A stretch of DNA of 64,000 nucleotides. Origin: a virus. Shown here one piece after another: positions 1-64,000 of the stretch. Location of the stretch: positions 1-64,000 of IMG/VR virus record IMGVR_UViG_3300042345_000469; one strand, written 5' to 3'. How positions within the stretch are numbered: position 1 is the first letter of the stretch; each line of letters opens with the position of its first letter. Made by a program: the position numbers and the translations under genes. The notes beneath the pieces were generated by a model that worked only from the letters and a program-made list of their open reading frames with translations, ran no database searches and was not told where the DNA came from.

Positions 1-671
1 GTACTTGCTGCGTATTTGAGTCCAGAACCTCCTCCCATTTCTTTAGTTGGTACGTAAGCTCCGATGACATCGTATGTATGATTTGTGACAATGAGCGGGA
101 CATTTGCTTGACCTAGTTTGAGCGTGAGCATTCGGAATGCACCTTTAATAAGTTGAGATTTAGTCATATCTCGAACTTCTTTTTCATTTAGTGCATCGGT
201 AATCTCTTTGGTTGTAGAGAGCATACCTAAAGAGTCTAGCACAAACATACAAGGTTTGCGATCTTCTACTGGTGCTTTCAGATACATATCTACTGCTTTG
301 AGCGCCTTTGTGCGAAACTCTTCAATAGTAACAACGTTAACAACAACCAAACGAGTAGTATCAATTCCACGAGATTCTATAAGTGATTTAGTGATAGCAG
401 CCTCAGTGTCAAAGTAGAGACAGTAACCATCGGGATTAGTATCAAGAAAGTTCTTAACCACAGCGAGAGAGAAAAAAGTCTTTCCAGTAGAAGACTCTCC
501 AGCAATAGCAGTAATTTTATTCCCAGATACACCACCAAAGATGCTACCTGAAACCAGTGCATTAAAGATATATGAACCAGTATCAACATAAGTCTCAGTC
601 TCATCAATATCTGATGCTAACTTGGTAAAGTCATCACCAATCTCTTTTACAATGTCTTTAAGGAAATCCAT
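1..671 (-). CDS. uvsX: UvsX RecA-like recombinase, C-terminus cut by window start
   Basis: Strand-exchange recombinase that coats single-stranded DNA for phage recombination-dependent replication and repair, working with UvsY (also encoded here). Only the first 223 or so residues are in the window. The Walker A motif GESSTGKT lies at residues 58-65 and a Walker B-like strand (MFVLDS) near residue 145, in the RecA core order. Start chosen at the ATG at 671, which follows the stop of the 42-residue gene by two bases. Last gene of a tight run with gp43. The remaining core and C-terminus lie beyond position 1. Family call is firm from the Walker motif, the RecA-type core and the position next to gp43. 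Confidence 0.95.
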
Positions 672-673
672 AA

Positions 674-802
674 TTATTTTCTGTTTATAGTTTTATTTTG
701 GTTGAATTTGTAAGACCACAATTTATTATAGAGTTGTGGTTCTTTATTCTTTAGAACCTCAACGATGATCTCAAATTCTTTTTCAGTAATCGGCAATTCC
801 AT
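674..802 (-). CDS. Small protein between gp43 and uvsX, 42 aa
   Basis: Short open frame of 42 residues starting [17 protein letters not shown] and ending in a basic, Asn/Lys-rich tail (NQNKTINRK). The ATG overlaps the gp43 stop codon in an ATGA arrangement, and its stop lies two bases before the uvsX start, so it is almost certainly translated by coupling with gp43. The N-terminal half looks like one amphipathic helix. I recognise no family. Small proteins of unknown role occupy this slot in other marine T4-like phages (recollection). The tight overlaps on both sides are the main argument that it is real. Confidence 0.7.
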
Positions 803-3297
803 CAAATAAAAAATGCATCTAGGTTTGTTGTCTTTTCTACTTTCCACCCAATCACGTCAAGAATAATCTTAAGTGGTTCTAGGAATGCTTTCTCAAATTG
901 TAGTTCATAATCTATGTATTTGTCAAGATTGAGTTCTTTAGGAAATTCTTGAATGAATGAGATTACATTTTCATGAATAATATTTGGTTTTTTGAGATAG
1001 ATAAACTTAATTTTTTCTCCATTTTGAATAAGAGAATATTTTCCAGTTAATTTATTTTGTTTAATGTAATGATTGAATAACAGTGCTCCGCGAACATGAA
1101 TGGGAGTTCCCTTAATATAAAGATCTGAAGAGGAAGAGTATTTCTGAACATCAGATGCAGAACGTGGAAATGAAATTTGTTCTGGAGGTAGTTTTTTAAA
1201 CTTATCACGACAATTTTCAATGAACTTAATCATATTGTCCTCACTTCCACTCATCATGATGTTAAAAGAATCTTTCAACATCTTACGACAAGGTGCAGGA
1301 GTAGAAGATTTGATTGCCTCAATACCTTTAATTTTGAGTTTTGGTTCTTCATAGCGAACACCTTCGCTATCCCACACACTGAGAATATATCGTTTCTTCG
1401 CAGTCCAAATACCACGTTCAGCAATACACTCCCTCTTCATGATCATCTTTTGGTCGTATGCATTTACATACTCAGCCAATTCTTGGTAAGAATTTTCAAT
1501 ATACTTTTCAAATTCCAGATTACAGACCTTATCAAGGAACGAAACAATGCTTTGAGTAGTTTTCTCTCTGCCTTTGAATACACTTTCAACCAAAGGACCC
1601 ATATTAATATACAGAGAATCAGTATCAGAAGCAATGACATAATCTTCCTCTTCAGTTTTAAGAATCTTGTTAAGGTATGAATTAACTTTATTCATAATCC
1701 ATTGAATGGATACTTGTCCAGACAATGTGATTGCTTCTGCGTTTGCTAATTTATAATAACGGAAGTATTGGTTTCCAATAGCACCATATGCAGAGTTAAG
1801 TTGAATCTTACGTGCCATCTGAATGTTATTGCAACGAGCAATTTCTTTAATCAACTCCTTGTTCTTTGTCTTTTCATATTCTTGCTCTGCCGCAAGCATC
1901 TTTTTCTTAAAGATCACACGTTCATTATAGATCTTCTCCATTAGTTCTGGGAGAAAACCACGAACATCCTTACGATACATAGCACCATTGGCACATACCG
2001 CATAGTCTTTATACATCTCAAAAGTAAGATTACGATTGAGAATCTTATCAACATTAACTGTCGGATGTCTTTCTTCTAAGAGAGTTTCTGGAGAAATGTT
2101 GTACTGCATAATCAGGTGAGGATATAGAGAATTCAAGTCAAAACTCACAACCCAATCGTACATTCCAGGAATCGGTTCTTTTACGTAAGCACCAGCATAC
2201 TTCTCATCCTTACGTTCTTTATTTCGTGGGGGAATTACAATATCTCTTTTCTTAAGATAAGTATAAATGATATTATCCCACATACGAACTTGATAGAACA
2301 CGTCGGCATAGTTCACCTTCGCGTCATATGCCATCGTCAAAGCAAGTTCAATAAGTTTCATCTTGTCTTCCAAACGGTCAACAAGTTCTACGTCAATGAT
2401 GTTATACTCAATAAACTTTTGCCAACCTTTAGTGTAGAAATCTTTAAAAGTATCGAACTCAGAGTGATCCAGTTTCTTTTGCCCAAGTTCAACTTCAGCA
2501 ATATAGTCAAGGCGATAAGATTCTTGAACTTTATAAGTAAACTTCTTATAAAGATCAAGATAATCAAGTTGAGTCAAACCACCCACATCAAACGTCGTAT
2601 GCTTACGCCCATTAATGAAAATTTCACCTTCAGTCACAAGTCCCCAGTTAGAGAAACGCTTCATTAGTTTCTCACCAAGAACACGATTTAATCGCTTACA
2701 GATATAAGGAACATCATACATTTGAATGTTCCATCCAGTAATCACATCAGGTACATCAACCATCCAATAATTAATAAAATGATTCAGGAGTTCATACTCA
2801 GATGGACAATGATAATAAGTGACATCTTTACGAGTATTATTAAATGGTTTAACTCCCCAGGTTGTAATCTTCTTGGTTGTATAATCCTGAATACTGATAG
2901 ACAAGATTTCTTCTGAAGCAGATTCTACATCAGGGAATCCTTGTTCTGAGGCAACCTCAATATCCAACGTTACAAGTTTGATTTTACTGATGTCAAACTT
3001 AATTTCATCTTCTGGATACTTTTCTGAGATATACTGATAGATATATCGATCATTTCCATAGATCTCAAATCCATCCACATTTTCATACTTACTATAAAAC
3101 TCACGACAATCTCTAACAGTTCCAGGTTTTACAGGTTCTACTGCTTCTCCACTTAATGTTCTATACTTGGGGTCTTTTTTAGTTTTTACATAAAGAGTTG
3201 GAAAGAACTCATCTCTTATTTCAAATCTTTTACCATTCTGTACTCCACGAACCAAAAATTGATTTCCAATCAATTGAACATTAGTGTAAAAATTCAT
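802..3297 (-). CDS. 43: gp43 replicative DNA polymerase (family B)
   Basis: Replicative family B DNA polymerase with proofreading exonuclease; acts with the gp45 clamp and gp44/gp62 loader. 831 residues, against about 900 in T4. Exo I motif DIE is at residues 112-114, Exo II (GWNIQMYD) and Exo III (YNIIDVEL) follow, then polymerase motif A (FDLNSLYP, near 386), motif B (KIQLNSAYG) and motif C (SDTDSLY, near 557). All catalytic acids are present. The C-terminus LDAFFI resembles a clamp-binding tail, an inference. Start ATG at 3297 overlaps the stop of the upstream Sm-like gene (ATGA). It is continuous, with no intron or split, which is notable given the many endonuclease genes nearby. Confidence 0.98.
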   Translation of the reverse strand: MNFYTNVQLIGNQFLVRGVQNGKRFEIRDEFFPTLYVKTKKDPKYRTLSGEAVEPVKPGTVRDCREFYSKYENVDGFEIYGNDRYIYQYISEKYPEDEIKFDISKIKLVTLDIEVASEQGFPDVESASEEILSISIQDYTTKKITTWGVKPFNNTRKDVTYYHCPSEYELLNHFINYWMVDVPDVITGWNIQMYDVPYICKRLNRVLGEKLMKRFSNWGLVTEGEIFINGRKHTTFDVGGLTQLDYLDLYKKFTYKVQESYRLDYIAEVELGQKKLDHSEFDTFKDFYTKGWQKFIEYNIIDVELVDRLEDKMKLIELALTMAYDAKVNYADVFYQVRMWDNIIYTYLKKRDIVIPPRNKERKDEKYAGAYVKEPIPGMYDWVVSFDLNSLYPHLIMQYNISPETLLEERHPTVNVDKILNRNLTFEMYKDYAVCANGAMYRKDVRGFLPELMEKIYNERVIFKKKMLAAEQEYEKTKNKELIKEIARCNNIQMARKIQLNSAYGAIGNQYFRYYKLANAEAITLSGQVSIQWIMNKVNSYLNKILKTEEEDYVIASDTDSLYINMGPLVESVFKGREKTTQSIVSFLDKVCNLEFEKYIENSYQELAEYVNAYDQKMIMKRECIAERGIWTAKKRYILSVWDSEGVRYEEPKLKIKGIEAIKSSTPAPCRKMLKDSFNIMMSGSEDNMIKFIENCRDKFKKLPPEQISFPRSASDVQKYSSSSDLYIKGTPIHVRGALLFNHYIKQNKLTGKYSLIQNGEKIKFIYLKKPNIIHENVISFIQEFPKELNLDKYIDYELQFEKAFLEPLKIILDVIGWKVEKTTNLDAFFI

Positions 3298-3551
3298 TCC
3301 TTAATTAAATCCCCATATTTTTCAAGTAGAGTTGGAGTTGGATCAGAAAGTGTAATAATTTTATCCGAACTCATCATAAATGTATTTTGTTTTGTATATC
3401 CACAGAGAAATGGATCTAGAGTTTTATCACTTTTCACTACAAACGGATTAACAAGTTTGCAATCGGGTTCTCCAATATCAGCACCAACTTCTTCAATCCG
3501 ACTGATCAGAATTTGATTGTTGGTTAATAACAATATTTTGACTATTTCCAT
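3294..3551 (-). CDS. Small Sm-like protein (third, most divergent paralog)
   Basis: 85 residues, lying between another Sm-like gene (59-base overlap) and gp43 (ATGA overlap). Read against the two other Sm-like proteins in this window it shows the same skeleton: a strand with LLLTNNQILIS, then a Glu/Val stretch, an NPF corresponding to their NP or NKP turn, an L-D-P-F-L strand corresponding to their L-x-P-W, and a DKIITLSDP strand corresponding to their VITI/VITM strand, closed by a short helix. The similarity is at pattern level, so homology is inferred. If correct it would act as an RNA- or protein-binding ring subunit. Translational coupling to gp43 suggests a link to polymerase expression or function. 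Confidence 0.72.
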   Translation of the reverse strand: MEIVKILLLTNNQILISRIEEVGADIGEPDCKLVNPFVVKSDKTLDPFLCGYTKQNTFMMSSDKIITLSDPTPTLLEKYGDLIKE

Positions 3552-3837
3552 TGTTTAAAATATCCTCTTGATACATTTTAGAAAGTTGATCGATTGGTTC
3601 CACTATAGTAATTACCCAATCCAAGGATACTGGAATTTTTGTATCCTTTGAAAGAAGAATCCAAGGAACCAATCTAATCTTAACAGAATCAGATTTTTCA
3701 TCTTCTTCTTTCAATTTCATTTTAATATGACAAGGTTTATTGAAGATATATCCAACTACTTTTTCTTCAATAACCATTTCTTGAATATCTGCGATTACAT
3801 CCTCTCCGGATTTCAATAGTGCAAGTTTTACAGTCAT
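3493..3837 (-). CDS. Sm-like (LSm) small protein
   Basis: 114 residues. Strongly bent beta-sheet pattern typical of Sm-like folds: LALLKSGEDVIADIQEM, then FNKPCHIKM, then a loop rich in Glu and Asp, then IRLVPWILLSKD and SLDWVITIVEP, ending in a helix with MYQEDI and an Asn/Gln/Ser-rich tail. It matches the 132-residue protein at 19425-19823 along its length (KSGE/KTGE, PW, VIT, MYQ). I recall that a Sm-like protein of putative cyanophage origin has been structurally described, which suits this call. Preceded by a good ribosome site (CGGAGG, positions 3850-3855). Substrate and partner are unknown; RNA binding is the family expectation, not shown here. Confidence 0.72.
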   Translation of the reverse strand: MTVKLALLKSGEDVIADIQEMVIEEKVVGYIFNKPCHIKMKLKEEDEKSDSVKIRLVPWILLSKDTKIPVSLDWVITIVEPIDQLSKMYQEDILNNGNSQNIVINQQSNSDQSD

Positions 3838-3867
3838 TTTTGTCTCATACCTCCGATTATTCTAGCA

Positions 3868-3897
3868 ATAAAAAAAGGAGGAGTCAAGTTTCTCCTC
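3868..3897 (-). terminator. Intrinsic terminator at the end of GIY-YIG gene 1
   Basis: On the minus strand a 6-bp stem GAGGAG/CTCCTC (3892-3897 with 3878-3883), 8-base loop, then C and a run of seven T. The stop codon of the endonuclease gene sits inside the loop. It would end the endonuclease transcript before the Sm-like/gp43 group. Confidence 0.7.
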
Positions 3898-4462
3898 GTT
3901 TTTTTGCTTCTCTCAATTTTGCCTTTTCACTCATTTTTCTTTTCGTCTCTTCACTCATTTGTTTTTTTGCGTCACTCATTTTTCTTTTTGTCTCTTCACT
4001 TAATTTTTTACTCATATGAGATTTACTTATTTTATTTTTCGTATCCTCTGTTAATTTTCTTCCAGTCCACAGTTTTGATAATTTTTGTTTTACTTCTTCT
4101 TTACAGGGGCGTCCTTTTGAAGATTCTCCGATTTTTCTCTTTGTTTCTTCACTGTGTCTTCTCAATCTCATCATAGATTTAGTTTCTTCCGAGTGCTGTA
4201 TAAATCCAGAGGGTTGACATCCACCACTATGTATATTTTCCAATATACCAGTTCCTTGACTTTTTCTACCAAGAATTTCGATTAAATAAATTTCATGCTT
4301 AAATGCATCTTCCTCCGTAAGATTGTCCTTCAAAATTACTATTCTTTCATTTGGAGGTATTAAAACAGAGTGATTTTTATCCCAAGCTCTTTTACCTTTT
4401 CCTTTACCAATATAATAAGGAATATTATTTTCATCAAAATAAGCATATGTATAATATTCCAT
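3884..4462 (-). CDS. Free-standing GIY-YIG homing endonuclease 1 with NUMOD3 repeats
   Basis: 192-residue DNA endonuclease of the GIY-YIG type, expected to cut a phage-genome target and drive its own spread. The N-terminal nuclease domain (about 1-90) has TYAY in place of GIY, then YYIGKG, an Arg after it, the catalytic Glu in FKHEIYLIE and an Asn in ENIHSGG. The C-terminal half is a string of NUMOD3-type DNA-binding helices with the recurring SEETKRK pattern, about five copies. It has its own late promoter (4489-4496) and a terminator at each end, so it forms an isolated transcription unit between a tagged small gene and the Sm-like gene. Closely similar at the N-terminus to the GIY-YIG genes at 11982 and 19813. 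Confidence 0.88.
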   Translation of the reverse strand: MEYYTYAYFDENNIPYYIGKGKGKRAWDKNHSVLIPPNERIVILKDNLTEEDAFKHEIYLIEILGRKSQGTGILENIHSGGCQPSGFIQHSEETKSMMRLRRHSEETKRKIGESSKGRPCKEEVKQKLSKLWTGRKLTEDTKNKISKSHMSKKLSEETKRKMSDAKKQMSEETKRKMSEKAKLREAKKRGET

Positions 4463-4488
4463 TTAAAATCACACCTACTCTTTATTGG

Positions 4489-4496
4489 TATTTATA
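4489..4496 (-). promoter_or_regulatory. Late promoter TATAAATA before GIY-YIG 1
   Basis: Exact T4 late promoter octamer, 27 bases upstream of the ATG at 4462. It is fused to the T-run of the preceding terminator, so termination and re-initiation occur at one site. Confidence 0.75.
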
Positions 4497-4538
4497 AAAA
4501 ATGAGGAGTTATCCTGGATTTTGCCAGGTGCTCCTCAT
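4497..4538 (-). terminator. Two-stem intrinsic terminator after the tagged 51-aa gene
   Basis: Minus-strand hairpin with outer 8-bp stem ATGAGGAG/CTCCTCAT (4501-4508 with 4531-4538) and inner 5-bp stem CCTGG/CCAGG (4513-4517 with 4524-4528), followed by a T-rich tract that runs into the late promoter. Confidence 0.8.
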
Positions 4539-4561
4539 GCGCCGACGATATTCAATTATAT

Positions 4562-4717
4562 TTATCTCTTTCTTTTAAACTTACAAACCTTCTTTCCAGG
4601 AAGCATAGCATATGTAGTGGTTTTTCCATAACATTTTGGTTTTGGTGGCATAACACCATATCCAAAATCACCTTTCATTTCTTTAATTATAGATACAAAT
4701 TCCTGAAAAGTTTTCAT
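4562..4717 (-). CDS. Small basic protein with T4-like capsid-targeting N-terminus, 51 aa
   Basis: 51 residues. The first eight, MKTFQEFV, closely resemble the capsid-targeting sequence of T4 internal proteins (MKTYQEFI as I recall it), which directs proteins into the prohead core and is cut off by the gp21 protease. The remainder is short, basic and contains two Cys, ending KFKRKR. A possible gp21 site is after IKE at residue 13. Inferred to be packaged in the head and delivered with DNA; the role after delivery is unknown. It follows hsp20 by 13 bases, has a possible late promoter over the hsp20 stop, and is ended by a strong hairpin. Confidence 0.7.
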   Translation of the reverse strand: MKTFQEFVSIIKEMKGDFGYGVMPPKPKCYGKTTTYAMLPGKKVCKFKRKR

Positions 4718-4727
4718 TTTTTATTTT

Positions 4728-4735
4728 TATTTAGA
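4728..4735 (-). promoter_or_regulatory. Possible late promoter TCTAAATA before the 51-aa tagged gene
   Basis: Octamer one base away from NATAAATA, formed over the hsp20 stop (CTC TAA ATA), 11 bases before the ATG at 4717. The same variant occurs after gp23 (22808-22815). The very short distance to the ATG is a weakness. Confidence 0.4.
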
Positions 4736-5165
4736 GATAATCCTTTCTCTTATGATGATCTGGAACAATTCTACCAAGAGTGACTGTCAGAAGCCCATCC
4801 TCAAAATCAACTGATCTAACTTCCGTATCATCAGAGAGTGTCCAGGAACGTGTAAATGACCGTTGAGCCAAACCCTTGTGGAGATAGTTGAACTCCGTTT
4901 CTTTATCTTCTTTTTGACCTTCAATAAAGAGTTTGCCGTCTTGAGTGTAGACATAAACCTCCTTCTTCTTAAATCCAGCAAGTGCAAGTTCAAGTCGCGA
5001 TTCTACGTTGCTTACTTGAACTAGGTTGTAGGGGGGATAGTTAGAGGTTGTTTCGTGAATTTTAAAAATACGATCAAAGTATTCATCCATACCAATCGTA
5101 TTGCGATTAATTCTTTCCAGCAAAGCAGGAAGATCCGCAGCCTGATACTTCATCAGATTAGTCAT
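4731..5165 (-). CDS. hsp20: Hsp20 small heat-shock protein (alpha-crystallin domain)
   Basis: 144-residue small heat-shock protein, an ATP-independent holdase that keeps unfolded proteins soluble. The alpha-crystallin domain spans about residues 45-140: NYPPYNLVQV at its start, LALAGFKKKEVYVYTQDGKLFIEGQKE in the middle (the usual A-GxxKxD-like region), and the terminal strand VDFEDGLLTVTLGRIVP, which matches the conserved GxLxxxxP signature. The short N-terminal arm contains MDEYFDRIF. An hsp20 gene is common in marine T4-like phages, where a capsid-assembly or virion role has been proposed. Flanked by regA upstream, with a structured gap between them. Confidence 0.93.
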   Translation of the reverse strand: MTNLMKYQAADLPALLERINRNTIGMDEYFDRIFKIHETTSNYPPYNLVQVSNVESRLELALAGFKKKEVYVYTQDGKLFIEGQKEDKETEFNYLHKGLAQRSFTRSWTLSDDTEVRSVDFEDGLLTVTLGRIVPDHHKRKDYL

Positions 5166-5234
5166 TATAGTAGCTCCTTTAAAAGCGAGGTTTGATTGTG
5201 TGATCCCTATAAGGCGATCAATATTATTTAATCA

Positions 5235-5276
5235 TAAAACAAAAAGAGAAGCAAGGTAAAAACCGTACTTCTCTTT
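5235..5276 (-). terminator. Terminator in the regA-hsp20 gap
   Basis: Minus-strand 9-bp stem AAAGAGAAG/CTTCTCTTT (5268-5276 with 5243-5251) with a small inner GGT/ACC pairing, followed by TTTTGTTTT. Ends the clamp/RegA transcript before hsp20. Confidence 0.72.
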
Positions 5277-5329
5277 AGGGTGTTCCGACTTTTGTAGAGT
5301 GCCGCACGAATGGCACCAAACTATTTATT
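5277..5329 (-). other. Structured leader region after regA (no gene)
   Basis: Holds an AATAAATA octamer over the regA stop (5322-5329) and a short hairpin GTGCC/GGCAC (5310-5314 with 5300-5304), both upstream of the terminator. A transcript begun at the octamer would be only about 75 bases. No open frame was found here. The octamer could be a chance by-product of the stop codon followed by ATA. Confidence 0.35.
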
Positions 5330-5762
5330 CGGTTTCTACTGCTTTTCCTTTCTTACCGATATTATACTTTTGCTCCAGAATCCAATCACCCTTGTCCTTA
5401 TATGCAAGGACTTTAATTTGATTGAGTGGTGCAATATCAGAAACGGAATCTGCCTTTACGACAGTAATTAAACCCCAATCGGCAAGAAGACGTGCAATAC
5501 GATTACGACGCTGAACATCATTCACAGTAAGATTTGCATGTTTACCATCAAGAGCAAACAGTTCCTTAAAGTGAACAATATAATATCTACCCTGCTTGTG
5601 AAGAATATGGCAGGATTGATAAAGTTTTTTCTCCTTTCTTGATGCAACTCCGATGCGAGTCAAAGTTTCACGAACTTTCAGAAAATCATCAGGTTCATTA
5701 AGAATCACCTCTACCATTTGGTCTTGAGACCATTCAACAGTAGGTTCTACCGTAGTAGTCAT
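5325..5762 (-). CDS. regA: RegA translational repressor
   Basis: RNA-binding repressor that blocks translation initiation on several early phage mRNAs, including clamp-loader and its own message in T4. 145 residues against 122 in T4, with a longer N-terminus. Nearly collinear with T4 RegA: DDFLKVRETLTRIGVA, then YQSCHILHKQGRYYIVHFKELF, then RRNRIARLLADWGLI, ending KYNIGKKGKA. The Tyr/His/Phe-rich central block and the basic N-terminal helix are intact. Starts 4 bases into the gp62 stop region (overlap at 5759-5762), giving coupled translation. It sits in the same order as in T4 (45-44-62-regA), apart from the methylase insertion upstream. Confidence 0.97.
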   Translation of the reverse strand: MTTTVEPTVEWSQDQMVEVILNEPDDFLKVRETLTRIGVASRKEKKLYQSCHILHKQGRYYIVHFKELFALDGKHANLTVNDVQRRNRIARLLADWGLITVVKADSVSDIAPLNQIKVLAYKDKGDWILEQKYNIGKKGKAVETE

Positions 5763-6127
5763 TTTTTTCCTCCAATATCAAGTCTTTGTTTGATGAAAGT
5801 TAGTTGTTCTTTTGTTAAGATTTTCAGTGCTTGAGATGCCTTTTCATTACTATAACCATAGTATGATTTAATACATTCTAAATCTGTAATCTTATCTTTA
5901 CGGAGCCAGGGAGAAAATCTCTTCCGTTTCCTTAGACTATTTAGATAAAATGAATATTGCATATCTTTATCAAGTTGATGCATCATATTCATTTCATTTA
6001 CAAAAAGAACACAATCAATATGTCCGGACAAACATTTATTAATAATATAAGGAGGATAATCTTTAATACTCTCCGACAAATCTTCTTTCGTAAAATTAAT
6101 TGAGTCCAACCAGTCCTTCAATTCCAT
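5759..6127 (-). CDS. 62: gp62 clamp-loader small subunit
   Basis: Small subunit of the sliding-clamp loader; with gp44 it opens gp45 and places it on primed DNA. 122 residues from the chosen ATG at 6127 (MELKDWLDS), shorter than the T4 protein of about 187. The frame is open further upstream to 6181 but that stretch overlaps the methylase deeply and is not gp62-like. Features: a helix with INFTKEDLSESIKDYPPYIINKC, near-T4 wording, and a C-terminal basic helical part. It overlaps the methylase 3' end by 32 bases. Family call rests on sequence recall plus the position before regA. Confidence 0.85.
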   Translation of the reverse strand: MELKDWLDSINFTKEDLSESIKDYPPYIINKCLSGHIDCVLFVNEMNMMHQLDKDMQYSFYLNSLRKRKRFSPWLRKDKITDLECIKSYYGYSNEKASQALKILTKEQLTFIKQRLDIGGKK

Positions 6128-6956
6128 AATTAAAAAGCAAAAGTTCTTTACGTTGTTTTTGTTCTCGCATATATTCACCAACAGATCTCATCGTATACGT
6201 AAGATCAAACTCAACAGCATTCCAGTTCTTAAAACGATCCTTCACAAGTTGATCTGAATTATAACTGATCAATTGATCCATATTATTAGTATCGCAATCA
6301 GCAGCAAACTTATCGTGATCAAATCTTTTGTGCATTGATCCTTTGTTCCCATAGAGATTATCCTTAATATCATAAGGAGGATCGAGATACATAAAAGCAC
6401 CTTTGTTCCCATCCATCAGATAATCATATGAATAGTTAGTTATACACCAATTAGCAATTAACTTGGAATACTCTGGCAATTTTCCAATTCCTCGCAAGGA
6501 AAAATTGGAGTTACTTGCTTGCTCTGAAAAAGATGAACTTTCGGTAAGACCACTAAAAGAGCATTTGTTAACAATATAGAAAGCGACAGCACGATTAAAG
6601 TTCGTTTCAGACTCATCATTTATATGCTCCTTTGACTTTAGAAAGAGTTCCCTTGCAAGTTCGGGAGTATTGTAAGCAACTTTACAATCAACCAATTCAT
6701 TCTTCAGATCATTCCCAAACATCTGGAGTTGTTGCCAGAAGTTTACAAGAGGTTCATAAAGGTCATTTACCCAAATATTTAATCCAGGATACTTCTTTGT
6801 GATATAAATTGCAACGCTTCCCCCACCAAGAAATGGTTCACGGAACTCATCATAATTGCGAAGGTCGGGAAAATAAGGTCCCATCTTTGCGACTGCTCTA
6901 CTTTTGCCGCCCGGATATCTCAAACAGGTTTTTAATTGTTTTTGACTAATTGGCAT
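6096..6956 (-). CDS. dam: Dam-type N6-adenine DNA methyltransferase
   Basis: 286-residue D12-class adenine methylase using S-adenosylmethionine. The N-terminal binding motif is LRYPGGKSR (about 12-20), followed by the F-x-G-G-G loop in EPFLGGGSVA, and the catalytic DPPY motif in YLDPPYDI about two thirds along. All motifs are in family order, so an active enzyme is expected. Likely roles are protection from host nucleases or marking of the phage genome; recognition sequence cannot be read here. It lies between gp44 and gp62, genes adjacent in T4, and overlaps both its neighbours (11 bases with the LAGLIDADG-like gene, 32 with gp62). That placement suggests insertion as a pair. Confidence 0.93.
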   Translation of the reverse strand: MPISQKQLKTCLRYPGGKSRAVAKMGPYFPDLRNYDEFREPFLGGGSVAIYITKKYPGLNIWVNDLYEPLVNFWQQLQMFGNDLKNELVDCKVAYNTPELARELFLKSKEHINDESETNFNRAVAFYIVNKCSFSGLTESSSFSEQASNSNFSLRGIGKLPEYSKLIANWCITNYSYDYLMDGNKGAFMYLDPPYDIKDNLYGNKGSMHKRFDHDKFAADCDTNNMDQLISYNSDQLVKDRFKNWNAVEFDLTYTMRSVGEYMREQKQRKELLLFNYGIEGLVGLN

Positions 6957-7344
6957 TCAATTTCTCCATAATCATTTCATACTTTTCTCGGCGTCTATTT
7001 CCAAGATAAGGTGCCATCAATTCAGTCCATCTTTTTGCTGCCTCACCCTGAAGACTAATATGATAGCAAGGTTTTTGTCCTGCTGCTTTGTGAACTGGTC
7101 CACCATCACTCCAAGTAATTTTTCTACCATCCATTATAACAGCAACTCGTTCCATAATATCTTGATCAGTCATAGACATCTTCATAACAAGGTAATCTTT
7201 TTCAGTATAAATTTTTCCATTAGGAAAAATTCTCGTTCTACCTTTTTTGTAAGACCAAGACCCCTCACCTTCCCATATACCAGTAACCCAAGCAAGTTCT
7301 GTTTCTGTTGGTTCTCTATGCTCGTAGATAGTGCCTTTAGCCAT
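6946..7344 (-). CDS. LAGLIDADG-like small protein next to dam
   Basis: 132 residues. Near the N-terminus it has AWVTGIWEGEGSW, which fits the LAGLIDADG core pattern (L-A-G-I-x-D-G/E-G-x-F form) with the acidic residue and glycine in place. This is a single motif, so if a nuclease it would work as a dimer. The rest is a mix of strands and helices with WTELMAPYLGNRRREKY, as in single-motif homing enzymes. Start ATG at 7344; the AGGAG ribosome site upstream lies inside a long hairpin. Could also be a derived, non-nuclease DNA-binding member. It overlaps dam by 11 bases, forming a two-gene unit inside the clamp-loader operon. Confidence 0.7.
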   Translation of the reverse strand: MAKGTIYEHREPTETELAWVTGIWEGEGSWSYKKGRTRIFPNGKIYTEKDYLVMKMSMTDQDIMERVAVIMDGRKITWSDGGPVHKAAGQKPCYHISLQGEAAKRWTELMAPYLGNRRREKYEMIMEKLNAN

Positions 7345-7350
7345 AACTTT

Positions 7351-7388
7351 TAAACTACTCCTTTACTAAATAGTAGTGGAGTAGTTTA
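7351..7388 (-). promoter_or_regulatory. Hairpin hiding the ribosome site of the LAGLIDADG-like gene
   Basis: Perfect 11-bp inverted repeat TAAACTACTCC/GGAGTAGTTTA (7351-7361 with 7378-7388), with an inner ACTA/TAGT pairing. The gp44 stop codon lies in one arm and the AGGAG ribosome site of the gene starting at 7344 in the other. There is no T-run after it on the minus strand, so a terminator role is unlikely and ribosome-site masking is preferred. Confidence 0.6.
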
Positions 7389-8330
7389 ACGAAATTCACA
7401 TTCACACATAAGTTCTGTTAATGCTGCTAGGAGGTTAATTTCTTGGTCAGCCACGAACGCACATTGGTATTGATACTTAGCAATAACAAGAACGGCAGCA
7501 GGGATAGATGAGGGAACAAGGTGATCAAAAGCGGCGTCATAAACCCTGCGAAGTAGATGAGAAGCGTCGTTGTCCAAGTTACTGACCACCCACTTTCGGA
7601 CTTCAGGAAAGTTTTTATCTTTGAGAGATTTGACAAGTTCATTTACAGAAACGTCTGAGAAAGATGCAAGAATGCCCGCGTCGATTTTTCCTCCTGCAGA
7701 ATATCTTTGACATTCGTTGAGAACACGCCTGAAATCAGGAAAGTGCTTTGATACAAGTTCTGCAAGGACTTTTTGATCGTATTCAATCTTTTCCGAATCC
7801 AAGATTGATTGAAGTCGTTGAAAGAAACTTCCCGCAAGTTGCACTCGTTGCTTTCCTTTGATTGTGAAATCGATAACTGCGCATCGAGAGTGAAGAGGTT
7901 CAATGATTTTGTTTTTGTAGTTGCAGGTGAAGATGAATCGGCAGTTGTTATAAAATGCCTCAATATTCGCTCGTAGTAGGAGTTGAACATCATTACCGGT
8001 ATTGTCTGCCTCATCGATGATGATGACTTTGTGTTTAGAAGATCCCGTAAGTGAGACGGTCGAAGCGAAGTTCTTTGCTTGATTCCGTACAGTATCCAGG
8101 AAACGTCCTTCGTCGGATCCGTTGATGACATAAAAATCTGCTCCCAACTCATTACACAATGCTTTTGCAATGGTAGTTTTACCAATACCAGGAGGACCTG
8201 CAAGAAGAAGGTTCGGAATCTCTCCTTTCTCTACAAACTCCTTAAATGTTTTTTTAGTTTCATCAGGAAGAATACAGTCATCAATTACTTGAGGACGATA
8301 TTTTTCCACAAAAAGAAATTCACTTGTCAT
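7386..8330 (-). CDS. 44: gp44 clamp-loader large subunit (AAA+ ATPase)
   Basis: AAA+ ATPase subunit of the clamp loader; four copies with one gp62 drive gp45 loading. 314 residues, close to T4 (319). Walker A GPPGIGKT is at 45-52, Walker B VIIIDEAD at 102-109, sensor/SRC arginine-finger motif LHSRC at 146-150, then the C-terminal collar helices. N-terminus begins FLFVEKYRPQVIDDCI, the usual clamp-loader opening. It follows the 170-residue unknown gene by three bases. Translational coupling of 44 to 62 known from T4 cannot occur directly here because two genes separate them. Confidence 0.97.
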   Translation of the reverse strand: MTSEFLFVEKYRPQVIDDCILPDETKKTFKEFVEKGEIPNLLLAGPPGIGKTTIAKALCNELGADFYVINGSDEGRFLDTVRNQAKNFASTVSLTGSSKHKVIIIDEADNTGNDVQLLLRANIEAFYNNCRFIFTCNYKNKIIEPLHSRCAVIDFTIKGKQRVQLAGSFFQRLQSILDSEKIEYDQKVLAELVSKHFPDFRRVLNECQRYSAGGKIDAGILASFSDVSVNELVKSLKDKNFPEVRKWVVSNLDNDASHLLRRVYDAAFDHLVPSSIPAAVLVIAKYQYQCAFVADQEINLLAALTELMCECEFR

Positions 8331-8333
8331 AAT

Positions 8334-8846
8334 TTAGACCCAATCAGGTTTGCGTTCAGGCATACGGAGGTAATTATCAGACACCCAAGGCTTGGATGCA
8401 ATATACCTCTTGTATGCTTCAAATGTATCAATAGTGTCGTCAAACTTCCATTCCTCAGGCATAGCACGAGCAAATGGAGTCACTTCTGTAATCTTGCCCC
8501 TGGGAAACAAATAGTATGCATCCACAAGAGTTTTATAACAGGAGTGAGTTTTATTATACCGCAGGCAGTATTCATCAGACAAGTTCAATCCCCACTTGAT
8601 TAACCAGTAGGCATTATGGATGCTCTCCAGTGCCCACTTGGTGCAGGGATGATTGCGGAATGCTCCTTTCTCGGTCTTGTAGGGAGTTCCATCTGCCTTA
8701 GGGAGAGTGCCGTATCCGTGTCCCCACTTTTCTGATGCCACGATCGAAAGCATTTGACAACACTCTAGTGGCATCTTAACGATGTGCTTATCGGGGAGGC
8801 AAATGGCACTCTCAGCAGGGAATGGATTTGTAACGAAAATGTTCAT
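8334..8846 (-). CDS. Conserved unknown protein between clamp and loader, 170 aa
   Basis: 170 residues from the ATG at 8846 (MNIFVTNPFP); the A of this ATG is the last base of the gp45 stop (TGATG). The N-terminal part reads DKHIVKMPLECCQMLSIVA, a pattern I recall from phage proteins of the pyrimidine-dimer glycosylase-like or unknown class with a conserved DKHxVKM segment. Further conserved-looking blocks are NHPCTKWALES and the Trp-rich helix NAYWLIKWGLNL. The position between gp45 and gp44 inside the replisome operon suggests a DNA transaction role, an inference. A glycosylase function is possible but unproven from sequence alone. Confidence 0.75.
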   Translation of the reverse strand: MNIFVTNPFPAESAICLPDKHIVKMPLECCQMLSIVASEKWGHGYGTLPKADGTPYKTEKGAFRNHPCTKWALESIHNAYWLIKWGLNLSDEYCLRYNKTHSCYKTLVDAYYLFPRGKITEVTPFARAMPEEWKFDDTIDTFEAYKRYIASKPWVSDNYLRMPERKPDWV

Positions 8847-9511
8847 CAACCAAATGTAGAATCAGGTTCCATAGCAATATGATACACGACATCAAATCCA
8901 GTATTCTTAAATCGTGACAGAAGTTTACTTGAAATTACTACCTCATAGTTTCCAGGAAGGATCTTAATATTTTCTACTTTGAAGTTAAAAGTAAAAACTT
9001 CATCAGTTTCACCCACAACTACAGAAAAGTCATTGGAAGTATCATTCTTCTTATCACGAACCACCAGTTTCACCACACCTGCTTCACCAACCACAGACAG
9101 GTCAGGAAGTTGATAAACAGCAGCAGCCTTAAGCAGTTTATCAAGTTCTTTGGTATCAAGAAGGAAACAAACGTCTTCAGAAGGAAGAACAATATCTTTA
9201 TCTGGAGGAGTAACAATTACATTAGGATCAGCAAAGAAATATTTGGAACGTGATTTACCTTCTTTAATAACCACATAACTATCGTTTTGAAAATCAAGTT
9301 CTGCATTTTTATGCAGATTCAATCCATTCAAAAACTGGTTCAAATCATAGATTCCAAAATCTTTGGGAATTTCCTCTTCAATCTTCGCCTCTGCAAGGAT
9401 GTTCTTCATTACAGAAATAGTTTTCAGACAATTTCCCTCCTTAAAAAGAATTGATTGATTAATTGAAGAAAAATTCTTTAGAAGTGTAAGAGTTTTATCA
9501 GAGAGTTTCAT
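8846..9511 (-). CDS. 45: gp45 sliding clamp
   Basis: Trimeric sliding clamp, processivity factor of the polymerase and, in T4, the activator that tracks along DNA to late promoters with gp55. 221 residues from the ATG at 9511, T4 228. The N-terminus MKLSDKTLTLLKNFSSINQ parallels T4 closely, IYDLNQFL matches the T4 IYDLNGFL, and the end reads AMEPDSTFG. A 21-base near-duplicate of the 5' end gives an alternative in-frame ATG at 9532 (seven extra residues) and a TTG at 9538. The T4 alignment favours 9511; no clear ribosome site decides it. Confidence 0.95.
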   Translation of the reverse strand: MKLSDKTLTLLKNFSSINQSILFKEGNCLKTISVMKNILAEAKIEEEIPKDFGIYDLNQFLNGLNLHKNAELDFQNDSYVVIKEGKSRSKYFFADPNVIVTPPDKDIVLPSEDVCFLLDTKELDKLLKAAAVYQLPDLSVVGEAGVVKLVVRDKKNDTSNDFSVVVGETDEVFTFNFKVENIKILPGNYEVVISSKLLSRFKNTGFDVVYHIAMEPDSTFG

Positions 9512-9532
9512 AGTTTTATCTTGGAGTTTCAT
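9491..9532 (-). repeat. 21-bp tandem duplication at the start of gp45
   Basis: Two adjacent 21-base units, 9532-9512 and 9511-9491, each beginning ATGAAACTC and ending GATAAAACT, differing only in three central bases (CAA against TCT). This creates two in-frame starts with the same context. Confidence 0.85.
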
Positions 9533-9534
9533 GA

Positions 9535-10035
9535 TCAATATGGAAAATCAGAAGTAGTATTCTTATGTAGACCTGCAAAATGATAAAGAAGAATACAGTA
9601 ATGGATCGCTTTCAGAATGTCCATTTTCGATTTACCATTCTTTTTACCAAAACGAGACAGATACTTGATAGCATTTGATCGCGTGAATGGTTCAGCATCA
9701 CCAATGCTTTCAATCAAATCCAAAGTTTGAGTTTTGGATTCTTGAGAAGTATAGTGTTGGTGATAAGTGCTGGAAAGATATTGCTCAATCTCTTTCAGAG
9801 TTTTGTCTTCTTCGTATTTCCAGAAACCATTCTTGTTAGTATCTTCAGTCATTTTAATAGTAAAATTTGAGAGTGAAATATGATCATCGCCCAATCCACC
9901 AGGAAGGCGAGAACCAGTAAAGGTAATAGTGTCTGTAGATGGGTAAGGATTTCCTGTCATGCTAATACCATCATACTCCCAGAAATCTTGATTTGGAATT
10001 GTACTTTTGTAAGTGCTCTCAAAATTTTCAGACAT
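9535..10035 (-). CDS. DUF3310-like protein upstream of gp45, 166 aa
   Basis: 166 residues. The C-terminal third holds NAIKYLSRFGKKNGKSKMDI followed by LKAIHYCILLYHF, which fits the DUF3310 pattern (asparagine-lysine-tyrosine-leucine helix, KNG turn, then a second helix) seen in many phage proteins of unknown role. The N-terminal half is polar and strand-rich with ITFTGSRLPGGLG and no motif I recognise. The gp45 frame begins just at its stop. Preceded by the cobS terminator and a short AT-rich gap with no clear promoter. Being in the replication operon suggests nucleotide or DNA metabolism, an inference. Confidence 0.72.
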   Translation of the reverse strand: MSENFESTYKSTIPNQDFWEYDGISMTGNPYPSTDTITFTGSRLPGGLGDDHISLSNFTIKMTEDTNKNGFWKYEEDKTLKEIEQYLSSTYHQHYTSQESKTQTLDLIESIGDAEPFTRSNAIKYLSRFGKKNGKSKMDILKAIHYCILLYHFAGLHKNTTSDFPY

Positions 10036-10047
10036 TTTGTTTCATAG

Positions 10048-10081
10048 TAAAAAGTAAAAAGAGGAGGCACATTGACCTCCT
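10048..10081 (-). terminator. Terminator after cobS
   Basis: Minus-strand 6-bp stem AGGAGG/CCTCCT (10076-10081 with 10062-10067), 8-base loop, followed by CTTTTTACTTTTT. It lies between cobS and the DUF3310-like gene. Confidence 0.65.
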
Positions 10082-10090
10082 TATATCCTA

Positions 10091-11254
10091 TCAGGATTGT
10101 TGTTGGTGGTCAAGGTCGTATGTCACATATTCACTTTCAGTAGTTTTGAACTCTGCGTCGATCTTGTCATACAACTCAACAAAAGTTGCTTTGGTTTCAT
10201 CATCAAAACGATTAAGACAAACCTTGATTGCTTTGTCCTTCTTACCGAAGATAGAATATGCCTTGATGATATGAACCAGACGACGAGTGCTGATGACTTC
10301 ATCAATACCACCATCGTTGAAGGTCTTACGAATAATCTCAGACCAGGTACAAAGGTGCTTGATAAAATCAGTATGCTCACCAATCATAGGAATATTAAGT
10401 GATTCTGCAACTTTAGTCAAGATTTTTGTTTCAACGCTGACAGTAGGATACTCCTGCTCAAAGGTGATAGGGAATCGTTCCAGGAATGCCTCGTTGAGAA
10501 CGTTCGTGCCAATGAACCGACCGTCATCAGAACCTTTACCTTTGGTGTTTGCGGTTGCAATCACGTTGAAACCTGACTTGGGAACAACGTGCTTACCGAT
10601 TTTCTTGAGGAAGACACCCTTACCCTCAAGAACAGATTGCAGACACATAATCTTGTTAGAAGCAAGGTCAACCTCATCCAGCAGAAGGATAGCACCACGT
10701 TCCATTGCTTCTACCACAGGACCATTATGCCACACGGTTTCACCATTCACCAATCGGAAACCACCAATCAGGTCATCCTCGTCAGTCTCAATAGTGATAT
10801 TGACACGAATCAGTTCCCGACCAAGTTGGGCACAAGACTGTTCCACACCGAAAGTTTTTCCATTACCAGAAAGACCAGTGATGAAAGCAGGATAGAATAG
10901 ACCAGACTGAATAACTTTCTTAATATCCGAAAAATTACCAAAGCTGACGAAGGTAGCATCTTTGTTGGGAATGAGATTTTGCACAACAGAGTTCATAGTT
11001 GCCACACCAGGAACCGTATCAGTTCCTTCTACAGCAGGAGAGTTGTAGGTTTCTTCAAGTTCTTGCACGGTTGCCTCCAGATTCCATTTACCACGACCCA
11101 CTTTATACTGATTCAAGTATTTGGAAAGGGTCGCATACGAAGTGCCAATTTCATTTGCAACTTCTTTCACTGCATCGACACCAAACTCGGTGCCAAACTT
11201 TTCTTTCAGGATGGAGATTGCTTGGTCGATCATAATGTTAGATTTGGTAGGCAT
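10091..11254 (-). CDS. cobS: CobS-type AAA+ ATPase
   Basis: 387-residue AAA+ ATPase of the MoxR/CobS group. An N-terminal helix-turn-helix-like segment (about 29-56, with VKEVANEIGTSYATLSKYL) precedes the ATPase core. Walker A GLSGNGKT is at 127-134, Walker B ILLLDEVD near 190, and the sensor-1 segment VIATANTKGKG near 230. Phage cobS genes are common in marine T4-like genomes and named after the cobaltochelatase subunit; a B12-pathway role is assumed in the literature. MoxR-family ATPases also act as chaperones with VWA-domain partners, and a VWA/zincin protein is encoded two genes upstream, so a remodelling role is equally possible. Probable promoter and palindrome lie at 11265-11285. Confidence 0.9.
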   Translation of the reverse strand: MPTKSNIMIDQAISILKEKFGTEFGVDAVKEVANEIGTSYATLSKYLNQYKVGRGKWNLEATVQELEETYNSPAVEGTDTVPGVATMNSVVQNLIPNKDATFVSFGNFSDIKKVIQSGLFYPAFITGLSGNGKTFGVEQSCAQLGRELIRVNITIETDEDDLIGGFRLVNGETVWHNGPVVEAMERGAILLLDEVDLASNKIMCLQSVLEGKGVFLKKIGKHVVPKSGFNVIATANTKGKGSDDGRFIGTNVLNEAFLERFPITFEQEYPTVSVETKILTKVAESLNIPMIGEHTDFIKHLCTWSEIIRKTFNDGGIDEVISTRRLVHIIKAYSIFGKKDKAIKVCLNRFDDETKATFVELYDKIDAEFKTTESEYVTYDLDHQQQS

Positions 11255-11264
11255 CGGTTTGTTT

Positions 11265-11279
11265 GATTACTCCGTAATC
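11265..11279. promoter_or_regulatory. Operator-like palindrome at the cobS start site
   Basis: Perfect inverted repeat GATTAC-TCC-GTAATC. It overlaps the last bases of the -10 box and covers the expected transcription start and the GGAG ribosome site. It could be a repressor site or an RNA element; no binding protein is known. Confidence 0.5.
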
Positions 11280-11285
11280 ATAGCA
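11277..11285 (-). promoter_or_regulatory. Extended -10 promoter for cobS
   Basis: TGCTATGAT on the minus strand: a TGn extension plus a 5/6 match to TATAAT. No convincing -35. It lies immediately after the T-run of the preceding terminator, and the ATG follows 22 bases later. Confidence 0.5.
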
Positions 11286-11286
11286 C

Positions 11287-11312
11287 AAAAAAAGGTGCCT
11301 CTGGAGCACCTT
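11287..11312 (-). terminator. Terminator after the 180-aa gene
   Basis: Minus-strand 7-bp stem AAGGTGC/GCACCTT (11306-11312 with 11292-11298), 7-base loop, then a run of T. Separates the late-expressed 180-residue gene from cobS. Confidence 0.8.
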
Positions 11313-11346
11313 GGGACGGTTTGGGAAGTGGGTTTAGTTAAATTCC

Positions 11347-11365
11347 CAATAAATGCCGTTTATTG
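11347..11365 (-). other. Inverted repeat just after the 180-aa gene
   Basis: CAATAAA/TTTATTG (11347-11353 with 11359-11365), 5-base loop, no T-run. It stands between the stop codon and the true terminator; perhaps a message-stabilising hairpin. The rest of the gap 11313-11377 shows nothing recognisable. Confidence 0.4.
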
Positions 11366-11377
11366 AGATTACAAGTA

Positions 11378-11920
11378 TCAATTTCCTATTCCAAAATTAT
11401 CATATTGTTGTTTTGTTGTGCCAATATAATAATTTTGAGCCATTCTTTGTGCTCTTTGTCTTCCAGTTTCATTTTGGGAAGGTTTTTTTGATTTCATAAA
11501 CCTTCCACGTTTTGCTCTATATTTTTGTTTTGGAGTCAATCCACTTCCTGGTAGTTTTTCATCAGGTCCATATTCCCTTTCCATAATATTCTCTCTCCAC
11601 TCTTCACTCATGTTCACCATAATTGCTTCTGCTGCTTCTGGTGTTTCAGCATATCCTTCATCAAGAAGATGTGAGAGGATAATGTCGTAGAGGTCTACTT
11701 GTTCTTTTCTAACCTTAACTTTTGGTCCTTTTGGTGCATTTGCTGCTAGGTAAATCTTTGCTGCTCTGTTTCTTTTCTTTTTATCATCAGAATCAGCAAG
11801 TTCATCAGACTTTTTCATCATACGACCATATGGTAATGGTTTTTCTCCTTCATCAAGTTTCTGATTTTCAACAACTTCCATATATGCTTCTTGAAGATTG
11901 CGAAGTTCTTGTGCGTCCAT
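11378..11920 (-). CDS. Putative internal head protein, 180 aa
   Basis: 180 residues, strongly charged. It opens with a short amphipathic helix ELRNLQEAYMEVVE, which I recall as a recurrent N-terminal tag in marine T4-like phage proteins and which may serve as a prohead-targeting sequence. The middle block VDLYDIILSHLLDEGYAETP with MVNMSEEWRENIM also recurs in such proteins (recollection). The C-terminal 60 residues are very basic (KQKYRAKRGRFMKSKKPS), suited to DNA contact. An exact late promoter precedes it, so it is made with virion proteins although it sits among replication genes. Packaging in the head is inferred; function unknown. Confidence 0.7.
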   Translation of the reverse strand: MDAQELRNLQEAYMEVVENQKLDEGEKPLPYGRMMKKSDELADSDDKKKRNRAAKIYLAANAPKGPKVKVRKEQVDLYDIILSHLLDEGYAETPEAAEAIMVNMSEEWRENIMEREYGPDEKLPGSGLTPKQKYRAKRGRFMKSKKPSQNETGRQRAQRMAQNYYIGTTKQQYDNFGIGN

Positions 11921-11940
11921 TTTTACAAATACTTTTTAGT

Positions 11941-11948
11941 TATTTATA
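11941..11948 (-). promoter_or_regulatory. Late promoter TATAAATA before the 180-aa gene
   Basis: Exact octamer 21 bases upstream of the ATG at 11920, sharing its first bases with the T-run of the terminator of GIY-YIG gene 2. Confidence 0.8.
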
Positions 11949-11974
11949 AAAAAGGGGAGTATTAAATACTCCCC
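11948..11974 (-). terminator. Terminator after GIY-YIG 2
   Basis: Minus-strand 8-bp stem GGGGAGTA/TACTCCCC (11967-11974 with 11954-11961, extendable to 10 bp), then TTTTTT leading straight into the late promoter. Confidence 0.85.
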
Positions 11975-11981
11975 CAGGTGG

Positions 11982-12965
11982 TCAGTTGGGTGGTTTTGTC
12001 CAACCTTTGTATTCACTCCTTTTCCCCCTCAATAAGTCCCCAATACTATCTCTGGATAGATTATTTTTCTTTGAAAATTTAGTGATGTTAATAAATTCTA
12101 CCATTTCATTCTTTGGAGATAAAAGTTTATGTTTTTTTATTGGGTTGGTATATAAAGTCCATCCACTAGTTTGTTTTATCTCACCAGATACTAAAGAAAA
12201 TAATAACCATTTACGCAGACCATACTTGGAGCAAAACGTTCTATCACTTGTATTCCAGATAACAATTTTACCTTCGGGAGATACAAGTTTATATTCTTCA
12301 AATTTAGATTCTAGGGAATGCCATCCGTTATTGCAGAATTTTCTTCTTCCAATCATAACATTGTATACGTTGGTTTTTGATAGATTATTCTTATCACAAA
12401 ATTCATCAATATCACCAAAGCAGAATAGTTCCCCAGTTGAATTCCTAATATAAAAAATTTTGCACGATAGAGGTCTATCTGGATGTGTCCACCCTTTGTG
12501 GGATATTCTTTTCCCAGATAAAATCTGGGAAATAACTTCTTGTATTAAGTTATACTTTTCACAAAAATTCCCTATGTGATGTCCAGAAACTAATTCTAAT
12601 TGAGGACTTACAAGTTCAAATGATTTAGAAAATCTTCTTGAAACAATCTGTTTTCTCTCTTCACTCAAAATACTTCCAGAGACACCATCTCCACCATCAG
12701 TCATATTAATGAGAATCCCTGTTTTCAAATCTTTTCTACCAAAAAGAGAAATCATATAGACTTCGTGACTAAATGCTTCCTCTTCGGTAAGATTTTTCTT
12801 CAGAAATATTATTCTATTTTTATCAATAGAACCATTTTTTAATTTTGGTCTAAAGTCTTTCTGACCCTTTCTCTTATGCTTTTCGTATAATCTTTTACCT
12901 TGCCCCTTACCGATGTAGTAAGGGGTGCCATCCTCTCTCAAGTAAGCATAGGTATAAAAATTCAT
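11982..12965 (-). CDS. GIY-YIG homing endonuclease 2 with helix-turn-helix repeats
   Basis: 327-residue homing-type endonuclease. The nuclease domain (1-95) has TYAYLREDGTPYYIGKG, an Arg after it, the catalytic Glu in FSHEVYMISLFG and an Asn near INMTDGG. The long C-terminal part holds about four repeats of a DNA-binding unit of roughly 45 residues, each with a CxKYxL or xKKNNL helix-turn-helix and a closing GKR-(Y/H)KGW, as in NUMOD/IENR-type repeats. It is therefore built differently from GIY-YIG 1 and 3, which carry NUMOD3 strings, though the nuclease domains are close relatives. It starts five bases after the CobT-like gene ends, with no clear own promoter. Confidence 0.88.
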   Translation of the reverse strand: MNFYTYAYLREDGTPYYIGKGQGKRLYEKHKRKGQKDFRPKLKNGSIDKNRIIFLKKNLTEEEAFSHEVYMISLFGRKDLKTGILINMTDGGDGVSGSILSEERKQIVSRRFSKSFELVSPQLELVSGHHIGNFCEKYNLIQEVISQILSGKRISHKGWTHPDRPLSCKIFYIRNSTGELFCFGDIDEFCDKNNLSKTNVYNVMIGRRKFCNNGWHSLESKFEEYKLVSPEGKIVIWNTSDRTFCSKYGLRKWLLFSLVSGEIKQTSGWTLYTNPIKKHKLLSPKNEMVEFINITKFSKKNNLSRDSIGDLLRGKRSEYKGWTKPPN

Positions 12966-12970
12966 AGAAA

Positions 12971-15160
12971 TTATGCAATGGTGGTGATAAAATTGGAAAG
13001 AAGTTTTTTATTTGTTTTCTTTTTGCCCAACATTTTAGAAAAACTGCTCTTGATTTGTGCTTTTGTTGCATTCTCGGGAACAGAAAACTCCTCATCTTGC
13101 GCAAGAGAGTTAGCAGCAATCACATTGAATTGGTCAAATCCAGTGTCTTGGAATTGAACACAACCTTGCTTACGGAACTCACCCTTGACTTTTTCATAGT
13201 TCTCTACACCAGTTCCATACCAACGATGACACATTGCGAAATCACGTCCAGGAGTGATGCGGAAGTTAATCACATTCACAGTTGGGAACCTGTCTTTCAC
13301 CGTTTGTAGGAGAACTTTGGCATAACGAGGGAAGTTATCATAATCCAGAGAAGAATAAACACGACCAGTCTTCCTATCACGAATAGCAGTGCGAGGATAC
13401 TTTGTATTCCCAACGTAGGAAGGAGAATCAGGATAACGACCCTTACGTTCAACCGTCACGGAATTCTGGTATCCCTCACCATCAGTCAGGAAGATAACAT
13501 TCACCTTCTGCAATTTATTCTTTGCCTGAAAATCAGGAATCAGAGAATGAAGTGCCATCAGACTTTCGCCAATAGGAGAACCCGAAAGATCCAAGTGAGG
13601 AGGAACAGCACCACTGCGTTTCTGATAAGACCAGCAAGCACACCAGATATTCTTGAGTTGTTCTTCAAGAACACGATTATTGGTTTTGCTGGTGAAGAAA
13701 TTCATCAGACGGAATGATTGTTCGGGCGCAAGAACACCAGGAACTTTATCATACACAGGAGGATGATTCGGTTGGAGTTCCATATAAGAATGTGCATCCA
13801 GAGTGAAAGCATACACTTCAAAGGGAATGTTCACCTTACGGCAGAACCAAATGAGATTCAGCAGTTGCTTGTAAGCATCCAGAATAAACTCACTCATTGA
13901 ACCAGACCAGTCAAGAATGAAGATGAGACCATGATTCTTACCATCAGGGACCACAGAAATCTTCTTGAACAGGTCTTCGTTGAACTTATAGGTATGGAGT
14001 TTGGAAGTATCCAGAACACCAGTGCGAGCAGTGCTAGAACGAGCATACTGGTCAGCAGACTTCTTGCACTCAAACTCTTTTACCAGATAAGAAACTTCTT
14101 TCTCTGCAGATTTCTTGTAGGTATTGTATTCCTGACAAGCAACCTTGAAGGTTTCTGCAACATAAGTTCCCTTCATCTCATAGTATTCCTTTGCTTTTGC
14201 GTGAATAAAGTCATTAGGAATCACCATCGTCTCAAGATTCATCTTGGGAAGTTCCACATAGTTAGTTTCTTGTGCAAACTTATCCACAAGGTCTTGAGAC
14301 TTTTCATCAAAGGAACGAGAAGTCTTGGAAGTCATCTCATCATGATTAGTTTTCTCGTGCTTATTGCTTGCTTCCTGACCGAAACCACCACCATTCGGTG
14401 CTTCCATAGACTTATTCAGGTCATCACCAAAGGATTCACCTTCAGATTGAGACTGACCCTGTGAATCTTGCTGAAGATTACTTTGGTTCTGTCCATCTTG
14501 GTTCTCTCCATCTTGGGAAGAAGAGTTCTCTGGACCTTCTACTTCTTCACCACCAGGACCAGACATTTCTTCCCCACCACCTTGAGTGGGCATATTATCT
14601 ACCTTTTGACGTTTGTATTGAACAAACTCCGTGATTTGACGAGCAAGTTGCAGCACTTCATCAAACGTTTCGGTCTGAATTGCACGAGTCAGAAACTCGT
14701 TCTCTTCATCAGAGAAAGCAATGTTATGAAATGCACCAATCTTGTAATACAGATTGATTCGGTCAATGAAAGTCAGTTCATCCAGGTTCTCTTCCTTGGT
14801 TGAAAAGAAGTCACCAGAATTCAATTCATTATAACCATTATAGAAAGTCCGAGAAAGACCAGGATACTTTTTCTTCATCAGACGTTCTACACGAACATCC
14901 TCAAGAACATTCACAAAGTCTTTAGGAACTTCGGGATAATCTACAGTCCAGTCAATATTATCGGTGAACAGTGCGTGTCCAACTTCGTGTCCTACCAAAA
15001 GGTCATAGACAGTCGCAGATGCTTTATCCCAGGTAGGAAGAGTCAGAACACGACGGTCCACATCGAACATTGCAGTCGGAACTTTCTTGTGTTCGATAAT
15101 CAGGTTTTCAGTTGCCAGACATTTGGCAAGAGAACCCTTGACTTCTAGATTAACGGACAT
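12971..15160 (-). CDS. CobT-like zincin / VWA-domain protein
   Basis: 729 residues. The N-terminal domain holds a zinc-protease-type HEVGH at 58-62, with a candidate third ligand in NVLEDVRVE (84-92). A low-complexity Gln/Ser/Gly/Asp linker (about 200-270) follows. The C-terminal VWA domain has the metal-binding DWSGS near 418-422 and FLTDGEG further on, the pieces of a MIDAS site. This mix resembles CobT-type partners of CobS, and phage annotations often call it a peptidase. With cobS two genes downstream it probably forms an AAA+/VWA pair. Whether the HExxH is proteolytic is untested. Its promoter lies at 15185-15193. Confidence 0.85.
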   Translation of the reverse strand: MSVNLEVKGSLAKCLATENLIIEHKKVPTAMFDVDRRVLTLPTWDKASATVYDLLVGHEVGHALFTDNIDWTVDYPEVPKDFVNVLEDVRVERLMKKKYPGLSRTFYNGYNELNSGDFFSTKEENLDELTFIDRINLYYKIGAFHNIAFSDEENEFLTRAIQTETFDEVLQLARQITEFVQYKRQKVDNMPTQGGGEEMSGPGGEEVEGPENSSSQDGENQDGQNQSNLQQDSQGQSQSEGESFGDDLNKSMEAPNGGGFGQEASNKHEKTNHDEMTSKTSRSFDEKSQDLVDKFAQETNYVELPKMNLETMVIPNDFIHAKAKEYYEMKGTYVAETFKVACQEYNTYKKSAEKEVSYLVKEFECKKSADQYARSSTARTGVLDTSKLHTYKFNEDLFKKISVVPDGKNHGLIFILDWSGSMSEFILDAYKQLLNLIWFCRKVNIPFEVYAFTLDAHSYMELQPNHPPVYDKVPGVLAPEQSFRLMNFFTSKTNNRVLEEQLKNIWCACWSYQKRSGAVPPHLDLSGSPIGESLMALHSLIPDFQAKNKLQKVNVIFLTDGEGYQNSVTVERKGRYPDSPSYVGNTKYPRTAIRDRKTGRVYSSLDYDNFPRYAKVLLQTVKDRFPTVNVINFRITPGRDFAMCHRWYGTGVENYEKVKGEFRKQGCVQFQDTGFDQFNVIAANSLAQDEEFSVPENATKAQIKSSFSKMLGKKKTNKKLLSNFITTIA

Positions 15161-15184
15161 CTGGTGTGCTTTTGAACTTCTAAT

Positions 15185-15221
15185 ATTGTAGCAGCAGTTC
15201 TTTGCAAATGTCTGCTACAAT
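15185..15221. promoter_or_regulatory. Promoter and inverted repeat before the CobT-like gene
   Basis: A perfect 10-bp inverted repeat ATTGTAGCAG/CTGCTACAAT (15185-15194 with 15212-15221). Each arm contains an extended -10, TGCTACAAT, one per strand. The minus-strand copy stands 24 bases before the ATG at 15160, with CAGACA as a weak -35 at 18-base spacing. It may be promoter plus operator; the plus-strand copy has no gene to serve. Confidence 0.5.
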
Positions 15222-15240
15222 AGACAGATTTAAAAGTGGT

Positions 15241-16959
15241 TCAGATATTAACGACCATCCTACTAAATCCTTTTATTTTTTCAAATTTTATAACTTGTTC
15301 AAATCTATCCTCTAGTCCGGTTTTGTGGGAGATTACGAAAATATTAGCATCTTTGATTACATAACGAATAATCTTAAGAAACTCTTCCGTTCCAAATCCA
15401 TCAAGTGAACTATCAAATACTTCATCCATAATGAGAAGATTTGTATTAACTGAGTTCTTCATTCTAGCAACTTCTCTCCAAGTGAAAAGAAGTGCAATGT
15501 CGATTCTCATTTTTTCCCCCTCACTAAAAGAAGCATAGGAGAAATCTTCATGAATAGGTGACTGGACGGTTTCGTTAAATTCCTCATCAAGAGTGAAGTT
15601 AATATAAAAATCCATCATCTGAAGATAACGGTTAACTTGCTGATTTATCAGAGGCAAATACTTCTTAATGATTTTGGTTTTTACTCCACCGTCTTTGAGC
15701 AAACTATACGAAAAATCGTAATAGTTGATTGCGTCTTTTTTAGAAGCGAGTTCGTCGTATGTAGTTTTTAAGTTTTCTTTGAAGGATTCTAACTTCTCAT
15801 GTTCAGAATTTCTGTTTGCAAGGTTCTCGGTAAGAACTTGAATTTCTTGTTCAAGATTTCTGATTTGCCTTCGCAATCCATTAATCTTAATATTGTTTTG
15901 AGAAATGCCATTCGTTAAGTTTGAAATCTCCTTCGATAGAGTATTGAATTGACGCTCTCGCTCTTCCTCCTCTTTAATTGCCTCCTCCAGTTCTTTATAA
16001 CCAGATTGCAACTCTTTTGCTTTATTTTGAGCGTCTGTAATTCTATTTATTCTAAACTCTTCATCAATTGATTGTGTGCAGGTGGGGCAGACCGTATTCT
16101 CACTAAAGAACTTATGCTCTTTAGTAATCATAGATACTTTTTGAGAGATCTTTCCTTTAAGATTTCCCAGTTTACGGAGTTTCTCTGCATATCCTGTGAT
16201 AGCATCTTGCTCACGAATAAGTACTCTAAGAGGTTCTTCTACGGACTCGTTTTCCCGAGTATAATTGCCAATTTCTTCATCTAAATTGGCAATCTTTTCT
16301 TTATTGGCATTTATGTTGGCATTTCCACGGTTTTCAAGTTCTTCAATAAACTCTTTCTGCATCTTAACTTTATCACTGAGAGATTCTTTCTTCAATTCAA
16401 AAGTTTTTATTTCATCCTTAATGGAACGAATCTTTTGTTTAATGACAAGATTCATAGAAGAAAAAATCTTAATATCTAGAAGATCTTCAATCACCTCACG
16501 ACGATGAGCAGATGAAAGTTGCATGAAAGGAACAAAAGTACTAGACCCAAGAATTACAATCTGAGTAAAAGACTTATAATTCATTTTTAAAACATTTTGT
16601 TCCAACCATTTTTGTTGGTCCAATGCTGCTGATGATTGATCCAAAAGAGAATTATCACGATAAATTTCGAAAATATTTGGTTTAATACCCCTTACTACTT
16701 TCCAAGAAATATTACCAATATCAAACTCAACTTCAACTCTACAATCTCTATCATTTACAGAATTAATAAGTTGTGGTTTATTAATCTTACGAAATGGTTT
16801 GCCAAACAAAGAAAAAGTAAGTGCATCAAGAACAGTACTTTTTCCTGCTCCATTAGAACCTATGATTAGATTTGTTTTATTTTTTGTAAAATCTACTTCT
16901 GTGTATTGATTGCCAGTACTTAAGAAATTGCGCCATTTTATAGTTTTAAAAATAATCAT
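15241..16959 (-). CDS. 46: gp46 recombination nuclease subunit (Rad50/SbcC-like)
   Basis: SMC-like ATPase subunit of the gp46/gp47 nuclease that resects DNA ends for recombination and degrades host DNA in T4. 572 residues (T4 560). Walker A GSNGAGKS at 34-41, long coiled-coil arms on either side of a zinc hook CPTC near 290, ABC signature FSEGEKMRIDIAL near 490, and Walker B LLIMDEVFD near 515. All elements are intact. Overlaps the DUF3110-like gene by 14 bases, which in turn overlaps gp47, so the three are translated together. Confidence 0.97.
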   Translation of the reverse strand: MIIFKTIKWRNFLSTGNQYTEVDFTKNKTNLIIGSNGAGKSTVLDALTFSLFGKPFRKINKPQLINSVNDRDCRVEVEFDIGNISWKVVRGIKPNIFEIYRDNSLLDQSSAALDQQKWLEQNVLKMNYKSFTQIVILGSSTFVPFMQLSSAHRREVIEDLLDIKIFSSMNLVIKQKIRSIKDEIKTFELKKESLSDKVKMQKEFIEELENRGNANINANKEKIANLDEEIGNYTRENESVEEPLRVLIREQDAITGYAEKLRKLGNLKGKISQKVSMITKEHKFFSENTVCPTCTQSIDEEFRINRITDAQNKAKELQSGYKELEEAIKEEEERERQFNTLSKEISNLTNGISQNNIKINGLRRQIRNLEQEIQVLTENLANRNSEHEKLESFKENLKTTYDELASKKDAINYYDFSYSLLKDGGVKTKIIKKYLPLINQQVNRYLQMMDFYINFTLDEEFNETVQSPIHEDFSYASFSEGEKMRIDIALLFTWREVARMKNSVNTNLLIMDEVFDSSLDGFGTEEFLKIIRYVIKDANIFVISHKTGLEDRFEQVIKFEKIKGFSRMVVNI

Positions 16960-17221
16960 AAGTCACATTATTTGGAGGAATAACAATATCATCCGGAGTT
17001 ATTATAGTGTATTGATAATCATGAAGTTCACAAGTTTTTATCATTACATGATCTTCTATTTCAATTACATGCATTTCTGGGTATCCATCTTCTTCTAACA
17101 TCATGGCATATCTCATAGCATCATCTTCCTCTTGAAACAAATAAAGGATATGCTCACCTTCATCGTTCATTACAGAATATGCACCTTCCTTTTCTCTACC
17201 ATTGATTGTTAGAATAAACAT
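16946..17221 (-). CDS. DUF3110-like protein between gp46 and gp47, 91 aa
   Basis: 91 residues, no Trp, strongly acidic. It reads as one alpha/beta unit: FILTINGREKEGAYSV, then LYLFQEEDDAMRYAMMLEED, then YPEMHVIEIEDHV. The F-E-x-E-D-D-A-x-R-Y-A-x-x-L pattern fits DUF3110, a family of unknown function known mainly from cyanobacteria (recollection). That would be a mild pointer to a cyanobacterial host. Start ATG at 17221 overlaps the gp47 stop by one base (TAATG) and the end overlaps gp46. A role with the 46/47 nuclease is suggested only by this position. Confidence 0.75.
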   Translation of the reverse strand: MFILTINGREKEGAYSVMNDEGEHILYLFQEEDDAMRYAMMLEEDGYPEMHVIEIEDHVMIKTCELHDYQYTIITPDDIVIPPNNVTYDYF

Positions 17222-18261
17222 TAAATCAGTTCACATGCCTCTTGATATACTTCTTGAAGTAGTTTTTGAACTACTGATTTATCAAGATTAACTTCTGCCT
17301 CCTCAATATATCTATTCAGGATTGAAAGTGTATCTTCAGATTCAAATGCTTCAAAATCTTCAGATTCTTGAATATTAAAATTCTCAATTACTTTAAGTTC
17401 TGCAACATTATCTGCATAAAGTTTATCAATAAATTTTTCAAACTTTTTAGTATCTGATTTTTTGCGAACAACTACTTTTACAATTTTATTTTCATACTCC
17501 CTAGTATCAAAAGTTTGATAATTTTCATCTTCATAATAGATATTATAAAAAAGTCTATAAGGATTATTGATTGGTTCGTGAGTTATTGTTTCAGTATCAA
17601 AAATATGAAATCCTCTCGTATCTCCAACGTCTGCCCAAAACATCTCATAAGGATTTCCAAGATAATAAACTACACCATTGTCCGATCTAGTGTGATAGTG
17701 TCCCGAGTAGACTCTGGAGAACTTACCAAATAGTTTGCTTTCCAAACCATGCTCCATGACGATTTGTTTATTAACTCTAAATCCTTGGAGTTCAAGATGC
17801 CCCATCGCGCACGGGCAAGTTGTCTTTTCAATAAGTTTAAGAGTTTTTGCTTCATTTTCTTGATTAATCCAAGGTATAAAAAGTACGGGTAGTTGACCCA
17901 ACATCACTTCTGTTGGGTCAGAATAAACGGTTACGTTATCATATTCACGCAGAAGCAAGTCAACCGCATTTACATTATTAGTATTCTTATAGTAAGATGT
18001 ATGATTACCAACAATTGTATGAACTTTTACTCCCATTTCTTGGAGACGGTCATAATAATTATTTTTAGCCCAAGAAAGAGCAGAAAAGTCAATACCTTTA
18101 CGACTATCAAAAGTATCTCCCATGTCTACAACAGTAGTAATCCCTTGCTCTTCGAGTGTAGGGAAAAATACATCATTGTAAAACTTTAGAAAATAATCAT
18201 GAAAGAGTTTAGAATTCTTACGACATCCGAAGTGCTGGTCTGTAATAATTGCGACTTTCAT
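17221..18261 (-). CDS. 47: gp47 recombination nuclease subunit (Mre11/SbcD-like)
   Basis: Metallophosphoesterase subunit of the gp46/gp47 nuclease. 346 residues (T4 339). The metal-binding motifs are in order: TDQHFG (about 7-12), DMGDTFDSR (about 46-54), VGNHT (near 83), GHLELQG, and SGHYHTR (near 190). The remainder forms the capping and coiled-coil-binding region. Start ATG at 18261 is one base from the end of the HNH gene upstream. Active-site residues are complete. Confidence 0.97.
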   Translation of the reverse strand: MKVAIITDQHFGCRKNSKLFHDYFLKFYNDVFFPTLEEQGITTVVDMGDTFDSRKGIDFSALSWAKNNYYDRLQEMGVKVHTIVGNHTSYYKNTNNVNAVDLLLREYDNVTVYSDPTEVMLGQLPVLFIPWINQENEAKTLKLIEKTTCPCAMGHLELQGFRVNKQIVMEHGLESKLFGKFSRVYSGHYHTRSDNGVVYYLGNPYEMFWADVGDTRGFHIFDTETITHEPINNPYRLFYNIYYEDENYQTFDTREYENKIVKVVVRKKSDTKKFEKFIDKLYADNVAELKVIENFNIQESEDFEAFESEDTLSILNRYIEEAEVNLDKSVVQKLLQEVYQEACELI

Positions 18262-18262
18262 A

Positions 18263-18772
18263 TCATTCAGAGTGTTGTTTCAAGTATAGCATAGCACCTT
18301 GTAGTAAGTCAATGCTATCATAAAAGTGTCCCAATCCACTATTACAGGTATCACAGAGCAATCCTCTAACTTTACCAGTTGTGTGATCGTGGTCAATAGA
18401 CAAAACTCCCTTTGAGGAGGATTTTTCTGGTTTACCACATATAGCACAAACACAGTTTTGTTGTATGAGAATATCATCATATTGCTCAACTGTCAATCCA
18501 TATAAAGAAATTTGTTGCTTTCTATTTCTTTTTCTTTTTTCTTCAAGACTTAATAAATTATATCTTTTTCTATTAGAAGCATTTACTTTTTCCCTATTTT
18601 TTTGAACCCATTCTTTTACATCACCATTCTCAAATCTTTTTATTGAATTCTCTTTAGTACAATTAACACATCCTGTCATAGAAGTATATCTCAAAGTATT
18701 TCTGCATTTTTTGCATGGTTTGCCTTGATAAAACTTTTCACCTTTTTCTGCAGCAATTTGTCTTGGGTGCAT
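18263..18772 (-). CDS. HNH / endonuclease VII-like nuclease
   Basis: 169 residues. The C-terminal part has CVCAICGKPE, SIDHDHTTGKVRGLLCDTCN and a helical tail, the zinc-bound beta-beta-alpha metal (HNH) nuclease fold of the recombination endonuclease VII family. A second Cys pair lies near the N-terminus (CKKC, CVNC), so two zinc sites are likely. It could be a Holliday-junction resolvase like T4 gp49, but the isolated position between gp55 and gp47, own late promoter and AT-rich hairpin favour a free-standing homing enzyme. A late promoter lies at 18797-18804. No clear ribosome site precedes the ATG. Confidence 0.82.
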   Translation of the reverse strand: MHPRQIAAEKGEKFYQGKPCKKCRNTLRYTSMTGCVNCTKENSIKRFENGDVKEWVQKNREKVNASNRKRYNLLSLEEKRKRNRKQQISLYGLTVEQYDDILIQQNCVCAICGKPEKSSSKGVLSIDHDHTTGKVRGLLCDTCNSGLGHFYDSIDLLQGAMLYLKQHSE

Positions 18773-18789
18773 TAGATTTAAACTATAAT

Positions 18790-18821
18790 ACTATAATATT
18801 TATAAAATAAAATATTATAGT
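18790..18821. repeat. Perfect 12-bp inverted repeat between gp55 and the HNH gene
   Basis: ACTATAATATTT/AAATATTATAGT (18790-18801 with 18810-18821), 8-base loop, directly abutting the gp55 stop. One arm contains part of the late promoter. All A/T apart from one pair, with no T-run after it, so it is a poor terminator and perhaps a message 3' end. Confidence 0.7.
18797..18804 (-). promoter_or_regulatory. Late promoter TATAAATA before the HNH gene
   Basis: Exact octamer inside the inverted repeat, 24 bases upstream of the ATG at 18772. Confidence 0.7.
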
Positions 18822-19319
18822 TTAATATCTCAACTTACTATGTACACCATCTTTAATTGAGTTGTAATCGGAATAGTTCCCGCCGTCAACATTGTTATCG
18901 TCAGTGAAGACTTCAGAATACCCAGAACGCTCAAGGATTTTGTTTTTGATTTCCAATTGACGCTTCTCTCTTTGGATTCTGCGAAGGAAAGCGTAATGAA
19001 TGATTTGAGTGAAGTATGCAAAAGGGTTTTGTGACTTCTCTGGATTGAAGTTATGAATGTATTGAACGCAATTCTCAATACCATCAGAAATCATATCTTC
19101 CTTAAACATATAGTTCACGAAGTTTGGTTTGAATGATAAGTGATTAGCAATCTTCAGGAAACACTCTCCAATGTAGCGGGGAATGGGGGGCTTTGGTTTT
19201 CCTTGAATCTCTGCAATTTCTTTATCTTCGCGGTACTTAATTAGAGCAGCAAGAAACTCTTTGTTGTTGACGTAATGCTCTGACCTCTTTCTTTTGGTCA
19301 TGACTGCTGTGGTTATCAT
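18822..19319 (-). CDS. 55: gp55 late-transcription sigma factor
   Basis: Phage sigma factor that directs host RNA polymerase to the NATAAATA late promoters found throughout this window. 165 residues (T4 185). Recognisable region 2-like core: FNPEKSQNPFAYFTQIIHYAFLRRI with RREKRQ-type basic follow-on, preceded by MISDGIENCVQYI. An alternative ATG eight codons in (MTKRKRSEH) is possible. No clear ribosome site precedes either. It has the best early promoter of the window (19345-19373), consistent with early synthesis before late genes. Confidence 0.95.
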   Translation of the reverse strand: MITTAVMTKRKRSEHYVNNKEFLAALIKYREDKEIAEIQGKPKPPIPRYIGECFLKIANHLSFKPNFVNYMFKEDMISDGIENCVQYIHNFNPEKSQNPFAYFTQIIHYAFLRRIQREKRQLEIKNKILERSGYSEVFTDDNNVDGGNYSDYNSIKDGVHSKLRY

Positions 19320-19344
19320 AAGTTTTTATCATTATTATGTATAG

Positions 19345-19373
19345 ATTATACCATTTATAAAAATGCTTGACAA
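19345..19373 (-). promoter_or_regulatory. Strong sigma-70 promoter for gp55
   Basis: TTGTCA-17-TATAAT on the minus strand (-35 at 19373-19368, -10 at 19350-19345), also with an extended TGG before the -10. One mismatch from consensus in total; expected start about 20 bases before the gp55 ATG. Confidence 0.8.
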
Positions 19374-19395
19374 GGTGCTTCAAACCCTGTACAAT
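19367..19395 (+). promoter_or_regulatory. Divergent sigma-70 promoter reading against the phage genes
   Basis: TTGACA-17-TACAAT on the plus strand (-35 at 19367-19372, -10 at 19390-19395). It shares the -35 bases with the gp55 promoter. No plus-strand gene follows, so any product would be antisense to the Sm-like gene at 19425-19823 and beyond. Confidence 0.6.
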
Positions 19396-19424
19396 TACCT
19401 TTGTGGAGGTTCAAAAGATTAGAT

Positions 19425-19823
19425 TTAGCTATTTTTATAAAGCTTCTCTAAAATCTCTTTAGCATCATTCACATTAGCAATATACCCCATTCTACGATTG
19501 ATCTGAGAATGTTTACTTGAATTATTCTTACTTTCTTGACGTATGTAATTTTGATACATCATTATCATTTCAACATCAGAAGATTCAGACATTGTGATGA
19601 CATCTTCTAAGTTAATAATAAACATATCATCAGTCGTAGTTTTTAACCAAGGTTCTAATTTATATCCAACAACACCTAATTTTGTTTTAATCTCACTTAC
19701 AATAATTGGATTACTAACTATCAACATAGTTCTATCTTCTTCTTCAGAGGCTGCTACTTTAGCAAAGATCTCTTCACCTGTTTTTAATTTAAGTGTGCAG
19801 TAAAAATCATCTTCAATTCCCAT
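19425..19823 (-). CDS. Sm-like small protein with C-terminal extension
   Basis: 132 residues. The first 85 match the protein at 3493-3837: CTLKLKTGEEIFAKV, then VSNPIIVSEI, then GYKLEPWL, then INLEDVITMSES and MYQNYI, in the same order, with the shared K-(S/T)-G-E, N-P or N-K-P, P-W and V-I-T positions. It adds a C-terminal helical segment with MGYIANVNDAKEILEKLYKNS. RNA-binding ring formation is the family expectation. It lies directly downstream of a GIY-YIG gene (11-base overlap), as does the other copy, and opposite the antisense promoter. It may be read by host-type transcription from uvsW downwards. Confidence 0.75.
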   Translation of the reverse strand: MGIEDDFYCTLKLKTGEEIFAKVAASEEEDRTMLIVSNPIIVSEIKTKLGVVGYKLEPWLKTTTDDMFIINLEDVITMSESSDVEMIMMYQNYIRQESKNNSSKHSQINRRMGYIANVNDAKEILEKLYKNS

Positions 19824-20313
19824 TTAGTTGTTCCTCCTTTCTTTTCTTCCACCATAACTTTGCTGCTTCACTTTTATTTTTTCTGTGTTCTTCTGATAAT
19901 GGTTTGCCTCTCCTGGATGCACCAGATTTTGGATTAGGTTTTCCTAAATGAGATTTACTCATATTTTCTCTTGATTTTTTTGAGTGAATTCTTCCTCTAT
20001 TTGCATTACCGATTTTAATTTTAGTTTCTTCACTTTGAATTTTTCCCTTCATAGCACCACCACCTATTCCACCATTAGATTTGTTGTGAAGAATTCCAGT
20101 TTCCAAATCCTTTCTCCCAAGAATTGATATCATGTAAACTTCATGTTTAAATGCATCTTCTTCTGTTAAATTTTTCTTTAAGAATATTCTTCTTTCTTTT
20201 GATGGGGGATTAAAAATCCTATTAGATTTTGAATGAATACGATTATCTTTTCCTTTACCAATATAATAAGGAGTTCCATCTTCTCTAAGGTATGCGTAAG
20301 TGTAATAGTTCAT
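19813..20313 (-). CDS. GIY-YIG homing endonuclease 3 with NUMOD3 repeats
   Basis: 166 residues. The nuclease domain has TYAYLREDGTPYYIGKGKD, an Arg next, the catalytic Glu in FKHEVYMISILG, and an Asn near ILHNKSNGG. The C-terminal half is a NUMOD3-type string: QSEETKIKI, HSKKSRENM, LSEEHRKNK, ending in a Lys/Glu-rich helix with two Trp. Start ATG overlaps the uvsW stop (ATGA), so it is coupled to uvsW. Nuclease domain is closer to GIY-YIG 2 than to 1 by eye, while the repeats resemble 1. It overlaps the downstream Sm-like gene by 11 bases. Confidence 0.88.
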   Translation of the reverse strand: MNYYTYAYLREDGTPYYIGKGKDNRIHSKSNRIFNPPSKERRIFLKKNLTEEDAFKHEVYMISILGRKDLETGILHNKSNGGIGGGAMKGKIQSEETKIKIGNANRGRIHSKKSRENMSKSHLGKPNPKSGASRRGKPLSEEHRKNKSEAAKLWWKKRKEEQLNGN

Positions 20314-21776
20314 TTTTTCTTAAGTTGTATGGTGGTTATTTCATAGTTAAAATTTTCTTCATTATAGATTTTGATTCTTTCAATAAGGTGATTTAAAGTA
20401 TAATTTTTCCTAGAATTATAACTACAATCATCAGCAATATCGTAAAGAACCGCTTTAGTTTTATTTCTTCCTTTTCTTAAAACTCTTCCGATTGATTGGA
20501 GATTTCGGATTCTTGATTTACTAGGGGAAGCAAAGATAACGTTATGTAGATTTCTAATGTTAATACCAGTAGAAAAAGTGCCGTAAGAAGCAACGATGAT
20601 TGCATTGTTTTCTCTCTCTGTAATTTCTCTGACTAATTCTCTTTCTTCGGTATCAACACCACCATGAATGAAAAATACTTTACGATCACCTCGCTTATTA
20701 GTATTTATCTTTTCGTAGAGTATTGCTCCATGTGCCTCTACTCTAGAAAATAATACCAAAGTGTTTCCTTTTAAATCCAAAGAAAGATTTGTAATAAATT
20801 TATTTCTTTGTTCGTGTGATATTAGATATTGTATTTCATCTTCATAGTTTTCAAATTTTTGCGGTGGATGTTTGAGAACAATGCACTGAATATCTAATTG
20901 CGAAAGATGTCCTTGTCTCATCAGTTCATCAGTTTTGGTTACTTTATATGACGGACCAAACAATCCTTCAAGAACCCATTTGTGGGTTTGAGTTCCATCT
21001 AGAGTTCCAGTAAATCCAAACCGATACTTTGCATGATGAAGTTTTGTCATAATTTCAATAAGAGATTTGCTCTTGAATAAATGAGCCTCATCTCCTATAA
21101 TTACGCTATAATCTTCAAAGAATGAACGCTCTAATTTATAAACAGATTGCCAAGTAGTAATCGTAACCGGATGTTCATTTGTTTTTTCTCTACCAGAATA
21201 GATTCTGTGACAATATGAATCAACATCCCAACCATAATCCTGAAAATCCTTATACATCTGCTCTACTAGCGATGTCGTCGGAACAACTAAAAGAATTTTT
21301 TGTCCTTTATCTACATAATATCTTACGATTGAATAAATCATCAGAGATTTGCCTGAGGCAGTTGGTGATATCAGCAGTTTTCGGTTGTGTCTTAAAGCAT
21401 CATATACTCCCTCAATTTGATATTGACGTGGAGAATGAGAACATATAGATGCCATATAATCCTTGACACCTTCATATGAGATATTTTCATTTACCTCAAA
21501 AGGTTGTCCATAGAATTTATTTTCTTTGAACTGATATTGATAGTTGTGTATAGAAAGTTTGTCAATTACCTTATCAAGCAATCCGGCATAAATTTCTCCG
21601 GTGTGAGTGCTTAGTAGTCTGATTTTTCCGTCCCAGTGTCGGCTTCTATACTGAGACATGAATTTTGCAGACTCAACTTCAAAAGTAAAATATGGTTGAA
21701 GTTCATGTAGAATATGTGGTTCGCATTGAAGTTTTAGGAAAACTTCATTTTTCTTTTCAATAATTACGTCACTCAT
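20310..21776 (-). CDS. uvsW: UvsW recombination/branch-migration helicase
   Basis: Superfamily 2 helicase that unwinds R-loops and migrates branched DNA, switching T4 from origin- to recombination-dependent replication. 488 residues (T4 503). Motif I SPTASGKS near 135, motif II GDEAH near 228, motif III GFTGTLD near 252, and motif VI SIGRVLRKGR near 435; the N-terminal DNA-binding part has SQYRSRHWDGKIRLL. Start ATG at 21776. The ATG lies in one arm of a 10-bp inverted repeat with a late promoter octamer at its other edge, suggesting late-only translation. Confidence 0.97.
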   Translation of the reverse strand: MSDVIIEKKNEVFLKLQCEPHILHELQPYFTFEVESAKFMSQYRSRHWDGKIRLLSTHTGEIYAGLLDKVIDKLSIHNYQYQFKENKFYGQPFEVNENISYEGVKDYMASICSHSPRQYQIEGVYDALRHNRKLLISPTASGKSLMIYSIVRYYVDKGQKILLVVPTTSLVEQMYKDFQDYGWDVDSYCHRIYSGREKTNEHPVTITTWQSVYKLERSFFEDYSVIIGDEAHLFKSKSLIEIMTKLHHAKYRFGFTGTLDGTQTHKWVLEGLFGPSYKVTKTDELMRQGHLSQLDIQCIVLKHPPQKFENYEDEIQYLISHEQRNKFITNLSLDLKGNTLVLFSRVEAHGAILYEKINTNKRGDRKVFFIHGGVDTEERELVREITERENNAIIVASYGTFSTGINIRNLHNVIFASPSKSRIRNLQSIGRVLRKGRNKTKAVLYDIADDCSYNSRKNYTLNHLIERIKIYNEENFNYEITTIQLKKK

Positions 21777-21797
21777 AGCATTATGATTGCTATGAGT
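21771..21797 (-). promoter_or_regulatory. Hairpin enclosing the uvsW start codon
   Basis: Perfect 10-bp inverted repeat ACTCATAGCA/TGCTATGAGT (21771-21780 with 21788-21797), 7-base loop. The uvsW ATG is in the downstream arm, so read-through RNA from uvsY would hide it. Confidence 0.7.
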
Positions 21798-21804
21798 ATT
21801 TATT
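21797..21804 (-). promoter_or_regulatory. Late promoter AATAAATA before uvsW
   Basis: Octamer overlapping the uvsY stop. A transcript starting about ten bases further on would begin within the hairpin loop and lack its upstream arm, leaving the uvsW start free. Confidence 0.65.
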
Positions 21805-22241
21805 TACCCTAGTCCAGACTGAAAACGAACAAACTCAATTGAATTTTTAATTTGATATGTCCTATTCTGAATCATTTTGAGAATGCTTTCAATATAAACC
21901 AACATAGTATCATAATAATCTATCTTTAGACACACTGTAGATAATTTCTCATCCGCATCAAGATATTTTTGCATCGTATCTTTATCACGAATTTTCTTTG
22001 GAAAGGGATTATCTACATATATTTCTGGATCTGCTTTACCCGAATAATATTCATATCTTTCGTGTCTGATATTTCTTTTTTGTTGTTCCGCCTTTTTTCT
22101 TAAGAGAAATATAGTATTATAAAGTTCAAAATATTTTGCATGAAGAATGGGAATATTTAAAGATTCTGTATGAAGATTATCAATGTCCATCTTAGAATCT
22201 TGTTCCCACATTTTTTGAATGGTATCAAGATCAAAACTCAT
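21804..22241 (-). CDS. uvsY: UvsY recombination mediator
   Basis: Mediator that loads UvsX on single-stranded DNA covered by gp32. 145 residues (T4 137), highly helical. Conserved features compared with T4: LHAKYFELYNTIFLLRKKAE early, RHERYEYYSGKADPE (T4 has LDYYSGRGD), KYLDADEKL (T4 VLSADKDVL) and a C-terminal helical pair with IKNSIEFVRF. Overlaps the upstream tail-tube-like gene by four bases (ATGA). Its stop is part of the uvsW late promoter. Confidence 0.92.
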   Translation of the reverse strand: MSFDLDTIQKMWEQDSKMDIDNLHTESLNIPILHAKYFELYNTIFLLRKKAEQQKRNIRHERYEYYSGKADPEIYVDNPFPKKIRDKDTMQKYLDADEKLSTVCLKIDYYDTMLVYIESILKMIQNRTYQIKNSIEFVRFQSGLG

Positions 22242-22798
22242 AAAGGATCACCATTTAAATCAGTTATATTGAACATAGTATACTTGAAAGATACCTCTGC
22301 TGTAAAGTATTGAATATCAGTGTCTGTAGCATCAAATTGTAACGTTGTCAAATTGTACGGAAATAAATCTTTAAATTTAATTTTAAAGTTTGTATTTTGG
22401 CTGCTTGTAAGAACATTTAATGTTCCATCAGAATACAAATTTAACTGTCCTTTTGTCGGTTGATCTAAATTTGGATTTGATGCTTGTAAATTGTAAATTT
22501 CTTCTAATGATTCTGGAAATCCAAGACCGCGAATCCAATTGGAAATTTCATTGTAGTTTTCTAAATCTTCATCAACTAAAAATCGAAGAGTAAAATCTTC
22601 GAAATCTATTTTTTCCCCAGGTTGAGGAATATCTCTTAGATATGTTGGTTGATTTGCAATACCTAAAGTTAATCCTGGTATATTTGCCGAATTACTAAAA
22701 AAAGCAGTTTTTGGTGCCCTATTTAAGATAAATTTAAACCCAACTGGAGATAAAAAGTTTCTATTTTTTATCTGGTTTTTAAAAATGTTCGTTGCCAT
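22238..22798 (-). CDS. Tail-tube-like virion protein, 186 aa
   Basis: 186 residues. It shares the layout of gp19-type tail tube proteins: an N-terminal strand with GFKFILNRAP, ANIPGLTLG, then a strand-loop-strand with EKIDFEDFTLRFLVDEDLENYNEI, a helix SNWIRGLGFP, and a C-terminal sheet with FPYNLTTLQFDATDTDI (compare FPTNVSPIDLSYDSSD in gp19 of this window). A tail-tube initiator, cap or terminator role (gp48/54 or gp3 type) is likely but cannot be decided. A late promoter variant and gp23's terminator lie directly upstream. It is coupled to uvsY, mixing a structural gene with recombination genes. Confidence 0.75.
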   Translation of the reverse strand: MATNIFKNQIKNRNFLSPVGFKFILNRAPKTAFFSNSANIPGLTLGIANQPTYLRDIPQPGEKIDFEDFTLRFLVDEDLENYNEISNWIRGLGFPESLEEIYNLQASNPNLDQPTKGQLNLYSDGTLNVLTSSQNTNFKIKFKDLFPYNLTTLQFDATDTDIQYFTAEVSFKYTMFNITDLNGDPL

Positions 22799-22807
22799 TT
22801 TTTTAAT

Positions 22808-22815
22808 TATTTAGA
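22808..22815 (-). promoter_or_regulatory. Late promoter variant TCTAAATA before the tail-tube-like gene
   Basis: One base from NATAAATA, fused to the T-run of the gp23 terminator, 10 bases from the ATG at 22798. Short leader lowers confidence. Confidence 0.45.
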
Positions 22816-22844
22816 TAAAAAAAGAGGATCCCGAAGGATCCTCT
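22816..22844 (-). terminator. Terminator after gp23 with UUCG tetraloop
   Basis: Minus-strand 9-bp stem AGAGGATCC/GGATCCTCT (22836-22844 with 22823-22831) closed by a C-UUCG-G tetraloop, an unusually stable loop, followed by seven T. The strongest terminator in the window, placed after the most highly expressed gene. Confidence 0.93.
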
Positions 22845-22865
22845 GAATAACTCTGTGAATTTAAA

Positions 22866-24302
22866 TCACATGAGATTTTTCACAGCAACACGTCTGTAAT
22901 AACGGTTCTGGTTGGTCTGAAGACGGCCAAGACCCTGATTGGTTCCTTCTGCAAATGGGTTAGCAACAAGACCATAACGGGTCTTAAAGCCAATCTTAGG
23001 CTGGAAGGAGTTCTCACCAACGGCACGAACCATTTGGAGAGGAACATAAGGACAATAGAAGAGTCCAGCGTCATAAGGTGAAGAACCCTTATAACCAACA
23101 ACATAGTACTGGTTGCCTGGAGTTCCGTTTGCGGAAGTTAGGTTAGCAGAATATGGGTCGATGTAGACGCGGAATTTGCCCATCAGAGTACCAGCAAAAG
23201 TATTGCCAGTATCATCAACGTTCAGGTTAGCGTTGAGTGCTGGGGTGTAATCGAGAACACCAGCCATGGTCAGTGCTGAAGCAACGTCAGCAGAGCACAT
23301 GATGATGTTGCCCTTTCCACGACGAGTTCTCTGAGCGATTGCGTTAGCATCACGCTCAATCTGGAACAGAAGACCCTTGAACTTCTCAACAGACCAACGA
23401 CCATTGGAGTCGATGTCTAGGTCGAAAATACCAGGAGTTGCAACGTTTTGTACAGCACCTTGCTCAGCAACCTTATAGATGGTTCTGATAACTTCGCGGT
23501 TGATCTCGGCAAGAATCTCAGTTGAGAGAATGTTTGCGAGTTCCGCTTCAGCATTCAGACCATGGATTGCCTTAAGGTCTTGAGCAAGCTCAAGTGAGTA
23601 CTCAGCCTTCAGTGCGCGTGACTTTGCAGTAACAGTAACTTTCTCGATCGAGAAAGCCATCTGGTTGAATGCATCATTCGCAGAACCGTCAAGGTTCTCT
23701 GCATCACCGGTGACCATTCCTTGGCCTACATTATATCCAAGTGATGAACCAGTTCCAACTGGGTTTAATACGCTTGGATTGCTACCCGATTGAGTGGTAG
23801 TACCCATACCAACGTTGGCATCGGTAAATCCAGCAGATTCGTCAAATCCATAATCCTGACCAGAGAATGCACTATCAGCTTCATTATAGAAGGCTTCACT
23901 TCTTGCGCCTTCTTTGTAGTACTGAGAACGCATTGCAAAGATGAGTCCAGTAGGACCACTCATTGGTTGAACGCCAGCGAGGTCATAAGCGACCAGGTTA
24001 GGCATTGAACGTCTGATCAGTGAGATCAGAACGGGATCGAAACCAGCGTTAGGACCAGCAGCAAGACCAGCACCACCACCGAAACCACCACCAGCACCAG
24101 CAGCGTTAGCTGACATGGTTGGTGATTCCATTAAGTTGGATAGATTTCCAGCTTGGAATGACTGCTCTTCTCTTAAAAATCTTTCTTGGTTTTCTAGCAG
24201 GACAGCGGTTACAGCCTTACGATGCGAATCTTTGATTGGATCAAGACCCTCATAGTTGAGGAGAGGTGCCCACTTTTCCTGCAGATGCTCGGAATGGAAC
24301 AT
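22866..24302 (-). CDS. 23: gp23 major capsid protein
   Basis: Precursor of the major head protein, HK97-fold. 478 residues (T4 521). The N-terminal delta region of about 59 residues is helical; LME at 57-59 followed by Ser60 fits the gp21 cleavage rule (L/I-x-E then a small residue), so mature protein likely starts at S60. A Gly/Ala-rich linker follows (GGFGGGAGLAAG), then ISLIRRSMPNLVAYDLAGVQPM, a hallmark of gp23, and the C-terminal domain with GFKTRYGLVANP. Ribosome site AAAGG is present before the ATG at 24302. No late octamer lies directly upstream; it is probably read from the gp22 promoter. Confidence 0.98.
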   Translation of the reverse strand: MFHSEHLQEKWAPLLNYEGLDPIKDSHRKAVTAVLLENQERFLREEQSFQAGNLSNLMESPTMSANAAGAGGGFGGGAGLAAGPNAGFDPVLISLIRRSMPNLVAYDLAGVQPMSGPTGLIFAMRSQYYKEGARSEAFYNEADSAFSGQDYGFDESAGFTDANVGMGTTTQSGSNPSVLNPVGTGSSLGYNVGQGMVTGDAENLDGSANDAFNQMAFSIEKVTVTAKSRALKAEYSLELAQDLKAIHGLNAEAELANILSTEILAEINREVIRTIYKVAEQGAVQNVATPGIFDLDIDSNGRWSVEKFKGLLFQIERDANAIAQRTRRGKGNIIMCSADVASALTMAGVLDYTPALNANLNVDDTGNTFAGTLMGKFRVYIDPYSANLTSANGTPGNQYYVVGYKGSSPYDAGLFYCPYVPLQMVRAVGENSFQPKIGFKTRYGLVANPFAEGTNQGLGRLQTNQNRYYRRVAVKNLM

Positions 24303-24358
24303 TTGCTTTTTACCTTTTACTAAAGTGCGTTTTTGTGTTTGAATTATATTAAATTCAA

Positions 24359-25510
24359 TTATTTGCTGAATGCTGAAAGAGTCTTCAGATAAGCAGCCAT
24401 TGAATCAGAAACATGTTCTGGTGTCATTTCGGTGCTTTCCGATAGAGTTTCAGTTTTAGCCAATGGAGAAACTACTCTTGAAGGAAAATATGATTCCTTC
24501 AATGTCTCCAGTTTTTCACGATATTCTATTTCACTTTCAAACTCAACACTTTCGGCAAGTGAAGCGAGCTTGTCTTTCTGAGTGTCTGCAAGACCATCAG
24601 CGACCTGTTCAAAGATTCCATCAGCAACCGACTCTGCGAGACGCTTGTTTAGGAAAACGTTTTTCTCAATTTGCTCGTTGAGTTTTGTCTCCATATCATC
24701 AAGTTTTTCTACCATGCTCTCAAGCACATCATATTTATCTTCAGGGATTGTTACATAATGTTCTTCAAAAAGACCCTTCATTCCTTGGAGGAATGATTCG
24801 GTCATCTCGGTCTTAAGACCATTTTCGATTACGAGTGAGTTTTCATTAAACCACTCATCAGCAACATACTCTAAATAAGAGTCTACGCGCTCTGCAAGTT
24901 CAGTCTTAATTTCTTCAACTTCCTCTGCGAGAGCAACTGCATACTGCTCTTCAATTTTTTCTTGAATCTGAAAAACTTTAGAGCGAAGAGCAGCTTCGAA
25001 GATGGTACGTGCCTTATCTTGAAACTCTTCGGAAAGATTTTCGCCTTCAAGAAGAGCATTTACATCTTCATCGATGTCAAACTCTTCCTCTACTTCTTCT
25101 TCATCTTCATCTTCTTCATCATCTTCATCATCTTCTTCATCATCATTTTTGTGCTTTGCTTCTACAATCTCTTCTTCATCATATTCTTCATTCTCTTCCT
25201 CGATGAGGTCTTCATCTTCGAGTTCTTCTTCTTCTTTTACACCTTTCATTGCTTCAGCTGGCTTAGCACTCTTATTCACAACATCCTTAACTTGCTTAAG
25301 AGTTGCGCCTGGGGTTTTCAGCCTTGCCGAATCATCATCTGGACGATAATTGGAAGGATCTGGTCCTCCAAGATCTTCCCATCCTCCAGTTTGTCCTGGC
25401 GTTGCGCCAGAAAGATGTGGCATTGCATCCGCTGCTTTTGCATTAGCATTAACAGCGGTTCTGGATTGCTTTGTGCCTACTTCCATTTCTTGTAAATCTC
25501 CACGAGACAT
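24359..25510 (-). CDS. 22: gp22 prohead scaffold protein
   Basis: Major core scaffold, degraded by gp21 during head maturation. 383 residues (T4 269). Very acidic middle (about 105-150), with long Glu/Asp runs such as DDEEDDEDDEEDEDEEEVEE, then long helices rich in Glu and Lys, ending HVSDSMAAYLKTLSAFSK, the conserved gp22 C-terminus. Multiple possible gp21 sites of L/I-x-E form are present. Its longer N-terminal, Pro/Gly/Ala-containing part is unlike T4. Good ribosome site GGAGAG and an exact late promoter precede it. Confidence 0.93.
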   Translation of the reverse strand: MSRGDLQEMEVGTKQSRTAVNANAKAADAMPHLSGATPGQTGGWEDLGGPDPSNYRPDDDSARLKTPGATLKQVKDVVNKSAKPAEAMKGVKEEEELEDEDLIEEENEEYDEEEIVEAKHKNDDEEDDEDDEEDEDEEEVEEEFDIDEDVNALLEGENLSEEFQDKARTIFEAALRSKVFQIQEKIEEQYAVALAEEVEEIKTELAERVDSYLEYVADEWFNENSLVIENGLKTEMTESFLQGMKGLFEEHYVTIPEDKYDVLESMVEKLDDMETKLNEQIEKNVFLNKRLAESVADGIFEQVADGLADTQKDKLASLAESVEFESEIEYREKLETLKESYFPSRVVSPLAKTETLSESTEMTPEHVSDSMAAYLKTLSAFSK

Positions 25511-25548
25511 TTGAACTCTCCGTTTAACCTTACGTTATAAACTATATT

Positions 25549-25556
25549 TATTTATA
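25549..25556 (-). promoter_or_regulatory. Late promoter TATAAATA before gp22
   Basis: Exact octamer, followed immediately by a second overlapping octamer AATAAATA (25545-25552), 39 bases upstream of the ATG at 25510. Confidence 0.85.
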
Positions 25557-25566
25557 ATTTAATAAA

Positions 25567-26214
25567 TTACAATGAGTTTAAAAACTCATTGAATAGACTC
25601 AGTTTATATTGTTCTAGAATACCTTTGTCTACATATATATTGATTTTTTTCTCAAAGTTAGCAACTTTTTGCTCTAGAACTCCATTATTCCATATCCATT
25701 CAACACCTTCCATGATTCCCTGAACAAAAGCATCAGGTGCAGAAGGATCTGCTACAATATCAGCAGCAGTTGCGAGCATAAAATCTTCGCCGACTTCTTT
25801 GTATCCTTTGCTGTTTTCTCTTAGTGATCCAATACCACGAGAAGAAACGCCAAGACATACTCCATCTTTGAGTAGAGATTCTGCAATCTTACCCATAGGA
25901 GTTGAAAGAATTTGTGCTTTGCCGATGAAATTGTTACCTTCACGACATAGTTCAACAATCTTGTGAGAAACTCTATCAAGGTTTACGGTTGGACCATCTG
26001 GGTGTCCAAGTTCACCTAAAGCACGTCCTTTTTGAACGTACTGTTCGGTATAACGCTGCACTTCTCTTTCCATAATGGACATGGGATACATACGTCCATT
26101 GCGATTTACGCATTCTGCTTGTAGGAATGGACCTTTAATATAAAGTTTTTGATTTTTTCCAGTTCCTTCTTTAAGAACTTCTACCTTTTCGATTTCTTCC
26201 GTAATGAGTTTCAT
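25567..26214 (-). CDS. 21: gp21 prohead core protease
   Basis: Serine protease that cuts gp23, scaffold and internal proteins at L/I-x-E sites during maturation. 215 residues (T4 212). N-terminal FLQAECVNRNGRMYP is the family signature; the catalytic His is in GELGHPDGP and the catalytic Ser in LGVSSRGIG. Start ATG at 26214 overlaps the upstream gene's stop. Its targets here plausibly include gp23 at LME/S60 and the tagged protein at 28177 (ISE/S). Confidence 0.95.
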   Translation of the reverse strand: MKLITEEIEKVEVLKEGTGKNQKLYIKGPFLQAECVNRNGRMYPMSIMEREVQRYTEQYVQKGRALGELGHPDGPTVNLDRVSHKIVELCREGNNFIGKAQILSTPMGKIAESLLKDGVCLGVSSRGIGSLRENSKGYKEVGEDFMLATAADIVADPSAPDAFVQGIMEGVEWIWNNGVLEQKVANFEKKINIYVDKGILEQYKLSLFNEFLNSL

Positions 26215-26765
26215 CAGGCGTCTCCCGTGATTTGTACTTGTTGGTAATAGAGAGTTCCTGCGCCAGCACCATAGGCAGAAACTTTATTTGATGCTGTTAC
26301 TGATGCATCTGATGGTCCAAATGCAGTTGAAATACCACTTGAATTATGTGCAACCGTCATTCTTGTATGATAATATCCATTCACTCCTTGCGTAGTATTC
26401 ACTGACAAAACTTCTTTATGAGTGAAATCATAATATGATTGACCTGTTGCACTTAAGCTGACATAATCACCAACACCAAATGGAACTTGTGTTCCTTCTG
26501 GAACAGTTACGATTGTAGTAGTTCCTGTTGTTACACCAACTACACGATTAGATGCTTTAGTCAGAGCAAGAGTTGCTGTTCCACCTGCAGGAACATAATA
26601 ATCAGCATTAGTTGCAGAAGGAGTTGATCCTACTGCAATATGAGCACCTGCAGTAACAGCGACAACTCTCAAAACACTTGATTGAACTGAAAATGTGGAT
26701 GATGTGGATGCAGCTCCTGCAGTAAATGCAAACGATGCTCCAGCTCCAACTGGTCTATGAGCCAT
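26214..26765 (-). CDS. Unknown virion protein between gp21 and gp20, 183 aa
   Basis: 183 residues, rich in Ala, Thr, Ser, Val and Gly with no Cys. The pattern is almost all beta strand: VLRVVAVTAGAHIAVG, then ADYYVPAGGTATLAL, then GVGDYVSLSATG and FTHKEVLSVNTTQG. I do not recognise a T4 counterpart; in T4 this slot holds gp67/68 and hoc-like genes are elsewhere. A surface decoration or fibre-attachment role is possible, an inference from fold and place only. Own exact late promoter at 26790-26797, so it is made in quantity at late times. Confidence 0.72.
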   Translation of the reverse strand: MAHRPVGAGASFAFTAGAASTSSTFSVQSSVLRVVAVTAGAHIAVGSTPSATNADYYVPAGGTATLALTKASNRVVGVTTGTTTIVTVPEGTQVPFGVGDYVSLSATGQSYYDFTHKEVLSVNTTQGVNGYYHTRMTVAHNSSGISTAFGPSDASVTASNKVSAYGAGAGTLYYQQVQITGDA

Positions 26766-26789
26766 TATTTTTTATAGTACACTTTTAGT

Positions 26790-26797
26790 TATTTATA
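26790..26797 (-). promoter_or_regulatory. Late promoter TATAAATA before the 183-aa gene
   Basis: Exact octamer 25 bases upstream of the ATG at 26765. Confidence 0.82.
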
Positions 26798-26805
26798 AAT
26801 TGCAA

Positions 26806-28173
26806 TTACCTACTGATTTCTTCCCAGTCCATAGATGCGTGAATATCTGCACCATTGGCATCAGAAGCACATACGATAGAAAGTTCATAAGGTGTTCCAG
26901 TTAGTGCATTTCTTTCTAACTGAAACTTAAATAATGCCTCTTTAAGAATATCTACTGATGATGAACCTTGATTGGAACCATACGTATATCCAGATGCTAG
27001 TATTCTTCCACCAGTATAAGTTCCTCCACCAATCTTATATTCAACAGAACTATCACCACCAGCATCAGTCCAAGTTCCACCATTAGATGTTCCAGATGCT
27101 CTTACTTGCCAGTTATAGGTTGCATTGTTTGTAATACCTAAAATAGAAAGTGCAGTTAGAATTACGATTGCATCTAATCTATTTGGAGTTGCTTTAAGAC
27201 GAATTGATGCAACTGTATAATAAGTTCCTGCTGTTGTTAAATCAACTGGTGTTTGGACTGGTGTTCCTATTGCTTGTTGCAATCCACGAAGTTCATAACC
27301 ACCCTCTGAAATTACAGTAGAACAAACTTGTTTAAGTGTACTTGCACTGGTTGTAATTCCAGTGTTTGCAATTTCATATCTTAATGGTAGTGATGCTGTT
27401 GTAATATAAGTTGATGAAATTAGGTTTGCGTGATGGAATGTGTGGCAAAGAATAAACTTACCATCAATTATAAATCCAACTCTTACATCTCCAACTCCTA
27501 ACCATTCAATATCCATCCAAAAGATTTGTGCTTTGGAAATATCTAATGTAATACCTGATGTGCCAGTCCCATCTAATTTATCATATAACCAAGATGATTG
27601 TGGTATGCGAGTTTCTGATGTAATTCCAGATACTATACTTCTTTCTACAAAATTTACAGTAGAACCATCAACTTCAAAATAAATTCCATTATCTGCACCA
27701 TAATATCCTGCCCTTTGACGAAGATTTGTCTTCTTGGGGTTCATTACAACTGTATTCATTACAAGTAATGATTTTCCTGGTTGATATGAGAATACTTTTG
27801 TCGTTTCTCTGATGACTGATGCGGTACTTCCCACCCCAACAGTCATATTAATCAAACCTTCTGCTGTTGAAAAACCAACTGTAGAACCACTGCCGACAAT
27901 TAAACCACTCCAAAGATTATTATCTCTATATCTGTGAGATGAATCAAAAAGTGTAAGTGGAGATGATGTCCTTTGTCTACCAAATGCATCAGTTGATGTT
28001 GTAGGTAAAATAACTGATACTGTTGATGATGTAGAAATTCCCATTGTTCCAGTAACTGGAAATGGGTTTTGGAGACTAACTATTTGACCGTCACTTGTTG
28101 CAACTCCAACAACTTCAAATAGAGATCTTTCTTGATTTAAATAATCTTGAGTTGTTATATTCCACTGAGCCAT
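26806..28173 (-). CDS. Unknown virion protein, 455 aa, beta-rich
   Basis: 455 residues. Opens with an attachment-like segment (ITTQDYLNQERSLFEVVGVA), then TSTDAFGRQRTSSPLTLFDS, a phrase I recall from many marine phage structural proteins, then long beta-rich stretches with a jelly-roll or lectin-like feel (GYYGADNGIYFEVDG, WMDIEWLGVGDVRVG, FILCHTFHHAN). The tail contains YELSIVCASDANGADIHASM. Suggests a receptor-binding or decoration protein attached to the capsid, not proven. Lies between two genes for small head proteins, with spacing of three bases to the tagged protein upstream. Confidence 0.72.
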   Translation of the reverse strand: MAQWNITTQDYLNQERSLFEVVGVATSDGQIVSLQNPFPVTGTMGISTSSTVSVILPTTSTDAFGRQRTSSPLTLFDSSHRYRDNNLWSGLIVGSGSTVGFSTAEGLINMTVGVGSTASVIRETTKVFSYQPGKSLLVMNTVVMNPKKTNLRQRAGYYGADNGIYFEVDGSTVNFVERSIVSGITSETRIPQSSWLYDKLDGTGTSGITLDISKAQIFWMDIEWLGVGDVRVGFIIDGKFILCHTFHHANLISSTYITTASLPLRYEIANTGITTSASTLKQVCSTVISEGGYELRGLQQAIGTPVQTPVDLTTAGTYYTVASIRLKATPNRLDAIVILTALSILGITNNATYNWQVRASGTSNGGTWTDAGGDSSVEYKIGGGTYTGGRILASGYTYGSNQGSSSVDILKEALFKFQLERNALTGTPYELSIVCASDANGADIHASMDWEEISR

Positions 28174-28176
28174 TTA

Positions 28177-28497
28177 TCAATCAATCCATTCTAACTTTGA
28201 TGGGTGGTATCTTTGTACGTTTTTAATGTTAAAGTTTTTTTCCATCACTGGATAAATTTGATGAACAACTGCTCCTGGATAATCAGATTGCAGTTGCTCA
28301 CCTAGTTCTCTTGGAGAAGGAACTCCAGTTTTAGTGACTAACTCTAAACGATATAGACTTCCTTGCCACATAACATCAGCAACATATCCTTCGCCGACTT
28401 GTTGTGGTTGTTCTGGTTGAGCACCAATATAAAGATTTCCTGTGAAATCGCCAGCAATATTAACTGATTCTGAGATAAATTGCTTGAAAGATTTCAT
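28177..28497 (-). CDS. Capsid-tagged small protein, 106 aa
   Basis: 106 residues from the ATG at 28497, chosen because it gives MKSFKQFISE as N-terminus, a close match to the T4 capsid-targeting sequence, and follows the ribosome site AGAGGAA. The longer frame from 28518 overlaps the upstream gene. ISE then Ser (residues 8-11) fits the gp21 cleavage rule exactly. The C-terminal domain (about 42-95) has VMWQGSLYRLELV, then PRELGEQLQSDYPGAVVHQ. The same domain occurs within the 613-residue mosaic protein (residues about 445-492). Inferred to be packaged in the head; function unknown. Confidence 0.78.
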   Translation of the reverse strand: MKSFKQFISESVNIAGDFTGNLYIGAQPEQPQQVGEGYVADVMWQGSLYRLELVTKTGVPSPRELGEQLQSDYPGAVVHQIYPVMEKNFNIKNVQRYHPSKLEWID

Positions 28498-28498
28498 A

Positions 28499-28651
28499 TC
28501 ATTCCTCTTCTTGGGCAAACATACTAGATGCTACTGTAGGACGAAATTCATCAATTTTTTCTGCTGATTTGGCAAAAAGTAGTTGTTTAATTTTATCGCT
28601 AATCTGAGAGGGTGACTCGTCAGATGCAATCATATCCATAAGATCATCCAT
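28499..28651 (-). CDS. gp67/gp68-like prohead core protein, 50 aa
   Basis: 50 residues, MDDLMDMIASDESP at the start, then a long helix with DKIKQLLFAKSAEKIDEFRP and VASSMF at the end. This layout (acidic helix, Lys-rich helix, then V-A-x-x-M-F) is what I recall for the small core proteins that sit between portal and protease genes in T4-like phages, where T4 has gp67 and gp68. It would be part of the scaffolding core. The exact match to 67 or 68 is not decidable. It starts 26 bases from the gp20 late promoter octamer and abuts the tagged protein gene downstream. Confidence 0.72.
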   Translation of the reverse strand: MDDLMDMIASDESPSQISDKIKQLLFAKSAEKIDEFRPTVASSMFAQEEE

Positions 28652-28676
28652 TTTAATACCTATCAATAATCGTTTT

Positions 28677-28684
28677 TATTTATA
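28677..28684 (-). promoter_or_regulatory. Late promoter TATAAATA over the gp20 stop
   Basis: Exact octamer built around the gp20 stop (ATA TAA ATA), 26 bases before the ATG of the core protein gene. Confidence 0.8.
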
Positions 28685-30359
28685 TCTCACCGCCTTTGGG
28701 CATTTCTACTTGTTTTCCACTTGCCTCAGTTGTTTTTCCTTGTGCTTCCAAATCCGGTTCCATCACTGGTTGACCCAAATCCATTTGTGCAGTTTGATCT
28801 AATGGTAAACCAGTTTGTGGGTCTACTGGTTGACTAGGATCAGGAATAATTCCATCTTTGATTTCTTTTTTAATAATTGCATCTTGCTCAATAATTTCAA
28901 TATCAGTTTGGCGAAGAATTTTACGACGAACATAATCCTGAGAGAAGTACTTACCAACGTAAGGTTCAGCAATTTGAACCATATTTAATCTCTCGTTCAA
29001 TAGCTCTGCATCCTTAAGTTCTGCAAAATGATTATCATAGAGGAAATCATACTGGATATGCTCACTCATGATCTCCCAATCTTCAGGAGTAATGATGTTC
29101 TTAAGAATTAATTGAGTTCTTAACATGTCATGGAACATATAAGAGAATCTTTTTCTCAGACGAGCAACGAACTTACTAAACTTTACTTCATCTCTTAAGA
29201 TTTCAGATGAACGTCCAAGATTAAATCCACTGTCTCCACCAATTCTTGTTGTAGGAACATTTAAAGATCTATAAAGTTTTTCTTGAAAATAATTAATATC
29301 AGTAATTTCTCCAAGGTTTTGTCCACCTGGAAGTGTAGAAATTTCTGTTCCTCTACCGCCTTCACGGCGAGGCAACCAAAAATCTTCAAGCATACTCATG
29401 AATTTTTTATCATCACGGATTTCTCCCGTGTTTGCATCATAAACAAGTTTATTTCTATAACGCATCATAACATCACGAAGATATTGCTCTGCCTTTACCT
29501 TAGGTAGATTTCCTACATCAATATAGAAAATACGACGTTCTGGAGCACGAGACAATCTGTAGATAACAAGAGAGTCTTCAATCATTCTAAGTTGATTGAG
29601 TGACTTAATTGCTTTATGGAGATATGAAAGTGTTGATCCCTTATTTCTGTCAACCAATCCGGAAGTACAATATGTAATTGCATCTTTTGCAATTTTTACG
29701 CCGCCATTCCCTCCAAGTGATGATGGATTGGTAGTTGGATATGACATTTTAGGATTATAAATGAAATATTCCTCAATCTGAGGAAATTCGTAATCCATTG
29801 GATTATCACTATTCATGTTAGAAAGACGATATTTATCTTTCTCAGATTTCTTTTGTTGACGTACATAACGCATTTTCATTGCGTCAATGTAACGTAACTC
29901 TTGAATTCCTTCTTGTGGATTTTTTAAATCAATGACTTTATGATAAAATAATCTTCCATCAATATACCAATTTCTGTAAATCTCATGAGATTTTTTATCA
30001 AAATCTAAGAGAGAAAGAATATATTTAAACTCTTGTCTTATTTTTTTCTTAATACCATCACTTGCGTTTAAATTTGATAGTTCTATTTCTACAGGGCTAT
30101 CATTTGTATCCGATACAATCGCTTCGTTTACAATATCTTCAATGGCACTATCACACTCTGGATGAAGTGCCATTTCACGATATCTTTTGATTAAATCAAA
30201 CTCTGTTCTATAAACACCTTCAATGTCAACATATGAACCAAAAAAACCACTTGCTAAATAGTGATCAACCCCGTCCTCATTATTAGGAGGAACGGGGGAA
30301 ATTGTAGATGGAGATAATGGTTCGTTATCCTCAATAGAGAATCCAAATAATTTTGCCAT
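28680..30359 (-). CDS. 20: gp20 portal protein
   Basis: Portal vertex protein, twelve copies forming the DNA entry channel and terminase docking site. 559 residues (T4 524). Family hallmarks: YREMALHPECDSAIEDIVNEAI near the N-terminus, FEIELSNLN-type strand, RLSRAPERRIFYIDVGNLPK, YDANTGEIRDDKKFMSMLEDFW and LPRREGGRGTEI, EKLYRSLNVPTTRI. C-terminal tail is Pro/Gln-rich. Late promoter GATAAATA precedes it at the gp19 stop. Confidence 0.98.
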   Translation of the reverse strand: MAKLFGFSIEDNEPLSPSTISPVPPNNEDGVDHYLASGFFGSYVDIEGVYRTEFDLIKRYREMALHPECDSAIEDIVNEAIVSDTNDSPVEIELSNLNASDGIKKKIRQEFKYILSLLDFDKKSHEIYRNWYIDGRLFYHKVIDLKNPQEGIQELRYIDAMKMRYVRQQKKSEKDKYRLSNMNSDNPMDYEFPQIEEYFIYNPKMSYPTTNPSSLGGNGGVKIAKDAITYCTSGLVDRNKGSTLSYLHKAIKSLNQLRMIEDSLVIYRLSRAPERRIFYIDVGNLPKVKAEQYLRDVMMRYRNKLVYDANTGEIRDDKKFMSMLEDFWLPRREGGRGTEISTLPGGQNLGEITDINYFQEKLYRSLNVPTTRIGGDSGFNLGRSSEILRDEVKFSKFVARLRKRFSYMFHDMLRTQLILKNIITPEDWEIMSEHIQYDFLYDNHFAELKDAELLNERLNMVQIAEPYVGKYFSQDYVRRKILRQTDIEIIEQDAIIKKEIKDGIIPDPSQPVDPQTGLPLDQTAQMDLGQPVMEPDLEAQGKTTEASGKQVEMPKGGEI

Positions 30360-30385
30360 TATTAATTTTGAACTTTATGATAAAT

Positions 30386-30393
30386 TATTTATC
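30386..30393 (-). promoter_or_regulatory. Late promoter GATAAATA over the gp19 stop
   Basis: Octamer formed with the TGA stop of gp19, 26 bases before the gp20 ATG; it is part of a small palindrome GATAAA-TAA-TTTATC (30379-30393). Confidence 0.72.
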
Positions 30394-31036
30394 AGTTAAT
30401 TACTCCGGTACCGCCGGTTTGATCACCATTACCAGCAGTCCAGTATTGAACTTGGAATTCAACTGTATATTCCTCAATGGCGTCTGAAGAATCATATGAA
30501 AGATCAATTGGCGAAACATTAGTTGGGAAAATATCAAAGAATTTATATGTTCTTAGTGGTTTTGTTGGAATTGATGGAAGAGCTGCTCCACCATTGTTTC
30601 TGTCCGAGAATCTTCCTTTGTCATACCCTCTCCCAAGTTGATGAACAAATGCATCGGTCATATAAGAACCTGGATTTGTTGCACCACTGTTGTTGTCCAA
30701 TTTACTGATATGGTTCATCCACTTTTCAAATGCAGTTCTTAGCTGGAAGTCCTCATCATTAATAATAGTAACAGTCCAAGCATCAAAGGTTCTATCTCCA
30801 GCAACTTTTAGAATTCTTCCTCTAAAAGGAACATCGATTGGAGCAACGTTTGATGCTGGAAGTTGTGCTGTTTTGCACAAAAACTTGAACGTTTCTATTT
30901 CATTTGCTGCACCAGTTTTCCAAAAATTTTGAATTGGATCTGGAAAAGATGGAATTTCAACTTCAAATAGATTAGGTCTTGCACCACCACCAGCAAGTCT
31001 TTCTTTGAATCCAGAGATTGTTCTTAAAGTAGACAT
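30392..31036 (-). CDS. 19: gp19 tail tube protein
   Basis: Tail tube subunit through which DNA passes. 214 residues (T4 163, with a longer C-terminal part here). Tube-fold markers: LFEVEIPSFP, LCKTAQLPASNVAPIDVPFRGRILKVAG, a central FDAWTVTIINDEDFQLRTAFEKWM, and the last sheet FFDIFPTNVSPIDLSYDSSD with YTVEFQVQYW. Excellent ribosome site AAGGAGG eight bases before the ATG at 31036. Paralogous in layout to the protein at 22238. No late octamer lies between gp18 and gp19, so both come from the gp18 promoter. Confidence 0.96.
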   Translation of the reverse strand: MSTLRTISGFKERLAGGGARPNLFEVEIPSFPDPIQNFWKTGAANEIETFKFLCKTAQLPASNVAPIDVPFRGRILKVAGDRTFDAWTVTIINDEDFQLRTAFEKWMNHISKLDNNSGATNPGSYMTDAFVHQLGRGYDKGRFSDRNNGGAALPSIPTKPLRTYKFFDIFPTNVSPIDLSYDSSDAIEEYTVEFQVQYWTAGNGDQTGGTGVIN

Positions 31037-31071
31037 TTTTAGTTCCTCCTTTTGTGATTAATTTAAGTTAA

Positions 31072-33258
31072 TTAAACTCTACCAGCAACTTCTTCAAAAC
31101 TTATGCCAGTACGTGTGGCTACAAAAGTCAGTGTAACGTAGTTAATTGATTTAGTTGGTTTGAGGAAGATGTCTGCCCTAAACTCATTATTGTCAATTAC
31201 ATCTGGAGTGTTATTTGTCTCATCACATACAACTAAGAAATCAAAAAGACCTCTCTTTGCCTGAACATCACGGAGATATGGTTCAACAATATTTACGAAG
31301 TTTGATCTGGTGACTTGATCATTAAGTTCAAACAGTTGTGCTTGAGATGCTCTTTCGAGTGCCTGTTCTACTGTTAGGAACAGTCTGCGAACATTAATGC
31401 GATCAAATGCTGATGCATAAGCAAGTGCAGTCTTGTCGCCGAATAGATAAATGCCAATTCCAGGTTGACTAATAATTGCATTAACTCTTGAGGTATAGAG
31501 TAAATCTCTTTGTGGTTTAGATGGATTATATGCAAGTTTAATTGCATTGTTGAGAACACCTCTTTGCTGTCCAGCGGGTGAGTACCATGGGAAAGAGTTA
31601 ATGTTTGTTCTCATCATCAAACCTGCAATATCAGCATTGCAAGGAATATATCTAAAGAGATTATTGAATCTATCGTAGGTGTACTTATACCCACTATCAA
31701 AAACTGTATACGATGAAGATGACAATGCACTGAAGAATCTAATGACGTTGGTTGTCTGAGTAGTTGTATTTGTTAGGTCAACTACATTTGCTCGGTGTGG
31801 AGAAACAACAGCAATACAGTCCTTTCTGCCTTCTGCAATAGAAATCAACTTATTTGCTTTTGCTTGCGACTCAGATTCTTCAGAAAGTCCAGGTCCATTA
31901 ATTAAGAAATCAACTTGAATTTCATCCTTATTTGCAAATAGATCATATGCCGTCGAAAGACTACCAAGAGTAGCAGTCATTCCGCCATTTGCAGAATAAT
32001 CAACACCACCCCCTAAAGTGTAGCTTACGTTTCCAATTGCACTATAAGTTATATTCTGTGCATTTTGTCCCCATAGACCTTCACCAGTTGTATACTTGGT
32101 ATAAGATGCGGAGAATCCTGTTGGAACTGGAACTGTTCCCCAAACGGAATCATTTGCAAGTGATGGATTATATCCAGCATAAATGTTGTTGGAGAAATCT
32201 GCAAGATAGTTCTTGTACCAGATTTTTTGTGGAGAATTGACTGAGGATACTGCATCTGCTGCTTTTGAAAGACTCAGATGCTTTTCAAGAATATTTCCTT
32301 GAACACCAGTAATAGATCCCTTGTCGTCAATAACTACAACGTGAAGTGCATCATTTTTACCATTTCTCTGAGCTGCATAGTTATTAGAGATTGGTTTGGG
32401 TGCAATTGACTTCCAGAAAATAACCGAATTTGTTAATCCGAGTGTCTGTTGATCGTACCAATCTACTATAGTAACTGCTGATGCAGATGAACCTGTATTA
32501 ATTCCAGAGTTGTTTACGAATGTTAGTGAGTCAGTCGCTTCAAAGGAAGCAACTCCATTTCCTTGAGCATAAGTGATGCTTGTCTCAGTTCCTGCTGCAG
32601 AAACTCTAGATAGAATTTTAACATCAATTATGCTATTACCGTTTGTAGCATCAGTTGACACTCCAGTAATAATACCTTTCAAATAACCATTGAATGTTGA
32701 AGTTGATCCTGCACCCGGCAAAACAGCATTGGTGATTGCGGCGGTGACGCCATATCCAACAACTGCTCCAAGAGTTGAAAGATTGGTTGTAGAAACTCCA
32801 ATTCTTTGGTCAGCTAAATCATCGATAACACAAACTTTCAGACCATTTGCCCAAGAACCTGGAGTTTTTGCTGCAAATGTGAAATTAGTTGCAGTAGAAT
32901 ATGATGAGTTATAGTTTTCGTAGTTCTTGATTTTTAGCGAAGTAGTAGAAGCGATGCCAACACCCGCATTTGCGGTGTTTAGTGAGCTTCCATCAACTCT
33001 TACTACTTTTAATACGCCACCATATGAAAGATATGATGATGCACTCATCCAATACTCATATTGAGCATCGGTTGAAATTGGTCTTCCGAAAACGTTAATT
33101 AAATCTTGCTCGGTAGTAATATCAATCGCCTGTTCAATAGGACCAATTGCAAAAGGACCCGCAATTGCTCCAATATTATCTAAAACATTATCAGCTCTCC
33201 CGACAGTTAAATCAACCTCTCTGACGAGTACGCCTGGAGATAATTGAGGAGTCGCCAT
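31072..33258 (-). CDS. 18: gp18 contractile tail sheath protein
   Basis: Contractile sheath subunit. 728 residues (T4 659). N-terminus LSPGVLVREVDLTVGRADN is the sheath signature, followed by FGRPISTDAQYEYWMSAS, an inserted variable region, and the conserved C-terminal portion ending YVTLTFVATRTGISFEEVAG, which packs on the tube. Ribosome site CGGAG eight bases upstream of the ATG, part of a long inverted repeat (33268-33317) with a late promoter inside its loop. Confidence 0.97.
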   Translation of the reverse strand: MATPQLSPGVLVREVDLTVGRADNVLDNIGAIAGPFAIGPIEQAIDITTEQDLINVFGRPISTDAQYEYWMSASSYLSYGGVLKVVRVDGSSLNTANAGVGIASTTSLKIKNYENYNSSYSTATNFTFAAKTPGSWANGLKVCVIDDLADQRIGVSTTNLSTLGAVVGYGVTAAITNAVLPGAGSTSTFNGYLKGIITGVSTDATNGNSIIDVKILSRVSAAGTETSITYAQGNGVASFEATDSLTFVNNSGINTGSSASAVTIVDWYDQQTLGLTNSVIFWKSIAPKPISNNYAAQRNGKNDALHVVVIDDKGSITGVQGNILEKHLSLSKAADAVSSVNSPQKIWYKNYLADFSNNIYAGYNPSLANDSVWGTVPVPTGFSASYTKYTTGEGLWGQNAQNITYSAIGNVSYTLGGGVDYSANGGMTATLGSLSTAYDLFANKDEIQVDFLINGPGLSEESESQAKANKLISIAEGRKDCIAVVSPHRANVVDLTNTTTQTTNVIRFFSALSSSSYTVFDSGYKYTYDRFNNLFRYIPCNADIAGLMMRTNINSFPWYSPAGQQRGVLNNAIKLAYNPSKPQRDLLYTSRVNAIISQPGIGIYLFGDKTALAYASAFDRINVRRLFLTVEQALERASQAQLFELNDQVTRSNFVNIVEPYLRDVQAKRGLFDFLVVCDETNNTPDVIDNNEFRADIFLKPTKSINYVTLTFVATRTGISFEEVAGRV

Positions 33259-33267
33259 GTTTTTCTC

Positions 33268-33317
33268 CGTAAAGTCTCAGTTTATCTACAAAATATTTAT
33301 TAAAAAGATACTTTACG
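33268..33317 (-). promoter_or_regulatory. Long-range inverted repeat in the gp18 leader
   Basis: CGTAAAGT/ACTTTACG (33268-33275 with 33310-33317), 34-base loop. The downstream arm abuts the gp18 ribosome site, and the late promoter lies in the loop, so only read-through transcripts would carry both arms. Confidence 0.5.
33294..33301 (-). promoter_or_regulatory. Late promoter AATAAATA before gp18
   Basis: Octamer 36 bases upstream of the ATG at 33258. Confidence 0.75.
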
Positions 33318-33343
33318 AAGACGAAAACAAGACGTTAATATAT

Positions 33344-33574
33344 TTACCAGTCTGGATACTCCCATTTATCAAAAACTTTTGTTGTCATCCTATTACAAAC
33401 TATTCTTTTTATAGAACATTCTTTACACTCATATGAGTATGAGGATAAAACCGGACCTTTATCCTTTCTTGTTCTGTAAAAGTTTTCAATTAAGTTTTTG
33501 ATTTCTCCACATTTTCTACATCTTCTATCTGTAAGCAATAAATGTCCTAGTTTGATTTGTTTATCTAAATCCAT
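33344..33574 (-). CDS. Small zinc-finger protein after the terminase gene, 76 aa
   Basis: 76 residues from the ATG at 33574, which overlaps the gp17 stop by one base (TGATG). Two Cys pairs, CRKCGE and CKECSI, about 30 residues apart, with a basic Phe/Tyr/Arg stretch between them (FYRTRKDKG), make a zinc ribbon of the type found at the N-terminus of HNH nucleases. No HNH catalytic part follows, so it is either a remnant of a homing enzyme or a small DNA-binding protein serving packaging. Compare CKKC and CVNC at the start of the nuclease at 18263, which has the same type of N-terminal finger. Confidence 0.7.
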   Translation of the reverse strand: MDLDKQIKLGHLLLTDRRCRKCGEIKNLIENFYRTRKDKGPVLSSYSYECKECSIKRIVCNRMTTKVFDKWEYPDW

Positions 33575-35223
33575 CACATATATTCCCACATGTAAGATCT
33601 ATCGCCATATTCATCTACAAACCACCTGTCACCATCAGCATCAATAAAACTACCTTCATTTAATCCATCAGAAACAAAACCAAATGGTGCCATATCTTGT
33701 TCTATTTGATTTTTTTGTTCCTCATATAATCTTTTTCTAACATCCTGATCTGTAAGTTCTTTAAAATAGTCTTGTGCAACTAACCATGCATAGATCACCA
33801 AGCACATTGCCAAGTCATCATTGCATCCTTCTTCAGCTTCAAATGAATTGTGTTTCTGGATGAATGTTGTAAGTTCTGCAATGATTTCATAGTCATTTAA
33901 AAACAACTTGTTCTCTTCAATCATTGTTTTTAAGTTTAGACATCCAACCTTTTTAACAGTTTTAGACATCTTTACACCAAGTTGAGTTTTCTTTCCAGAA
34001 AATCCTTGACCCACAATTTGACCTGCTCTACCTCTCATAGAACACATGAGTAAATTATTATATTCCAAATCATATTGAAGAATGGATGCTACTTGATCAC
34101 CCACGTCGTTTACCTCACATAAAACATAAGAATCATTATAACTTTTTGCAACCTCATGAATAATGCTTGGAAAAAGCATTGGTTTGATTTCGTTGTTTCT
34201 ATATTTTGCAACGACTTTATGTGGAAACTGCGTTATGTCCACAACAGTAAATGCTGAGTAGTCGTTTCCAACGCCTCTAGCAACGTCTACAGTGATTAAA
34301 TAGTCGTGATTCTCAATTGGATCCTCATAGACATCTAAACCTGCGCTACGTGTCTTGGGATGGTCATACACGAGTGTTCTGAGTTTAGATGGTGCAATGA
34401 GTGTATCAACAGAACCTAAGAATTCGCATTCAAACTCAACCTTAAATTGTTGATCTGACGTATTCGCAATCGTTTGCTTTTTCCACTCTTCGTCACGACC
34501 AGGAACTTCACTCCAATGAACATCGGTAAAAACATATTCATTTTTTCCTTTCTCAGCATCATGCCACATTCGGTAGAAATGATTCATACCGTGTGGAGTA
34601 GAGACTATAATAACTTTTGTTTGTTTACCTGATGTAATAGTAGGATAAACAGATGCAAAGAAAGAGTCTGCAATATGATTTGGAACGAACGCAAATTCGT
34701 CCAAGAATAGAATGTTGAATGACATTCCTCGGACAGCAGATGCAGATGTTGATGCTGCTAAAATCTTAGAACCATTCTCAAGTTCAAGCGATCCTTTATT
34801 CCAGGAGATAATACCTTGCTGCATCCACTTCGGTAGATTCTCATAAGCAGTCTGTAACCTATCCAGGAGCTCCCTGGCTGTTGCTGCTTTGTTTGCTAGG
34901 ATACCTATATTAACATTGTCATTAAAGACTGCATAATGGAGCAGGAAAGATACAACAGTGGTTGATTTTCCAGTCTGCCGTGGCATCTTGCAGATATTAA
35001 ATCTATGCTTATGGAAGTTATTAATTAACTTCTCTTGGAAATCATATGGTTTGAATGTCTGTAAACCATGATCTAGAGTAACAATTTTTACATAATTATT
35101 GGCAAAATAAACAGGGTCATTCATGCACTTGACAATCTCAAGAACCTGTTCTTCTGTAAATTCGTGAGTAGTGTTTGCCTTTTTTAATAAAGGATTACCA
35201 AGATATACATCATTATTTGGCAT
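33574..35223 (-). CDS. 17: gp17 terminase large subunit
   Basis: DNA packaging motor and headful nuclease. 549 residues (T4 610). The ATPase has Walker A MPRQTGKST near 85 and Walker B NILFLDEFAF near 180, then the coupling segment VSTPHGMNHFYRMWHDA. The nuclease domain carries VDVARGVGNDYSAF with the metal-binding Asp near 310, and CNDDLAMCLVIYAW near 485 with further acids. Continuous, with no intron or insertion. Sixteen bases separate it from the mosaic gene upstream. Confidence 0.98.
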   Translation of the reverse strand: MPNNDVYLGNPLLKKANTTHEFTEEQVLEIVKCMNDPVYFANNYVKIVTLDHGLQTFKPYDFQEKLINNFHKHRFNICKMPRQTGKSTTVVSFLLHYAVFNDNVNIGILANKAATARELLDRLQTAYENLPKWMQQGIISWNKGSLELENGSKILAASTSASAVRGMSFNILFLDEFAFVPNHIADSFFASVYPTITSGKQTKVIIVSTPHGMNHFYRMWHDAEKGKNEYVFTDVHWSEVPGRDEEWKKQTIANTSDQQFKVEFECEFLGSVDTLIAPSKLRTLVYDHPKTRSAGLDVYEDPIENHDYLITVDVARGVGNDYSAFTVVDITQFPHKVVAKYRNNEIKPMLFPSIIHEVAKSYNDSYVLCEVNDVGDQVASILQYDLEYNNLLMCSMRGRAGQIVGQGFSGKKTQLGVKMSKTVKKVGCLNLKTMIEENKLFLNDYEIIAELTTFIQKHNSFEAEEGCNDDLAMCLVIYAWLVAQDYFKELTDQDVRKRLYEEQKNQIEQDMAPFGFVSDGLNEGSFIDADGDRWFVDEYGDRSYMWEYM

Positions 35224-35239
35224 AATAAAGACCTATTGA

Positions 35240-37081
35240 TTAGTTACAATTCCAACGTTTACGTGCTGCCTTACCTCTTTCTCCAGTCCAACTTCTAGAA
35301 CGATTACAGAAATCTCTTCTCCTTTTCCAGTCTGCCGAACCTGGTTTTAATTCTGAAGGAGGTGTGGTAACGGCAGTTTTGAGTTTTGAACCTGGATTTT
35401 CACGACGATATGCTTTAACTGCAGCAGAACTCAAACCATCAGTTCTATCTTGACGATTGACTTTCTGCCAATCTTCATCAACCTCAACTTCTTCACCCAT
35501 CATTCCCATAGGTTTTACATAATTTTTATTTGAACCTAGTTTAGCAGAACTTCCACCTTGAGGACCAAATGTTTGAATCAATGGTTGTCCTGGTTGAATT
35601 TCAGAAACTGAATGATAAACAACTATTGATCCGGGATAAACTTTTTGAAGTTCGGCATTAATTTCTTTACGAGTTGGAAGTTTTACTTGAGGAAAAAACA
35701 TTCTAAGTGAATAATATTTTCCTCTCCAATTTAAAGTAACTGCAATTACGTTTCCAGTTTGTGCCTGAAGTCTTGTCGCCTCATCTACTTGAGATTTAAA
35801 TCCTTTAATTGGTTCGGGTTTAATAATATCAACAACTTCTGCAAATGCATTTCCATTTGCATCTTCAATAGTAACATTTTCTGATTTTACGCAAGAACCC
35901 TTTTCAAATTTAGTAGTTCCTTTTTTTCTTTTATATCCAGTCCAACATTTTTCATCAAGAATTTCTTTAGTAATTTTATCTACTAATTTTTCTTCTCTTA
36001 TTTTTGGAAGTTTTGCACCTGTCGGTTTTGGATCTTTTCCTGGCGGATATGTTGGATTTCCTCCACCAAGTCCAGATTTTGGTTTTAATTTTGGTTCTTT
36101 AGAAACACTTTCGTCCATTTCTCCACTCGCAACATAGTCTGCTGCAGTATCAATATAGTCTGCAGCTTTGGTAATTTTTGATTGAACCCATGCTTCAAGA
36201 TCTCCTTCACCCTTTCCTACCTTCATCTGAAGTCTCTTTACGGCATCGGCAATAGTTTTTAGTTCAGATCTTGCCATTGAATATTCATGATCTTTGATGG
36301 AAACTTTATCCCATGCTTTTCCACCATAAGAACATTCAGATCTAGTTTCTCTTTTGTCGCATAATGGACAATATCTTTGCTCTTCAGTTGCTTCTGATTT
36401 AATTCCCCAGTTATCTGCACCAACTTTACGGCACTTGACCAATGCTCCCGACGCATATGCACTTGGCCAAACGCTATACCTTGACTTTACTTTGTGATAA
36501 CAAACATCTTTTTTACCACTACCTTTACCTGGTTTGTCTTTGACTTCTTGCAAATCCATTTCCTCTTTCCTTGTTTTTCTATCTGTTCTTACCATAGTTG
36601 GTTTAGCGGCGCTAGATTTTTGCGGTTGATTTGGATCTTCTCTTCTTTTTGCTGCTTGTGCGGCAAGTCTTTCTGCTTTACTCATTGAAGCACGTTTTTC
36701 GGATGAAACGCATTTTGGAGTAGCAGTTTCCCCTTCTTCTCTGGCACAAGCATCACCATCTACAACATCAACCCAACCCGGTTTTTTATCTTTTGATTTT
36801 GATTTGCCAAACCAATCACGAAGACCTTCTTCGTTTACATTTACATCCTTAAATTTTTTATGGTGCTTTTTAGCATCTGCTTCCATTTTTTTCAAACGAG
36901 TGTAATAATCTGGAATTTCATCAAGATGCTGGAGAGCAATATACATTGCAAGTTCATGATCTTGAGTGTGCTCATGTTCAATAGGTTCCCCCATATCAAG
37001 CTGCTTTTGTATGAAAGAAACATCAAGACGATGCTTTTTTGCAATTTGCTCAACTGTTTTGTGTGGTTTGATCTTGGGCAT
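35240..37081 (-). CDS. Mosaic of small basic modules, putative internal protein, 613 aa
   Basis: 613 residues, strongly basic, built from short units that I recall as separate small proteins or domains in marine phages and large viruses. In order: DUF5661-like helical unit (about 1-70, HTQDHELAMYIALQHLDEIPD); DUF5872-like unit (about 101-166, WVDVVDGDACAREEGE); CYHKVKSRYSVWPSAYASG unit (about 185-226); zinc-ribbon-like CPLC with Cys250 (238-250); WVQSKITKAADYI helical unit (270-322); CWTGYKRKKG unit (379-397); a domain like the tagged protein at 28177 (about 445-492); and a C-terminal basic Cys unit (555-613, KLKTAVTTPPSELKPGS). Packaging in the head is inferred. DUF names are from memory. 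Confidence 0.75.
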   Translation of the reverse strand: MPKIKPHKTVEQIAKKHRLDVSFIQKQLDMGEPIEHEHTQDHELAMYIALQHLDEIPDYYTRLKKMEADAKKHHKKFKDVNVNEEGLRDWFGKSKSKDKKPGWVDVVDGDACAREEGETATPKCVSSEKRASMSKAERLAAQAAKRREDPNQPQKSSAAKPTMVRTDRKTRKEEMDLQEVKDKPGKGSGKKDVCYHKVKSRYSVWPSAYASGALVKCRKVGADNWGIKSEATEEQRYCPLCDKRETRSECSYGGKAWDKVSIKDHEYSMARSELKTIADAVKRLQMKVGKGEGDLEAWVQSKITKAADYIDTAADYVASGEMDESVSKEPKLKPKSGLGGGNPTYPPGKDPKPTGAKLPKIREEKLVDKITKEILDEKCWTGYKRKKGTTKFEKGSCVKSENVTIEDANGNAFAEVVDIIKPEPIKGFKSQVDEATRLQAQTGNVIAVTLNWRGKYYSLRMFFPQVKLPTRKEINAELQKVYPGSIVVYHSVSEIQPGQPLIQTFGPQGGSSAKLGSNKNYVKPMGMMGEEVEVDEDWQKVNRQDRTDGLSSAAVKAYRRENPGSKLKTAVTTPPSELKPGSADWKRRRDFCNRSRSWTGERGKAARKRWNCN

Positions 37082-37236
37082 TACTCAACTGGGTTTGATT
37101 TAGTCTCTTCACCTTTCGCTCTTTTCCTTCTCGCTGCACAGTGAGCACGTTGAGAAAATCCTTTTGGATTTGAGCAGTCAATACTCTTTTTATATTTATT
37201 ACTCCACTCTTCTTGAAACTGTTTGAAAGTTTTCAT
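37081..37236 (-). CDS. Capsid-tagged small basic protein, 51 aa
   Basis: 51 residues, MKTFKQFQEEW at the start, a match to the T4 capsid-targeting sequence in seven or so of its first eight positions by type. The remainder SIDCSNPKGFSQRAHCAARR and KRAKGEE is basic with two Cys, a unit I recall from other marine phage proteins. The ATG overlaps the stop of the coiled-coil gene (ATGA), and its stop overlaps the start of the mosaic gene (TAATG), so all three are translated in series. The gp21 rule is not clearly met (QEE), so cleavage is uncertain. Inferred head-internal protein. Confidence 0.75.
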   Translation of the reverse strand: MKTFKQFQEEWSNKYKKSIDCSNPKGFSQRAHCAARRKRAKGEETKSNPVE

Positions 37237-39149
37237 ATGGATATTGAGGTCAAAATAACTTTAAAAGTTGTATTATTAGTAGAACTAGGATATGCAAGAA
37301 GTCTTAGTGATCCAGAATTAATATCAGTTGAGAATGTAGCAATTCCAATCGGTTGGTTGATGGTTCCATATTCTGTCATATAAGTTGTAGTTCCATCATG
37401 AATTACATTGATTGATGTCATATTATAATTAGTTCCGTCAGTGATTTGTATTTGATATGTGGCAGATCTGTAAATTGAAGAGTTCAAAGATACTATTGTA
37501 GTTTCTGATATTGAAGTGGTTGTAACAACTCCTGAGGATATAGTTCCGCCATTCAAAACAAAAGAAGTTGCAGTAACTATTCCAACATTCATTCCTAGAG
37601 ATGATGTGTTGCCAAGTAATAGTGTTTGATCTAAAGTCTGAGAACCTCCTCCACCACCTCCACTTCCAGCGTCACCAACCCATTTATCTAAAGATGCATC
37701 ATATTTTAGATAATAGTTATTTGTTTTGGCTGTATTTCTATCAATATCATCAAGAAATTCTAATCGCGTTTCTCCACCACCACCTAAAGTAGAAAGTTGT
37801 TGTTGGATGCGATTGATAAAAAGTTTATAGTGACTTTGAAGATCATCAAGAGTTACAAAATTTTGATCTAATGGAATAAGAGGATCGGTGCTTTCTGTAA
37901 TAACTGGAACTTCTTTAAGTTTTTCTATTTGTTCATAAATATTTTCAATTTCAATAGACCAATCTATTTGTTCCGGAATCTCAATATTATCAACAGATTT
38001 TTGAAGTTGATAAATGTCTTTTTTAATTTTCTCAAGAATGTTATTAAGTTCAGAAATCTCATTATCGTAGTACTTAACTTTTGGAAATTTAGGAACTATC
38101 GGAATCTTATTCTCTACATTTTTTATAGACTCATTTAACTCATTAATTTGTTCATCATAATAGTGAATCTTCGAAAGTCTTGTCTCAACATCTTTAATAG
38201 ATTCTTCTAATTTAAAAATTTCATTCTCATAATAACGAACTTCAGGAAGTTCTGGAATACTAGAACGAACTTCTTCAATAGTGTTAATAATACACTTTAG
38301 TTCATCATCATAATACTTAACTTCTGGAATTTCTGGAATTTTTGGAATAGAAACTCTGACGGATTCAATCTTTTCTTTGAGTTCTAATAATTCATCATCA
38401 TAATACTTAACTTCTGGAATTTCTGGAATTTTTGGAATAGAAACTCTGACGGATTCAATCTTTTCTTTGAGTTCTAATAATTCATCATCATAATACTTAA
38501 CTTCTGGAATTTCAGAAAGTTGTAATTTTAAATCTTCTACTTTTTTATAAAAAGATTCTTTTATTAGATCAATATACTTGTGAGTTTCTTTTGGATCAAG
38601 TATCTCCAACTCATAAAACTTTTCAACATCCTCTACTATTCTACTAATAGCAAGTCTTATCTCTTTATTGTTTCTAACATCAAAATCACGAAGTTTGTTT
38701 AATCTATCATTAATAAATTGTATATCAGATTCGTAATAACGAATATCAAGAGAATCTAATTTTTCAATAATCGATTGAATCTCTCTGTCGTAATATTTTA
38801 CTTCTGGGACCTTTGGAATACTTTTTTTAATCTCTTCAATTACTGTATTTACTTGAGAGATTTCTTTATCATAGTACTTTGGTTCTTTAATGGTCGAAGA
38901 AACCTCTTCAATTCTTTCATGAAGAACCTCAATTGGATCTTTTATTTTTTCTATGAACTCTATTACTTCTTCTATTACTGGTTCAGACTCTTGTTTTGGA
39001 TCTAGAAGATCGCTGGGAGATAAAATTCTTTTAAGTTTTTCTTGTAATTTATTTTCTTCTTTTAATTTTGCCGCAAAAATTTCTTCCTCTTCTTTTTGCC
39101 GAGCACGAAGTTCTATTAATTCTGATGGAGATAGTACTTTTTTTCCCAT
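37233..39149 (-). CDS. Coiled-coil repeat protein with beta C-terminal domain, 638 aa
   Basis: 638 residues from the ATG at 39149; the frame reaches a TTG at 39173 but MGKKVLSPSEL is the more natural start. The first 430 residues are a coiled coil made of about ten degenerate units of roughly 30 residues, each with K/R-YY-D/E-x-E-I/L then a heptad helix and a SIPKIPEI-like turn; two units are identical at DNA level. The C-terminal part (about 455-638) has a Gly run, then VIHDGTTTYMTEYG, a beta module also found three times in the giant protein at 53522. Likely a fibre or whisker-like virion protein. A late promoter lies at 39199-39206. Confidence 0.75.
   Translation of the reverse strand: MGKKVLSPSELIELRARQKEEEEIFAAKLKEENKLQEKLKRILSPSDLLDPKQESEPVIEEVIEFIEKIKDPIEVLHERIEEVSSTIKEPKYYDKEISQVNTVIEEIKKSIPKVPEVKYYDREIQSIIEKLDSLDIRYYESDIQFINDRLNKLRDFDVRNNKEIRLAISRIVEDVEKFYELEILDPKETHKYIDLIKESFYKKVEDLKLQLSEIPEVKYYDDELLELKEKIESVRVSIPKIPEIPEVKYYDDELLELKEKIESVRVSIPKIPEIPEVKYYDDELKCIINTIEEVRSSIPELPEVRYYENEIFKLEESIKDVETRLSKIHYYDEQINELNESIKNVENKIPIVPKFPKVKYYDNEISELNNILEKIKKDIYQLQKSVDNIEIPEQIDWSIEIENIYEQIEKLKEVPVITESTDPLIPLDQNFVTLDDLQSHYKLFINRIQQQLSTLGGGGETRLEFLDDIDRNTAKTNNYYLKYDASLDKWVGDAGSGGGGGGSQTLDQTLLLGNTSSLGMNVGIVTATSFVLNGGTISSGVVTTTSISETTIVSLNSSIYRSATYQIQITDGTNYNMTSINVIHDGTTTYMTEYGTINQPIGIATFSTDINSGSLRLLAYPSSTNNTTFKVILTSISI
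38301..38513. repeat. 90-bp exact tandem repeat within the coiled-coil gene
   Basis: Copies at 38301-38390 and 38391-38480 are identical, with a further 33 identical bases to 38513. Each codes for one 30-residue unit (key motif VKYYDDELLELKEK). Sequence identity at all codon positions points to a recent duplication. Confidence 0.92.
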
Positions 39150-39198
39150 ATTTAAAAGTGATATTTCTCTCAATAACTTCGTACTTTGTATATAAGAG

Positions 39199-39206
39199 TA
39201 TTTATT
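39199..39206 (-). promoter_or_regulatory. Late promoter AATAAATA before the coiled-coil gene
   Basis: Octamer 49 bases upstream of the ATG at 39149, just after a short A/T palindrome (AAAAAATCA/TGATTTTTT, 39217-39235) that contains the gp16 stop and may act as a weak terminator. Confidence 0.68.
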
Positions 39207-39217
39207 TTAAGAAAAAA

Positions 39218-39655
39218 TCACTGATTTTTTAGATCTTGATTTTTTAATAATTTTGCAAGTTCGGATGTCGATCCAACAAACAATGCATTTGTTACATTTG
39301 TTGGAGATTTTGATGACCTATCCTCTTCAATATCTTTTAACTTCTTTTGAAGATCCATTAGTTTATCTGTTGCGTCAGCAACATTTTTAATTAATTGACC
39401 AGCTACTTCATATGCTCTAGGCATCTCACTTTCTTGAGCCAGTTCCAATATTCCATTAATTGCCTCTTGACCCTTTTCAATTAAAGAGTATAAATTTCCT
39501 CTAGTATATTCATAATCTTTTTTTATTTCATTGCCAATAGTATCTGCTTTTTGAATTTTTTCCTCAATAATTTCGGGACTAGATATAATTTCAACATTTT
39601 CGTCGGAAACATTGAAGGTATCGTTTAGGTCTTTAAATTTCTTTGTCATTTTCAT
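39218..39655 (-). CDS. 16: gp16 terminase small subunit
   Basis: DNA-recognition subunit of the packaging terminase. 145 residues (T4 164), all helical. The core is nearly T4-like: YTRGNLYSLIEKGQEAINGILELAQESEMPRAYEVAGQLI, then KNVADATDKLMDLQKKLKDIEE. N-terminus polar, C-terminus with VGSTSELAKLLKN. Start ATG at 39655 overlaps the gp15 stop (ATGA). In T4, genes 16 and 17 are adjacent; here three genes (coiled-coil, tagged, mosaic) lie between them, an insertion in the packaging operon. Confidence 0.95.
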   Translation of the reverse strand: MKMTKKFKDLNDTFNVSDENVEIISSPEIIEEKIQKADTIGNEIKKDYEYTRGNLYSLIEKGQEAINGILELAQESEMPRAYEVAGQLIKNVADATDKLMDLQKKLKDIEEDRSSKSPTNVTNALFVGSTSELAKLLKNQDLKNQ

Positions 39656-40653
39656 GATAATGTACCACTAAATCCAAAATCATCGCCAACTTCTATGAGA
39701 TCATTATCTTCGGTTGTAATTTTCTTAACAGATGATCCTAAAACATGAGGTGCTGCAATTGTTTCATCTGATCCTCTTTTAACAGTAAGAAGATTTCCTG
39801 CTTTAGAATCAACATACATTTCTTCTTCATCAACATATATGTATGTATTTTCTGGAATATTGGATGCATCTACAACTTCTACTAGAGTATCAGATAAAGA
39901 TATATCTTTTGAAAGAGTTGTAGTGATAGTTCCAGTATAATTCTTTGTTGCTCTTGGTTCTACTGTATACACAACCTCTCTCGTTGGTGTTTTGGTTGAA
40001 TCTCCTGCAACAAGACCAATAGAAACTTTTTTGATAACATCTGAAGAAGCAGTAGAAATAGGTCCAAACAGATAAGTTTTTGCAGTAAATCTCAATGTAT
40101 AAATTAGTGCTCTCCTAGTTGAAAAATCACCTTCATAATCATCAGACATTGAAATGCTGTTTAGAATAACAGGTATATCTCTCTTCTCTCCAATCTCTTT
40201 TACTAAATCAATACTGATTGTATATGCTGGTTGGAAATATGGTATAATTTGCTCTATAATTTGGAGCATATCATCATTCAATTTTGTCATTATACTCAAC
40301 TCAAAATCAAGGTTATATGGAACAGGCAAATATGCCTTTTTTTCTTGAGTTTTGTTTGTTGAAGATGTAGTTAGGAATGATTGAGTTGTAGTGGCTTTTC
40401 TGGTAGGATCATATGATAAACCAACCAGTTCAAATGACATTCTAGGCAAAGTCATCTGAACTGGTTTATTTAAATTTGGAGACTGTTCTAGTCTGGCCAA
40501 GAATTTTTGAGTAGGACCGTATGCAAAAGGTACTTTTATAACACTAACAACATTTCCACTGTTGTCTGTATGTTTAATTGAGATATTATTGAATAAAGAA
40601 CCAAAAGAAATTACTGTTCTTCTTAATATCTCGTGATAAAAATACTCAAACAT
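39652..40653 (-). CDS. 15: gp15 tail terminator / sheath stabiliser
   Basis: Hexameric protein that caps the tube and sheath at the neck. 333 residues (T4 272). N-terminus MFEYFYHEILRRTVISFGSLFNNISIKH parallels T4; conserved blocks are VPFAYGPTQKFLARL, LPRMSFELVGLSYD, LDFELSIMTKLNDDMLQIIEQIIPYFQPAY and RRALIYTLRF. The C-terminal 70 residues are an added beta domain (TYIYVDEEEMYVDS, GSDETIAAPH) with a YV/YVD phrase common in marine phage tail proteins. Late promoter CATAAATA lies upstream at the gp14 stop. Confidence 0.96.
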   Translation of the reverse strand: MFEYFYHEILRRTVISFGSLFNNISIKHTDNSGNVVSVIKVPFAYGPTQKFLARLEQSPNLNKPVQMTLPRMSFELVGLSYDPTRKATTTQSFLTTSSTNKTQEKKAYLPVPYNLDFELSIMTKLNDDMLQIIEQIIPYFQPAYTISIDLVKEIGEKRDIPVILNSISMSDDYEGDFSTRRALIYTLRFTAKTYLFGPISTASSDVIKKVSIGLVAGDSTKTPTREVVYTVEPRATKNYTGTITTTLSKDISLSDTLVEVVDASNIPENTYIYVDEEEMYVDSKAGNLLTVKRGSDETIAAPHVLGSSVKKITTEDNDLIEVGDDFGFSGTLS

Positions 40654-40675
40654 TATTAGAAAAAATTAGATATAC

Positions 40676-40683
40676 TATTTATG
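40676..40683 (-). promoter_or_regulatory. Late promoter CATAAATA over the gp14 stop
   Basis: Built around the gp14 stop (CCA TAA ATA), 22 bases before the gp15 ATG. Confidence 0.78.
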
Positions 40684-42055
40684 GAGTACCAAAAGGATTT
40701 TTTTCAGTAAAATCAATTATTGAATCTGCTTCGCTTTCTATAACATCATTTTCCGCGTAAGGATCTACTATATTATCTGTGTTAATAGTATTTAATTTAT
40801 ATGATGCACTACTTGCAGATCCAACTATTACATCTCCTGATTTAAAAGTTCCAGATATTACAAATATTTGAAGTTCATTAGTCACACTATTCCAGGAGTT
40901 GACTCTTGCAGTTGCTCCACTTACTGATCCGGTAATTATTTCATTAAATTGATAGGTTCCTGTTCCGCCTGTAAATGGAGACTCTATGGTAATTGTTGGT
41001 GCTACAGTATATCCTATTCCAGCATCTATTATTCTTATTTGAGAAATAGTTCCTGCAGAACTTACTACAGCATATGCTTTAGCGGTTGTTCCAATTCCAG
41101 GACCAGTAAATGTAACTGTTGGAGAAGTAGTATATCCAGAACCACCGGATGTAATTGTCACTACTCCTACTAATCCCTCTCCAATTACCGAAGTTGCAGC
41201 AGCTCCAGATCCACCACCGCCAATAAAAACTACTCCCGGTGCTACCGTATATCCAGATCCCACATTAACTAATTCAACTCCTTGAACTTTTAATGAAGTA
41301 GTTCCGTTACAATCAATAATATTTCCAATCATTGTTGCAACACCAACTGCATTAATTCCTCCAGCAGGAGCAGAAGATATTGCAACTCTAGGTACTGAGG
41401 TATATCCATCACCTCTATTCGTGATGCGAATAAACCTTATTCCACTATTTACAATATTTGTATAAGCAGAAGCAGTTACACCTGATCCAACCAAAGTCAG
41501 TGTTTGAATATAACCTTGATCTTTAATATTATCATCAATTTCATCTACATTAGTATCAATAATCTCATCTTCGTATCTAAAGAGTTCGCATCTTAATTCA
41601 TAAACATAGTTCTTTTGTAACTGGTAGAAAGGTTGTTCATGTTCAACATATTTTATTTCAAACAACCTATCACCCAAAGGAAAATAAACTAAATCTCCTT
41701 CTTTTGGTCTAGTAGATAATTCTATATTTGGTACATCTCTTATAAGTGGAGAAATGTAAGTTTCAAATCTTTCTCTTGAGATAATCAAACTCAGATCATC
41801 TAGTTCTTGAATTCCAAATTTTGACAATATAGTACCTGCTCCACTATATCCATCGTAGCTGTTCACATATGCTTCTATTGGATATGCATTGTCAAATTTA
41901 GATTGTATAACTTCTCTTATTACAGTCTTTTTAGTTAAATATTGCCTAGGAATATAATATATTTCAACGCCATACATTCTTAATTGCTCATTTATTAGGT
42001 CTTGGATTAAACCTTGTTCACTTTTAGATCCTTGCTGAAAAAATGGATTAAGCAT
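40679..42055 (-). CDS. 14: gp14 neck protein with inserted GYT repeats
   Basis: Neck protein that joins head and tail. 458 residues against 256 in T4. The N-terminal 180 residues are gp14-like: MLNPFFQQGSKSEQGLIQDLINEQLRMYGVEIYYIPR, then FEIKYVEHEQPFYQLQKNYVYELRCELFRYEDEIIDT. It then has about 200 extra residues made of four G-x-G-Y-T-x-x-P-x-V units (GDGYTSVPRVAI, GSGYTVAPGVVF, GSGYTTSPTVTF, GIGYTVAPTITI) and a VSGATARV unit, and returns to a gp14-type end (DIIDFTEKNPFGTP). The inserted part could bind fibres or host surface, unproven. Confidence 0.93.
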   Translation of the reverse strand: MLNPFFQQGSKSEQGLIQDLINEQLRMYGVEIYYIPRQYLTKKTVIREVIQSKFDNAYPIEAYVNSYDGYSGAGTILSKFGIQELDDLSLIISRERFETYISPLIRDVPNIELSTRPKEGDLVYFPLGDRLFEIKYVEHEQPFYQLQKNYVYELRCELFRYEDEIIDTNVDEIDDNIKDQGYIQTLTLVGSGVTASAYTNIVNSGIRFIRITNRGDGYTSVPRVAISSAPAGGINAVGVATMIGNIIDCNGTTSLKVQGVELVNVGSGYTVAPGVVFIGGGGSGAAATSVIGEGLVGVVTITSGGSGYTTSPTVTFTGPGIGTTAKAYAVVSSAGTISQIRIIDAGIGYTVAPTITIESPFTGGTGTYQFNEIITGSVSGATARVNSWNSVTNELQIFVISGTFKSGDVIVGSASSASYKLNTINTDNIVDPYAENDVIESEADSIIDFTEKNPFGTP

Positions 42056-42059
42056 TTGA

Positions 42060-42908
42060 TCATCCTATCATATCTAGTGGGGGAAGTTCATATGTATTAG
42101 ACATTTTTTCCATTAAAACATCAATTTCTCTTTGAGCATCGTCATACATTTGTCTTCCATTAAGTTCAACTCCACCTGGAAGTTTAACTCCGGTAAATTT
42201 CATCATATTTTGTCCCCACTGCCTTTTAATCAGAGAAGTTAGATATGGTTTTATAAATGAATCATTCCAAACTCTACTATAATCATTTGGATCTAGTGTT
42301 GAATAACAATCAATAATAATATATTGCCCATCTCTAACTGATGCCCAATCAATATCCAAATATAATCTATCTTGTCTCTTGTTAAATCTAATCTGCTTTT
42401 GAGTATTCAATAGGAAATCAAGATCTTCAAGATAAGTTTTTACCATTGCATATGTTAAAAGTTCAGTTGATCCCCAATAATAAACATCATTTAAAAATAA
42501 CTGATACTTCACACTAAACATGTTGTGAGTAATAGTATTTGCTCCATCAAAAAGAAATATTTTATTTACTCCGATCACAGACGGTGGCATTTGTAAATAG
42601 TTTCCATTTTCCTCATAGTTAAAAGTAGTGGTAATCCCTGCAATAGTGGTAGTTACACTTGTTGTAGTAATTCCAACTGCAGGAGCATTGCCTCCTCTTG
42701 CTCTACCTCTATCAATATCATTCTGCGTTAATTTATATTTAAAAAAGGCAGGATAAACACCATCAAAGTGTCTTTCCTGGAAAAATTGAACAGCATCATC
42801 TACCAAATCTTCAATCTGTTCATCTGCAACATTAATTTCCAGAACAGGAGCACCAAGTTTCCTCTTACAATAATCAATAAGTTCTTGTCTAGTAGATGGT
42901 TGTGCCAT
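42060..42908 (-). CDS. 13: gp13 neck protein
   Basis: Head-completion neck protein paired with gp14. 282 residues (T4 309). N-terminus RQELIDYCKRKLGAPVLEINV with IEDLVDDAVQFFQERHFDG is the family opening; later YQLFLNDVYYWG, NLQ-type membrane-free helices, and IDCYSTLDPNDYSRVWNDSF and KRQWGQNMMKFTGVKLPGGVELNG near the C-terminus, all typical. Late promoter TATAAATA lies 22 bases before the ATG at 42908. Four bases separate it from gp14. Confidence 0.96.
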   Translation of the reverse strand: MAQPSTRQELIDYCKRKLGAPVLEINVADEQIEDLVDDAVQFFQERHFDGVYPAFFKYKLTQNDIDRGRARGGNAPAVGITTTSVTTTIAGITTTFNYEENGNYLQMPPSVIGVNKIFLFDGANTITHNMFSVKYQLFLNDVYYWGSTELLTYAMVKTYLEDLDFLLNTQKQIRFNKRQDRLYLDIDWASVRDGQYIIIDCYSTLDPNDYSRVWNDSFIKPYLTSLIKRQWGQNMMKFTGVKLPGGVELNGRQMYDDAQREIDVLMEKMSNTYELPPLDMIG

Positions 42909-42930
42909 TTATTCTTTTATTCCTAAAAGA

Positions 42931-42938
42931 TATTTATA
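42931..42938 (-). promoter_or_regulatory. Late promoter TATAAATA over the stop of the 128-aa gene
   Basis: Exact octamer built on that stop (CTA TAA ATA), 22 bases before the gp13 ATG. Confidence 0.82.
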
Positions 42939-43320
42939 GTGCGGAAGAAATTCCCGGTCTAACTAAAATATTTCCGTCTGCAATTCTATATGTTGTTGAA
43001 CCAGAACTGACTAAAATATCATAAACATATCTACCTTCTTTTAAATTTCTTGTAGCAGTAGATCCAAGTGATATGTTAAATCTTCCGCCAGCAGCACTTG
43101 TGAAACCAACGTTAAAAGTAGCAACAGCATATGAAGAAGATCCTATTGAAACACTCTTTGCCATTTGTGAAGATCCAGTCCAACTTGTAAAGTTAAAAGG
43201 ACTTCCTGATGTTGTTAGTACTGTAAAAGAGTCATTAAAGTTAGATCCGGTGTTAATTACTAAATTAACACCGTAAGAAACTCCAGTTTCTGGATCAAAT
43301 GTGATTGTGTGCTTTGCCAT
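42934..43320 (-). CDS. Beta-sandwich virion protein, 128 aa
   Basis: 128 residues with an immunoglobulin-like plan: FDPETGVSYGVNLVINTGSNF, then SGSPFNFTSWTGSSQMAKS, then ATFNVGFTSAAGGRFNISLG, then LKEGRYVYDILVSSGSTTYRI, then ILVRPGIS. The L-x-x-G-x-Y-V-Y-D segment and the G-x-P-F-N/D-L/F-T phrase recall phage baseplate-associated upper-protein-like domains (BppU type), a fold-level guess. The ATG overlaps the stop of the 54-residue gene (TAATG). Directly upstream of gp13, so a neck or tail decoration is plausible. Confidence 0.72.
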   Translation of the reverse strand: MAKHTITFDPETGVSYGVNLVINTGSNFNDSFTVLTTSGSPFNFTSWTGSSQMAKSVSIGSSSYAVATFNVGFTSAAGGRFNISLGSTATRNLKEGRYVYDILVSSGSTTYRIADGNILVRPGISSAL

Positions 43321-43484
43321 TAGAATTTAGAAATAACTTCTTGCTGTTTTAAATAAAGTTTAAAATAACATTTTGCAAGAGTTTTTGCTTCTTCAATATC
43401 AGTTATATTATCTATCTCTGCAGAAATTTTGAAATATTCAAAATTTTTACTAAGATCTTCAAGAGATATGTCATTTGGATTCAT
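43320..43484 (-). CDS. Small helical protein, 54 aa
   Basis: 54 residues, MNPNDISLEDLSKNF then YFKISAEIDNITDIEEAKTL then AKCYFKLYLKQQEVI. Two helices with a short turn. I recall similar small proteins (a helix with AKCYxKLYxxQQE) in other marine T4-like phages at this site. The pattern (SLE, an E-E-A turn, a Tyr-rich second helix) also resembles NblA, the phycobilisome degradation adaptor, but that is a weak pattern-level match. Overlaps the upstream gene by 14 bases and the downstream gene by one, so coupled on both sides. Function unknown. Confidence 0.65.
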   Translation of the reverse strand: MNPNDISLEDLSKNFEYFKISAEIDNITDIEEAKTLAKCYFKLYLKQQEVISKF

Positions 43485-43698
43485 TTAATAAACTCCTTAA
43501 TAAGACTTTAATTTCATCTAAATCATCTTTCATACTAGAAAGATCTTGCTCAAGATTTTGTATTTTCTGATTTTCTTTTTCTTTAATCCTTTTCTGAGAC
43601 ATATATGAATTATACTCAGTCATACTAGTATTAATAACTGCTTTGGTTTCTTCATCGCGGATTAAATTTGAGTATCCATCAATTCTGGAGTGTTCCAT
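43471..43698 (-). CDS. Small coiled-coil protein, 75 aa
   Basis: 75 residues from the ATG at 43698 (MEHSRIDGYSNLIRDEETKAV), just after the stop of the 833-residue gene; the longer frame to 43713 would overlap that gene. The second half is a coiled coil with QNLEQDLSSMKDDLDEIKVL. The opening phrase with GYSNLIRDE matches, as I recall, a small conserved protein near the neck genes of many T4-like marine phages. Function unknown; trimer-forming coiled coil suggests a fibre or tape-assembly accessory role, an inference. Confidence 0.75.
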   Translation of the reverse strand: MEHSRIDGYSNLIRDEETKAVINTSMTEYNSYMSQKRIKEKENQKIQNLEQDLSSMKDDLDEIKVLLRSLLNESK

Positions 43699-43699
43699 A

Positions 43700-46201
43700 T
43701 CATGCCAATGCAATCACTCTTAGGTCTTTAATTCTTGGTGGATATGCTTGGTTTGTAGCAGTTCCTACAAGTTTAATTCCAAAATATCTAAAGTTTGGTA
43801 AATTATCAATAGTAAATTCATACTCTCTAAAATCTAAAACATCACTATCAAAACCAATTACATCTGTTTTTGAAATAGATTTATCTGGTAATCCATTGCT
43901 ATCAGATAAGTTAATAATATCACCATTTGTTGTTAGATTAGTATATCCTGGGAATGGATAGTATATTAGATCTGAATTTGGATCGTCAGTAATGGAATAG
44001 AAACATCTAATGTCATTTTGAGTGTTTACATAGGCACTCATATAAACTTTGATTGATGATGCTGGAGTCTCCAATGCTATAGGTTTAGTAGCATAAACGA
44101 AAGAAGAAGGATCATCTTTCAATGTAGATACTCTGTCATCCGTTGCATAATTTTCAATTGCTTTATTAACTCTGTTAGTCGTAAATATCATACCAACTCT
44201 ATCAAGGTCAATAACTGGAGATAGATATGAATTTGTTGTTGATAAGTTAAGATTTAATGTGAATGACTTATTTGCAGGCAGATTGGTGAGTTTTGAAGTT
44301 TCATTAATCTTTGAAGAAATTACTCTTGGTGAGGTCAAATAGTTAGTTGCATTTAGATTAATTGGCTCAAATCCCTGATCTAAGAAAGATATTTCATTTC
44401 CACCAATACTAGTTCCACTCACGGTTCTCATTGAGGCATTAATATTTGTACCTCTAAGTGTCATAGTCTGAACAATAGGTTTGATTATTTCAAAAGGAAT
44501 ATTTTGCGTTGCATTCGCAGAAGATCCCCCAGTTGATTTTGTTTCATTTAAAAATAATTTTGGATATCCAACTGATAAAGATCTATTGACCATAGTAGAA
44601 CTTTGATCAGTCATGTCTAATTTAATATGATAGTAATCTAAATCTCTTGGATTTGAAATCGTTACATCTTCCAGATTATGAGTTTTATTAATTCTTCTTA
44701 GAGAAACTCCTGACAACTCATATTTGTACACTAGTGTTCCTGCAACATAACCAAACGATTTTGTTTGATCTACTCCTCTTGTAATTCCTGTGAGTTGTGG
44801 AGGAGATGATGTGGAATTTATGCCAGTATAAGAAATAATTTCACTTTCAATTAAAACATAACCTGGATTTGTTGCTCCAACAGAAACATTTTCAAATGTA
44901 TCAAAATTTGCTATTTGTGTACTTTCAATTGAAATATTGCCAGTTGAAGCAGCAGTATAATCTAAGAAAAGTTTTGTTGGTTTTAAATCTGATGTAACAT
45001 TACTAATAGTAACTAAGTTTTGAACTGAGTTCATTCCGTGATTTTTATGGTTTACTTTAATATGTAAACCATCGGAGATTTCTGTAATTCCACCTGTTGG
45101 GATGATTACGTTTGCTCCAGTTCTATTTAAGTCAGTAGATATTCCAAGGTTATTAATGTACCTAACAGTGTTTCCAACTCCAGTTACATATTCTCCTTGA
45201 ACTTGATCAATTATTAGTTCGTTTACTCCAGAAATTTGAGATACTGATAATCTTAGATTTCTTCCTAAATTTTGTGATCCTATAGTGGTAATTCCAAGAA
45301 CATCACCAGCAGAATATCCGGTTCCTCCGTTAGAAATTGTAGCGGCTACTGCAACTCCATTAGAGATAGTTATATTTGCTCTTGCATCTCTACCACTTCC
45401 AGTTACACTATCTAAAGAAACATTAGAAAAAACAAACGTTCCAGAAGAGGGAGTGTATCCAATTCCTGCATTTATAATTCCTAAGGTGCTAAATGCAGAT
45501 CCAGCATATCCAACAAAATTACCAGTTGCATTACTATTTTGTTGGATAATAGTGTTTCCTAAAGTAGGAAGATTTGCTGTTGCAATTGTGGTTCCAATTC
45601 CTACTTTGATTTTTTTAGAATTAACTTCTAAAGAATCTTTTACTAAAGTAGCAATTTGATCATTTCCTACGCTTAAGTTTGGATTATAAAAATTTATATT
45701 TCCGCTACTAACAAAATCTGCTCTGTAAAGTTTAAATTTTAAATCTTCTAATTGGCTTGGATTCCAAGTAGATCCATTTTGTGACTTAAATAGAGAACCG
45801 CTTGAAGGTTGTTTAGTTACTAATGTTTGTTGAGACTCTGATAATGTAGTAGTACTTACATCAAATTCGGAAATTCTAGAAATCCAAACAGAATAAGAAC
45901 TAGAGTTTGAAAGTATTGCTATTGAATGAAATTGTTTTCCTGCAAGGTACACCGGAGAGTCAAAAGTAACTCTAGTTGGTAAAGACGCATCCTCAGAAAT
46001 AATAACATCGGATGGTTCAATTACAACTTCGCCAAATGGATAAATCTGATCTGTTGGTTGTCCAAGTTGCACAGGTCTGAGTTGAACTGTTACTGGCAAT
46101 TCTTGATCACGAGAATAAAAATATAAATCAAGTGAGGTTACAAAAATACCACTATCAGGTTCTACATAAAAAGTTTGTGCTAAAGGATCTATTAATTTCA
46201 T
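43700..46201 (-). CDS. Large virion structural protein, probably tail or baseplate, 833 aa
   Basis: 833 residues. Opens with LIDPLAQTFYVEPDSGIFV, a phrase I recall from the C-terminal part of DUF4815-type tail proteins, then beta-rich modules. About residues 210-320 hold two GYT/GYS units (GIGYTPSSGTFVF, GTGYSAGDVLGI). Further on are NISIESTQIANFDTF and the C-terminal sheet with NFRYFGIKLVGTATNQAYP. No catalytic motif. It probably pairs with the DUF4815 protein upstream in the baseplate or neck fibre. Late promoter AATAAATA is 22 bases before the ATG. Confidence 0.78.
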   Translation of the reverse strand: MKLIDPLAQTFYVEPDSGIFVTSLDLYFYSRDQELPVTVQLRPVQLGQPTDQIYPFGEVVIEPSDVIISEDASLPTRVTFDSPVYLAGKQFHSIAILSNSSSYSVWISRISEFDVSTTTLSESQQTLVTKQPSSGSLFKSQNGSTWNPSQLEDLKFKLYRADFVSSGNINFYNPNLSVGNDQIATLVKDSLEVNSKKIKVGIGTTIATANLPTLGNTIIQQNSNATGNFVGYAGSAFSTLGIINAGIGYTPSSGTFVFSNVSLDSVTGSGRDARANITISNGVAVAATISNGGTGYSAGDVLGITTIGSQNLGRNLRLSVSQISGVNELIIDQVQGEYVTGVGNTVRYINNLGISTDLNRTGANVIIPTGGITEISDGLHIKVNHKNHGMNSVQNLVTISNVTSDLKPTKLFLDYTAASTGNISIESTQIANFDTFENVSVGATNPGYVLIESEIISYTGINSTSSPPQLTGITRGVDQTKSFGYVAGTLVYKYELSGVSLRRINKTHNLEDVTISNPRDLDYYHIKLDMTDQSSTMVNRSLSVGYPKLFLNETKSTGGSSANATQNIPFEIIKPIVQTMTLRGTNINASMRTVSGTSIGGNEISFLDQGFEPINLNATNYLTSPRVISSKINETSKLTNLPANKSFTLNLNLSTTNSYLSPVIDLDRVGMIFTTNRVNKAIENYATDDRVSTLKDDPSSFVYATKPIALETPASSIKVYMSAYVNTQNDIRCFYSITDDPNSDLIYYPFPGYTNLTTNGDIINLSDSNGLPDKSISKTDVIGFDSDVLDFREYEFTIDNLPNFRYFGIKLVGTATNQAYPPRIKDLRVIALA

Positions 46202-46223
46202 TTTAAATACTTTTTGATAAGAT

Positions 46224-46231
46224 TATTTATT
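46224..46231 (-). promoter_or_regulatory. Late promoter AATAAATA before the 833-aa gene
   Basis: Octamer 22 bases upstream of the ATG at 46201; about 18 bases after the stop of the DUF4815 gene. Confidence 0.72.
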
Positions 46232-46248
46232 TCTATTGCTGTTGTCTA

Positions 46249-49200
46249 TCATCTTCTTTTGTTCTTATTTTGTTGTTGTTTTTGTTGCTGTTGCTGTTGC
46301 TGTGTTGGCGGTGCCGGTGGTGGATTTGTTCTTGTTGAATTACTACCCTTGTTTTTAATAGCAGGAACCTTAACTACACCAAGAGCTGTCGCTTTAAATC
46401 CAGTAGAACCTTGTTTAATTTTTTGCTGTCCTGTTAGTTTATTCTTTCTCAATAGTTCTGCTTGTGCTCGTTCAGGTGTTCCTGGTAAAGTATTTTGTAG
46501 TGTAAAAACAGTACCTTTAGACACTTTAGTTTCTTTGTTGTTAAGAGAAAGTGCTGCATAAATTGGATTTTTGTCAAGTTCAGTTAGTTTAACATTATTT
46601 TTTCTAAACTCTGATGCAGCTGCTTTCTTACCTATCTTCTTGATCAATTCTGGACCAGTGTACCACTTACCTTTATATTTTACTTGTGTAAATGGAGTTG
46701 ATACTCCATCTACATTAGTATAAGAAGTTCTAACATTTTTATTCTTTTTAGGATCTTTTGGTGTGCCGTCCTCTGGTATAGATGGTGGTGGTGGAACATC
46801 ATTGACTGGAGGATCAGATTCTATAGGAGGATCAATCGGTGGTTCTGGTTCTGGGTAAGTAGATTGAGGTTCTTGTGATCCAAGACTCTCATCTAATGGA
46901 ACAATTCCATCATCATTTGGTGTAGGTAGAACTGGAGGTGCAGGTGGTACATAAGGTGGTAATGTATTTCCGACAATAGTTGTAGCAACAACAGCAGTAG
47001 GTCCAGTTGAAGATTCTACTTTACTCTCAATTACTGTCTGAGTTTCAGTTCTTACTGTTCTCACAGAAAGAATATTTTCTTGAACTCTATTAATTTTTCC
47101 TTCCGAATAGAATTTTTCTTCAGCACTAGTGATAGTTGAATCTATCAACGAATTGGTTGAACTACTAGTCATTCTAAACAGTTTTGTTCCTGTTTGGAAT
47201 GTGGGATTACCAAATACATTTGGATTGGGAATAAAGAACGATCCCATCACGACTCCATTGCGATCAGTTACTAGCCTGACCTGAGTTATTGTTGCCTCTG
47301 CTCCACTTGTTTGACCTCTTAATTTCATTCCAGATTGGACAAATCCACTAAATTCACCTTGAGGTTGTTGTGAAAGACTAAAAGTATCAATATTTAATAC
47401 TGTTGAAGTAGAAGAATACTCAGAAGGTAGTGTTTCTGCTACATTATATGGATTAGCTTTGGATATATCAGTAGGTAAATTATATGGACCATATCTATGA
47501 TTAGCAGTTGCAACTCTAAAGGTTATTTTTGGATCAGATTGAATTACTCCTAGTCCGGATGTTGAAGATGATACTATCGTTCCTTCAACTGTTTCTCCTA
47601 CTTGGAATGTTCCAGAAATCATACTGATTTCTAGTAATTTCGGAGTAATATACCTATTAACATCAACACCATTAAAGAATGAATAAACTCTAGTAATTGG
47701 TTTTAGTCTCTTAGCAACAAATTCAATATTTCTGGATCTCATATAAGAACTTATTTCTGTGCTGAGAACAGTATCTCCGAGAGAAACATTCTTAAACTCG
47801 TCTTTAGTGATCTTTCTAACGCCAGTTCTGGTACTAGTTCCTGTTTTTGTGGTTGTCTCAAGATCTTCTTTGATAATATAATATCCAACATTAACAGTTC
47901 TTGTATCTACTGCTTTTGTGGATCCAGTCCATACAGTCTCCCAAGATCCCCAGGTTACAGGACCAAATCCAGATTGTTTATCCAGTTCTGCCGCAGTAAT
48001 TTGAGACTCGGACTGAATATAGTTTGTTGATATTTCAGTTGTATTCGCTAGGAGTCTTACAGTATCAACCCAAACATCTGATGAAGGAATAAGATTAATA
48101 GTTCCTCCATAATATCCTACTCTAAATGGAGATACGCTTTCAATTCTAGTTGCGTATGGTTGAACTATTTCCTCAACTTCAACATAATTCAAAGTTACTA
48201 ACTCTTTGCTTTTTGCAATATTAGTTCCATTAAGATCTGTTACGTATCTAAGATCTGCTTGTGGATTGGCAGTAACTCCTAAACCGATTAATGAATTGGA
48301 TCCAATAATTAAGTCAACTTCTGTGGTATAATGTGAAGGTCTTAATTCAGAATTCTCAATATCAATACTATTCTTTACTATAGTTACTTTTTTCTGTGCA
48401 GAAGTTGTTGAGAAGTCATCTACAAAAAATCCTGACTTAAATCTATTAAGACCATTTACATCTCTAATGAATAGATTTGAAGTATCAGTTTCTAATAGAG
48501 AAAGTGAAGTATAATATTCTAAGTTCTTGATTCTATTTTCAAGAGAATGAATATCCTTCATCCTATATCTCTTGTGTTCTGCAAGATTTAGACTTGCATC
48601 ATTAACATTACAGAGATATGCTGGTAATGTAATGGTTGCAATATTTAATGCATCGTCAATATCCACTGGAGGTTGTGGATTATCTGCAGGTTCTCCTTTG
48701 TTTAGTTGGAATACGCCATCTTTTGTTAAATAAATTTTATCAATTCTTGGTAAGTAATAAGAATAGTTTAACAGTATAGATTCATCGGATGCTAAAACAT
48801 TAGAAGCAGAATTTCCACTTGATGTGAAACTTCTAGCATTAAATTCAAATGGAGATAATGCCGATGTAGTTACTGCAAAGTTTGAAACTCTTGGTCTAAT
48901 ATCAAGAATATCTGTGTTTCTAATTCCATTTACACTTGGAATGTCGCAATAATCAAATTGATTATATGAATCTGCAGTGGTAATATTTCCAGTATCTGAA
49001 GTTGAAAAACTTGCAGATTCGTAAGCAATCTTTAGTTTTCTAACTGGTTCCTTTGAATTTGATTTTCTTGTAATTCTAGAGTAGTCATAAATTGTATTTC
49101 TTTGACCATTATCAAAAGTATAATTTGCAGTGATGTTATTATCACCAGCATCAAACGCAGTAACAGTAGCTGTTATGCCTGATTCTTTAAATGTAATTAT

Positions 49201-51933
49201 TTCACCCACTTGGAATCTATTAGAATTCAATACCACATATGATATTTTTGTTGCATTTAGTTTTTCTGCATAAACACCAACTGCACTACTGGTAGATCCT
49301 ACAAATTCTTCGCCAACTAACAAATCATCAGTTTTTCCTGTTGGACTGATAATTGAAGAAAGTGTTAGATTTGGAAGTTCTGGTTCAGATGTATCATTTG
49401 ATTCATATATTCCATATAGTATTGTTACATCTGGTTCAAGTAAACAAATATCTTCGTCCTGAACTCTTGTTCCATATGGATAAGTTCCATAAGTAAGTCC
49501 ATCATTATTCGTAGTGGCACCTACACCGGAATAAGCATACTTAGACTTATCAACTACAATTGTCTTTACTCTATTTTTATTCTTAACTTTTGACTTAATA
49601 TTCGTTTTTCTTAGTGTTGCAATTAATCTTCCTGTTCCAGAAGTAGTTTGTAATCCATTAATCGTTAATTCTCTGCCGCCATTAGAAAATACAAGTTTAT
49701 CTGAACTTAAACTCTCAGTAACACCAGAATTAGTGATAAGTACATATCTTTCTTCATCAAATGGTAAGAAAGTTTCAGTGGATTCTGCAGAAACTGTATT
49801 CGTAGAATTGGTAGTAATAGTTACATTATATTGATTTCTTACGGTTAATGATGAGTCCGTCAAGTCCACTGAAGCAATATTTCTCTTTGGTAGTGTTGTA
49901 TATAATGTATTATCAATTGATGACTGGAAATTAGAATATAAAACTCTAAAATCACTTGGGTTAATGTCAGATGTAGGTAGTCCACCATCACAGACACCAG
50001 AAACTGTAGTTACACCAGAAATTGTAATAGAACTCTGAGAAACTGTTTCTATTTTAGCAAAGGTATTTACCGATAGACCTGGATTTGAAAATGCAACAGT
50101 TCCTCCAACAGTTGCAATTCCTGTGAAGATAAAGTCAGAGGAGGTTACAGTGCTAATTCCACCGCCAGTAGCAGTTATTTTTACTTGTCCAACATTTGCT
50201 AGTACAGATTGCTTAATATCTGCAGTAAATGTTGATCCACTTCCCACTATTCCATACAAAGATCTTACTTCATTTGTAGAATATGCAGTGAGAGCAGTGG
50301 AAACTCTTGTATTTTCTATACCATCAAATATAAATCTTTCACCAACTAAAAATGATCCTTTCGTATTATATGCTGTTATAATACCTGAATTAGAAGCATT
50401 ATATCTTAGGAAACCAGTTGCCCCACTAGATTTTCCTTTAATATAAGTTGGTGTAGTAAGTGTGATTGGTTCATTTAAAGAAATTTCAGTATAAGTTTGA
50501 ATATCATATAAAGCAATATCCCACTCATTAGCATTTGGAGTGGAAGTGTTATAAGATCCAGACTCCAGTGCAAAATCATATACTCTTGCTAGTCCTATTT
50601 CTTTTCCTGCAGCACTAGTCTGGTTTGACCCTACTCTACGATCTCTTAAACTTAATGCATATGAAGTTGAAATTCCAAGTGATGGTGATCCATATACTCT
50701 GTTGAGAGTATAAGTTGGTCCTGTAACATAATTTACGCTTTGATCTTCTAGTAATTTTGTAGTTCTTGGTTTTTCAAAATCAAGATATGTTGTTCCTACT
50801 ACATCTATTTCATATCCGCTTACAAATGCCTTTAATGGAGATATAACATAAGTTCCTAACTCATCAGATGCTTTATTATTATTGTATGTTAATTGTCCAT
50901 CTCTAAACACACCATTATTTCCTTTTAGATCATCTAGAGTTTCATTAACAACAAGAGTTGGTGGTTTTACATAATAATTTCCAGATTCGTCATATGTTCT
51001 TCTTGCTAGCTCCTTCTCAAAAATATTATAATCGGGATTGGTAATCTGTTGTTGTAAAATTCCATTTCTAACTTCTAAAAGTTGTACAAAATTAGAAGTT
51101 AATTCTGAAGATGTATTATCTAATGGTATTTTTGTAAGTATTGCCTGAATCTGCAATCTGTCAGCACCTGGTGCCGCATAATTTGAAAATCCCTGAGCAT
51201 TGTCATTAATATCAATATCAAAATCGGAATTTACGATAGTTTCTGTAACTTCTAAACCAACTTTATAACTTGGTTTATTTCCATATTGATCTAGAAGAAT
51301 TGATTGTTCTTCAACATCTACAAAATGTCCTCTTAAATAATAAACACCATTAGATATGTGAGCAGAAGAGGCAATTGAATTTGGATTTCCACCTATAGTC
51401 AGTGCAAATCCATCTCCGGGTTGAATAATTACTGAATTATCTTCATTTATGGTACTTGTTTCAAATATTCCGTCTTCTACGATTAAAATTTCATCCGCAG
51501 CAAAACCTTGTAAACTATTAGTAGCAGTATCTGATCCTAAAAAATTTACATATAGTGTATTATTTCCTCTTTCCGAATTAGTTAAATCTAAAATTCCAAC
51601 TACCTGAGCTCTAACACCACTACTAGATCCTCTAATTCTTGCTCCAATCAAGTATGGCAAATAATCTAAAACTGCCGATCCAAGATAATTTTCTTGGAGT
51701 TCTACTGCATAATAATTATCAACATAGTTAATATTTCCAGGAATTACAACCGATCCTTCCTTAAAAAAGTGATCTCCAAGTTGTTCTATTTGACTTTGGA
51801 GAGTTGATTGTAATGTTGTTAGTTCTCTAGCCTGTACTGGATAACCTGGCTTAAAAAGAACTCTATAGTATTGATTTTCTCGATCAAAGTCATCAAAATA
51901 TGGAAATACGTTTAGGTTAGTTTGCTGTGGCAT
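46249..51933 (-). CDS. DUF4815-type large tail/baseplate protein, 1894 aa
   Basis: 1894 residues. The N-terminal region FPYFDDFDRENQYYRVLFKPG with ARELTTLQSTLQSQIEQLGDHFFKEGSVV and ELARRTYDESGNYYVKPPTL is the DUF4815 signature of tail and baseplate proteins in T4-like marine phages. The middle is beta-rich and carries several VGExVxGxxSGAxA units (for example YIKGKSSGATGF, VGEEFVGSTSSAVG, KLRGQTSGAEATI). The last 250 residues change to Pro-rich linker and then a basic tail with a Gln run (residues about 1876-1890) and NKNKRR. The poly-Gln tail lies on CAA/CAG codons. Seven bases separate it from the gp8-like gene. Confidence 0.85.
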   Translation of the reverse strand: MPQQTNLNVFPYFDDFDRENQYYRVLFKPGYPVQARELTTLQSTLQSQIEQLGDHFFKEGSVVIPGNINYVDNYYAVELQENYLGSAVLDYLPYLIGARIRGSSSGVRAQVVGILDLTNSERGNNTLYVNFLGSDTATNSLQGFAADEILIVEDGIFETSTINEDNSVIIQPGDGFALTIGGNPNSIASSAHISNGVYYLRGHFVDVEEQSILLDQYGNKPSYKVGLEVTETIVNSDFDIDINDNAQGFSNYAAPGADRLQIQAILTKIPLDNTSSELTSNFVQLLEVRNGILQQQITNPDYNIFEKELARRTYDESGNYYVKPPTLVVNETLDDLKGNNGVFRDGQLTYNNNKASDELGTYVISPLKAFVSGYEIDVVGTTYLDFEKPRTTKLLEDQSVNYVTGPTYTLNRVYGSPSLGISTSYALSLRDRRVGSNQTSAAGKEIGLARVYDFALESGSYNTSTPNANEWDIALYDIQTYTEISLNEPITLTTPTYIKGKSSGATGFLRYNASNSGIITAYNTKGSFLVGERFIFDGIENTRVSTALTAYSTNEVRSLYGIVGSGSTFTADIKQSVLANVGQVKITATGGGISTVTSSDFIFTGIATVGGTVAFSNPGLSVNTFAKIETVSQSSITISGVTTVSGVCDGGLPTSDINPSDFRVLYSNFQSSIDNTLYTTLPKRNIASVDLTDSSLTVRNQYNVTITTNSTNTVSAESTETFLPFDEERYVLITNSGVTESLSSDKLVFSNGGRELTINGLQTTSGTGRLIATLRKTNIKSKVKNKNRVKTIVVDKSKYAYSGVGATTNNDGLTYGTYPYGTRVQDEDICLLEPDVTILYGIYESNDTSEPELPNLTLSSIISPTGKTDDLLVGEEFVGSTSSAVGVYAEKLNATKISYVVLNSNRFQVGEIITFKESGITATVTAFDAGDNNITANYTFDNGQRNTIYDYSRITRKSNSKEPVRKLKIAYESASFSTSDTGNITTADSYNQFDYCDIPSVNGIRNTDILDIRPRVSNFAVTTSALSPFEFNARSFTSSGNSASNVLASDESILLNYSYYLPRIDKIYLTKDGVFQLNKGEPADNPQPPVDIDDALNIATITLPAYLCNVNDASLNLAEHKRYRMKDIHSLENRIKNLEYYTSLSLLETDTSNLFIRDVNGLNRFKSGFFVDDFSTTSAQKKVTIVKNSIDIENSELRPSHYTTEVDLIIGSNSLIGLGVTANPQADLRYVTDLNGTNIAKSKELVTLNYVEVEEIVQPYATRIESVSPFRVGYYGGTINLIPSSDVWVDTVRLLANTTEISTNYIQSESQITAAELDKQSGFGPVTWGSWETVWTGSTKAVDTRTVNVGYYIIKEDLETTTKTGTSTRTGVRKITKDEFKNVSLGDTVLSTEISSYMRSRNIEFVAKRLKPITRVYSFFNGVDVNRYITPKLLEISMISGTFQVGETVEGTIVSSSTSGLGVIQSDPKITFRVATANHRYGPYNLPTDISKANPYNVAETLPSEYSSTSTVLNIDTFSLSQQPQGEFSGFVQSGMKLRGQTSGAEATITQVRLVTDRNGVVMGSFFIPNPNVFGNPTFQTGTKLFRMTSSSTNSLIDSTITSAEEKFYSEGKINRVQENILSVRTVRTETQTVIESKVESSTGPTAVVATTIVGNTLPPYVPPAPPVLPTPNDDGIVPLDESLGSQEPQSTYPEPEPPIDPPIESDPPVNDVPPPPSIPEDGTPKDPKKNKNVRTSYTNVDGVSTPFTQVKYKGKWYTGPELIKKIGKKAAASEFRKNNVKLTELDKNPIYAALSLNNKETKVSKGTVFTLQNTLPGTPERAQAELLRKNKLTGQQKIKQGSTGFKATALGVVKVPAIKNKGSNSTRTNPPPAPPTQQQQQQQKQQQNKNKRR

Positions 51934-51939
51934 AATTCT

Positions 51940-53496
51940 TTAGAATTGCAAAATGACTTTGATATCTTCTTTTTGATTAGACGACCTAGTTATGGAAGGT
52001 CTATTATCAACATAAATTATATTACCGGAATACTTCTCAACCTCTGGATTTGAGGTTCCATTAAAAAATGTTTGCCCAAGGTAATACTTTCTATTATTTA
52101 TTGTGGTAGAGACACCTGTAAATGATGTATCAATACCAAGACCACTAACTCCAGATGCTGTAATTGTCAATGATCCACCTGTTTCTGGAAATGCTGTAAA
52201 TCTATGCAATTTAAATCCATACAACGTATCTGGATTTTTAGATCCATCACTATTAAATCCAACCAAAGTTCTATCTTGCCAATACTTTAATACTCCAGTA
52301 TTCTTATCATAAGAAACTACTCTACCAACTGCAGTAGATCCTACACCAATAGTTTGAGATATTAAACTGTCAGCAATAAAATTTGCGGTGCTATATCCAG
52401 TTCCTACTAATTTTAAGGCAGATAGTGAACTAGCTTTACTCTCATTTAAAACCGAGTCTGAATTATAAGACAAAGGATTTTGTACTATTCCAACTCTTGC
52501 TATTTGATTTCCTGTTATAAAGTCTGGATTTTCATTATCATTTTCAATCCTTGAATAAACTAAAACTCTGTACGCACCCAACTCTCTATAAATGTCATAT
52601 CCATGTCCGTTTTGTGGTGGAATAATAACATCAAAAACTGGACTAGATGATCCAGTTGGAACAGTTCCAGAAACTAAATCAATTGTTCCATAAGTATATC
52701 CAGAACCACCATTTGTGACTATTACAGATCCTACTTTTGAGTCGGCATTGACTGTAATAGTACACTCAGCTCCAGCGCCATCGCCGTAAATAGGAACTCT
52801 GGTATAAGTTCTACTTGCAGTTCCTAAACCTACGCCTCTATTAGTTACTGTTACAATTTTAATTTGACCACTTGTTAGCGCATTATTTCTAACTGCAGAA
52901 TAATCTGAATTTGTTTCCCAATCAGAAGGAACAGGAATAAAATTAGTAGAATCAAATTTTACCAGTTCACTTGGTTTAATGGTAAACAAATATTTCCATA
53001 TATAACCGTCTTCGCTGTCTCCCGCTGATCTTGGTTCTAAATCAGTAAAAGTTGGCTCATCTAGAGATGGTTTTCCGCTAGGATTTTCTGGATCAACACC
53101 ATTATAAAGACAAATATAAACTCTATAATCACTATTAACTACATAGTAGTTTGCTGAATATAAATTTGTGGAATTTGATGGTACTGATACTTTAGTTCTA
53201 TTAATATCATGCCTATACATATCATAAATTGTTCCTGTTGTCCAAGTGACTTTTCTAACCACTTGACGAACATCACTACTCAAAATTTTCTTCAATGCAA
53301 TCATTGTATCCCAGTAATCATTCTGTTCATCAAAAGAATCTTTTGGTGCTGGAGGAACAGAATCCCAATTTGCATCGTAATTTGATGCATTTGGAAGACC
53401 TACAAAGGTATAATAGCTACTTGTGGTTGAAGTAGCTGCTGCGACAAAATTCTTTGCGTTTAATACTCTAAGTTGATCAGTTATAATTGCAGACAT
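51940..53496 (-). CDS. 8: gp8-like baseplate wedge protein
   Basis: Baseplate wedge subunit. 518 residues against 334 in T4. Matches T4 gp8 in the middle and end: YWDTMIALKKILSSDVRQVVRKVTW, then YRVYICLYNG, then GDSEDGYIWKYLFTIKPSE (T4 GDGYVWEYLFEIPPD), and the last strand IIYVDNRPSITRSSNQKEDIKVILQF (T4 MIYMENRPPIIMAMDQTEEINILFTF, by recall). Between them it has an insert with GGSGYTYG, the same unit as in gp14. Late promoter TATAAATA lies 17 bases before the ATG. Confidence 0.88.
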   Translation of the reverse strand: MSAIITDQLRVLNAKNFVAAATSTTSSYYTFVGLPNASNYDANWDSVPPAPKDSFDEQNDYWDTMIALKKILSSDVRQVVRKVTWTTGTIYDMYRHDINRTKVSVPSNSTNLYSANYYVVNSDYRVYICLYNGVDPENPSGKPSLDEPTFTDLEPRSAGDSEDGYIWKYLFTIKPSELVKFDSTNFIPVPSDWETNSDYSAVRNNALTSGQIKIVTVTNRGVGLGTASRTYTRVPIYGDGAGAECTITVNADSKVGSVIVTNGGSGYTYGTIDLVSGTVPTGSSSPVFDVIIPPQNGHGYDIYRELGAYRVLVYSRIENDNENPDFITGNQIARVGIVQNPLSYNSDSVLNESKASSLSALKLVGTGYSTANFIADSLISQTIGVGSTAVGRVVSYDKNTGVLKYWQDRTLVGFNSDGSKNPDTLYGFKLHRFTAFPETGGSLTITASGVSGLGIDTSFTGVSTTINNRKYYLGQTFFNGTSNPEVEKYSGNIIYVDNRPSITRSSNQKEDIKVILQF

Positions 53497-53512
53497 TTTA
53501 CCGTTTTTTATC

Positions 53513-53520
53513 TATTTATA
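53513..53520 (-). promoter_or_regulatory. Late promoter TATAAATA before the gp8-like gene
   Basis: Exact octamer directly after the stop of the giant protein, 17 bases before the ATG at 53496. Confidence 0.8.
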
Positions 53521-53521
53521 G

Positions 53522-56500
53522 TTATTGTTGTAATGTAGTTGAATATCCAACGTATCTCAATGGATTTAATCTTTGAACAATTGGTGATGTAGAAAGACCA
53601 GATATGCCATTTCGAGTATATGCTGTAAAGATTGTAGGATTCTTTCTTGTAGGAACACTTATTCTGCCCCAACTAAATTCACCATAGAAATTACTAAATC
53701 CAGTTCCAGTCAATCCATTATAATTCAAGACACTAACCACAACTCTTGAAACGTTAGTTACGCCGACTCCAGGAACGCTTGTAGATGCTATAGAAACTGA
53801 TGCAACCTTATAAACATTATCTAAACAAGTTGTACCAACGCCAACAATTGATGAGTTGGAATCTAGAGAAGTAATACCAAATCCAATATTAGAATTGAAA
53901 ACTGTAAAGTAATAATCTGTCTTAATACCACTAATACCAGTCGTTGCAATTCCAACATTAATGTTAGTATTTCTTAAGTAAGAATCTGTTGGAACAAATA
54001 AATCAAATACAATTCCAGTGGATGCAACACCAACAGTGGTAGTTTTTATGCCAACTATAATTCCAAAATCACCTTCATAAGTAACATCTTCAATTTTCTC
54101 ATAATTAAGTGCTGGATACTCAATTAAAACTTGAGGTGGTTTGGATGAAGTATATCCGAATCCAGGATTTGTAATTGTAAATGAAGTAACAATACCAGAA
54201 GTGATAGAAGAAATCGCTAAAGCAGTACTTCCTATTCCTACAGAAGTTCCAAATCCAATTGGATTTGAGATAGTAACTGAAGGTGTAGTTGTAAATCCAG
54301 ATCCACTATTAGATAAAGAAATAGAGGAAACTGTTCCTGCGGCAGATACTATTGCAGTTGCTGAAGCACCTACAATAGTGTCCTGAGAAGTTACTAAAAT
54401 CTTCGTCTTGAATGGTATTGTTGCGTTTTCTCTAGAATCATCAAAGAATATCTTTACGCTTTGTACAAATATCTCAGTTGAACCAATACCAACGTTACTA
54501 ATAATATTTGATAGTGGTTGGATGAGTGGCTCATATAACTCTCTATCCTTTCCAATTTCCTTTCCATTAATAATCTTATCCTCAGTTTGTCTACACCAAA
54601 TAAGTGGTCTAGATAGATCTTCATCAAGAGTTAATCCTGGTCCCGGATATGAATTTGTTTGAATGGTATCAGAAGCAACTATTTCGGTAACAAGTCTGTC
54701 ATCTTCTTTAAGTAGAACGTTATCACTATTCAGTCTTACATCATCTCCAATTTTTATAGTTTCTAAAATATCAGCAAAAAGAACATCTACAGACTCGGTT
54801 CCTTTATAGAATATAATCTTACAACTATCTCCTTCTTTTGGAGCTTCTGTAAATGTTATAATACTACCACCTTTGAAGATATATCCAGATCCTGGAACTT
54901 GTAGTACATCATTGATAAAGACCAATAAAGTCGCTTGAACATCAATATTTGATCCAACTCTTGCTCTAATTGAAGTTTGTGTTCCATTTATCTTTATTGG
55001 GAATGTTCTTCTTGTTCCATTAAATAAGTTTTCTATTTTATCAATTACTTGAAGGTCTCCTACTGACCAGGCAGAAAACGCATCGGAAAATACTTGATCA
55101 ATTGATAATTCAAAATTTCTAAATGGTTTAGAAGGATCAGTTGGTATTCCAGTCAATCCTCCAGTAGGTACAGTTAATACCTCCGAGACCTTATAAGCAT
55201 ATCCAAGATTTTTAATTTCAAAATCAGTAATACTAGATGCCTGACCAACAACAATGTTTACAGTTGCTGCAGTTCCTATACCCGAGTATCCAGGAGCATA
55301 TATTAGAGGAATATTTGAATAACTTAATGGAGAATCAAATACTACTACAGGAGGATTGGATGAAGTATATCCTGAACCTGGATTAGTGATAGTAACATTA
55401 TTGGAAACATGTCCAGAAGAAATGGTTGCAAATCCAATAAATTCATAATTAACATTTCCAATGCTTGCAGTTTTTACTCCAACATCCACAAACCCAATAG
55501 TTGGTGAATTCAGACTTATCAATACTGTGGAATCTGCAGTGATTCCCTGTGATGATGTATTTCCACTACCTATCAATACATGTGATATTCCTACACCAAC
55601 TATGGGAACGTCTATGAATGTAGATCCTATATTAATAGTATTAGATGAAGATAAACTCAATTTTTGAATAACACCATTTGAATTATTGATAGGAATAATG
55701 GTAGATCCAGCACTAATTGAAGTGGAGGTTTGAGTAATTATTTCATACTTTGATTGACCCCTATATCCAGATCCAATATTTCCAACACTAATTGAAGAAA
55801 TTGTTCCTCCAACTGAAACTATTGATGTTCCTCCTGCAGATACTAGCGGTTGATATCCAAATCCTTGAGAAGAAGCAACGGAAACAATCACTCCACCTCT
55901 AGGTATACTTGCAGTATTAACATCATATGATGTAGATGAAATACTTCCGGTGAATGCTAATGTTGTTATTCCGGCGCCATCGGACATCTTATAATCACCT
56001 TGAATGCTAATAGTTCCAAGTCTTTGTGGTTCTTGGAATATATTATTAATAAGAAGAATTATAGATCCTGTAGAAATTCCACTTACATCAGATTTATTTG
56101 AAGTTAATTTAAATTGTGTTTGAATTCCAGTAAATTGTTCAGATAATCCATCAAAAATATAATTTTTGTCATATGAATCAAGAGTTCCATTTTCAAGACC
56201 AGATCTTAAAAAAACTCTTCCACTAAATGTGGATCTTGTCGTAATTCCAGTATAGTCTCTAGAATCTGGTTTATTTGTGATTGTTCCTATTGGAGAGTTT
56301 CCATAAGGTGCTTCTACGAAATGTATAGTGTTATCAATGATATTATAGTTTCCAGTAATTTTTGTTATTAGAGATCCATTTAAATGGTTTGCTGGATCAG
56401 TTCCCATCCAACCTCTATCAACTAGAAGAACATTAGTACTTCCAAATCCAACTGTATTGACCTTTATAATTTCATTATCAACCTTAAGCAAATCTCCTCC

Positions 56501-59500
56501 AAATATCGAAGTTATTCCAGAAAGAGTAATAGTATTCTCATTTAATGAAGATGACCTCGATAGAAATGTAGTAGTTGATGTTGATACAATTGGCGTTTGA
56601 ATCAAATTATCAATAGAAATTAAAGACTTTGCATTCTGCTTTAATGAAGTTAATTTATGAGTAGTGCCAATACCAACAGAAGTCAAACTAAACACTTCTG
56701 GAACTGTTTTTAGTGCATTTTGAGCAGAAGATGCTAATTTAATATTAAGATCATTTACTTTAACAACAAAAACACTTGATGGTAGTTTATCAGTTGTTCC
56801 TATTCCAGTGATAGTTGTGGTTGCAATCCCAATTGGAGATCCATCACCTTCACTATATGCCAATTCTTCTCCAGTAACAAAATAATGCTTAGGAATTCTT
56901 ATTGTATCTTTTGTAATATCTACAATTGTAGAATCTGAAGCATTAAATACTCTTTGGAAAATAGGATTTTGTTGATGATATAGGTTGAATGATTTTTTAA
57001 TCGAATTGTAAGTCCCTTGATAACCTGTAAACTTGGAATCAATTCTTGCATTTTCCAAACTATAGAATTCAAAAGAATTATCTACATCAACAACGCGCAT
57101 AGCGTGCTGATAAACTCTAACATCAACATTTATATTTGGATTTGGTGTAAAATACAAACTGGTTCCTGTAGCACCAACACCAACTCCCATTGTACCTAGT
57201 CCAGAGGAAGACTCAACTATACCAAACTCAGCAAGATATGCATCAGTATCATCATCAACAACTGTAATCTCTGATGCTTGATATGTATTATTTGTTTTGT
57301 CCTCAACTACTACAAAATAATATGCTCCAGAATGATCTAAACTATAAGTTGAAATTTTATTTTGTGTTGGTGTGGGAGACGATGATATTGAAACATAACT
57401 GGACTGGACTTGACCGGTATTAAATGTCAATGATCCCGTATTAGTTCCTATAGTGCTTGCTACAGAAACTCTAACTGTATTGGCAATATATGTTGTTCCT
57501 AATCCAACATTTGGAGTAAAATCTAAGTTTATATTGGATCCAGAAATATAAGCGGTGTAAGAACCTATTCCATCTCCAACATATCTAACTCTACTTTCGT
57601 TTGAAAGTTGTCCATATTCAAGAATACTTACATTATTTCCATCGTGAATAAGAGTCAACTCGTTAAATTCATAATATTCTCCATTTGTGGACGAAAGTTC
57701 TACTAATACTTTAGATGCTCTATATGTTGATCCGATACCAACAATAGTTGTTTGTGAAGAAGTTCCTGATGGTATAGTCGCAGTGGATGATTTTAATTCA
57801 ACAATATTTCCAAGAGATGTACTTCCAATTCCAGAAATAATATCAGTAATTCCATAAGACATCACACTAATATCATAATCATTAACTAAGAAGTTCAATG
57901 GATAAAATCTTAAAGTTCCTTCAGATCCAAAAATAGAAAAATCAAAAGATCCTAAATCTCTATTAGTTTCAACTCTTGCATATTGACTCAAATAACCTTC
58001 TAGTCCATCATGTAATAATGAAACTAGATAGACCTGCCTCAGACCAGTAAATCTTTTGTCTCTTACATAAGTTACATATTTTTTGGATCTTATATCAGAT
58101 AGTCTAAAGGTATCAGCATTTGCATAGTTATTTTCTGCAGGAACATTTGAAAACTGATCACTGAAATCATCAATCATTAAAACTCTATTTCCAAGTGATT
58201 GGAATTCATCTTGGAGAGAGACTGTATTGAGAATAATTTCATTTGAAATATAATTATCAGAAATTTTTATAGTTTTTTCTCTAGCAAGATCAAAATCATT
58301 AACACAATTTAGATCTATTTCTTGAATTAAATCTGATATGCCAATAAAACTTCCTTCGTTTTGTGCAGTAGATATTCCCGTAAAAGATGCATCAATAGAC
58401 TCAATTTCCAAGTCACCAAATTTTTTGAAACCAACTGTGTGGTTTAAATTACCAATAGATTCATTCCAAGTTTCATAATCAACTTTCGATTTAATAGAAT
58501 ATGAAAAATACTGATAATAATTATTATCTGAAGTTACTTGTAGTGCATTATTTAAGAATCCAGTTTCTTTATTCCACCCCTTGTTCACTACTGCAGATGG
58601 GCCTATTAAATAGACAGCATTAAAATCTTGCACATCTCCAATAGTTCCTTTGGCGTTTGAAGTTTCTCCTCTAATAAATTTACCTTGATCAAATGAATCT
58701 GAAGAAGAAACTTTAATCTGTTCTGTGTCAGAATTCCACTCTAATACAGTTCCAGAATAAGATTCGCTAGTAACCTTTTCACCTACTATAAATGCACCTG
58801 GTTTCAATACAGGATTAAAAACTGGAAAGTATTTTTCAGGAACAACGATGCCTGCAGAATTTTCTGCATTAAATGTTCCGGGAATTTCTGATCCAGATAA
58901 GTAATTTGAAAGATTATATGTAATAGAAGCTCCAGATCCTCCATATTGCGGACTTACTGAAGTTAATGTAAATAATGCATAATCATAATTCTTTGAGTTA
59001 TATCCCTTTGCAGTTGTTGCTATGCCAACACTTACATTTTCAACCAGAACTCTATCGCCAACATTAAATGGAAAAGTCTGACCAAAACTATAGTTTACAC
59101 CAAGTTCTATAGTTACATCTTTTGTGGAATTGTTAAATGTTACATTGTCAATGGATACTCCATTTGAGTTATTAATAGGCACAATACGTGGTGTTGCATT
59201 ATTAATTCCATCAGTATTTTTTATAATATCAACTTCTTTTGTTTTTATATTAAATTTCAAATCAACATCAGTAACGACTTTATTTGTAACTGAATCAATA
59301 ACTACTAAATTTGGAGATAATGTGTAGTTAATTCCAACAGAAGAAACGCCGATGTTATCAAAAGTGGAAAGTGGTTTAACTTTTAATACTTGAGGTAGTT
59401 TGGAAGATGGACTCAGAGTAATATCTGATGGATAATCAAATCCAATATCATCAATGTCAATTCGATTAATGTTTCCAATTGAACTAGTGTTTGGATTTAA

Positions 59501-62500
59501 AATTGCATCTCTTCCAATCTCTGAAAATACTGAAGTTATTCCGGGTAAAGACTGATAATTTTTACCGCCGGACAATAAATCAATTTCACTAATTGCACCA
59601 ATTGCTGTTTTAGAGTCTGTAAAATATTCAAAAAGTCCATCAGAACTTGTGTAGGATGTTTTTTCTGGATAATCAATTATATTGAATGTGAAAGTCGTTT
59701 GTCCAACTCCAACTACATTATGAAAACCAGAGTATGAACTTCTTGTTAGTTTTAATGTGTTATTAGAATCTACATTCTCATCGTCTATTATAATTTCCTT
59801 TTTAACCGTTGAGTTGTTGAACAAATCAACAGGAACCAAACGATAGTACAAATCTGTCTCTACGCCAGAAGTAGTTAATTTGACAGAAGAAGTAGAATCA
59901 ATACCAATTTTTCCTGTTTTTATTACACTAAAATTAGAAGATCCTTCAATTTTATCAAAAACCTTAGTAAAATTAGAATTAGAATAGATTACAAAATCAA
60001 ATGCTGAATATAAATTAGCATTCTTTGTAAAGGAAAGTGATCTATCTGATAGATCAAAATTTATTGTTTGATTGGGAATAATAGGAATACTAGGATTGAC
60101 TAATGAAATAGATCCTTCAGAAGTACTCGTAAAGTCTATAATTTCTGGAACTTCTTTAGTCGCATTGTAATAACTTGAAGATAATCTAATGTAATCTTTA
60201 TTATATCTCACAATATAATAAATTTTATCATTTTCCAAACCTCCAATTGAAGTTGTCGCATTATAAACTACTTTTTGTCCTGTAGTATACTCATGATTTT
60301 CAATGTATATCTTATTGTCTGATAAATTTACTGCAGATGCAGTGAAAGATCTTGGGTTAACAAGAAGTCTTTTGTTTTCATCATTATATTTAATTACTAC
60401 ATTGGTGGTAATTCCTGGAAGAGAATCAATAAAAATACTATCTCCTCTTTCTAATCCATGAGTTGAAGCCGCGGCAACAGTAACTGTGTTTCTTAAAACT
60501 TCTCCAGTTAGAACATTGGAGTAATTTGTCTTAAAACTGTGATTAACACCAGATCCTACATTTGTAAAATAAACTGTTGATGTTAAGATACTGCTGTTTA
60601 TTCCTACAAATGATCCTGTTGATCCCAATCCAACTTTATTTGTAGAAATACCGATTAAATCATCAGATACTTTTGCAACATAAATTACTTGATTATCAAG
60701 TAATTGGAAACTTGAAGCGCCATCATCAGAAACAAAGAATGGAGATCCTCCATTACTAGAGTAAATTAACTCATCTCCAGTGTTTAATGAATGTGATTGT
60801 AGATATATTGTTTTAGTCGGAACAAAAATATTAGTGATTCCAGCACCTGGATTTGAAAAATATAAAGTTGATCCGATTCCCACTCCAGAAGTCGTACCAA
60901 GACTGAGTGACTCTGTTGGATTAAAATATAGTTCTCTATTAAAATTAAAGTTAAAATTGCTGTTATTATTTCTAAATCCTATGGTAAATTTTCTTGTTTG
61001 TTCATATAAAACCGTAGATGCTGTATGAGAAACTCCTACAGTTGAATCATATCCTCTTAAAACCTTAATTCTAGAGGAAAGTTCATCTACAGAAAGAACT
61101 TTAACCTTTTCATTTTCAACTTTATAAACGTCATTTTCTCTAATATATGAGAAGTCTAAAGATCCATTTATATCAAAATAAGTGACAATTCCGGTAGATG
61201 TAGAATTTCCTACTGCTTTTGATAGAACTAAAGTGTGAGTATTAACTCCAACTACAAAAAACGAATTAAAAATCTTAACAGAAGTGCTTAAACCAGATAT
61301 TGAAACAATATCATTGCTTATAAAACTATGTGGTAATGAAGAAAATCCTACAAGTTTATTTCCATTATTATATGGATAAAATTCAACTCCTTGAGTGTAG
61401 GTAGAAGCAAAACTAATTGATTTTATTTCTTTTCCTTTTACAAACGATACTTGACCGTAAGCATTGAACCCGCCAGAATTAGTATTATTAAAATTGATAG
61501 TATCTCCTACTTTATATCCAGAACCTCCAGTAACAACTCCAACATTAGATAGTTGTCCAACAGAAGTTGATCTTACAGTAACTACTGGTTTTCTAACTTT
61601 TAATGGATCAAATACGAAATCATATCCAGAGTTATTGCTTTTTAGATTGTATGGTTTAGTGTTCCTCCAAATTCCAGATTCTGTATAATTAAAATTATTT
61701 TGGTTTATGTTTCTATCATAATTTACATCAATTGGAGTAGATTTAAAAGTATTACCAACTATGTAAGGGAAAACTGGTTTTTTGTAATTCCTGAAGACAC
61801 CGGCAGTTTCTGTTAATCCATTATTAATTGTAGTAAAATATGCATAAGTTCCGTTTGGATACTCTGGTGTTACACAAAATCTTCCATTATGCTCATCTAA
61901 ATCTCCACTTGCATTATATTGATAATCTTCAACAAAAAATCCTTCTGGATATATTCTTTGTCCTGTAGTAGAAATTGGATCTGGTCTATCACTAGAAGGC
62001 AATGAAATATATCCAGATGTAAGTTCTCTTACAGATCCTCCTGTTTTTTCGCTATAACCATATGGTCCGTAAATTGGATTTCCATCGTATGCCCATCCAA
62101 TTATAGGTGAGTGTGTGGTAGAAACTACCTCTCTATTGTTTACTAATTTTAAATCTGGTACATAAACTTTGTTCCCATTTACATAATCAATACCAAATAC
62201 ACTTCTTCTTAACTTTCTTGGTGCATATAAATGACAATATTGTGAACCACTTACAGTATATGAAGAGACCTCAACTACACCATCATCATCCACAATTTGT
62301 TCATCATTTAAATATCTTTCTACAGTGTTAATAGTCCAAGATTTTATTTTTACTTCGTGTGAGAATCCATTTCCAGAAGGAACTATATTTAAGAAAGTTC
62401 CCGTAGTATTAAATCCGACTCCGCCATTAACAACCTTTACTTCAACAATTTTACCAGAATTTACAATAGGAGTTAAAACTGCACCGGTTCCTATTCCCAA

Positions 62501-64000
62501 AACTTCAATTTTTGGTGCGGAAGTATAATTATTACCACTATTGAGAACTATAACTTCTGTTATTCTTCCTCCATTAAGTACGGGTGAAAGTTGAGCTCCT
62601 GATCCAATACCCAAAGTAATTTTTGGTTGTCTTTCGTAATTAATGATTTCAGAAGACCCATATCCAACACCAGAATCTTTAATAAAGATGTTGCTAATTT
62701 CTCCTTTAAAACTTGGTTGTAGTTTAGCACTAAAATCTTGTCCAGTTAGTGTAGATACACCAATTTTTCCAGATACACTTACAACTATGTTGGGGTAGTT
62801 AAATGTATGGTATGAAGATCCTACCGAAGTCAGATTTATAAACTGTTTGGTTTTAAAATAAAAATCTTTATTTGTAGTAGCAATTCCAACTTGAGATAAT
62901 TTGAATTCATCTTTATTTACTGCGGTAATATAATATGATTGATTATTTGATAATCCGCCAACTGCAGAACCTGTCGAATTATATACAACAATTTCTCCAG
63001 TTTTATAACCATGATCAATTATTTTAATAGTATTTGATGAAGTGTGAATTCCGGAGATGGCGCAAGAAATTTTTTTATTAGTATATCCAGAACCTAAATT
63101 CAATACACTAACATTTGATATTTTTCTCTTTGATAGTGTGGATTCTATTAGATGAATTCCAACACCATAAGAAGTTAAATCTACTGTGTTTATACCAGAA
63201 ACAGCATCATCTAAAGTTTTATGCAACCTAACATTATATGCATCTTGAACAGAAACATGATACTGTGCATTTGTTGATAATCCGCCAACTCCAGTTTGTC
63301 CCTCAGTTAGATATGTAACTCTTTCATAATCTCTAAATTTATGATAAGATGAAAAACCAATTGTATTAGTAGTTAGATTAACAAATCCAGAACTTTGAAT
63401 TGAATTGAATGATACACTATGCCTAAATGAAGTCATATTAGGTTTAGCATATGCTCCATATCCATTTCCACCTGTTATGGTTATAATTGGATCTTCAAGA
63501 TAATCAAATCCACCATCTATTACATCTATTTTTTCTAATTTTCCAACAACGTGAGCAAAAGCAGATGCACCATAACCAACACTATCTTCTACCAATACAG
63601 TAGGTGTGTTAATTACATCATAATTTTCTCCGCCACCAATGACGTTTATGGATTGAATTCCACCATAAAAAACTTTATCTGTAGATTTATAACTATAAGC
63701 TTCTACACCATTCACAAATATTCCAACTGGACCTGTTGGAGTCTCTGATACTACATCTGCAGAAACAGGTTTTGATATTTTTTTTATATAACCTTGCTGC
63801 GATAGTGGTGATATATTAAATTTTAATCTTTTAAAAATATTATTTTTTGCAGTTCCAGATACAGTTACAAATTTATTTTTATATAAATCCGTTTTACTGC
63901 TTGCAATTTTTATTGTAGTATTATCTACTCTTTTTACAAAATAAGTTTTTTCAGAAATATTCAAGTATTCATCTGGATTAAAAGCATTTCTACTGTAAAC
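53522..64000 (-). CDS. Giant YHYH-domain tail/baseplate protein, 5' end beyond window, at least 3492 aa
   Basis: Open frame from 53522 to the window edge with no stop; the TTG at 63964 is not the start because the frame stays open to 64000. At least 3492 residues. N-terminal part has repeated beta units (GGFDYLEDPIITI, SGVGYGSSEI, NNYTSAPKIEV). Near residues 625-720 is a YHYH domain (IIGWAYDGNPIYGPYGYS, NGRFCVTPEYPNGTYAYF), a family of secreted or viral proteins of unknown function. Many later GYT units, YEFNELTLIHDGN-type modules, and a final segment YGEFSWGRISVPTR. Likely a baseplate hub- or wedge-attached fibre. No enzyme motif seen. Coupled region downstream to the gp8-like gene. Confidence 0.9.
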   Translation of the reverse strand, partial: VYSRNAFNPDEYLNISEKTYFVKRVDNTTIKIASSKTDLYKNKFVTVSGTAKNNIFKRLKFNISPLSQQGYIKKISKPVSADVVSETPTGPVGIFVNGVEAYSYKSTDKVFYGGIQSINVIGGGENYDVINTPTVLVEDSVGYGASAFAHVVGKLEKIDVIDGGFDYLEDPIITITGGNGYGAYAKPNMTSFRHSVSFNSIQSSGFVNLTTNTIGFSSYHKFRDYERVTYLTEGQTGVGGLSTNAQYHVSVQDAYNVRLHKTLDDAVSGINTVDLTSYGVGIHLIESTLSKRKISNVSVLNLGSGYTNKKISCAISGIHTSSNTIKIIDHGYKTGEIVVYNSTGSAVGGLSNNQSYYITAVNKDEFKLSQVGIATTNKDFYFKTKQFINLTSVGSSYHTFNYPNIVVSVSGKIGVSTLTGQDFSAKLQPSFKGEISNIFIKDSGVGYGSSEIINYERQPKITLGIGSGAQLSPVLNGGRITEVIVLNSGNNYTSAPKIEVLGIGTGAVLTPIVNSGKIVEVKVVNGGVGFNTTGTFLNIVPSGNGFSHEVKIKSWTINTVERYLNDEQIVDDDGVVEVSSYTVSGSQYCHLYAPRKLRRSVFGIDYVNGNKVYVPDLKLVNNREVVSTTHSPIIGWAYDGNPIYGPYGYSEKTGGSVRELTSGYISLPSSDRPDPISTTGQRIYPEGFFVEDYQYNASGDLDEHNGRFCVTPEYPNGTYAYFTTINNGLTETAGVFRNYKKPVFPYIVGNTFKSTPIDVNYDRNINQNNFNYTESGIWRNTKPYNLKSNNSGYDFVFDPLKVRKPVVTVRSTSVGQLSNVGVVTGGSGYKVGDTINFNNTNSGGFNAYGQVSFVKGKEIKSISFASTYTQGVEFYPYNNGNKLVGFSSLPHSFISNDIVSISGLSTSVKIFNSFFVVGVNTHTLVLSKAVGNSTSTGIVTYFDINGSLDFSYIRENDVYKVENEKVKVLSVDELSSRIKVLRGYDSTVGVSHTASTVLYEQTRKFTIGFRNNNSNFNFNFNRELYFNPTESLSLGTTSGVGIGSTLYFSNPGAGITNIFVPTKTIYLQSHSLNTGDELIYSSNGGSPFFVSDDGASSFQLLDNQVIYVAKVSDDLIGISTNKVGLGSTGSFVGINSSILTSTVYFTNVGSGVNHSFKTNYSNVLTGEVLRNTVTVAAASTHGLERGDSIFIDSLPGITTNVVIKYNDENKRLLVNPRSFTASAVNLSDNKIYIENHEYTTGQKVVYNATTSIGGLENDKIYYIVRYNKDYIRLSSSYYNATKEVPEIIDFTSTSEGSISLVNPSIPIIPNQTINFDLSDRSLSFTKNANLYSAFDFVIYSNSNFTKVFDKIEGSSNFSVIKTGKIGIDSTSSVKLTTSGVETDLYYRLVPVDLFNNSTVKKEIIIDDENVDSNNTLKLTRSSYSGFHNVVGVGQTTFTFNIIDYPEKTSYTSSDGLFEYFTDSKTAIGAISEIDLLSGGKNYQSLPGITSVFSEIGRDAILNPNTSSIGNINRIDIDDIGFDYPSDITLSPSSKLPQVLKVKPLSTFDNIGVSSVGINYTLSPNLVVIDSVTNKVVTDVDLKFNIKTKEVDIIKNTDGINNATPRIVPINNSNGVSIDNVTFNNSTKDVTIELGVNYSFGQTFPFNVGDRVLVENVSVGIATTAKGYNSKNYDYALFTLTSVSPQYGGSGASITYNLSNYLSGSEIPGTFNAENSAGIVVPEKYFPVFNPVLKPGAFIVGEKVTSESYSGTVLEWNSDTEQIKVSSSDSFDQGKFIRGETSNAKGTIGDVQDFNAVYLIGPSAVVNKGWNKETGFLNNALQVTSDNNYYQYFSYSIKSKVDYETWNESIGNLNHTVGFKKFGDLEIESIDASFTGISTAQNEGSFIGISDLIQEIDLNCVNDFDLAREKTIKISDNYISNEIILNTVSLQDEFQSLGNRVLMIDDFSDQFSNVPAENNYANADTFRLSDIRSKKYVTYVRDKRFTGLRQVYLVSLLHDGLEGYLSQYARVETNRDLGSFDFSIFGSEGTLRFYPLNFLVNDYDISVMSYGITDIISGIGSTSLGNIVELKSSTATIPSGTSSQTTIVGIGSTYRASKVLVELSSTNGEYYEFNELTLIHDGNNVSILEYGQLSNESRVRYVGDGIGSYTAYISGSNINLDFTPNVGLGTTYIANTVRVSVASTIGTNTGSLTFNTGQVQSSYVSISSSPTPTQNKISTYSLDHSGAYYFVVVEDKTNNTYQASEITVVDDDTDAYLAEFGIVESSSGLGTMGVGVGATGTSLYFTPNPNINVDVRVYQHAMRVVDVDNSFEFYSLENARIDSKFTGYQGTYNSIKKSFNLYHQQNPIFQRVFNASDSTIVDITKDTIRIPKHYFVTGEELAYSEGDGSPIGIATTTITGIGTTDKLPSSVFVVKVNDLNIKLASSAQNALKTVPEVFSLTSVGIGTTHKLTSLKQNAKSLISIDNLIQTPIVSTSTTTFLSRSSSLNENTITLSGITSIFGGDLLKVDNEIIKVNTVGFGSTNVLLVDRGWMGTDPANHLNGSLITKITGNYNIIDNTIHFVEAPYGNSPIGTITNKPDSRDYTGITTRSTFSGRVFLRSGLENGTLDSYDKNYIFDGLSEQFTGIQTQFKLTSNKSDVSGISTGSIILLINNIFQEPQRLGTISIQGDYKMSDGAGITTLAFTGSISSTSYDVNTASIPRGGVIVSVASSQGFGYQPLVSAGGTSIVSVGGTISSISVGNIGSGYRGQSKYEIITQTSTSISAGSTIIPINNSNGVIQKLSLSSSNTINIGSTFIDVPIVGVGISHVLIGSGNTSSQGITADSTVLISLNSPTIGFVDVGVKTASIGNVNYEFIGFATISSGHVSNNVTITNPGSGYTSSNPPVVVFDSPLSYSNIPLIYAPGYSGIGTAATVNIVVGQASSITDFEIKNLGYAYKVSEVLTVPTGGLTGIPTDPSKPFRNFELSIDQVFSDAFSAWSVGDLQVIDKIENLFNGTRRTFPIKINGTQTSIRARVGSNIDVQATLLVFINDVLQVPGSGYIFKGGSIITFTEAPKEGDSCKIIFYKGTESVDVLFADILETIKIGDDVRLNSDNVLLKEDDRLVTEIVASDTIQTNSYPGPGLTLDEDLSRPLIWCRQTEDKIINGKEIGKDRELYEPLIQPLSNIISNVGIGSTEIFVQSVKIFFDDSRENATIPFKTKILVTSQDTIVGASATAIVSAAGTVSSISLSNSGSGFTTTPSVTISNPIGFGTSVGIGSTALAISSITSGIVTSFTITNPGFGYTSSKPPQVLIEYPALNYEKIEDVTYEGDFGIIVGIKTTTVGVASTGIVFDLFVPTDSYLRNTNINVGIATTGISGIKTDYYFTVFNSNIGFGITSLDSNSSIVGVGTTCLDNVYKVASVSIASTSVPGVGVTNVSRVVVSVLNYNGLTGTGFSNFYGEFSWGRISVPTRKNPTIFTAYTRNGISGLSTSPIVQRLNPLRYVGYSTTLQQ

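Follow-up and report, generated by a model that had tools for sequence, protein, structure and literature searches.

A hairpin over the uvsW start codon beside a late promoter in marine T4-like cyanophages: a probable late switch for UvsW

In the T4 genes e, soc and 49, read-through RNA forms a hairpin over the translation start, while the late RNA, which lacks the 5′ strand of the hairpin, is translated (as described for these leaders in PMC3014915). For I-TevI, it is reported that early and middle RNA conceals the start region in a hairpin, which the late RNA is unable to form; similar arrangements are given for I-TevII, I-TevIII, segB and Aeh1 mobE (PMC2988022). In T4 genes 25 and 38, which have split ribosome-binding sites, a hairpin between the Shine-Dalgarno sequence and the AUG aids initiation (PMC3014915). 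A late promoter drives the expression of T4 uvsW (Derr and Kreuzer 1990, as cited in PMC3016281). Since T4 UvsW unwinds R-loops at replication origins and thus helps end origin-dependent replication (PMC3016281), the timing of UvsW shapes the replication programme. Among the open-licence literature matches listed, a scope that leaves most subscription papers outside, no description was found of a hairpin at uvsW or of such a switch in cyanophages. This agrees with the sequence-only reading of the present locus, which knew of no such description for this gene in this phage group.

The window, which is the whole 64,000-nucleotide stretch of DNA analysed here, is part of a 75,995-base phage record and is kin to the T4-like marine cyanophages (e.g. 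Synechococcus phage S-SM2). The features that concern this study are as follows.

22866-24302, minus strand: major capsid gene.
22238..22798, minus strand: tail-tube-like gene, which holds a host-type promoter (PHROG tail tube; Pfam gp19 match below the cut-off).
22277..22306 (22306-22277), minus strand: candidate host-type promoter TTTACA-N18-TATACT (scan; synonymous-site conservation).
21804..22241, minus strand: uvsY, 145 aa (ORF; Pfam UvsY).
21797..21804, minus strand: late-promoter box AATAAATA, T4 type with A at -13 (sequence; NATAAATA per PMC2984593).
21788..21797 (21797-21788), minus strand: hairpin 5′ arm ACTCATAGCA, which holds the predicted late +1 at 21791 (sequence and folding).
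21781..21787 (21787-21781), minus strand: hairpin loop ATCATAA (sequence and folding).
21771..21780 (21780-21771), minus strand: hairpin 3′ arm TGCTATGAGT, which contains the uvsW ATG at 21776-21774 (sequence and folding).
20310..21776, minus strand: uvsW, 488-aa helicase (Pfam UvsW_N, ResIII and Helicase_C; PHROG DNA helicase).
19813-20313, minus strand: NUMOD3/homing-endonuclease-like ORF directly downstream of uvsW.
19425-19823, minus strand: Sm-like protein.
18822..19319, minus strand: late sigma factor (gp55-like), the expected reader of the late box (PHROG late sigma transcription factor).

The gap between uvsY and uvsW is 27 bases on the minus strand and contains the late box, except its first base, followed by the beginning of the hairpin. 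The box begins on the final base of the uvsY stop codon (21806-21804), and the overlap of octamer and stop proposed from the sequence was found to be this single shared base, 21804. A perfect 10-bp hairpin with a 7-nt loop lies at 21771-21797 on the minus strand, its first base being the final base of the late box. Thus, the inverted repeat with the uvsW ATG in one arm was recovered at exactly the positions first read (21771-21780 with 21788-21797). A U-G pair (21798/21770) lengthens the stem. The RNA folds at -13.9 kcal/mol (z -4.8; equally good in none of 200 shuffles) with the AUG within the stem. The leader has no clear Shine-Dalgarno sequence, and it is the AUG that the stem covers. Rfam covariance models gave no match to 21600-22400 up to an E of 1.

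Related uvsW junctions were taken from 160 loci found in two IMG/VR scans and from named phages. Three more scans enlarged the set to 203 distinct junctions that have a late box and 29 that do not; the latter set mixes phages whose uvsW overlaps its neighbour with phages whose box is variant or missing, and is a rough control only. Junctions identical across the folded stretch were counted once. In unannotated loci the start codons were picked by script, and loci without a readable N-terminus were left out (2 in one set and 3 in the wider set).

Where would the late RNA start? The NATAAATA box is the cyanophage late promoter as reported in PMC2984593. In T4 the first base of the late box is numbered -13, and a span of -13 to -6 follows from the wording 'A(-13) in place of T' (PMC2988020). 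Since this places +1 six bases past the box, the late start is predicted at 21791. Of the 203 distinct box-bearing uvsW junctions, 195 have A at the predicted +1 and 200 have a purine there, while A is found at the same position in 100 of 195 other late sites. Thus, the late RNA should start at the seventh base of the 5′ arm and not in the loop. The sequence-only reading had placed the start in the loop with the upstream arm absent; by the T4 numbering (PMC2988020) the loop start gives way to one inside the 5′ arm, and the loss of most of the arm stands as a prediction. Six of its ten bases would be removed, and the four that remain still allow the start codon to open in folding. As a separate observation, a TTGACA ends 14 nt before the end of the late box, at a fixed distance, in 36 uvsW junctions (e.g. 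L072, L077 and L054), while a TTGACA within 45 nt upstream was seen at only 3 of 195 other late boxes. In relatives with a GTG start, for example L045:1460-1502 and L092:1382-1424, the late leader counted from the predicted +1 runs AGATGnATGGAT...GTGA; this may be a micro-ORF of five codons, with its TGA overlapping the GTG of uvsW.

All folding was computed at 37 C. Opening the uvsW start of the window costs 10.2 kcal/mol in read-through RNA versus 3.9 in late RNA, whose best fold is only -3.3 kcal/mol. In a separate calculation in which the RNA start was moved, the cost drops from 11.3 to 5.0 at the fourth base past the box and is 3.4-4.3 from the fifth to the eighth. Over 202 uvsW junctions the median cost is 7.3 kcal/mol for read-through and 4.0 for late RNA, with corresponding values of 3.8 and 3.1 over 195 other late sites. 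Thus, the contrast foreseen from the sequence, a start buried in read-through RNA and open in late RNA, was reproduced by computation.

These results make it likely that a cis-acting RNA switch delays UvsW until late RNA is made. Transcripts that enter uvsW from upstream, on the uvsY operon RNA, would carry both arms; this RNA would probably start at the host-type promoter that is conserved ahead of uvsY. With both arms present, the hairpin would form and bury the start codon, and uvsW would stay untranslated early. I infer from the folding that this fold would block the ribosome in the cell. Later, the phage late sigma factor would direct initiation at AATAAATA, the RNA should start at 21791, and with six of the ten 5′-arm bases lost the start would be open, so that UvsW would be made only late. 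Since many relatives keep or rebuild the arrangement, uvsW is probably silent until late infection.

The candidate source of read-through RNA, TTTACA-N18-TATACT, sits inside the tail gene, 36-66 bases upstream of uvsY. Across 189 distinct tail-gene ends, codons of the -35 element are nearly fixed at synonymous sites (TTT 99%, ACA 88%, GCA 91%), and so are those of the -10 element (TTC 97%, AAG 96%, TAT 98%, ACT 97%). The spacer codons stand at 60-65%, and 35 other conserved codons average 69%, with 4 of the 35 at 90% or more. This pattern looks like selection on a promoter within coding sequence. Among loci with a readable uvsY, the exact motif is found in 111 of 135 with a late box and 9 of 15 without one. 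The uvsY promoter and uvsW lie on the same strand, and the terminator scan found no coding-strand terminator. Early read-through RNA could be supplied from this promoter. According to PMC2984593, MotA, the middle-promoter activator of T4, is missing from cyanophages, in which the genes that T4 expresses as middle genes are thought to carry both early and late promoters; this fits a promoter before uvsY. The conserved promoter inside the tail gene is a finding separate from the hairpin and bears on the timing of uvsY.

Could the hairpin serve translational coupling instead? Since the uvsY stop is only 7-8 bases before the hairpin, a ribosome finishing uvsY might melt it. The start of uvsW would then be hidden unless such a ribosome arrives; read-through RNA would yield amounts of UvsW proportional to UvsY, and further UvsW would come from the late promoter. 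This is the strongest rival, since of 120 hairpin junctions whose upstream ORF could be read, 83 have its stop within the late box. However, the stop is also within the box in 23 of 38 junctions without a hairpin, 10 of the 120 hairpin junctions have a stop more than 20 nt upstream of the box end, and coupling alone has no need for the 5′ arm to coincide with the segment just ahead of the predicted RNA start (hereafter the pre-start segment). Coupling as the whole explanation is therefore unlikely, though the late switch and coupling could operate together in this phage.

The late switch gains from the position of the hairpin. A search of the window for perfect inverted repeats with arms of at least 10 and loops of 3-10 gave 12 seed hits, spread over 8 places, and the same search in 60 Markov-simulated windows gave a mean of 1.33 hits (sd 1.45). 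Since such repeats are not rare in the window, it is the position and not the repeat itself that counts. The uvsW leader has the best fold among the 24 NATAAATA sites of the window. When 200 pairs of late box and ORF from five phage records were ranked on the energy gained from the pre-start segment, the median was -0.1, and the uvsW of the window ranked second (-10.0), that of G002 third (-7.0) and that of P-SSM2 fifth (-5.9); the first-ranked site resembles an intrinsic terminator with a run of T. In an ensemble fold to +30, 115 of 203 uvsW junctions pair with their own leader at p<=0.05, taking the pre-start segments of other late promoters as the reference, versus 10 of 195 other late sites, for each of which 60 of the 195 pool segments were drawn. 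The latter is the chance level, and pairing as a general feature of late leaders was rejected, with a slight excess at other late sites when their pre-start segments were permuted (-0.86 versus -0.61; 0 of 300 as strong). It is improbable that the hairpin is instead a terminator of antisense RNA on the plus strand, with the complement of the late box as its U tract. The scan does list the site as terminator-like on that strand (1 found, 0.2 expected), but the tail is broken (ATTTATTTAC), only 4 of the 10 pairs are G-C, and any hairpin adjoining this box would appear so, while other late boxes have none.

Two further sites were noticed. In the window, a perfect inverted repeat at 18791-18820 (minus strand) extends across another late box (TATAAATA at 18804) immediately ahead of the ORF 18263-18772; its layout differs from that of uvsW in that the late box is in the loop and the 3′ arm. 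At about 11001 (minus strand) of L203 (G001), TATAAATA is followed by AGATTAGA...TCTAATCT and the AATG of an ORF of 100 aa; this may be a second such switch.

Is the complementarity kept in relatives? The close group and the P-SSM2 group were set by N-terminal sequence or best-matching query, not by formal taxonomy. The sequence-only reading had named loss of arm complementarity in close relatives as grounds against the switch, and such a loss was not found: in the close group, 36 of 38 distinct junctions pair the pre-start segment with the leader at p<0.05 against 195 other late promoters, the exceptions being L023 and L062. It had also proposed an alignment to see whether the arms co-vary, and they do so at two pairs. 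In alignment A2, which holds the 32 of the 38 junctions that have a 20-nt spacing and is gap-free, 98.1% of cells are standard pairs, while sliding the pairing partner leaves 17.5-47.2% paired. Changes on both sides occur at the two pairs (7 cells), with a covariation score above all 500 shuffles, and these pairs show 7 and 5 state changes on a tree from the rest of the gene. One of them joins a non-coding pre-start base with codon 2; in L009 and L116 this codon has gone from Ser to Asn and its partner base from C to T. Another alignment, A3, has one wrong row (L079) and served for reading the leader sequence only, not for counts.

The repeat could also be thought of as a DNA palindrome, an operator bound by a regulator at the late promoter, and its centre, just downstream of the predicted +1, is at a usual operator place. 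However, the close group has 15 cells with G-U wobbles (6-30: 4, 9-27: 1, 12-24: 9, 13-23: 1), which break a DNA palindrome yet preserve RNA pairing, and RNA is favoured for this reason. Since arm sequences differ between groups, no single protein site is kept, and the operator is very improbable.

In distant groups the arms have different sequences and pairing is still present. Examples are ATTCAC/GTGAAT around a GTG start, ACCCAT/ATGGGT just before a GTG, and AATCCTA/TAGGATT in P-SSM2. Among 110 junctions with pre-start pairing of at least 4 kcal/mol, 29 different pre-start 6-mers were found. Permuting the pre-start segments of the 203 uvsW junctions weakened the mean pairing from -4.45 to -2.37, and from -4.01 to -1.76 when each of 33 clusters (80% identity) was represented by a single junction; in both cases none of 300 permutations was as strong, and one of 300 was when the set was thinned to 8 clusters. 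A second aligned group of 17 sequences is 98.0% paired, with covariation only moderately above shuffles (21 of 500 as high). S-SM2 showed no pairing when folded to +12 and a longer-range pairing when folded to +30 (dE -5.0, p 0.02). That the complementarity has no RNA function and arises incidentally, from a conserved start region lying opposite conserved promoter sequence, is hardly credible: the 3′ arm is partly coding (ATGAGT) with little freedom to vary, and shared ancestry accounts for much of the within-group constancy, but ACTCAT is not late-promoter consensus (1 of 195 other late pre-start 6-mers), and pairing persists through different arms and thinning to the 33 clusters, at 115 of 203 uvsW junctions against 10 of 195. 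Extra ORFs between uvsY and uvsW were seen in L022, L037, L049, L074, L077, L078, L079 and L150; in these the late box, and often a hairpin too, stays with uvsW.

Many relatives lack the hairpin. Nearly no pre-start pairing (dE above -1) was found in 36 of the 203 junctions, and in the P-SSM2 group the hairpin is present in only 39 of 73, with 14 state changes on the tree. The uvsW gene overlaps uvsY in P-TIM68 and S-SCSM1, and another gene in S-RIM8; neither a late box nor a comparable hairpin was found at these three junctions. This looks like a different solution, in which translation is coupled to the neighbour. ACG-2014f has a hairpin with no standard late box within reach and was placed in the set without a box. 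In T4 and PhiZZ30, where the upstream gene is co-directional (segE or a homing endonuclease), no hairpin is predicted at the uvsW start. In six T4-type phages whose upstream gene is on the opposite strand, a late box is present and the start opens about equally in both RNAs; in one of them, GuL6, a pairing of -3.1 (p 0.05) leaves the start untouched. In two Ackermannviridae with a co-directional upstream gene (loci L455 and L459), a pre-start CTCC pairs with the Shine-Dalgarno region of uvsW (SenM-2 dE -6.4, p 0.02; Magnus dE -4.4). This may be an independent version; it is a lead only, because just two genera and one box variant (GCTAAATA) are concerned.

A broader account seems to me evenly balanced between right and wrong. 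The marine T4-like cyanophages, lacking MotA, may keep uvsW in the uvsY unit and delay its protein by a tiny switch of 5-6 bases between box and RNA start. Selection would act on complementarity only, so that the arms are rebuilt repeatedly, and the CTCC pairing in two genera of Ackermannviridae hints at repeated origin where uvsW follows a co-directional gene. As a candidate start-codon switch legible from sequence in many marine phages, the arrangement makes early versus late control of uvsW directly testable. Late genes situated on earlier transcripts are the places to look for further switches.

How does the locus compare with the known systems? The window uvsW has a start codon that is paired in upstream-initiated RNA (computed fold), a late promoter whose RNA would lack the 5′ strand (predicted +1 at 21791), and a complementarity that is kept in related phages, though not in every one. 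By these features, the predicted uvsW switch would work like those of T4 e, soc, 49 and I-TevI, and the likeness to e, soc and I-TevI drawn in the sequence-only reading is borne out as far as sequence can test it against the descriptions in PMC3014915 and PMC2988022. As in the T4 gene e leader, and in soc and 49, the late promoter lies in the region of the 5′ strand (PMC3014915). In contrast, those are other genes of enterobacterial phages, while here the gene is a replication/recombination helicase of a cyanophage, and the upstream arm from box to RNA start is only about six bases. The I-TevI group consists of homing endonucleases with the Shine-Dalgarno sequence in the stem, whereas the window uvsW has its AUG in the stem and no clear Shine-Dalgarno sequence. 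T4 25 and 38 also have a hairpin at the translation start in T4-type phages, but a split ribosome-binding site was rejected here, since the AUG is inside the stem rather than free. T4 uvsW is the same gene with a late promoter, as the sequence-only reading had stated, but in T4 segE precedes it, the closest late box is some 100 bases away from the ATG, and folding predicts no hairpin at the start; for want of a local hairpin it was rejected as a direct parallel. In the window, a homing-endonuclease-like ORF is downstream of uvsW (19813-20313), while in T4 segE is just upstream. Thus, the mechanism is known already; what appears to be new is its occurrence at this gene and in this phage group, together with the repeated rebuilding of the arms.

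Follow-up and report, generated by a model that had tools for sequence, protein, structure and literature searches.

A gene between the two terminase subunits

What is the large protein encoded between the terminase genes of this phage, and does it travel in the head, whole or in pieces? The window, i.e., the whole stretch of 64,000 nucleotides analyzed here, belongs to a 75,995-base record of a T4-like cyanophage in which the late genes examined all lie on the minus strand. The first-pass annotation had placed a 613-residue frame at positions 35240 to 37081, between gp16 and gp17 and coupled to a capsid-tagged gene of 51 residues. The position proved exact (minus strand), both flanks were verified, and the coupling was found as a 1-nt overlap at the start of the frame, kept in 30 of the 38 relatives that have both genes. 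The genes considered below are the following.

22866-24302, minus strand: gp23 major capsid protein, with a predicted maturation site between LME and SPT, read from the sequence and used to calibrate gp21
25567-26214, minus strand: gp21 prohead protease (Peptidase_S77, E = 9e-38)
28177-28497, minus strand: 106-aa tagged protein (starting MKSFKQFISES), a stand-alone D7 unit, phrog_1742
33574-35223, minus strand: gp17 large terminase
35240-37081, minus strand: 613-aa multi-module protein (613-codon ORF with IMG/VR relatives and NR homologues)
37081-37236, minus strand: 51-aa tagged D9 protein (starting MKTFKQFQEE, with SIDCSNPKGFSQRAHCAARRKR), overlapping the start of the 613-aa gene by 1 nt
37233-39173, minus strand: 646-aa fiber-like coiled-coil ORF, flanked by the tagged 51-aa gene and gp16 (phrog_28263 tail fiber, E = 1e-38)
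39218-39655, minus strand: gp16 small terminase

The 646-aa ORF holds multiple, almost identical copies of a PEVKYYDDELLELKEKIESVRVSIPKIPEI-type repeat and shares a few bases with the start of the tagged 51-aa gene.

A scan of IMG/VR detected 420 encoded relatives of the 613-aa protein. The best 80 of these, together with S-SRM01 and the window itself, gave after removal of redundancy a family of 53 sequences, nearly all of them full length, and judged by these homologues the frame is a conserved, real gene rather than a chance ORF. Its best phage matches were S-SRM01, S-SM2 (GC119) and S-T4; homology and the location between gp16 and gp17 place it in the T4-GC119 family of cyanophage virion proteins. 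By the same two measures, the cyanophage proteins known as T4-GC119, PHROG 727 and 3477, or DUF6321-containing are one and the same gene. They have been known so far merely as hypothetical or virion proteins, and we found no account of their shuffled modular anatomy in the searchable literature.

Module anatomy

The protein consists of eight small modules on disordered linkers. The mosaic described from the sequence therefore stands, with eight recognizable units instead of about seven. Eleven module HMMs were used, eight from the units of this protein and three from relatives; the module places listed are those found across loci.

36881-37063, minus strand: module D1, residues 7-67, DUF5661 (Pfam PF18905, match at 11-67, E = 6.8e-13)
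36617-36823, minus strand: module D2, residues 87-155, KSKS/GWV unit (DWFGKSKSKD..GWV..KCVSS.KRASMSKAER; HMM, 214 module places)
36401-36517, minus strand: module D3, residues 189-227, VWPSAYAS unit (CYHKVKSRYSVWPSAYASGALVKCRK; 219 module places)
36296-36376, minus strand: module D4, residues 236-262, CPxC ribbon-like (116 module places)
36116-36292, minus strand: module D5, residues 264-322, helical EAWVQSKITKAADY unit (127 module places)
35885-35950, minus strand: module D6, residues 378-399, CWxGYxxKK...CVK (237 module places)
35567-35755, minus strand: module D7, residues 443-505, W-x-G-x-Y domain common to the tagged protein (hhalign E = 1.9e-6, and models)
35243-35434, minus strand: module D8, residues 550-613, DUF6321 C terminus (Pfam, 8e-6, just under the cutoff)

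The only Pfam domains detected were DUF5661 and, below threshold, DUF6321, the latter in a rare GERGKAARKRWNC version found in 8 of 247 cases. D4 is duplicated upstream in two loci (L008 and L047). Along the 53-sequence family, conserved blocks are parted by variable stretches, the worst of which spans residues 323 to 377. The units had been called mostly basic, which is right for the whole protein (pI 9.4) and for six of the eight units but not for units 1 and 5 and three of the six linkers, which are acidic.

The AlphaFold model, built from 57 sequences, is a chain of small compact units, with helices at 254 to 318 around D5. The stretches with pLDDT of <50 (74-87, 153-192, 323-377, 401-438 and 497-546) match the linkers, parts of D1 and D3 being likewise poorly modeled. 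As the confidence of the model is low overall (pLDDT 54), its global matches serve only as support for module sharing. A search of solved structures by sequence gave no match for this family, and a wider set of proteins matched only in a DUF192 part.

Shuffling of modules at a fixed site

These units are interchangeable parts: their order is permuted among phages at one fixed site, some also exist as stand-alone proteins, and lone D7 and D9 units carry capsid tags. The 11 HMMs, run over approximately 330 fetched loci, identified 373 unit-bearing ORFs with up to 98 architectures (order and composition), an upper figure in which some ORFs are cut by contig ends or lack a weak unit that was missed. 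Neither effect touches the permuted architectures of full-length proteins, such as 1-4-5-6-2-3-7-8 and 1-2-6-5-3-4-7-8, compared to 1-2-3-4-5-6-7-8 for the window type. Among named phages we found 2-6-3-8 in P-SSM2, 10-2-3-6-4-7-8 in S-SCSM1 and 11-5-10-2-3-6-7-8 in S-SM2. D8 was the final module in 228 of the 229 multi-module ORFs that have it. Of the 167 scorable loci, i.e., those whose fetched DNA includes both gp16 and gp17, 165 have the multi-module gene between these two, and in all 167 its strand is the same. The mosaic is more extreme than first seen, with permuted units filling a fixed genomic socket. A hypervariable region between gp16, gp17 and gp18 had been described earlier (PMC3037559).

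Modules within one protein have discordant histories. In a sample of 14,775 protein pairs, 37% had one module at ≥90% identity and another at ≤45%. The discordance was reciprocal for D2/D6, D2/D8 and D6/D8 (for D2/D6, 485 versus 836 cases), so that unequal rates by themselves are not a sufficient explanation. Close relatives show insertion, duplication and fusion of units. The 51-aa unit (D9) is fused N-terminally in S-SRM01 and in loci L151 and L303 and sits mid-protein in L048, and DUF192 was found in 42 of 75 other multi-module proteins. Several units had also been described as occurring by themselves in phages, and in unrelated phages of other hosts this is the case for D3 (a 56-aa protein, gp70 of Roseobacter phage CRP-902, E = 5e-25) and D8 (a 93-aa protein of Pelagibacter phage HTVC024P, E = 2e-30). 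A scan of cellular genomes with D3 to D5 returned one metagenome-assembled contig and nothing else.

In S-SZBM1, two proteins are encoded at the equivalent locus: one of 707 aa, with a SAM lyase domain (E = 6.8e-8), and a tagged one that has DUF6321 at its end. In the former (S-SZBM1_194, at 7253-9376 of locus L339), which occupies the gp16-gp17 site, the SAM lyase domain is C-terminal and the start resembles DUF3008 weakly. A SAM hydrolase is present in the virion list of S-CREM2.

A domain common to D7 and a tagged protein

D7 is a relative of the tagged 106-aa protein (28177-28497), as had been noticed for residues 445 to 492 or so. Aligned by hhalign, the two families match over residues 446-488 of the long and 38-79 of the 106-aa protein (probability 90%, E = 1.9e-6), and the separate AlphaFold models have strand-strand-helix-strand in identical order at 444-494 and 36-83, respectively. 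A Foldseek search with the 613-aa model recovered the S-T4 equivalent of the tagged protein (rank 23, E = 2e-3).

Searches of solved structures with the tagged family gave nothing convincing by sequence and no significant PDB match by Foldseek. The top PDB fold for the tagged model (E = 0.35) was T7 Gp2, an inhibitor of the host RNA polymerase, in its complex with that enzyme, and YkzG also ranked high. These nonsignificant resemblances are a weak lead only.

Capsid tags and possible entry into the head

In the capsid targeting sequence of T4, residues 4 and 7 serve targeting and residues 8 and 10 processing, which D10 blocks (PMC9026906). All 43 tags of stand-alone D7 proteins fit MK[STN][FY]..F[LIM]xE or come close to it (F/Y4, F7, L/I/M8, E10), and that of the window, MKSFKQFISE, matches the four T4 positions. 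In D9 tags, position 4 is F/L/Y and position 7 is F, but position 8 is mostly Q, with D or E at position 10. The window copy, MKTFKQFQEE, matches only the targeting positions, with Q8 where T4 has I/L for processing. For D9, targeting is predicted from the tag and processing is doubtful.

The 613-aa protein itself starts with MPKIKPHKTVEQIAKKH, which does not resemble the propeptide pattern MKxYxxF(I/L)xE, and 248 of 249 multi-module ORFs are likewise untagged, the remaining one having an N-terminal tag. Being coupled to a tagged gene does not target the untagged long protein. Fusion, by which the 51-aa tag could reach proteins of this type, is rejected as a general rule because the natural D9 fusions are without the tag: they begin just past its would-be end, with an in-frame stop codon upstream. 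Our guess is that the long protein may enter the head through contact with a tagged D7 or D9 protein.

Internal tag-like motifs occur 7 times versus 1.1 expected. A motif like YSNWREEL, perhaps a decayed tag, recurs in linkers of many related loci (L151, L303 and L252 among them), with W[RK]x[DE] found 12 times versus 0.5 expected.

Candidate cleavage sites in the linkers

T4 gp21 cuts at L/I-x-E (PMC9026906), and since the predicted gp23 sites are LME in the window, IAE in S-SM2 and LSE in S-SRM01, the strict form seems to hold in these phages. Strict sites are confined to two of the six linkers of the 613-aa protein.

36545-36553, minus strand: LQE179, candidate gp21 site in the D2-D3 linker; 92% of homologues keep a hydrophobic-x-E here and 55% a strict L/I
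35993-36001, minus strand: IRE363, candidate gp21 site in the variable D5-D6 linker; kept in 47%, strict in 6%
35951-35959, minus strand: LDE377, candidate gp21 site directly before D6; kept in 57%, strict in 36%

Further linker sites have V, M or F in the first position (VNE84, MDE324, FAE415, VDE434, MGE530 and VDE536). At positions 84, 179, 415, 434 and 536, hydrophobic-x-E is kept in 92 to 100% of relatives, with strict L/I in at most 55%.

Across 268 nonredundant linkers, [LI]xE occurred 139 times versus 78 after shuffling (1.7-fold) and [LIVMF]xE 304 times versus 165 (1.8-fold), although the linkers are mutually related and z-scores overstate their independence. With a redundancy cut at 25%, the counts were 47 versus 28 and 112 versus 64. 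L/I-x-D and L/I-x-K, used as controls, were not enriched; reversed and shifted patterns (ExPhi and PhixxE, Phi being hydrophobic) were enriched 1.2- to 1.3-fold, indicating some general periodicity. These statistics are suggestive of processing, short of proof. The idea that gp21 cuts the protein into pieces gains from the enrichment and loses from the confinement of strict sites to two linkers, their weak conservation and the missing tag; gp21 processing at the linkers is kept as a good and testable hypothesis whose chances fall slightly on the unfavorable side.

The same data bear on the opposite view, that of a virion protein that is never cut, i.e., a multivalent scaffold that condenses DNA or organizes the core, with the linkers as acidic spacers. 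A long protein without a tag and with so few linkers bearing strict sites would suit such a role, basic Cys-containing units could bind DNA, and one LxE, LDE55, is 100% conserved inside folded D1. The enrichment of L/I-x-E relative to its D and K controls and the tag-like motifs within some linkers speak against an uncut scaffold, which we consider unlikely.

Probable virion association

Association with the virion, which had been proposed, is reported in records for two homologues and is likely by homology for the 613-aa protein. The S-SCSM1 homologue (SSCSM1_29) is labeled “virion protein” in its record. That label is also on NMNAT, which was detected by mass spectrometry according to the S-SCSM1 paper, and neither terminase subunit has it. 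The note attached to the T4-GC119 homologue of S-SM2 and P-SSM2 reads “similar to Synechococcus phage S-SM1 protein.” Over the parts of the records that we read, the same words stand on gp25, gp6, gp13 to gp15, gp18 to gp21, gp23, gp3 and VrlC and not on gp16, gp17, gp22, uvsY, uvsW or gp55. The pattern fits the S-SM1 proteome of 41 proteins (PMC3037559), so we infer from these GenBank notes that the S-SM1 homologue is a virion protein. On the other side, the S-SCSM1 record does not give the virion label to its tagged D7 protein, and the 30 virion proteins listed for S-SZBM1 include none of the unit proteins of this locus.

Being in the virion is not the same as being in the head, and the protein could be a neck, tail or packaging-site accessory made together with the terminase and neck genes. 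Its lack of a tag and its fixed place between gp16 and gp17, beside gp13 to gp15 and the fiber-like ORF, would agree with this. However, the mosaic shares its D7 and D9 units with the tagged proteins beside it, and modules that turn over this fast would be out of keeping with a neck part; we consider an accessory decidedly unlikely. Least probable of all is a regulator or packaging helper that is not part of the virion and simply copurifies, its shuffling reflecting the known gp16, gp17 and gp18 recombination hot spot: the proteome authors do caution about copurification (PMC10665884), the hypervariable region is on record, and the 30-protein virion list of S-SZBM1 has no unit protein of the gp16-gp17 locus, but the protein is reported in two proteomes, from phages of different genera.

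Comparison with known systems and proposed role

The 613-aa protein works like a hybrid of the T4 internal proteins and the polyvalent proteins and, having neither a tag nor polyvalent catalytic domains, is a member of neither class. With IPI, IPII, IPIII and Alt of T4 (PMC9026906), the locus shares a T4-like head program with gp21. The neighbors at 28177 and 37081 share with them tags with targeting aromatics at positions 4 and 7, and the mosaic family shares their status as virion proteins whose role is unknown or host directed. Unlike them, the protein lacks a tag, strings together eight units where they have one, differs in unit order among phages and carries candidate cut sites in the stretches that separate its units. 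Polyvalent proteins of phages and conjugative elements (PMC5512222) likewise have many domains per polypeptide in varying architectures, and their packaging and processing into units has been predicted (PMC5512222); the text of that paper does not mention cyanophages. Variable architecture in a conserved genomic context was found here too (up to 98 architectures at a fixed site). In contrast, Pfam detected none of the typical catalytic domains (ParB, ART, metallopeptidase, etc.) and no pair of enzymatic or effector domains in the 613-aa protein, which has no built-in protease and whose units are 22 to 69 residues long. Multiple cuts at glutamyl sites by a prohead protease, as proposed here, are known from phiKZ and SPN3US head proteins (PMC9026906), although these are trimmed propeptides rather than chains of shuffled units and the phiKZ motif is S/A-x-E.

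Our best reading is that of a fast-evolving virion cargo protein, probably packaged in the head and possibly processed by gp21. Small modules, mostly basic and Cys-containing, would be gained, lost, duplicated and reordered on disordered linkers by recombination at the single gp16-gp17 site, always on the same strand. The protein would enter the prohead, perhaps via D7-D7 or D9 contacts with its tagged neighbors, and gp21 would trim it within the linkers, at L/I-x-E and possibly V/M-x-E sites. Ejected together with the DNA, the fragments might then have early effects on host factors or defenses. Prohead entry, trimming, and ejection with early action are the inferred part of this scheme, and the reading as a whole, in which T4-like cyanophages carry a cargo protein of shuffled domains in their virions, seems to us evenly balanced between right and wrong. 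A stronger version, in which shuffled effector cassettes punctuated by protease sites are released by gp21 in the prohead and each host receives a changing cocktail, is tentative and somewhat unlikely.

Hypothetical proteins from many cyanophages, some of them known from virion proteomes, can now be seen as one object, in which exchangeable units occupy a fixed genomic socket. Should the units come free in the head and be ejected, the locus would be a readable record of the cargo that these phages deliver into Prochlorococcus and Synechococcus. It would also offer a directly testable case in which a phage head protease processes a cargo polyprotein.

Other tag-like starts

Another 51-aa basic, Cys-containing ORF of the window (4565-4717, minus strand) has a capsid-tag-like start (MKTFQEFVSIIKEMKGDFGYG) and no PHROG match. 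In S-SM2, SSM2_108 (31377-31805 of locus L089) has the tag MKTLKQFLKE, followed by TPTNSVGNGGYTSAGGQTVAGYD, the internal tag-like RKTFEEFRESW and then D9. The TPTNSVGNGGYTSAGGQTVAGYD stretch is nearly identical to the one that follows the predicted cleavage site of S-SM2 gp23 (IAE, then QPTNAVGNGGYTSSGGQTVAGFD).
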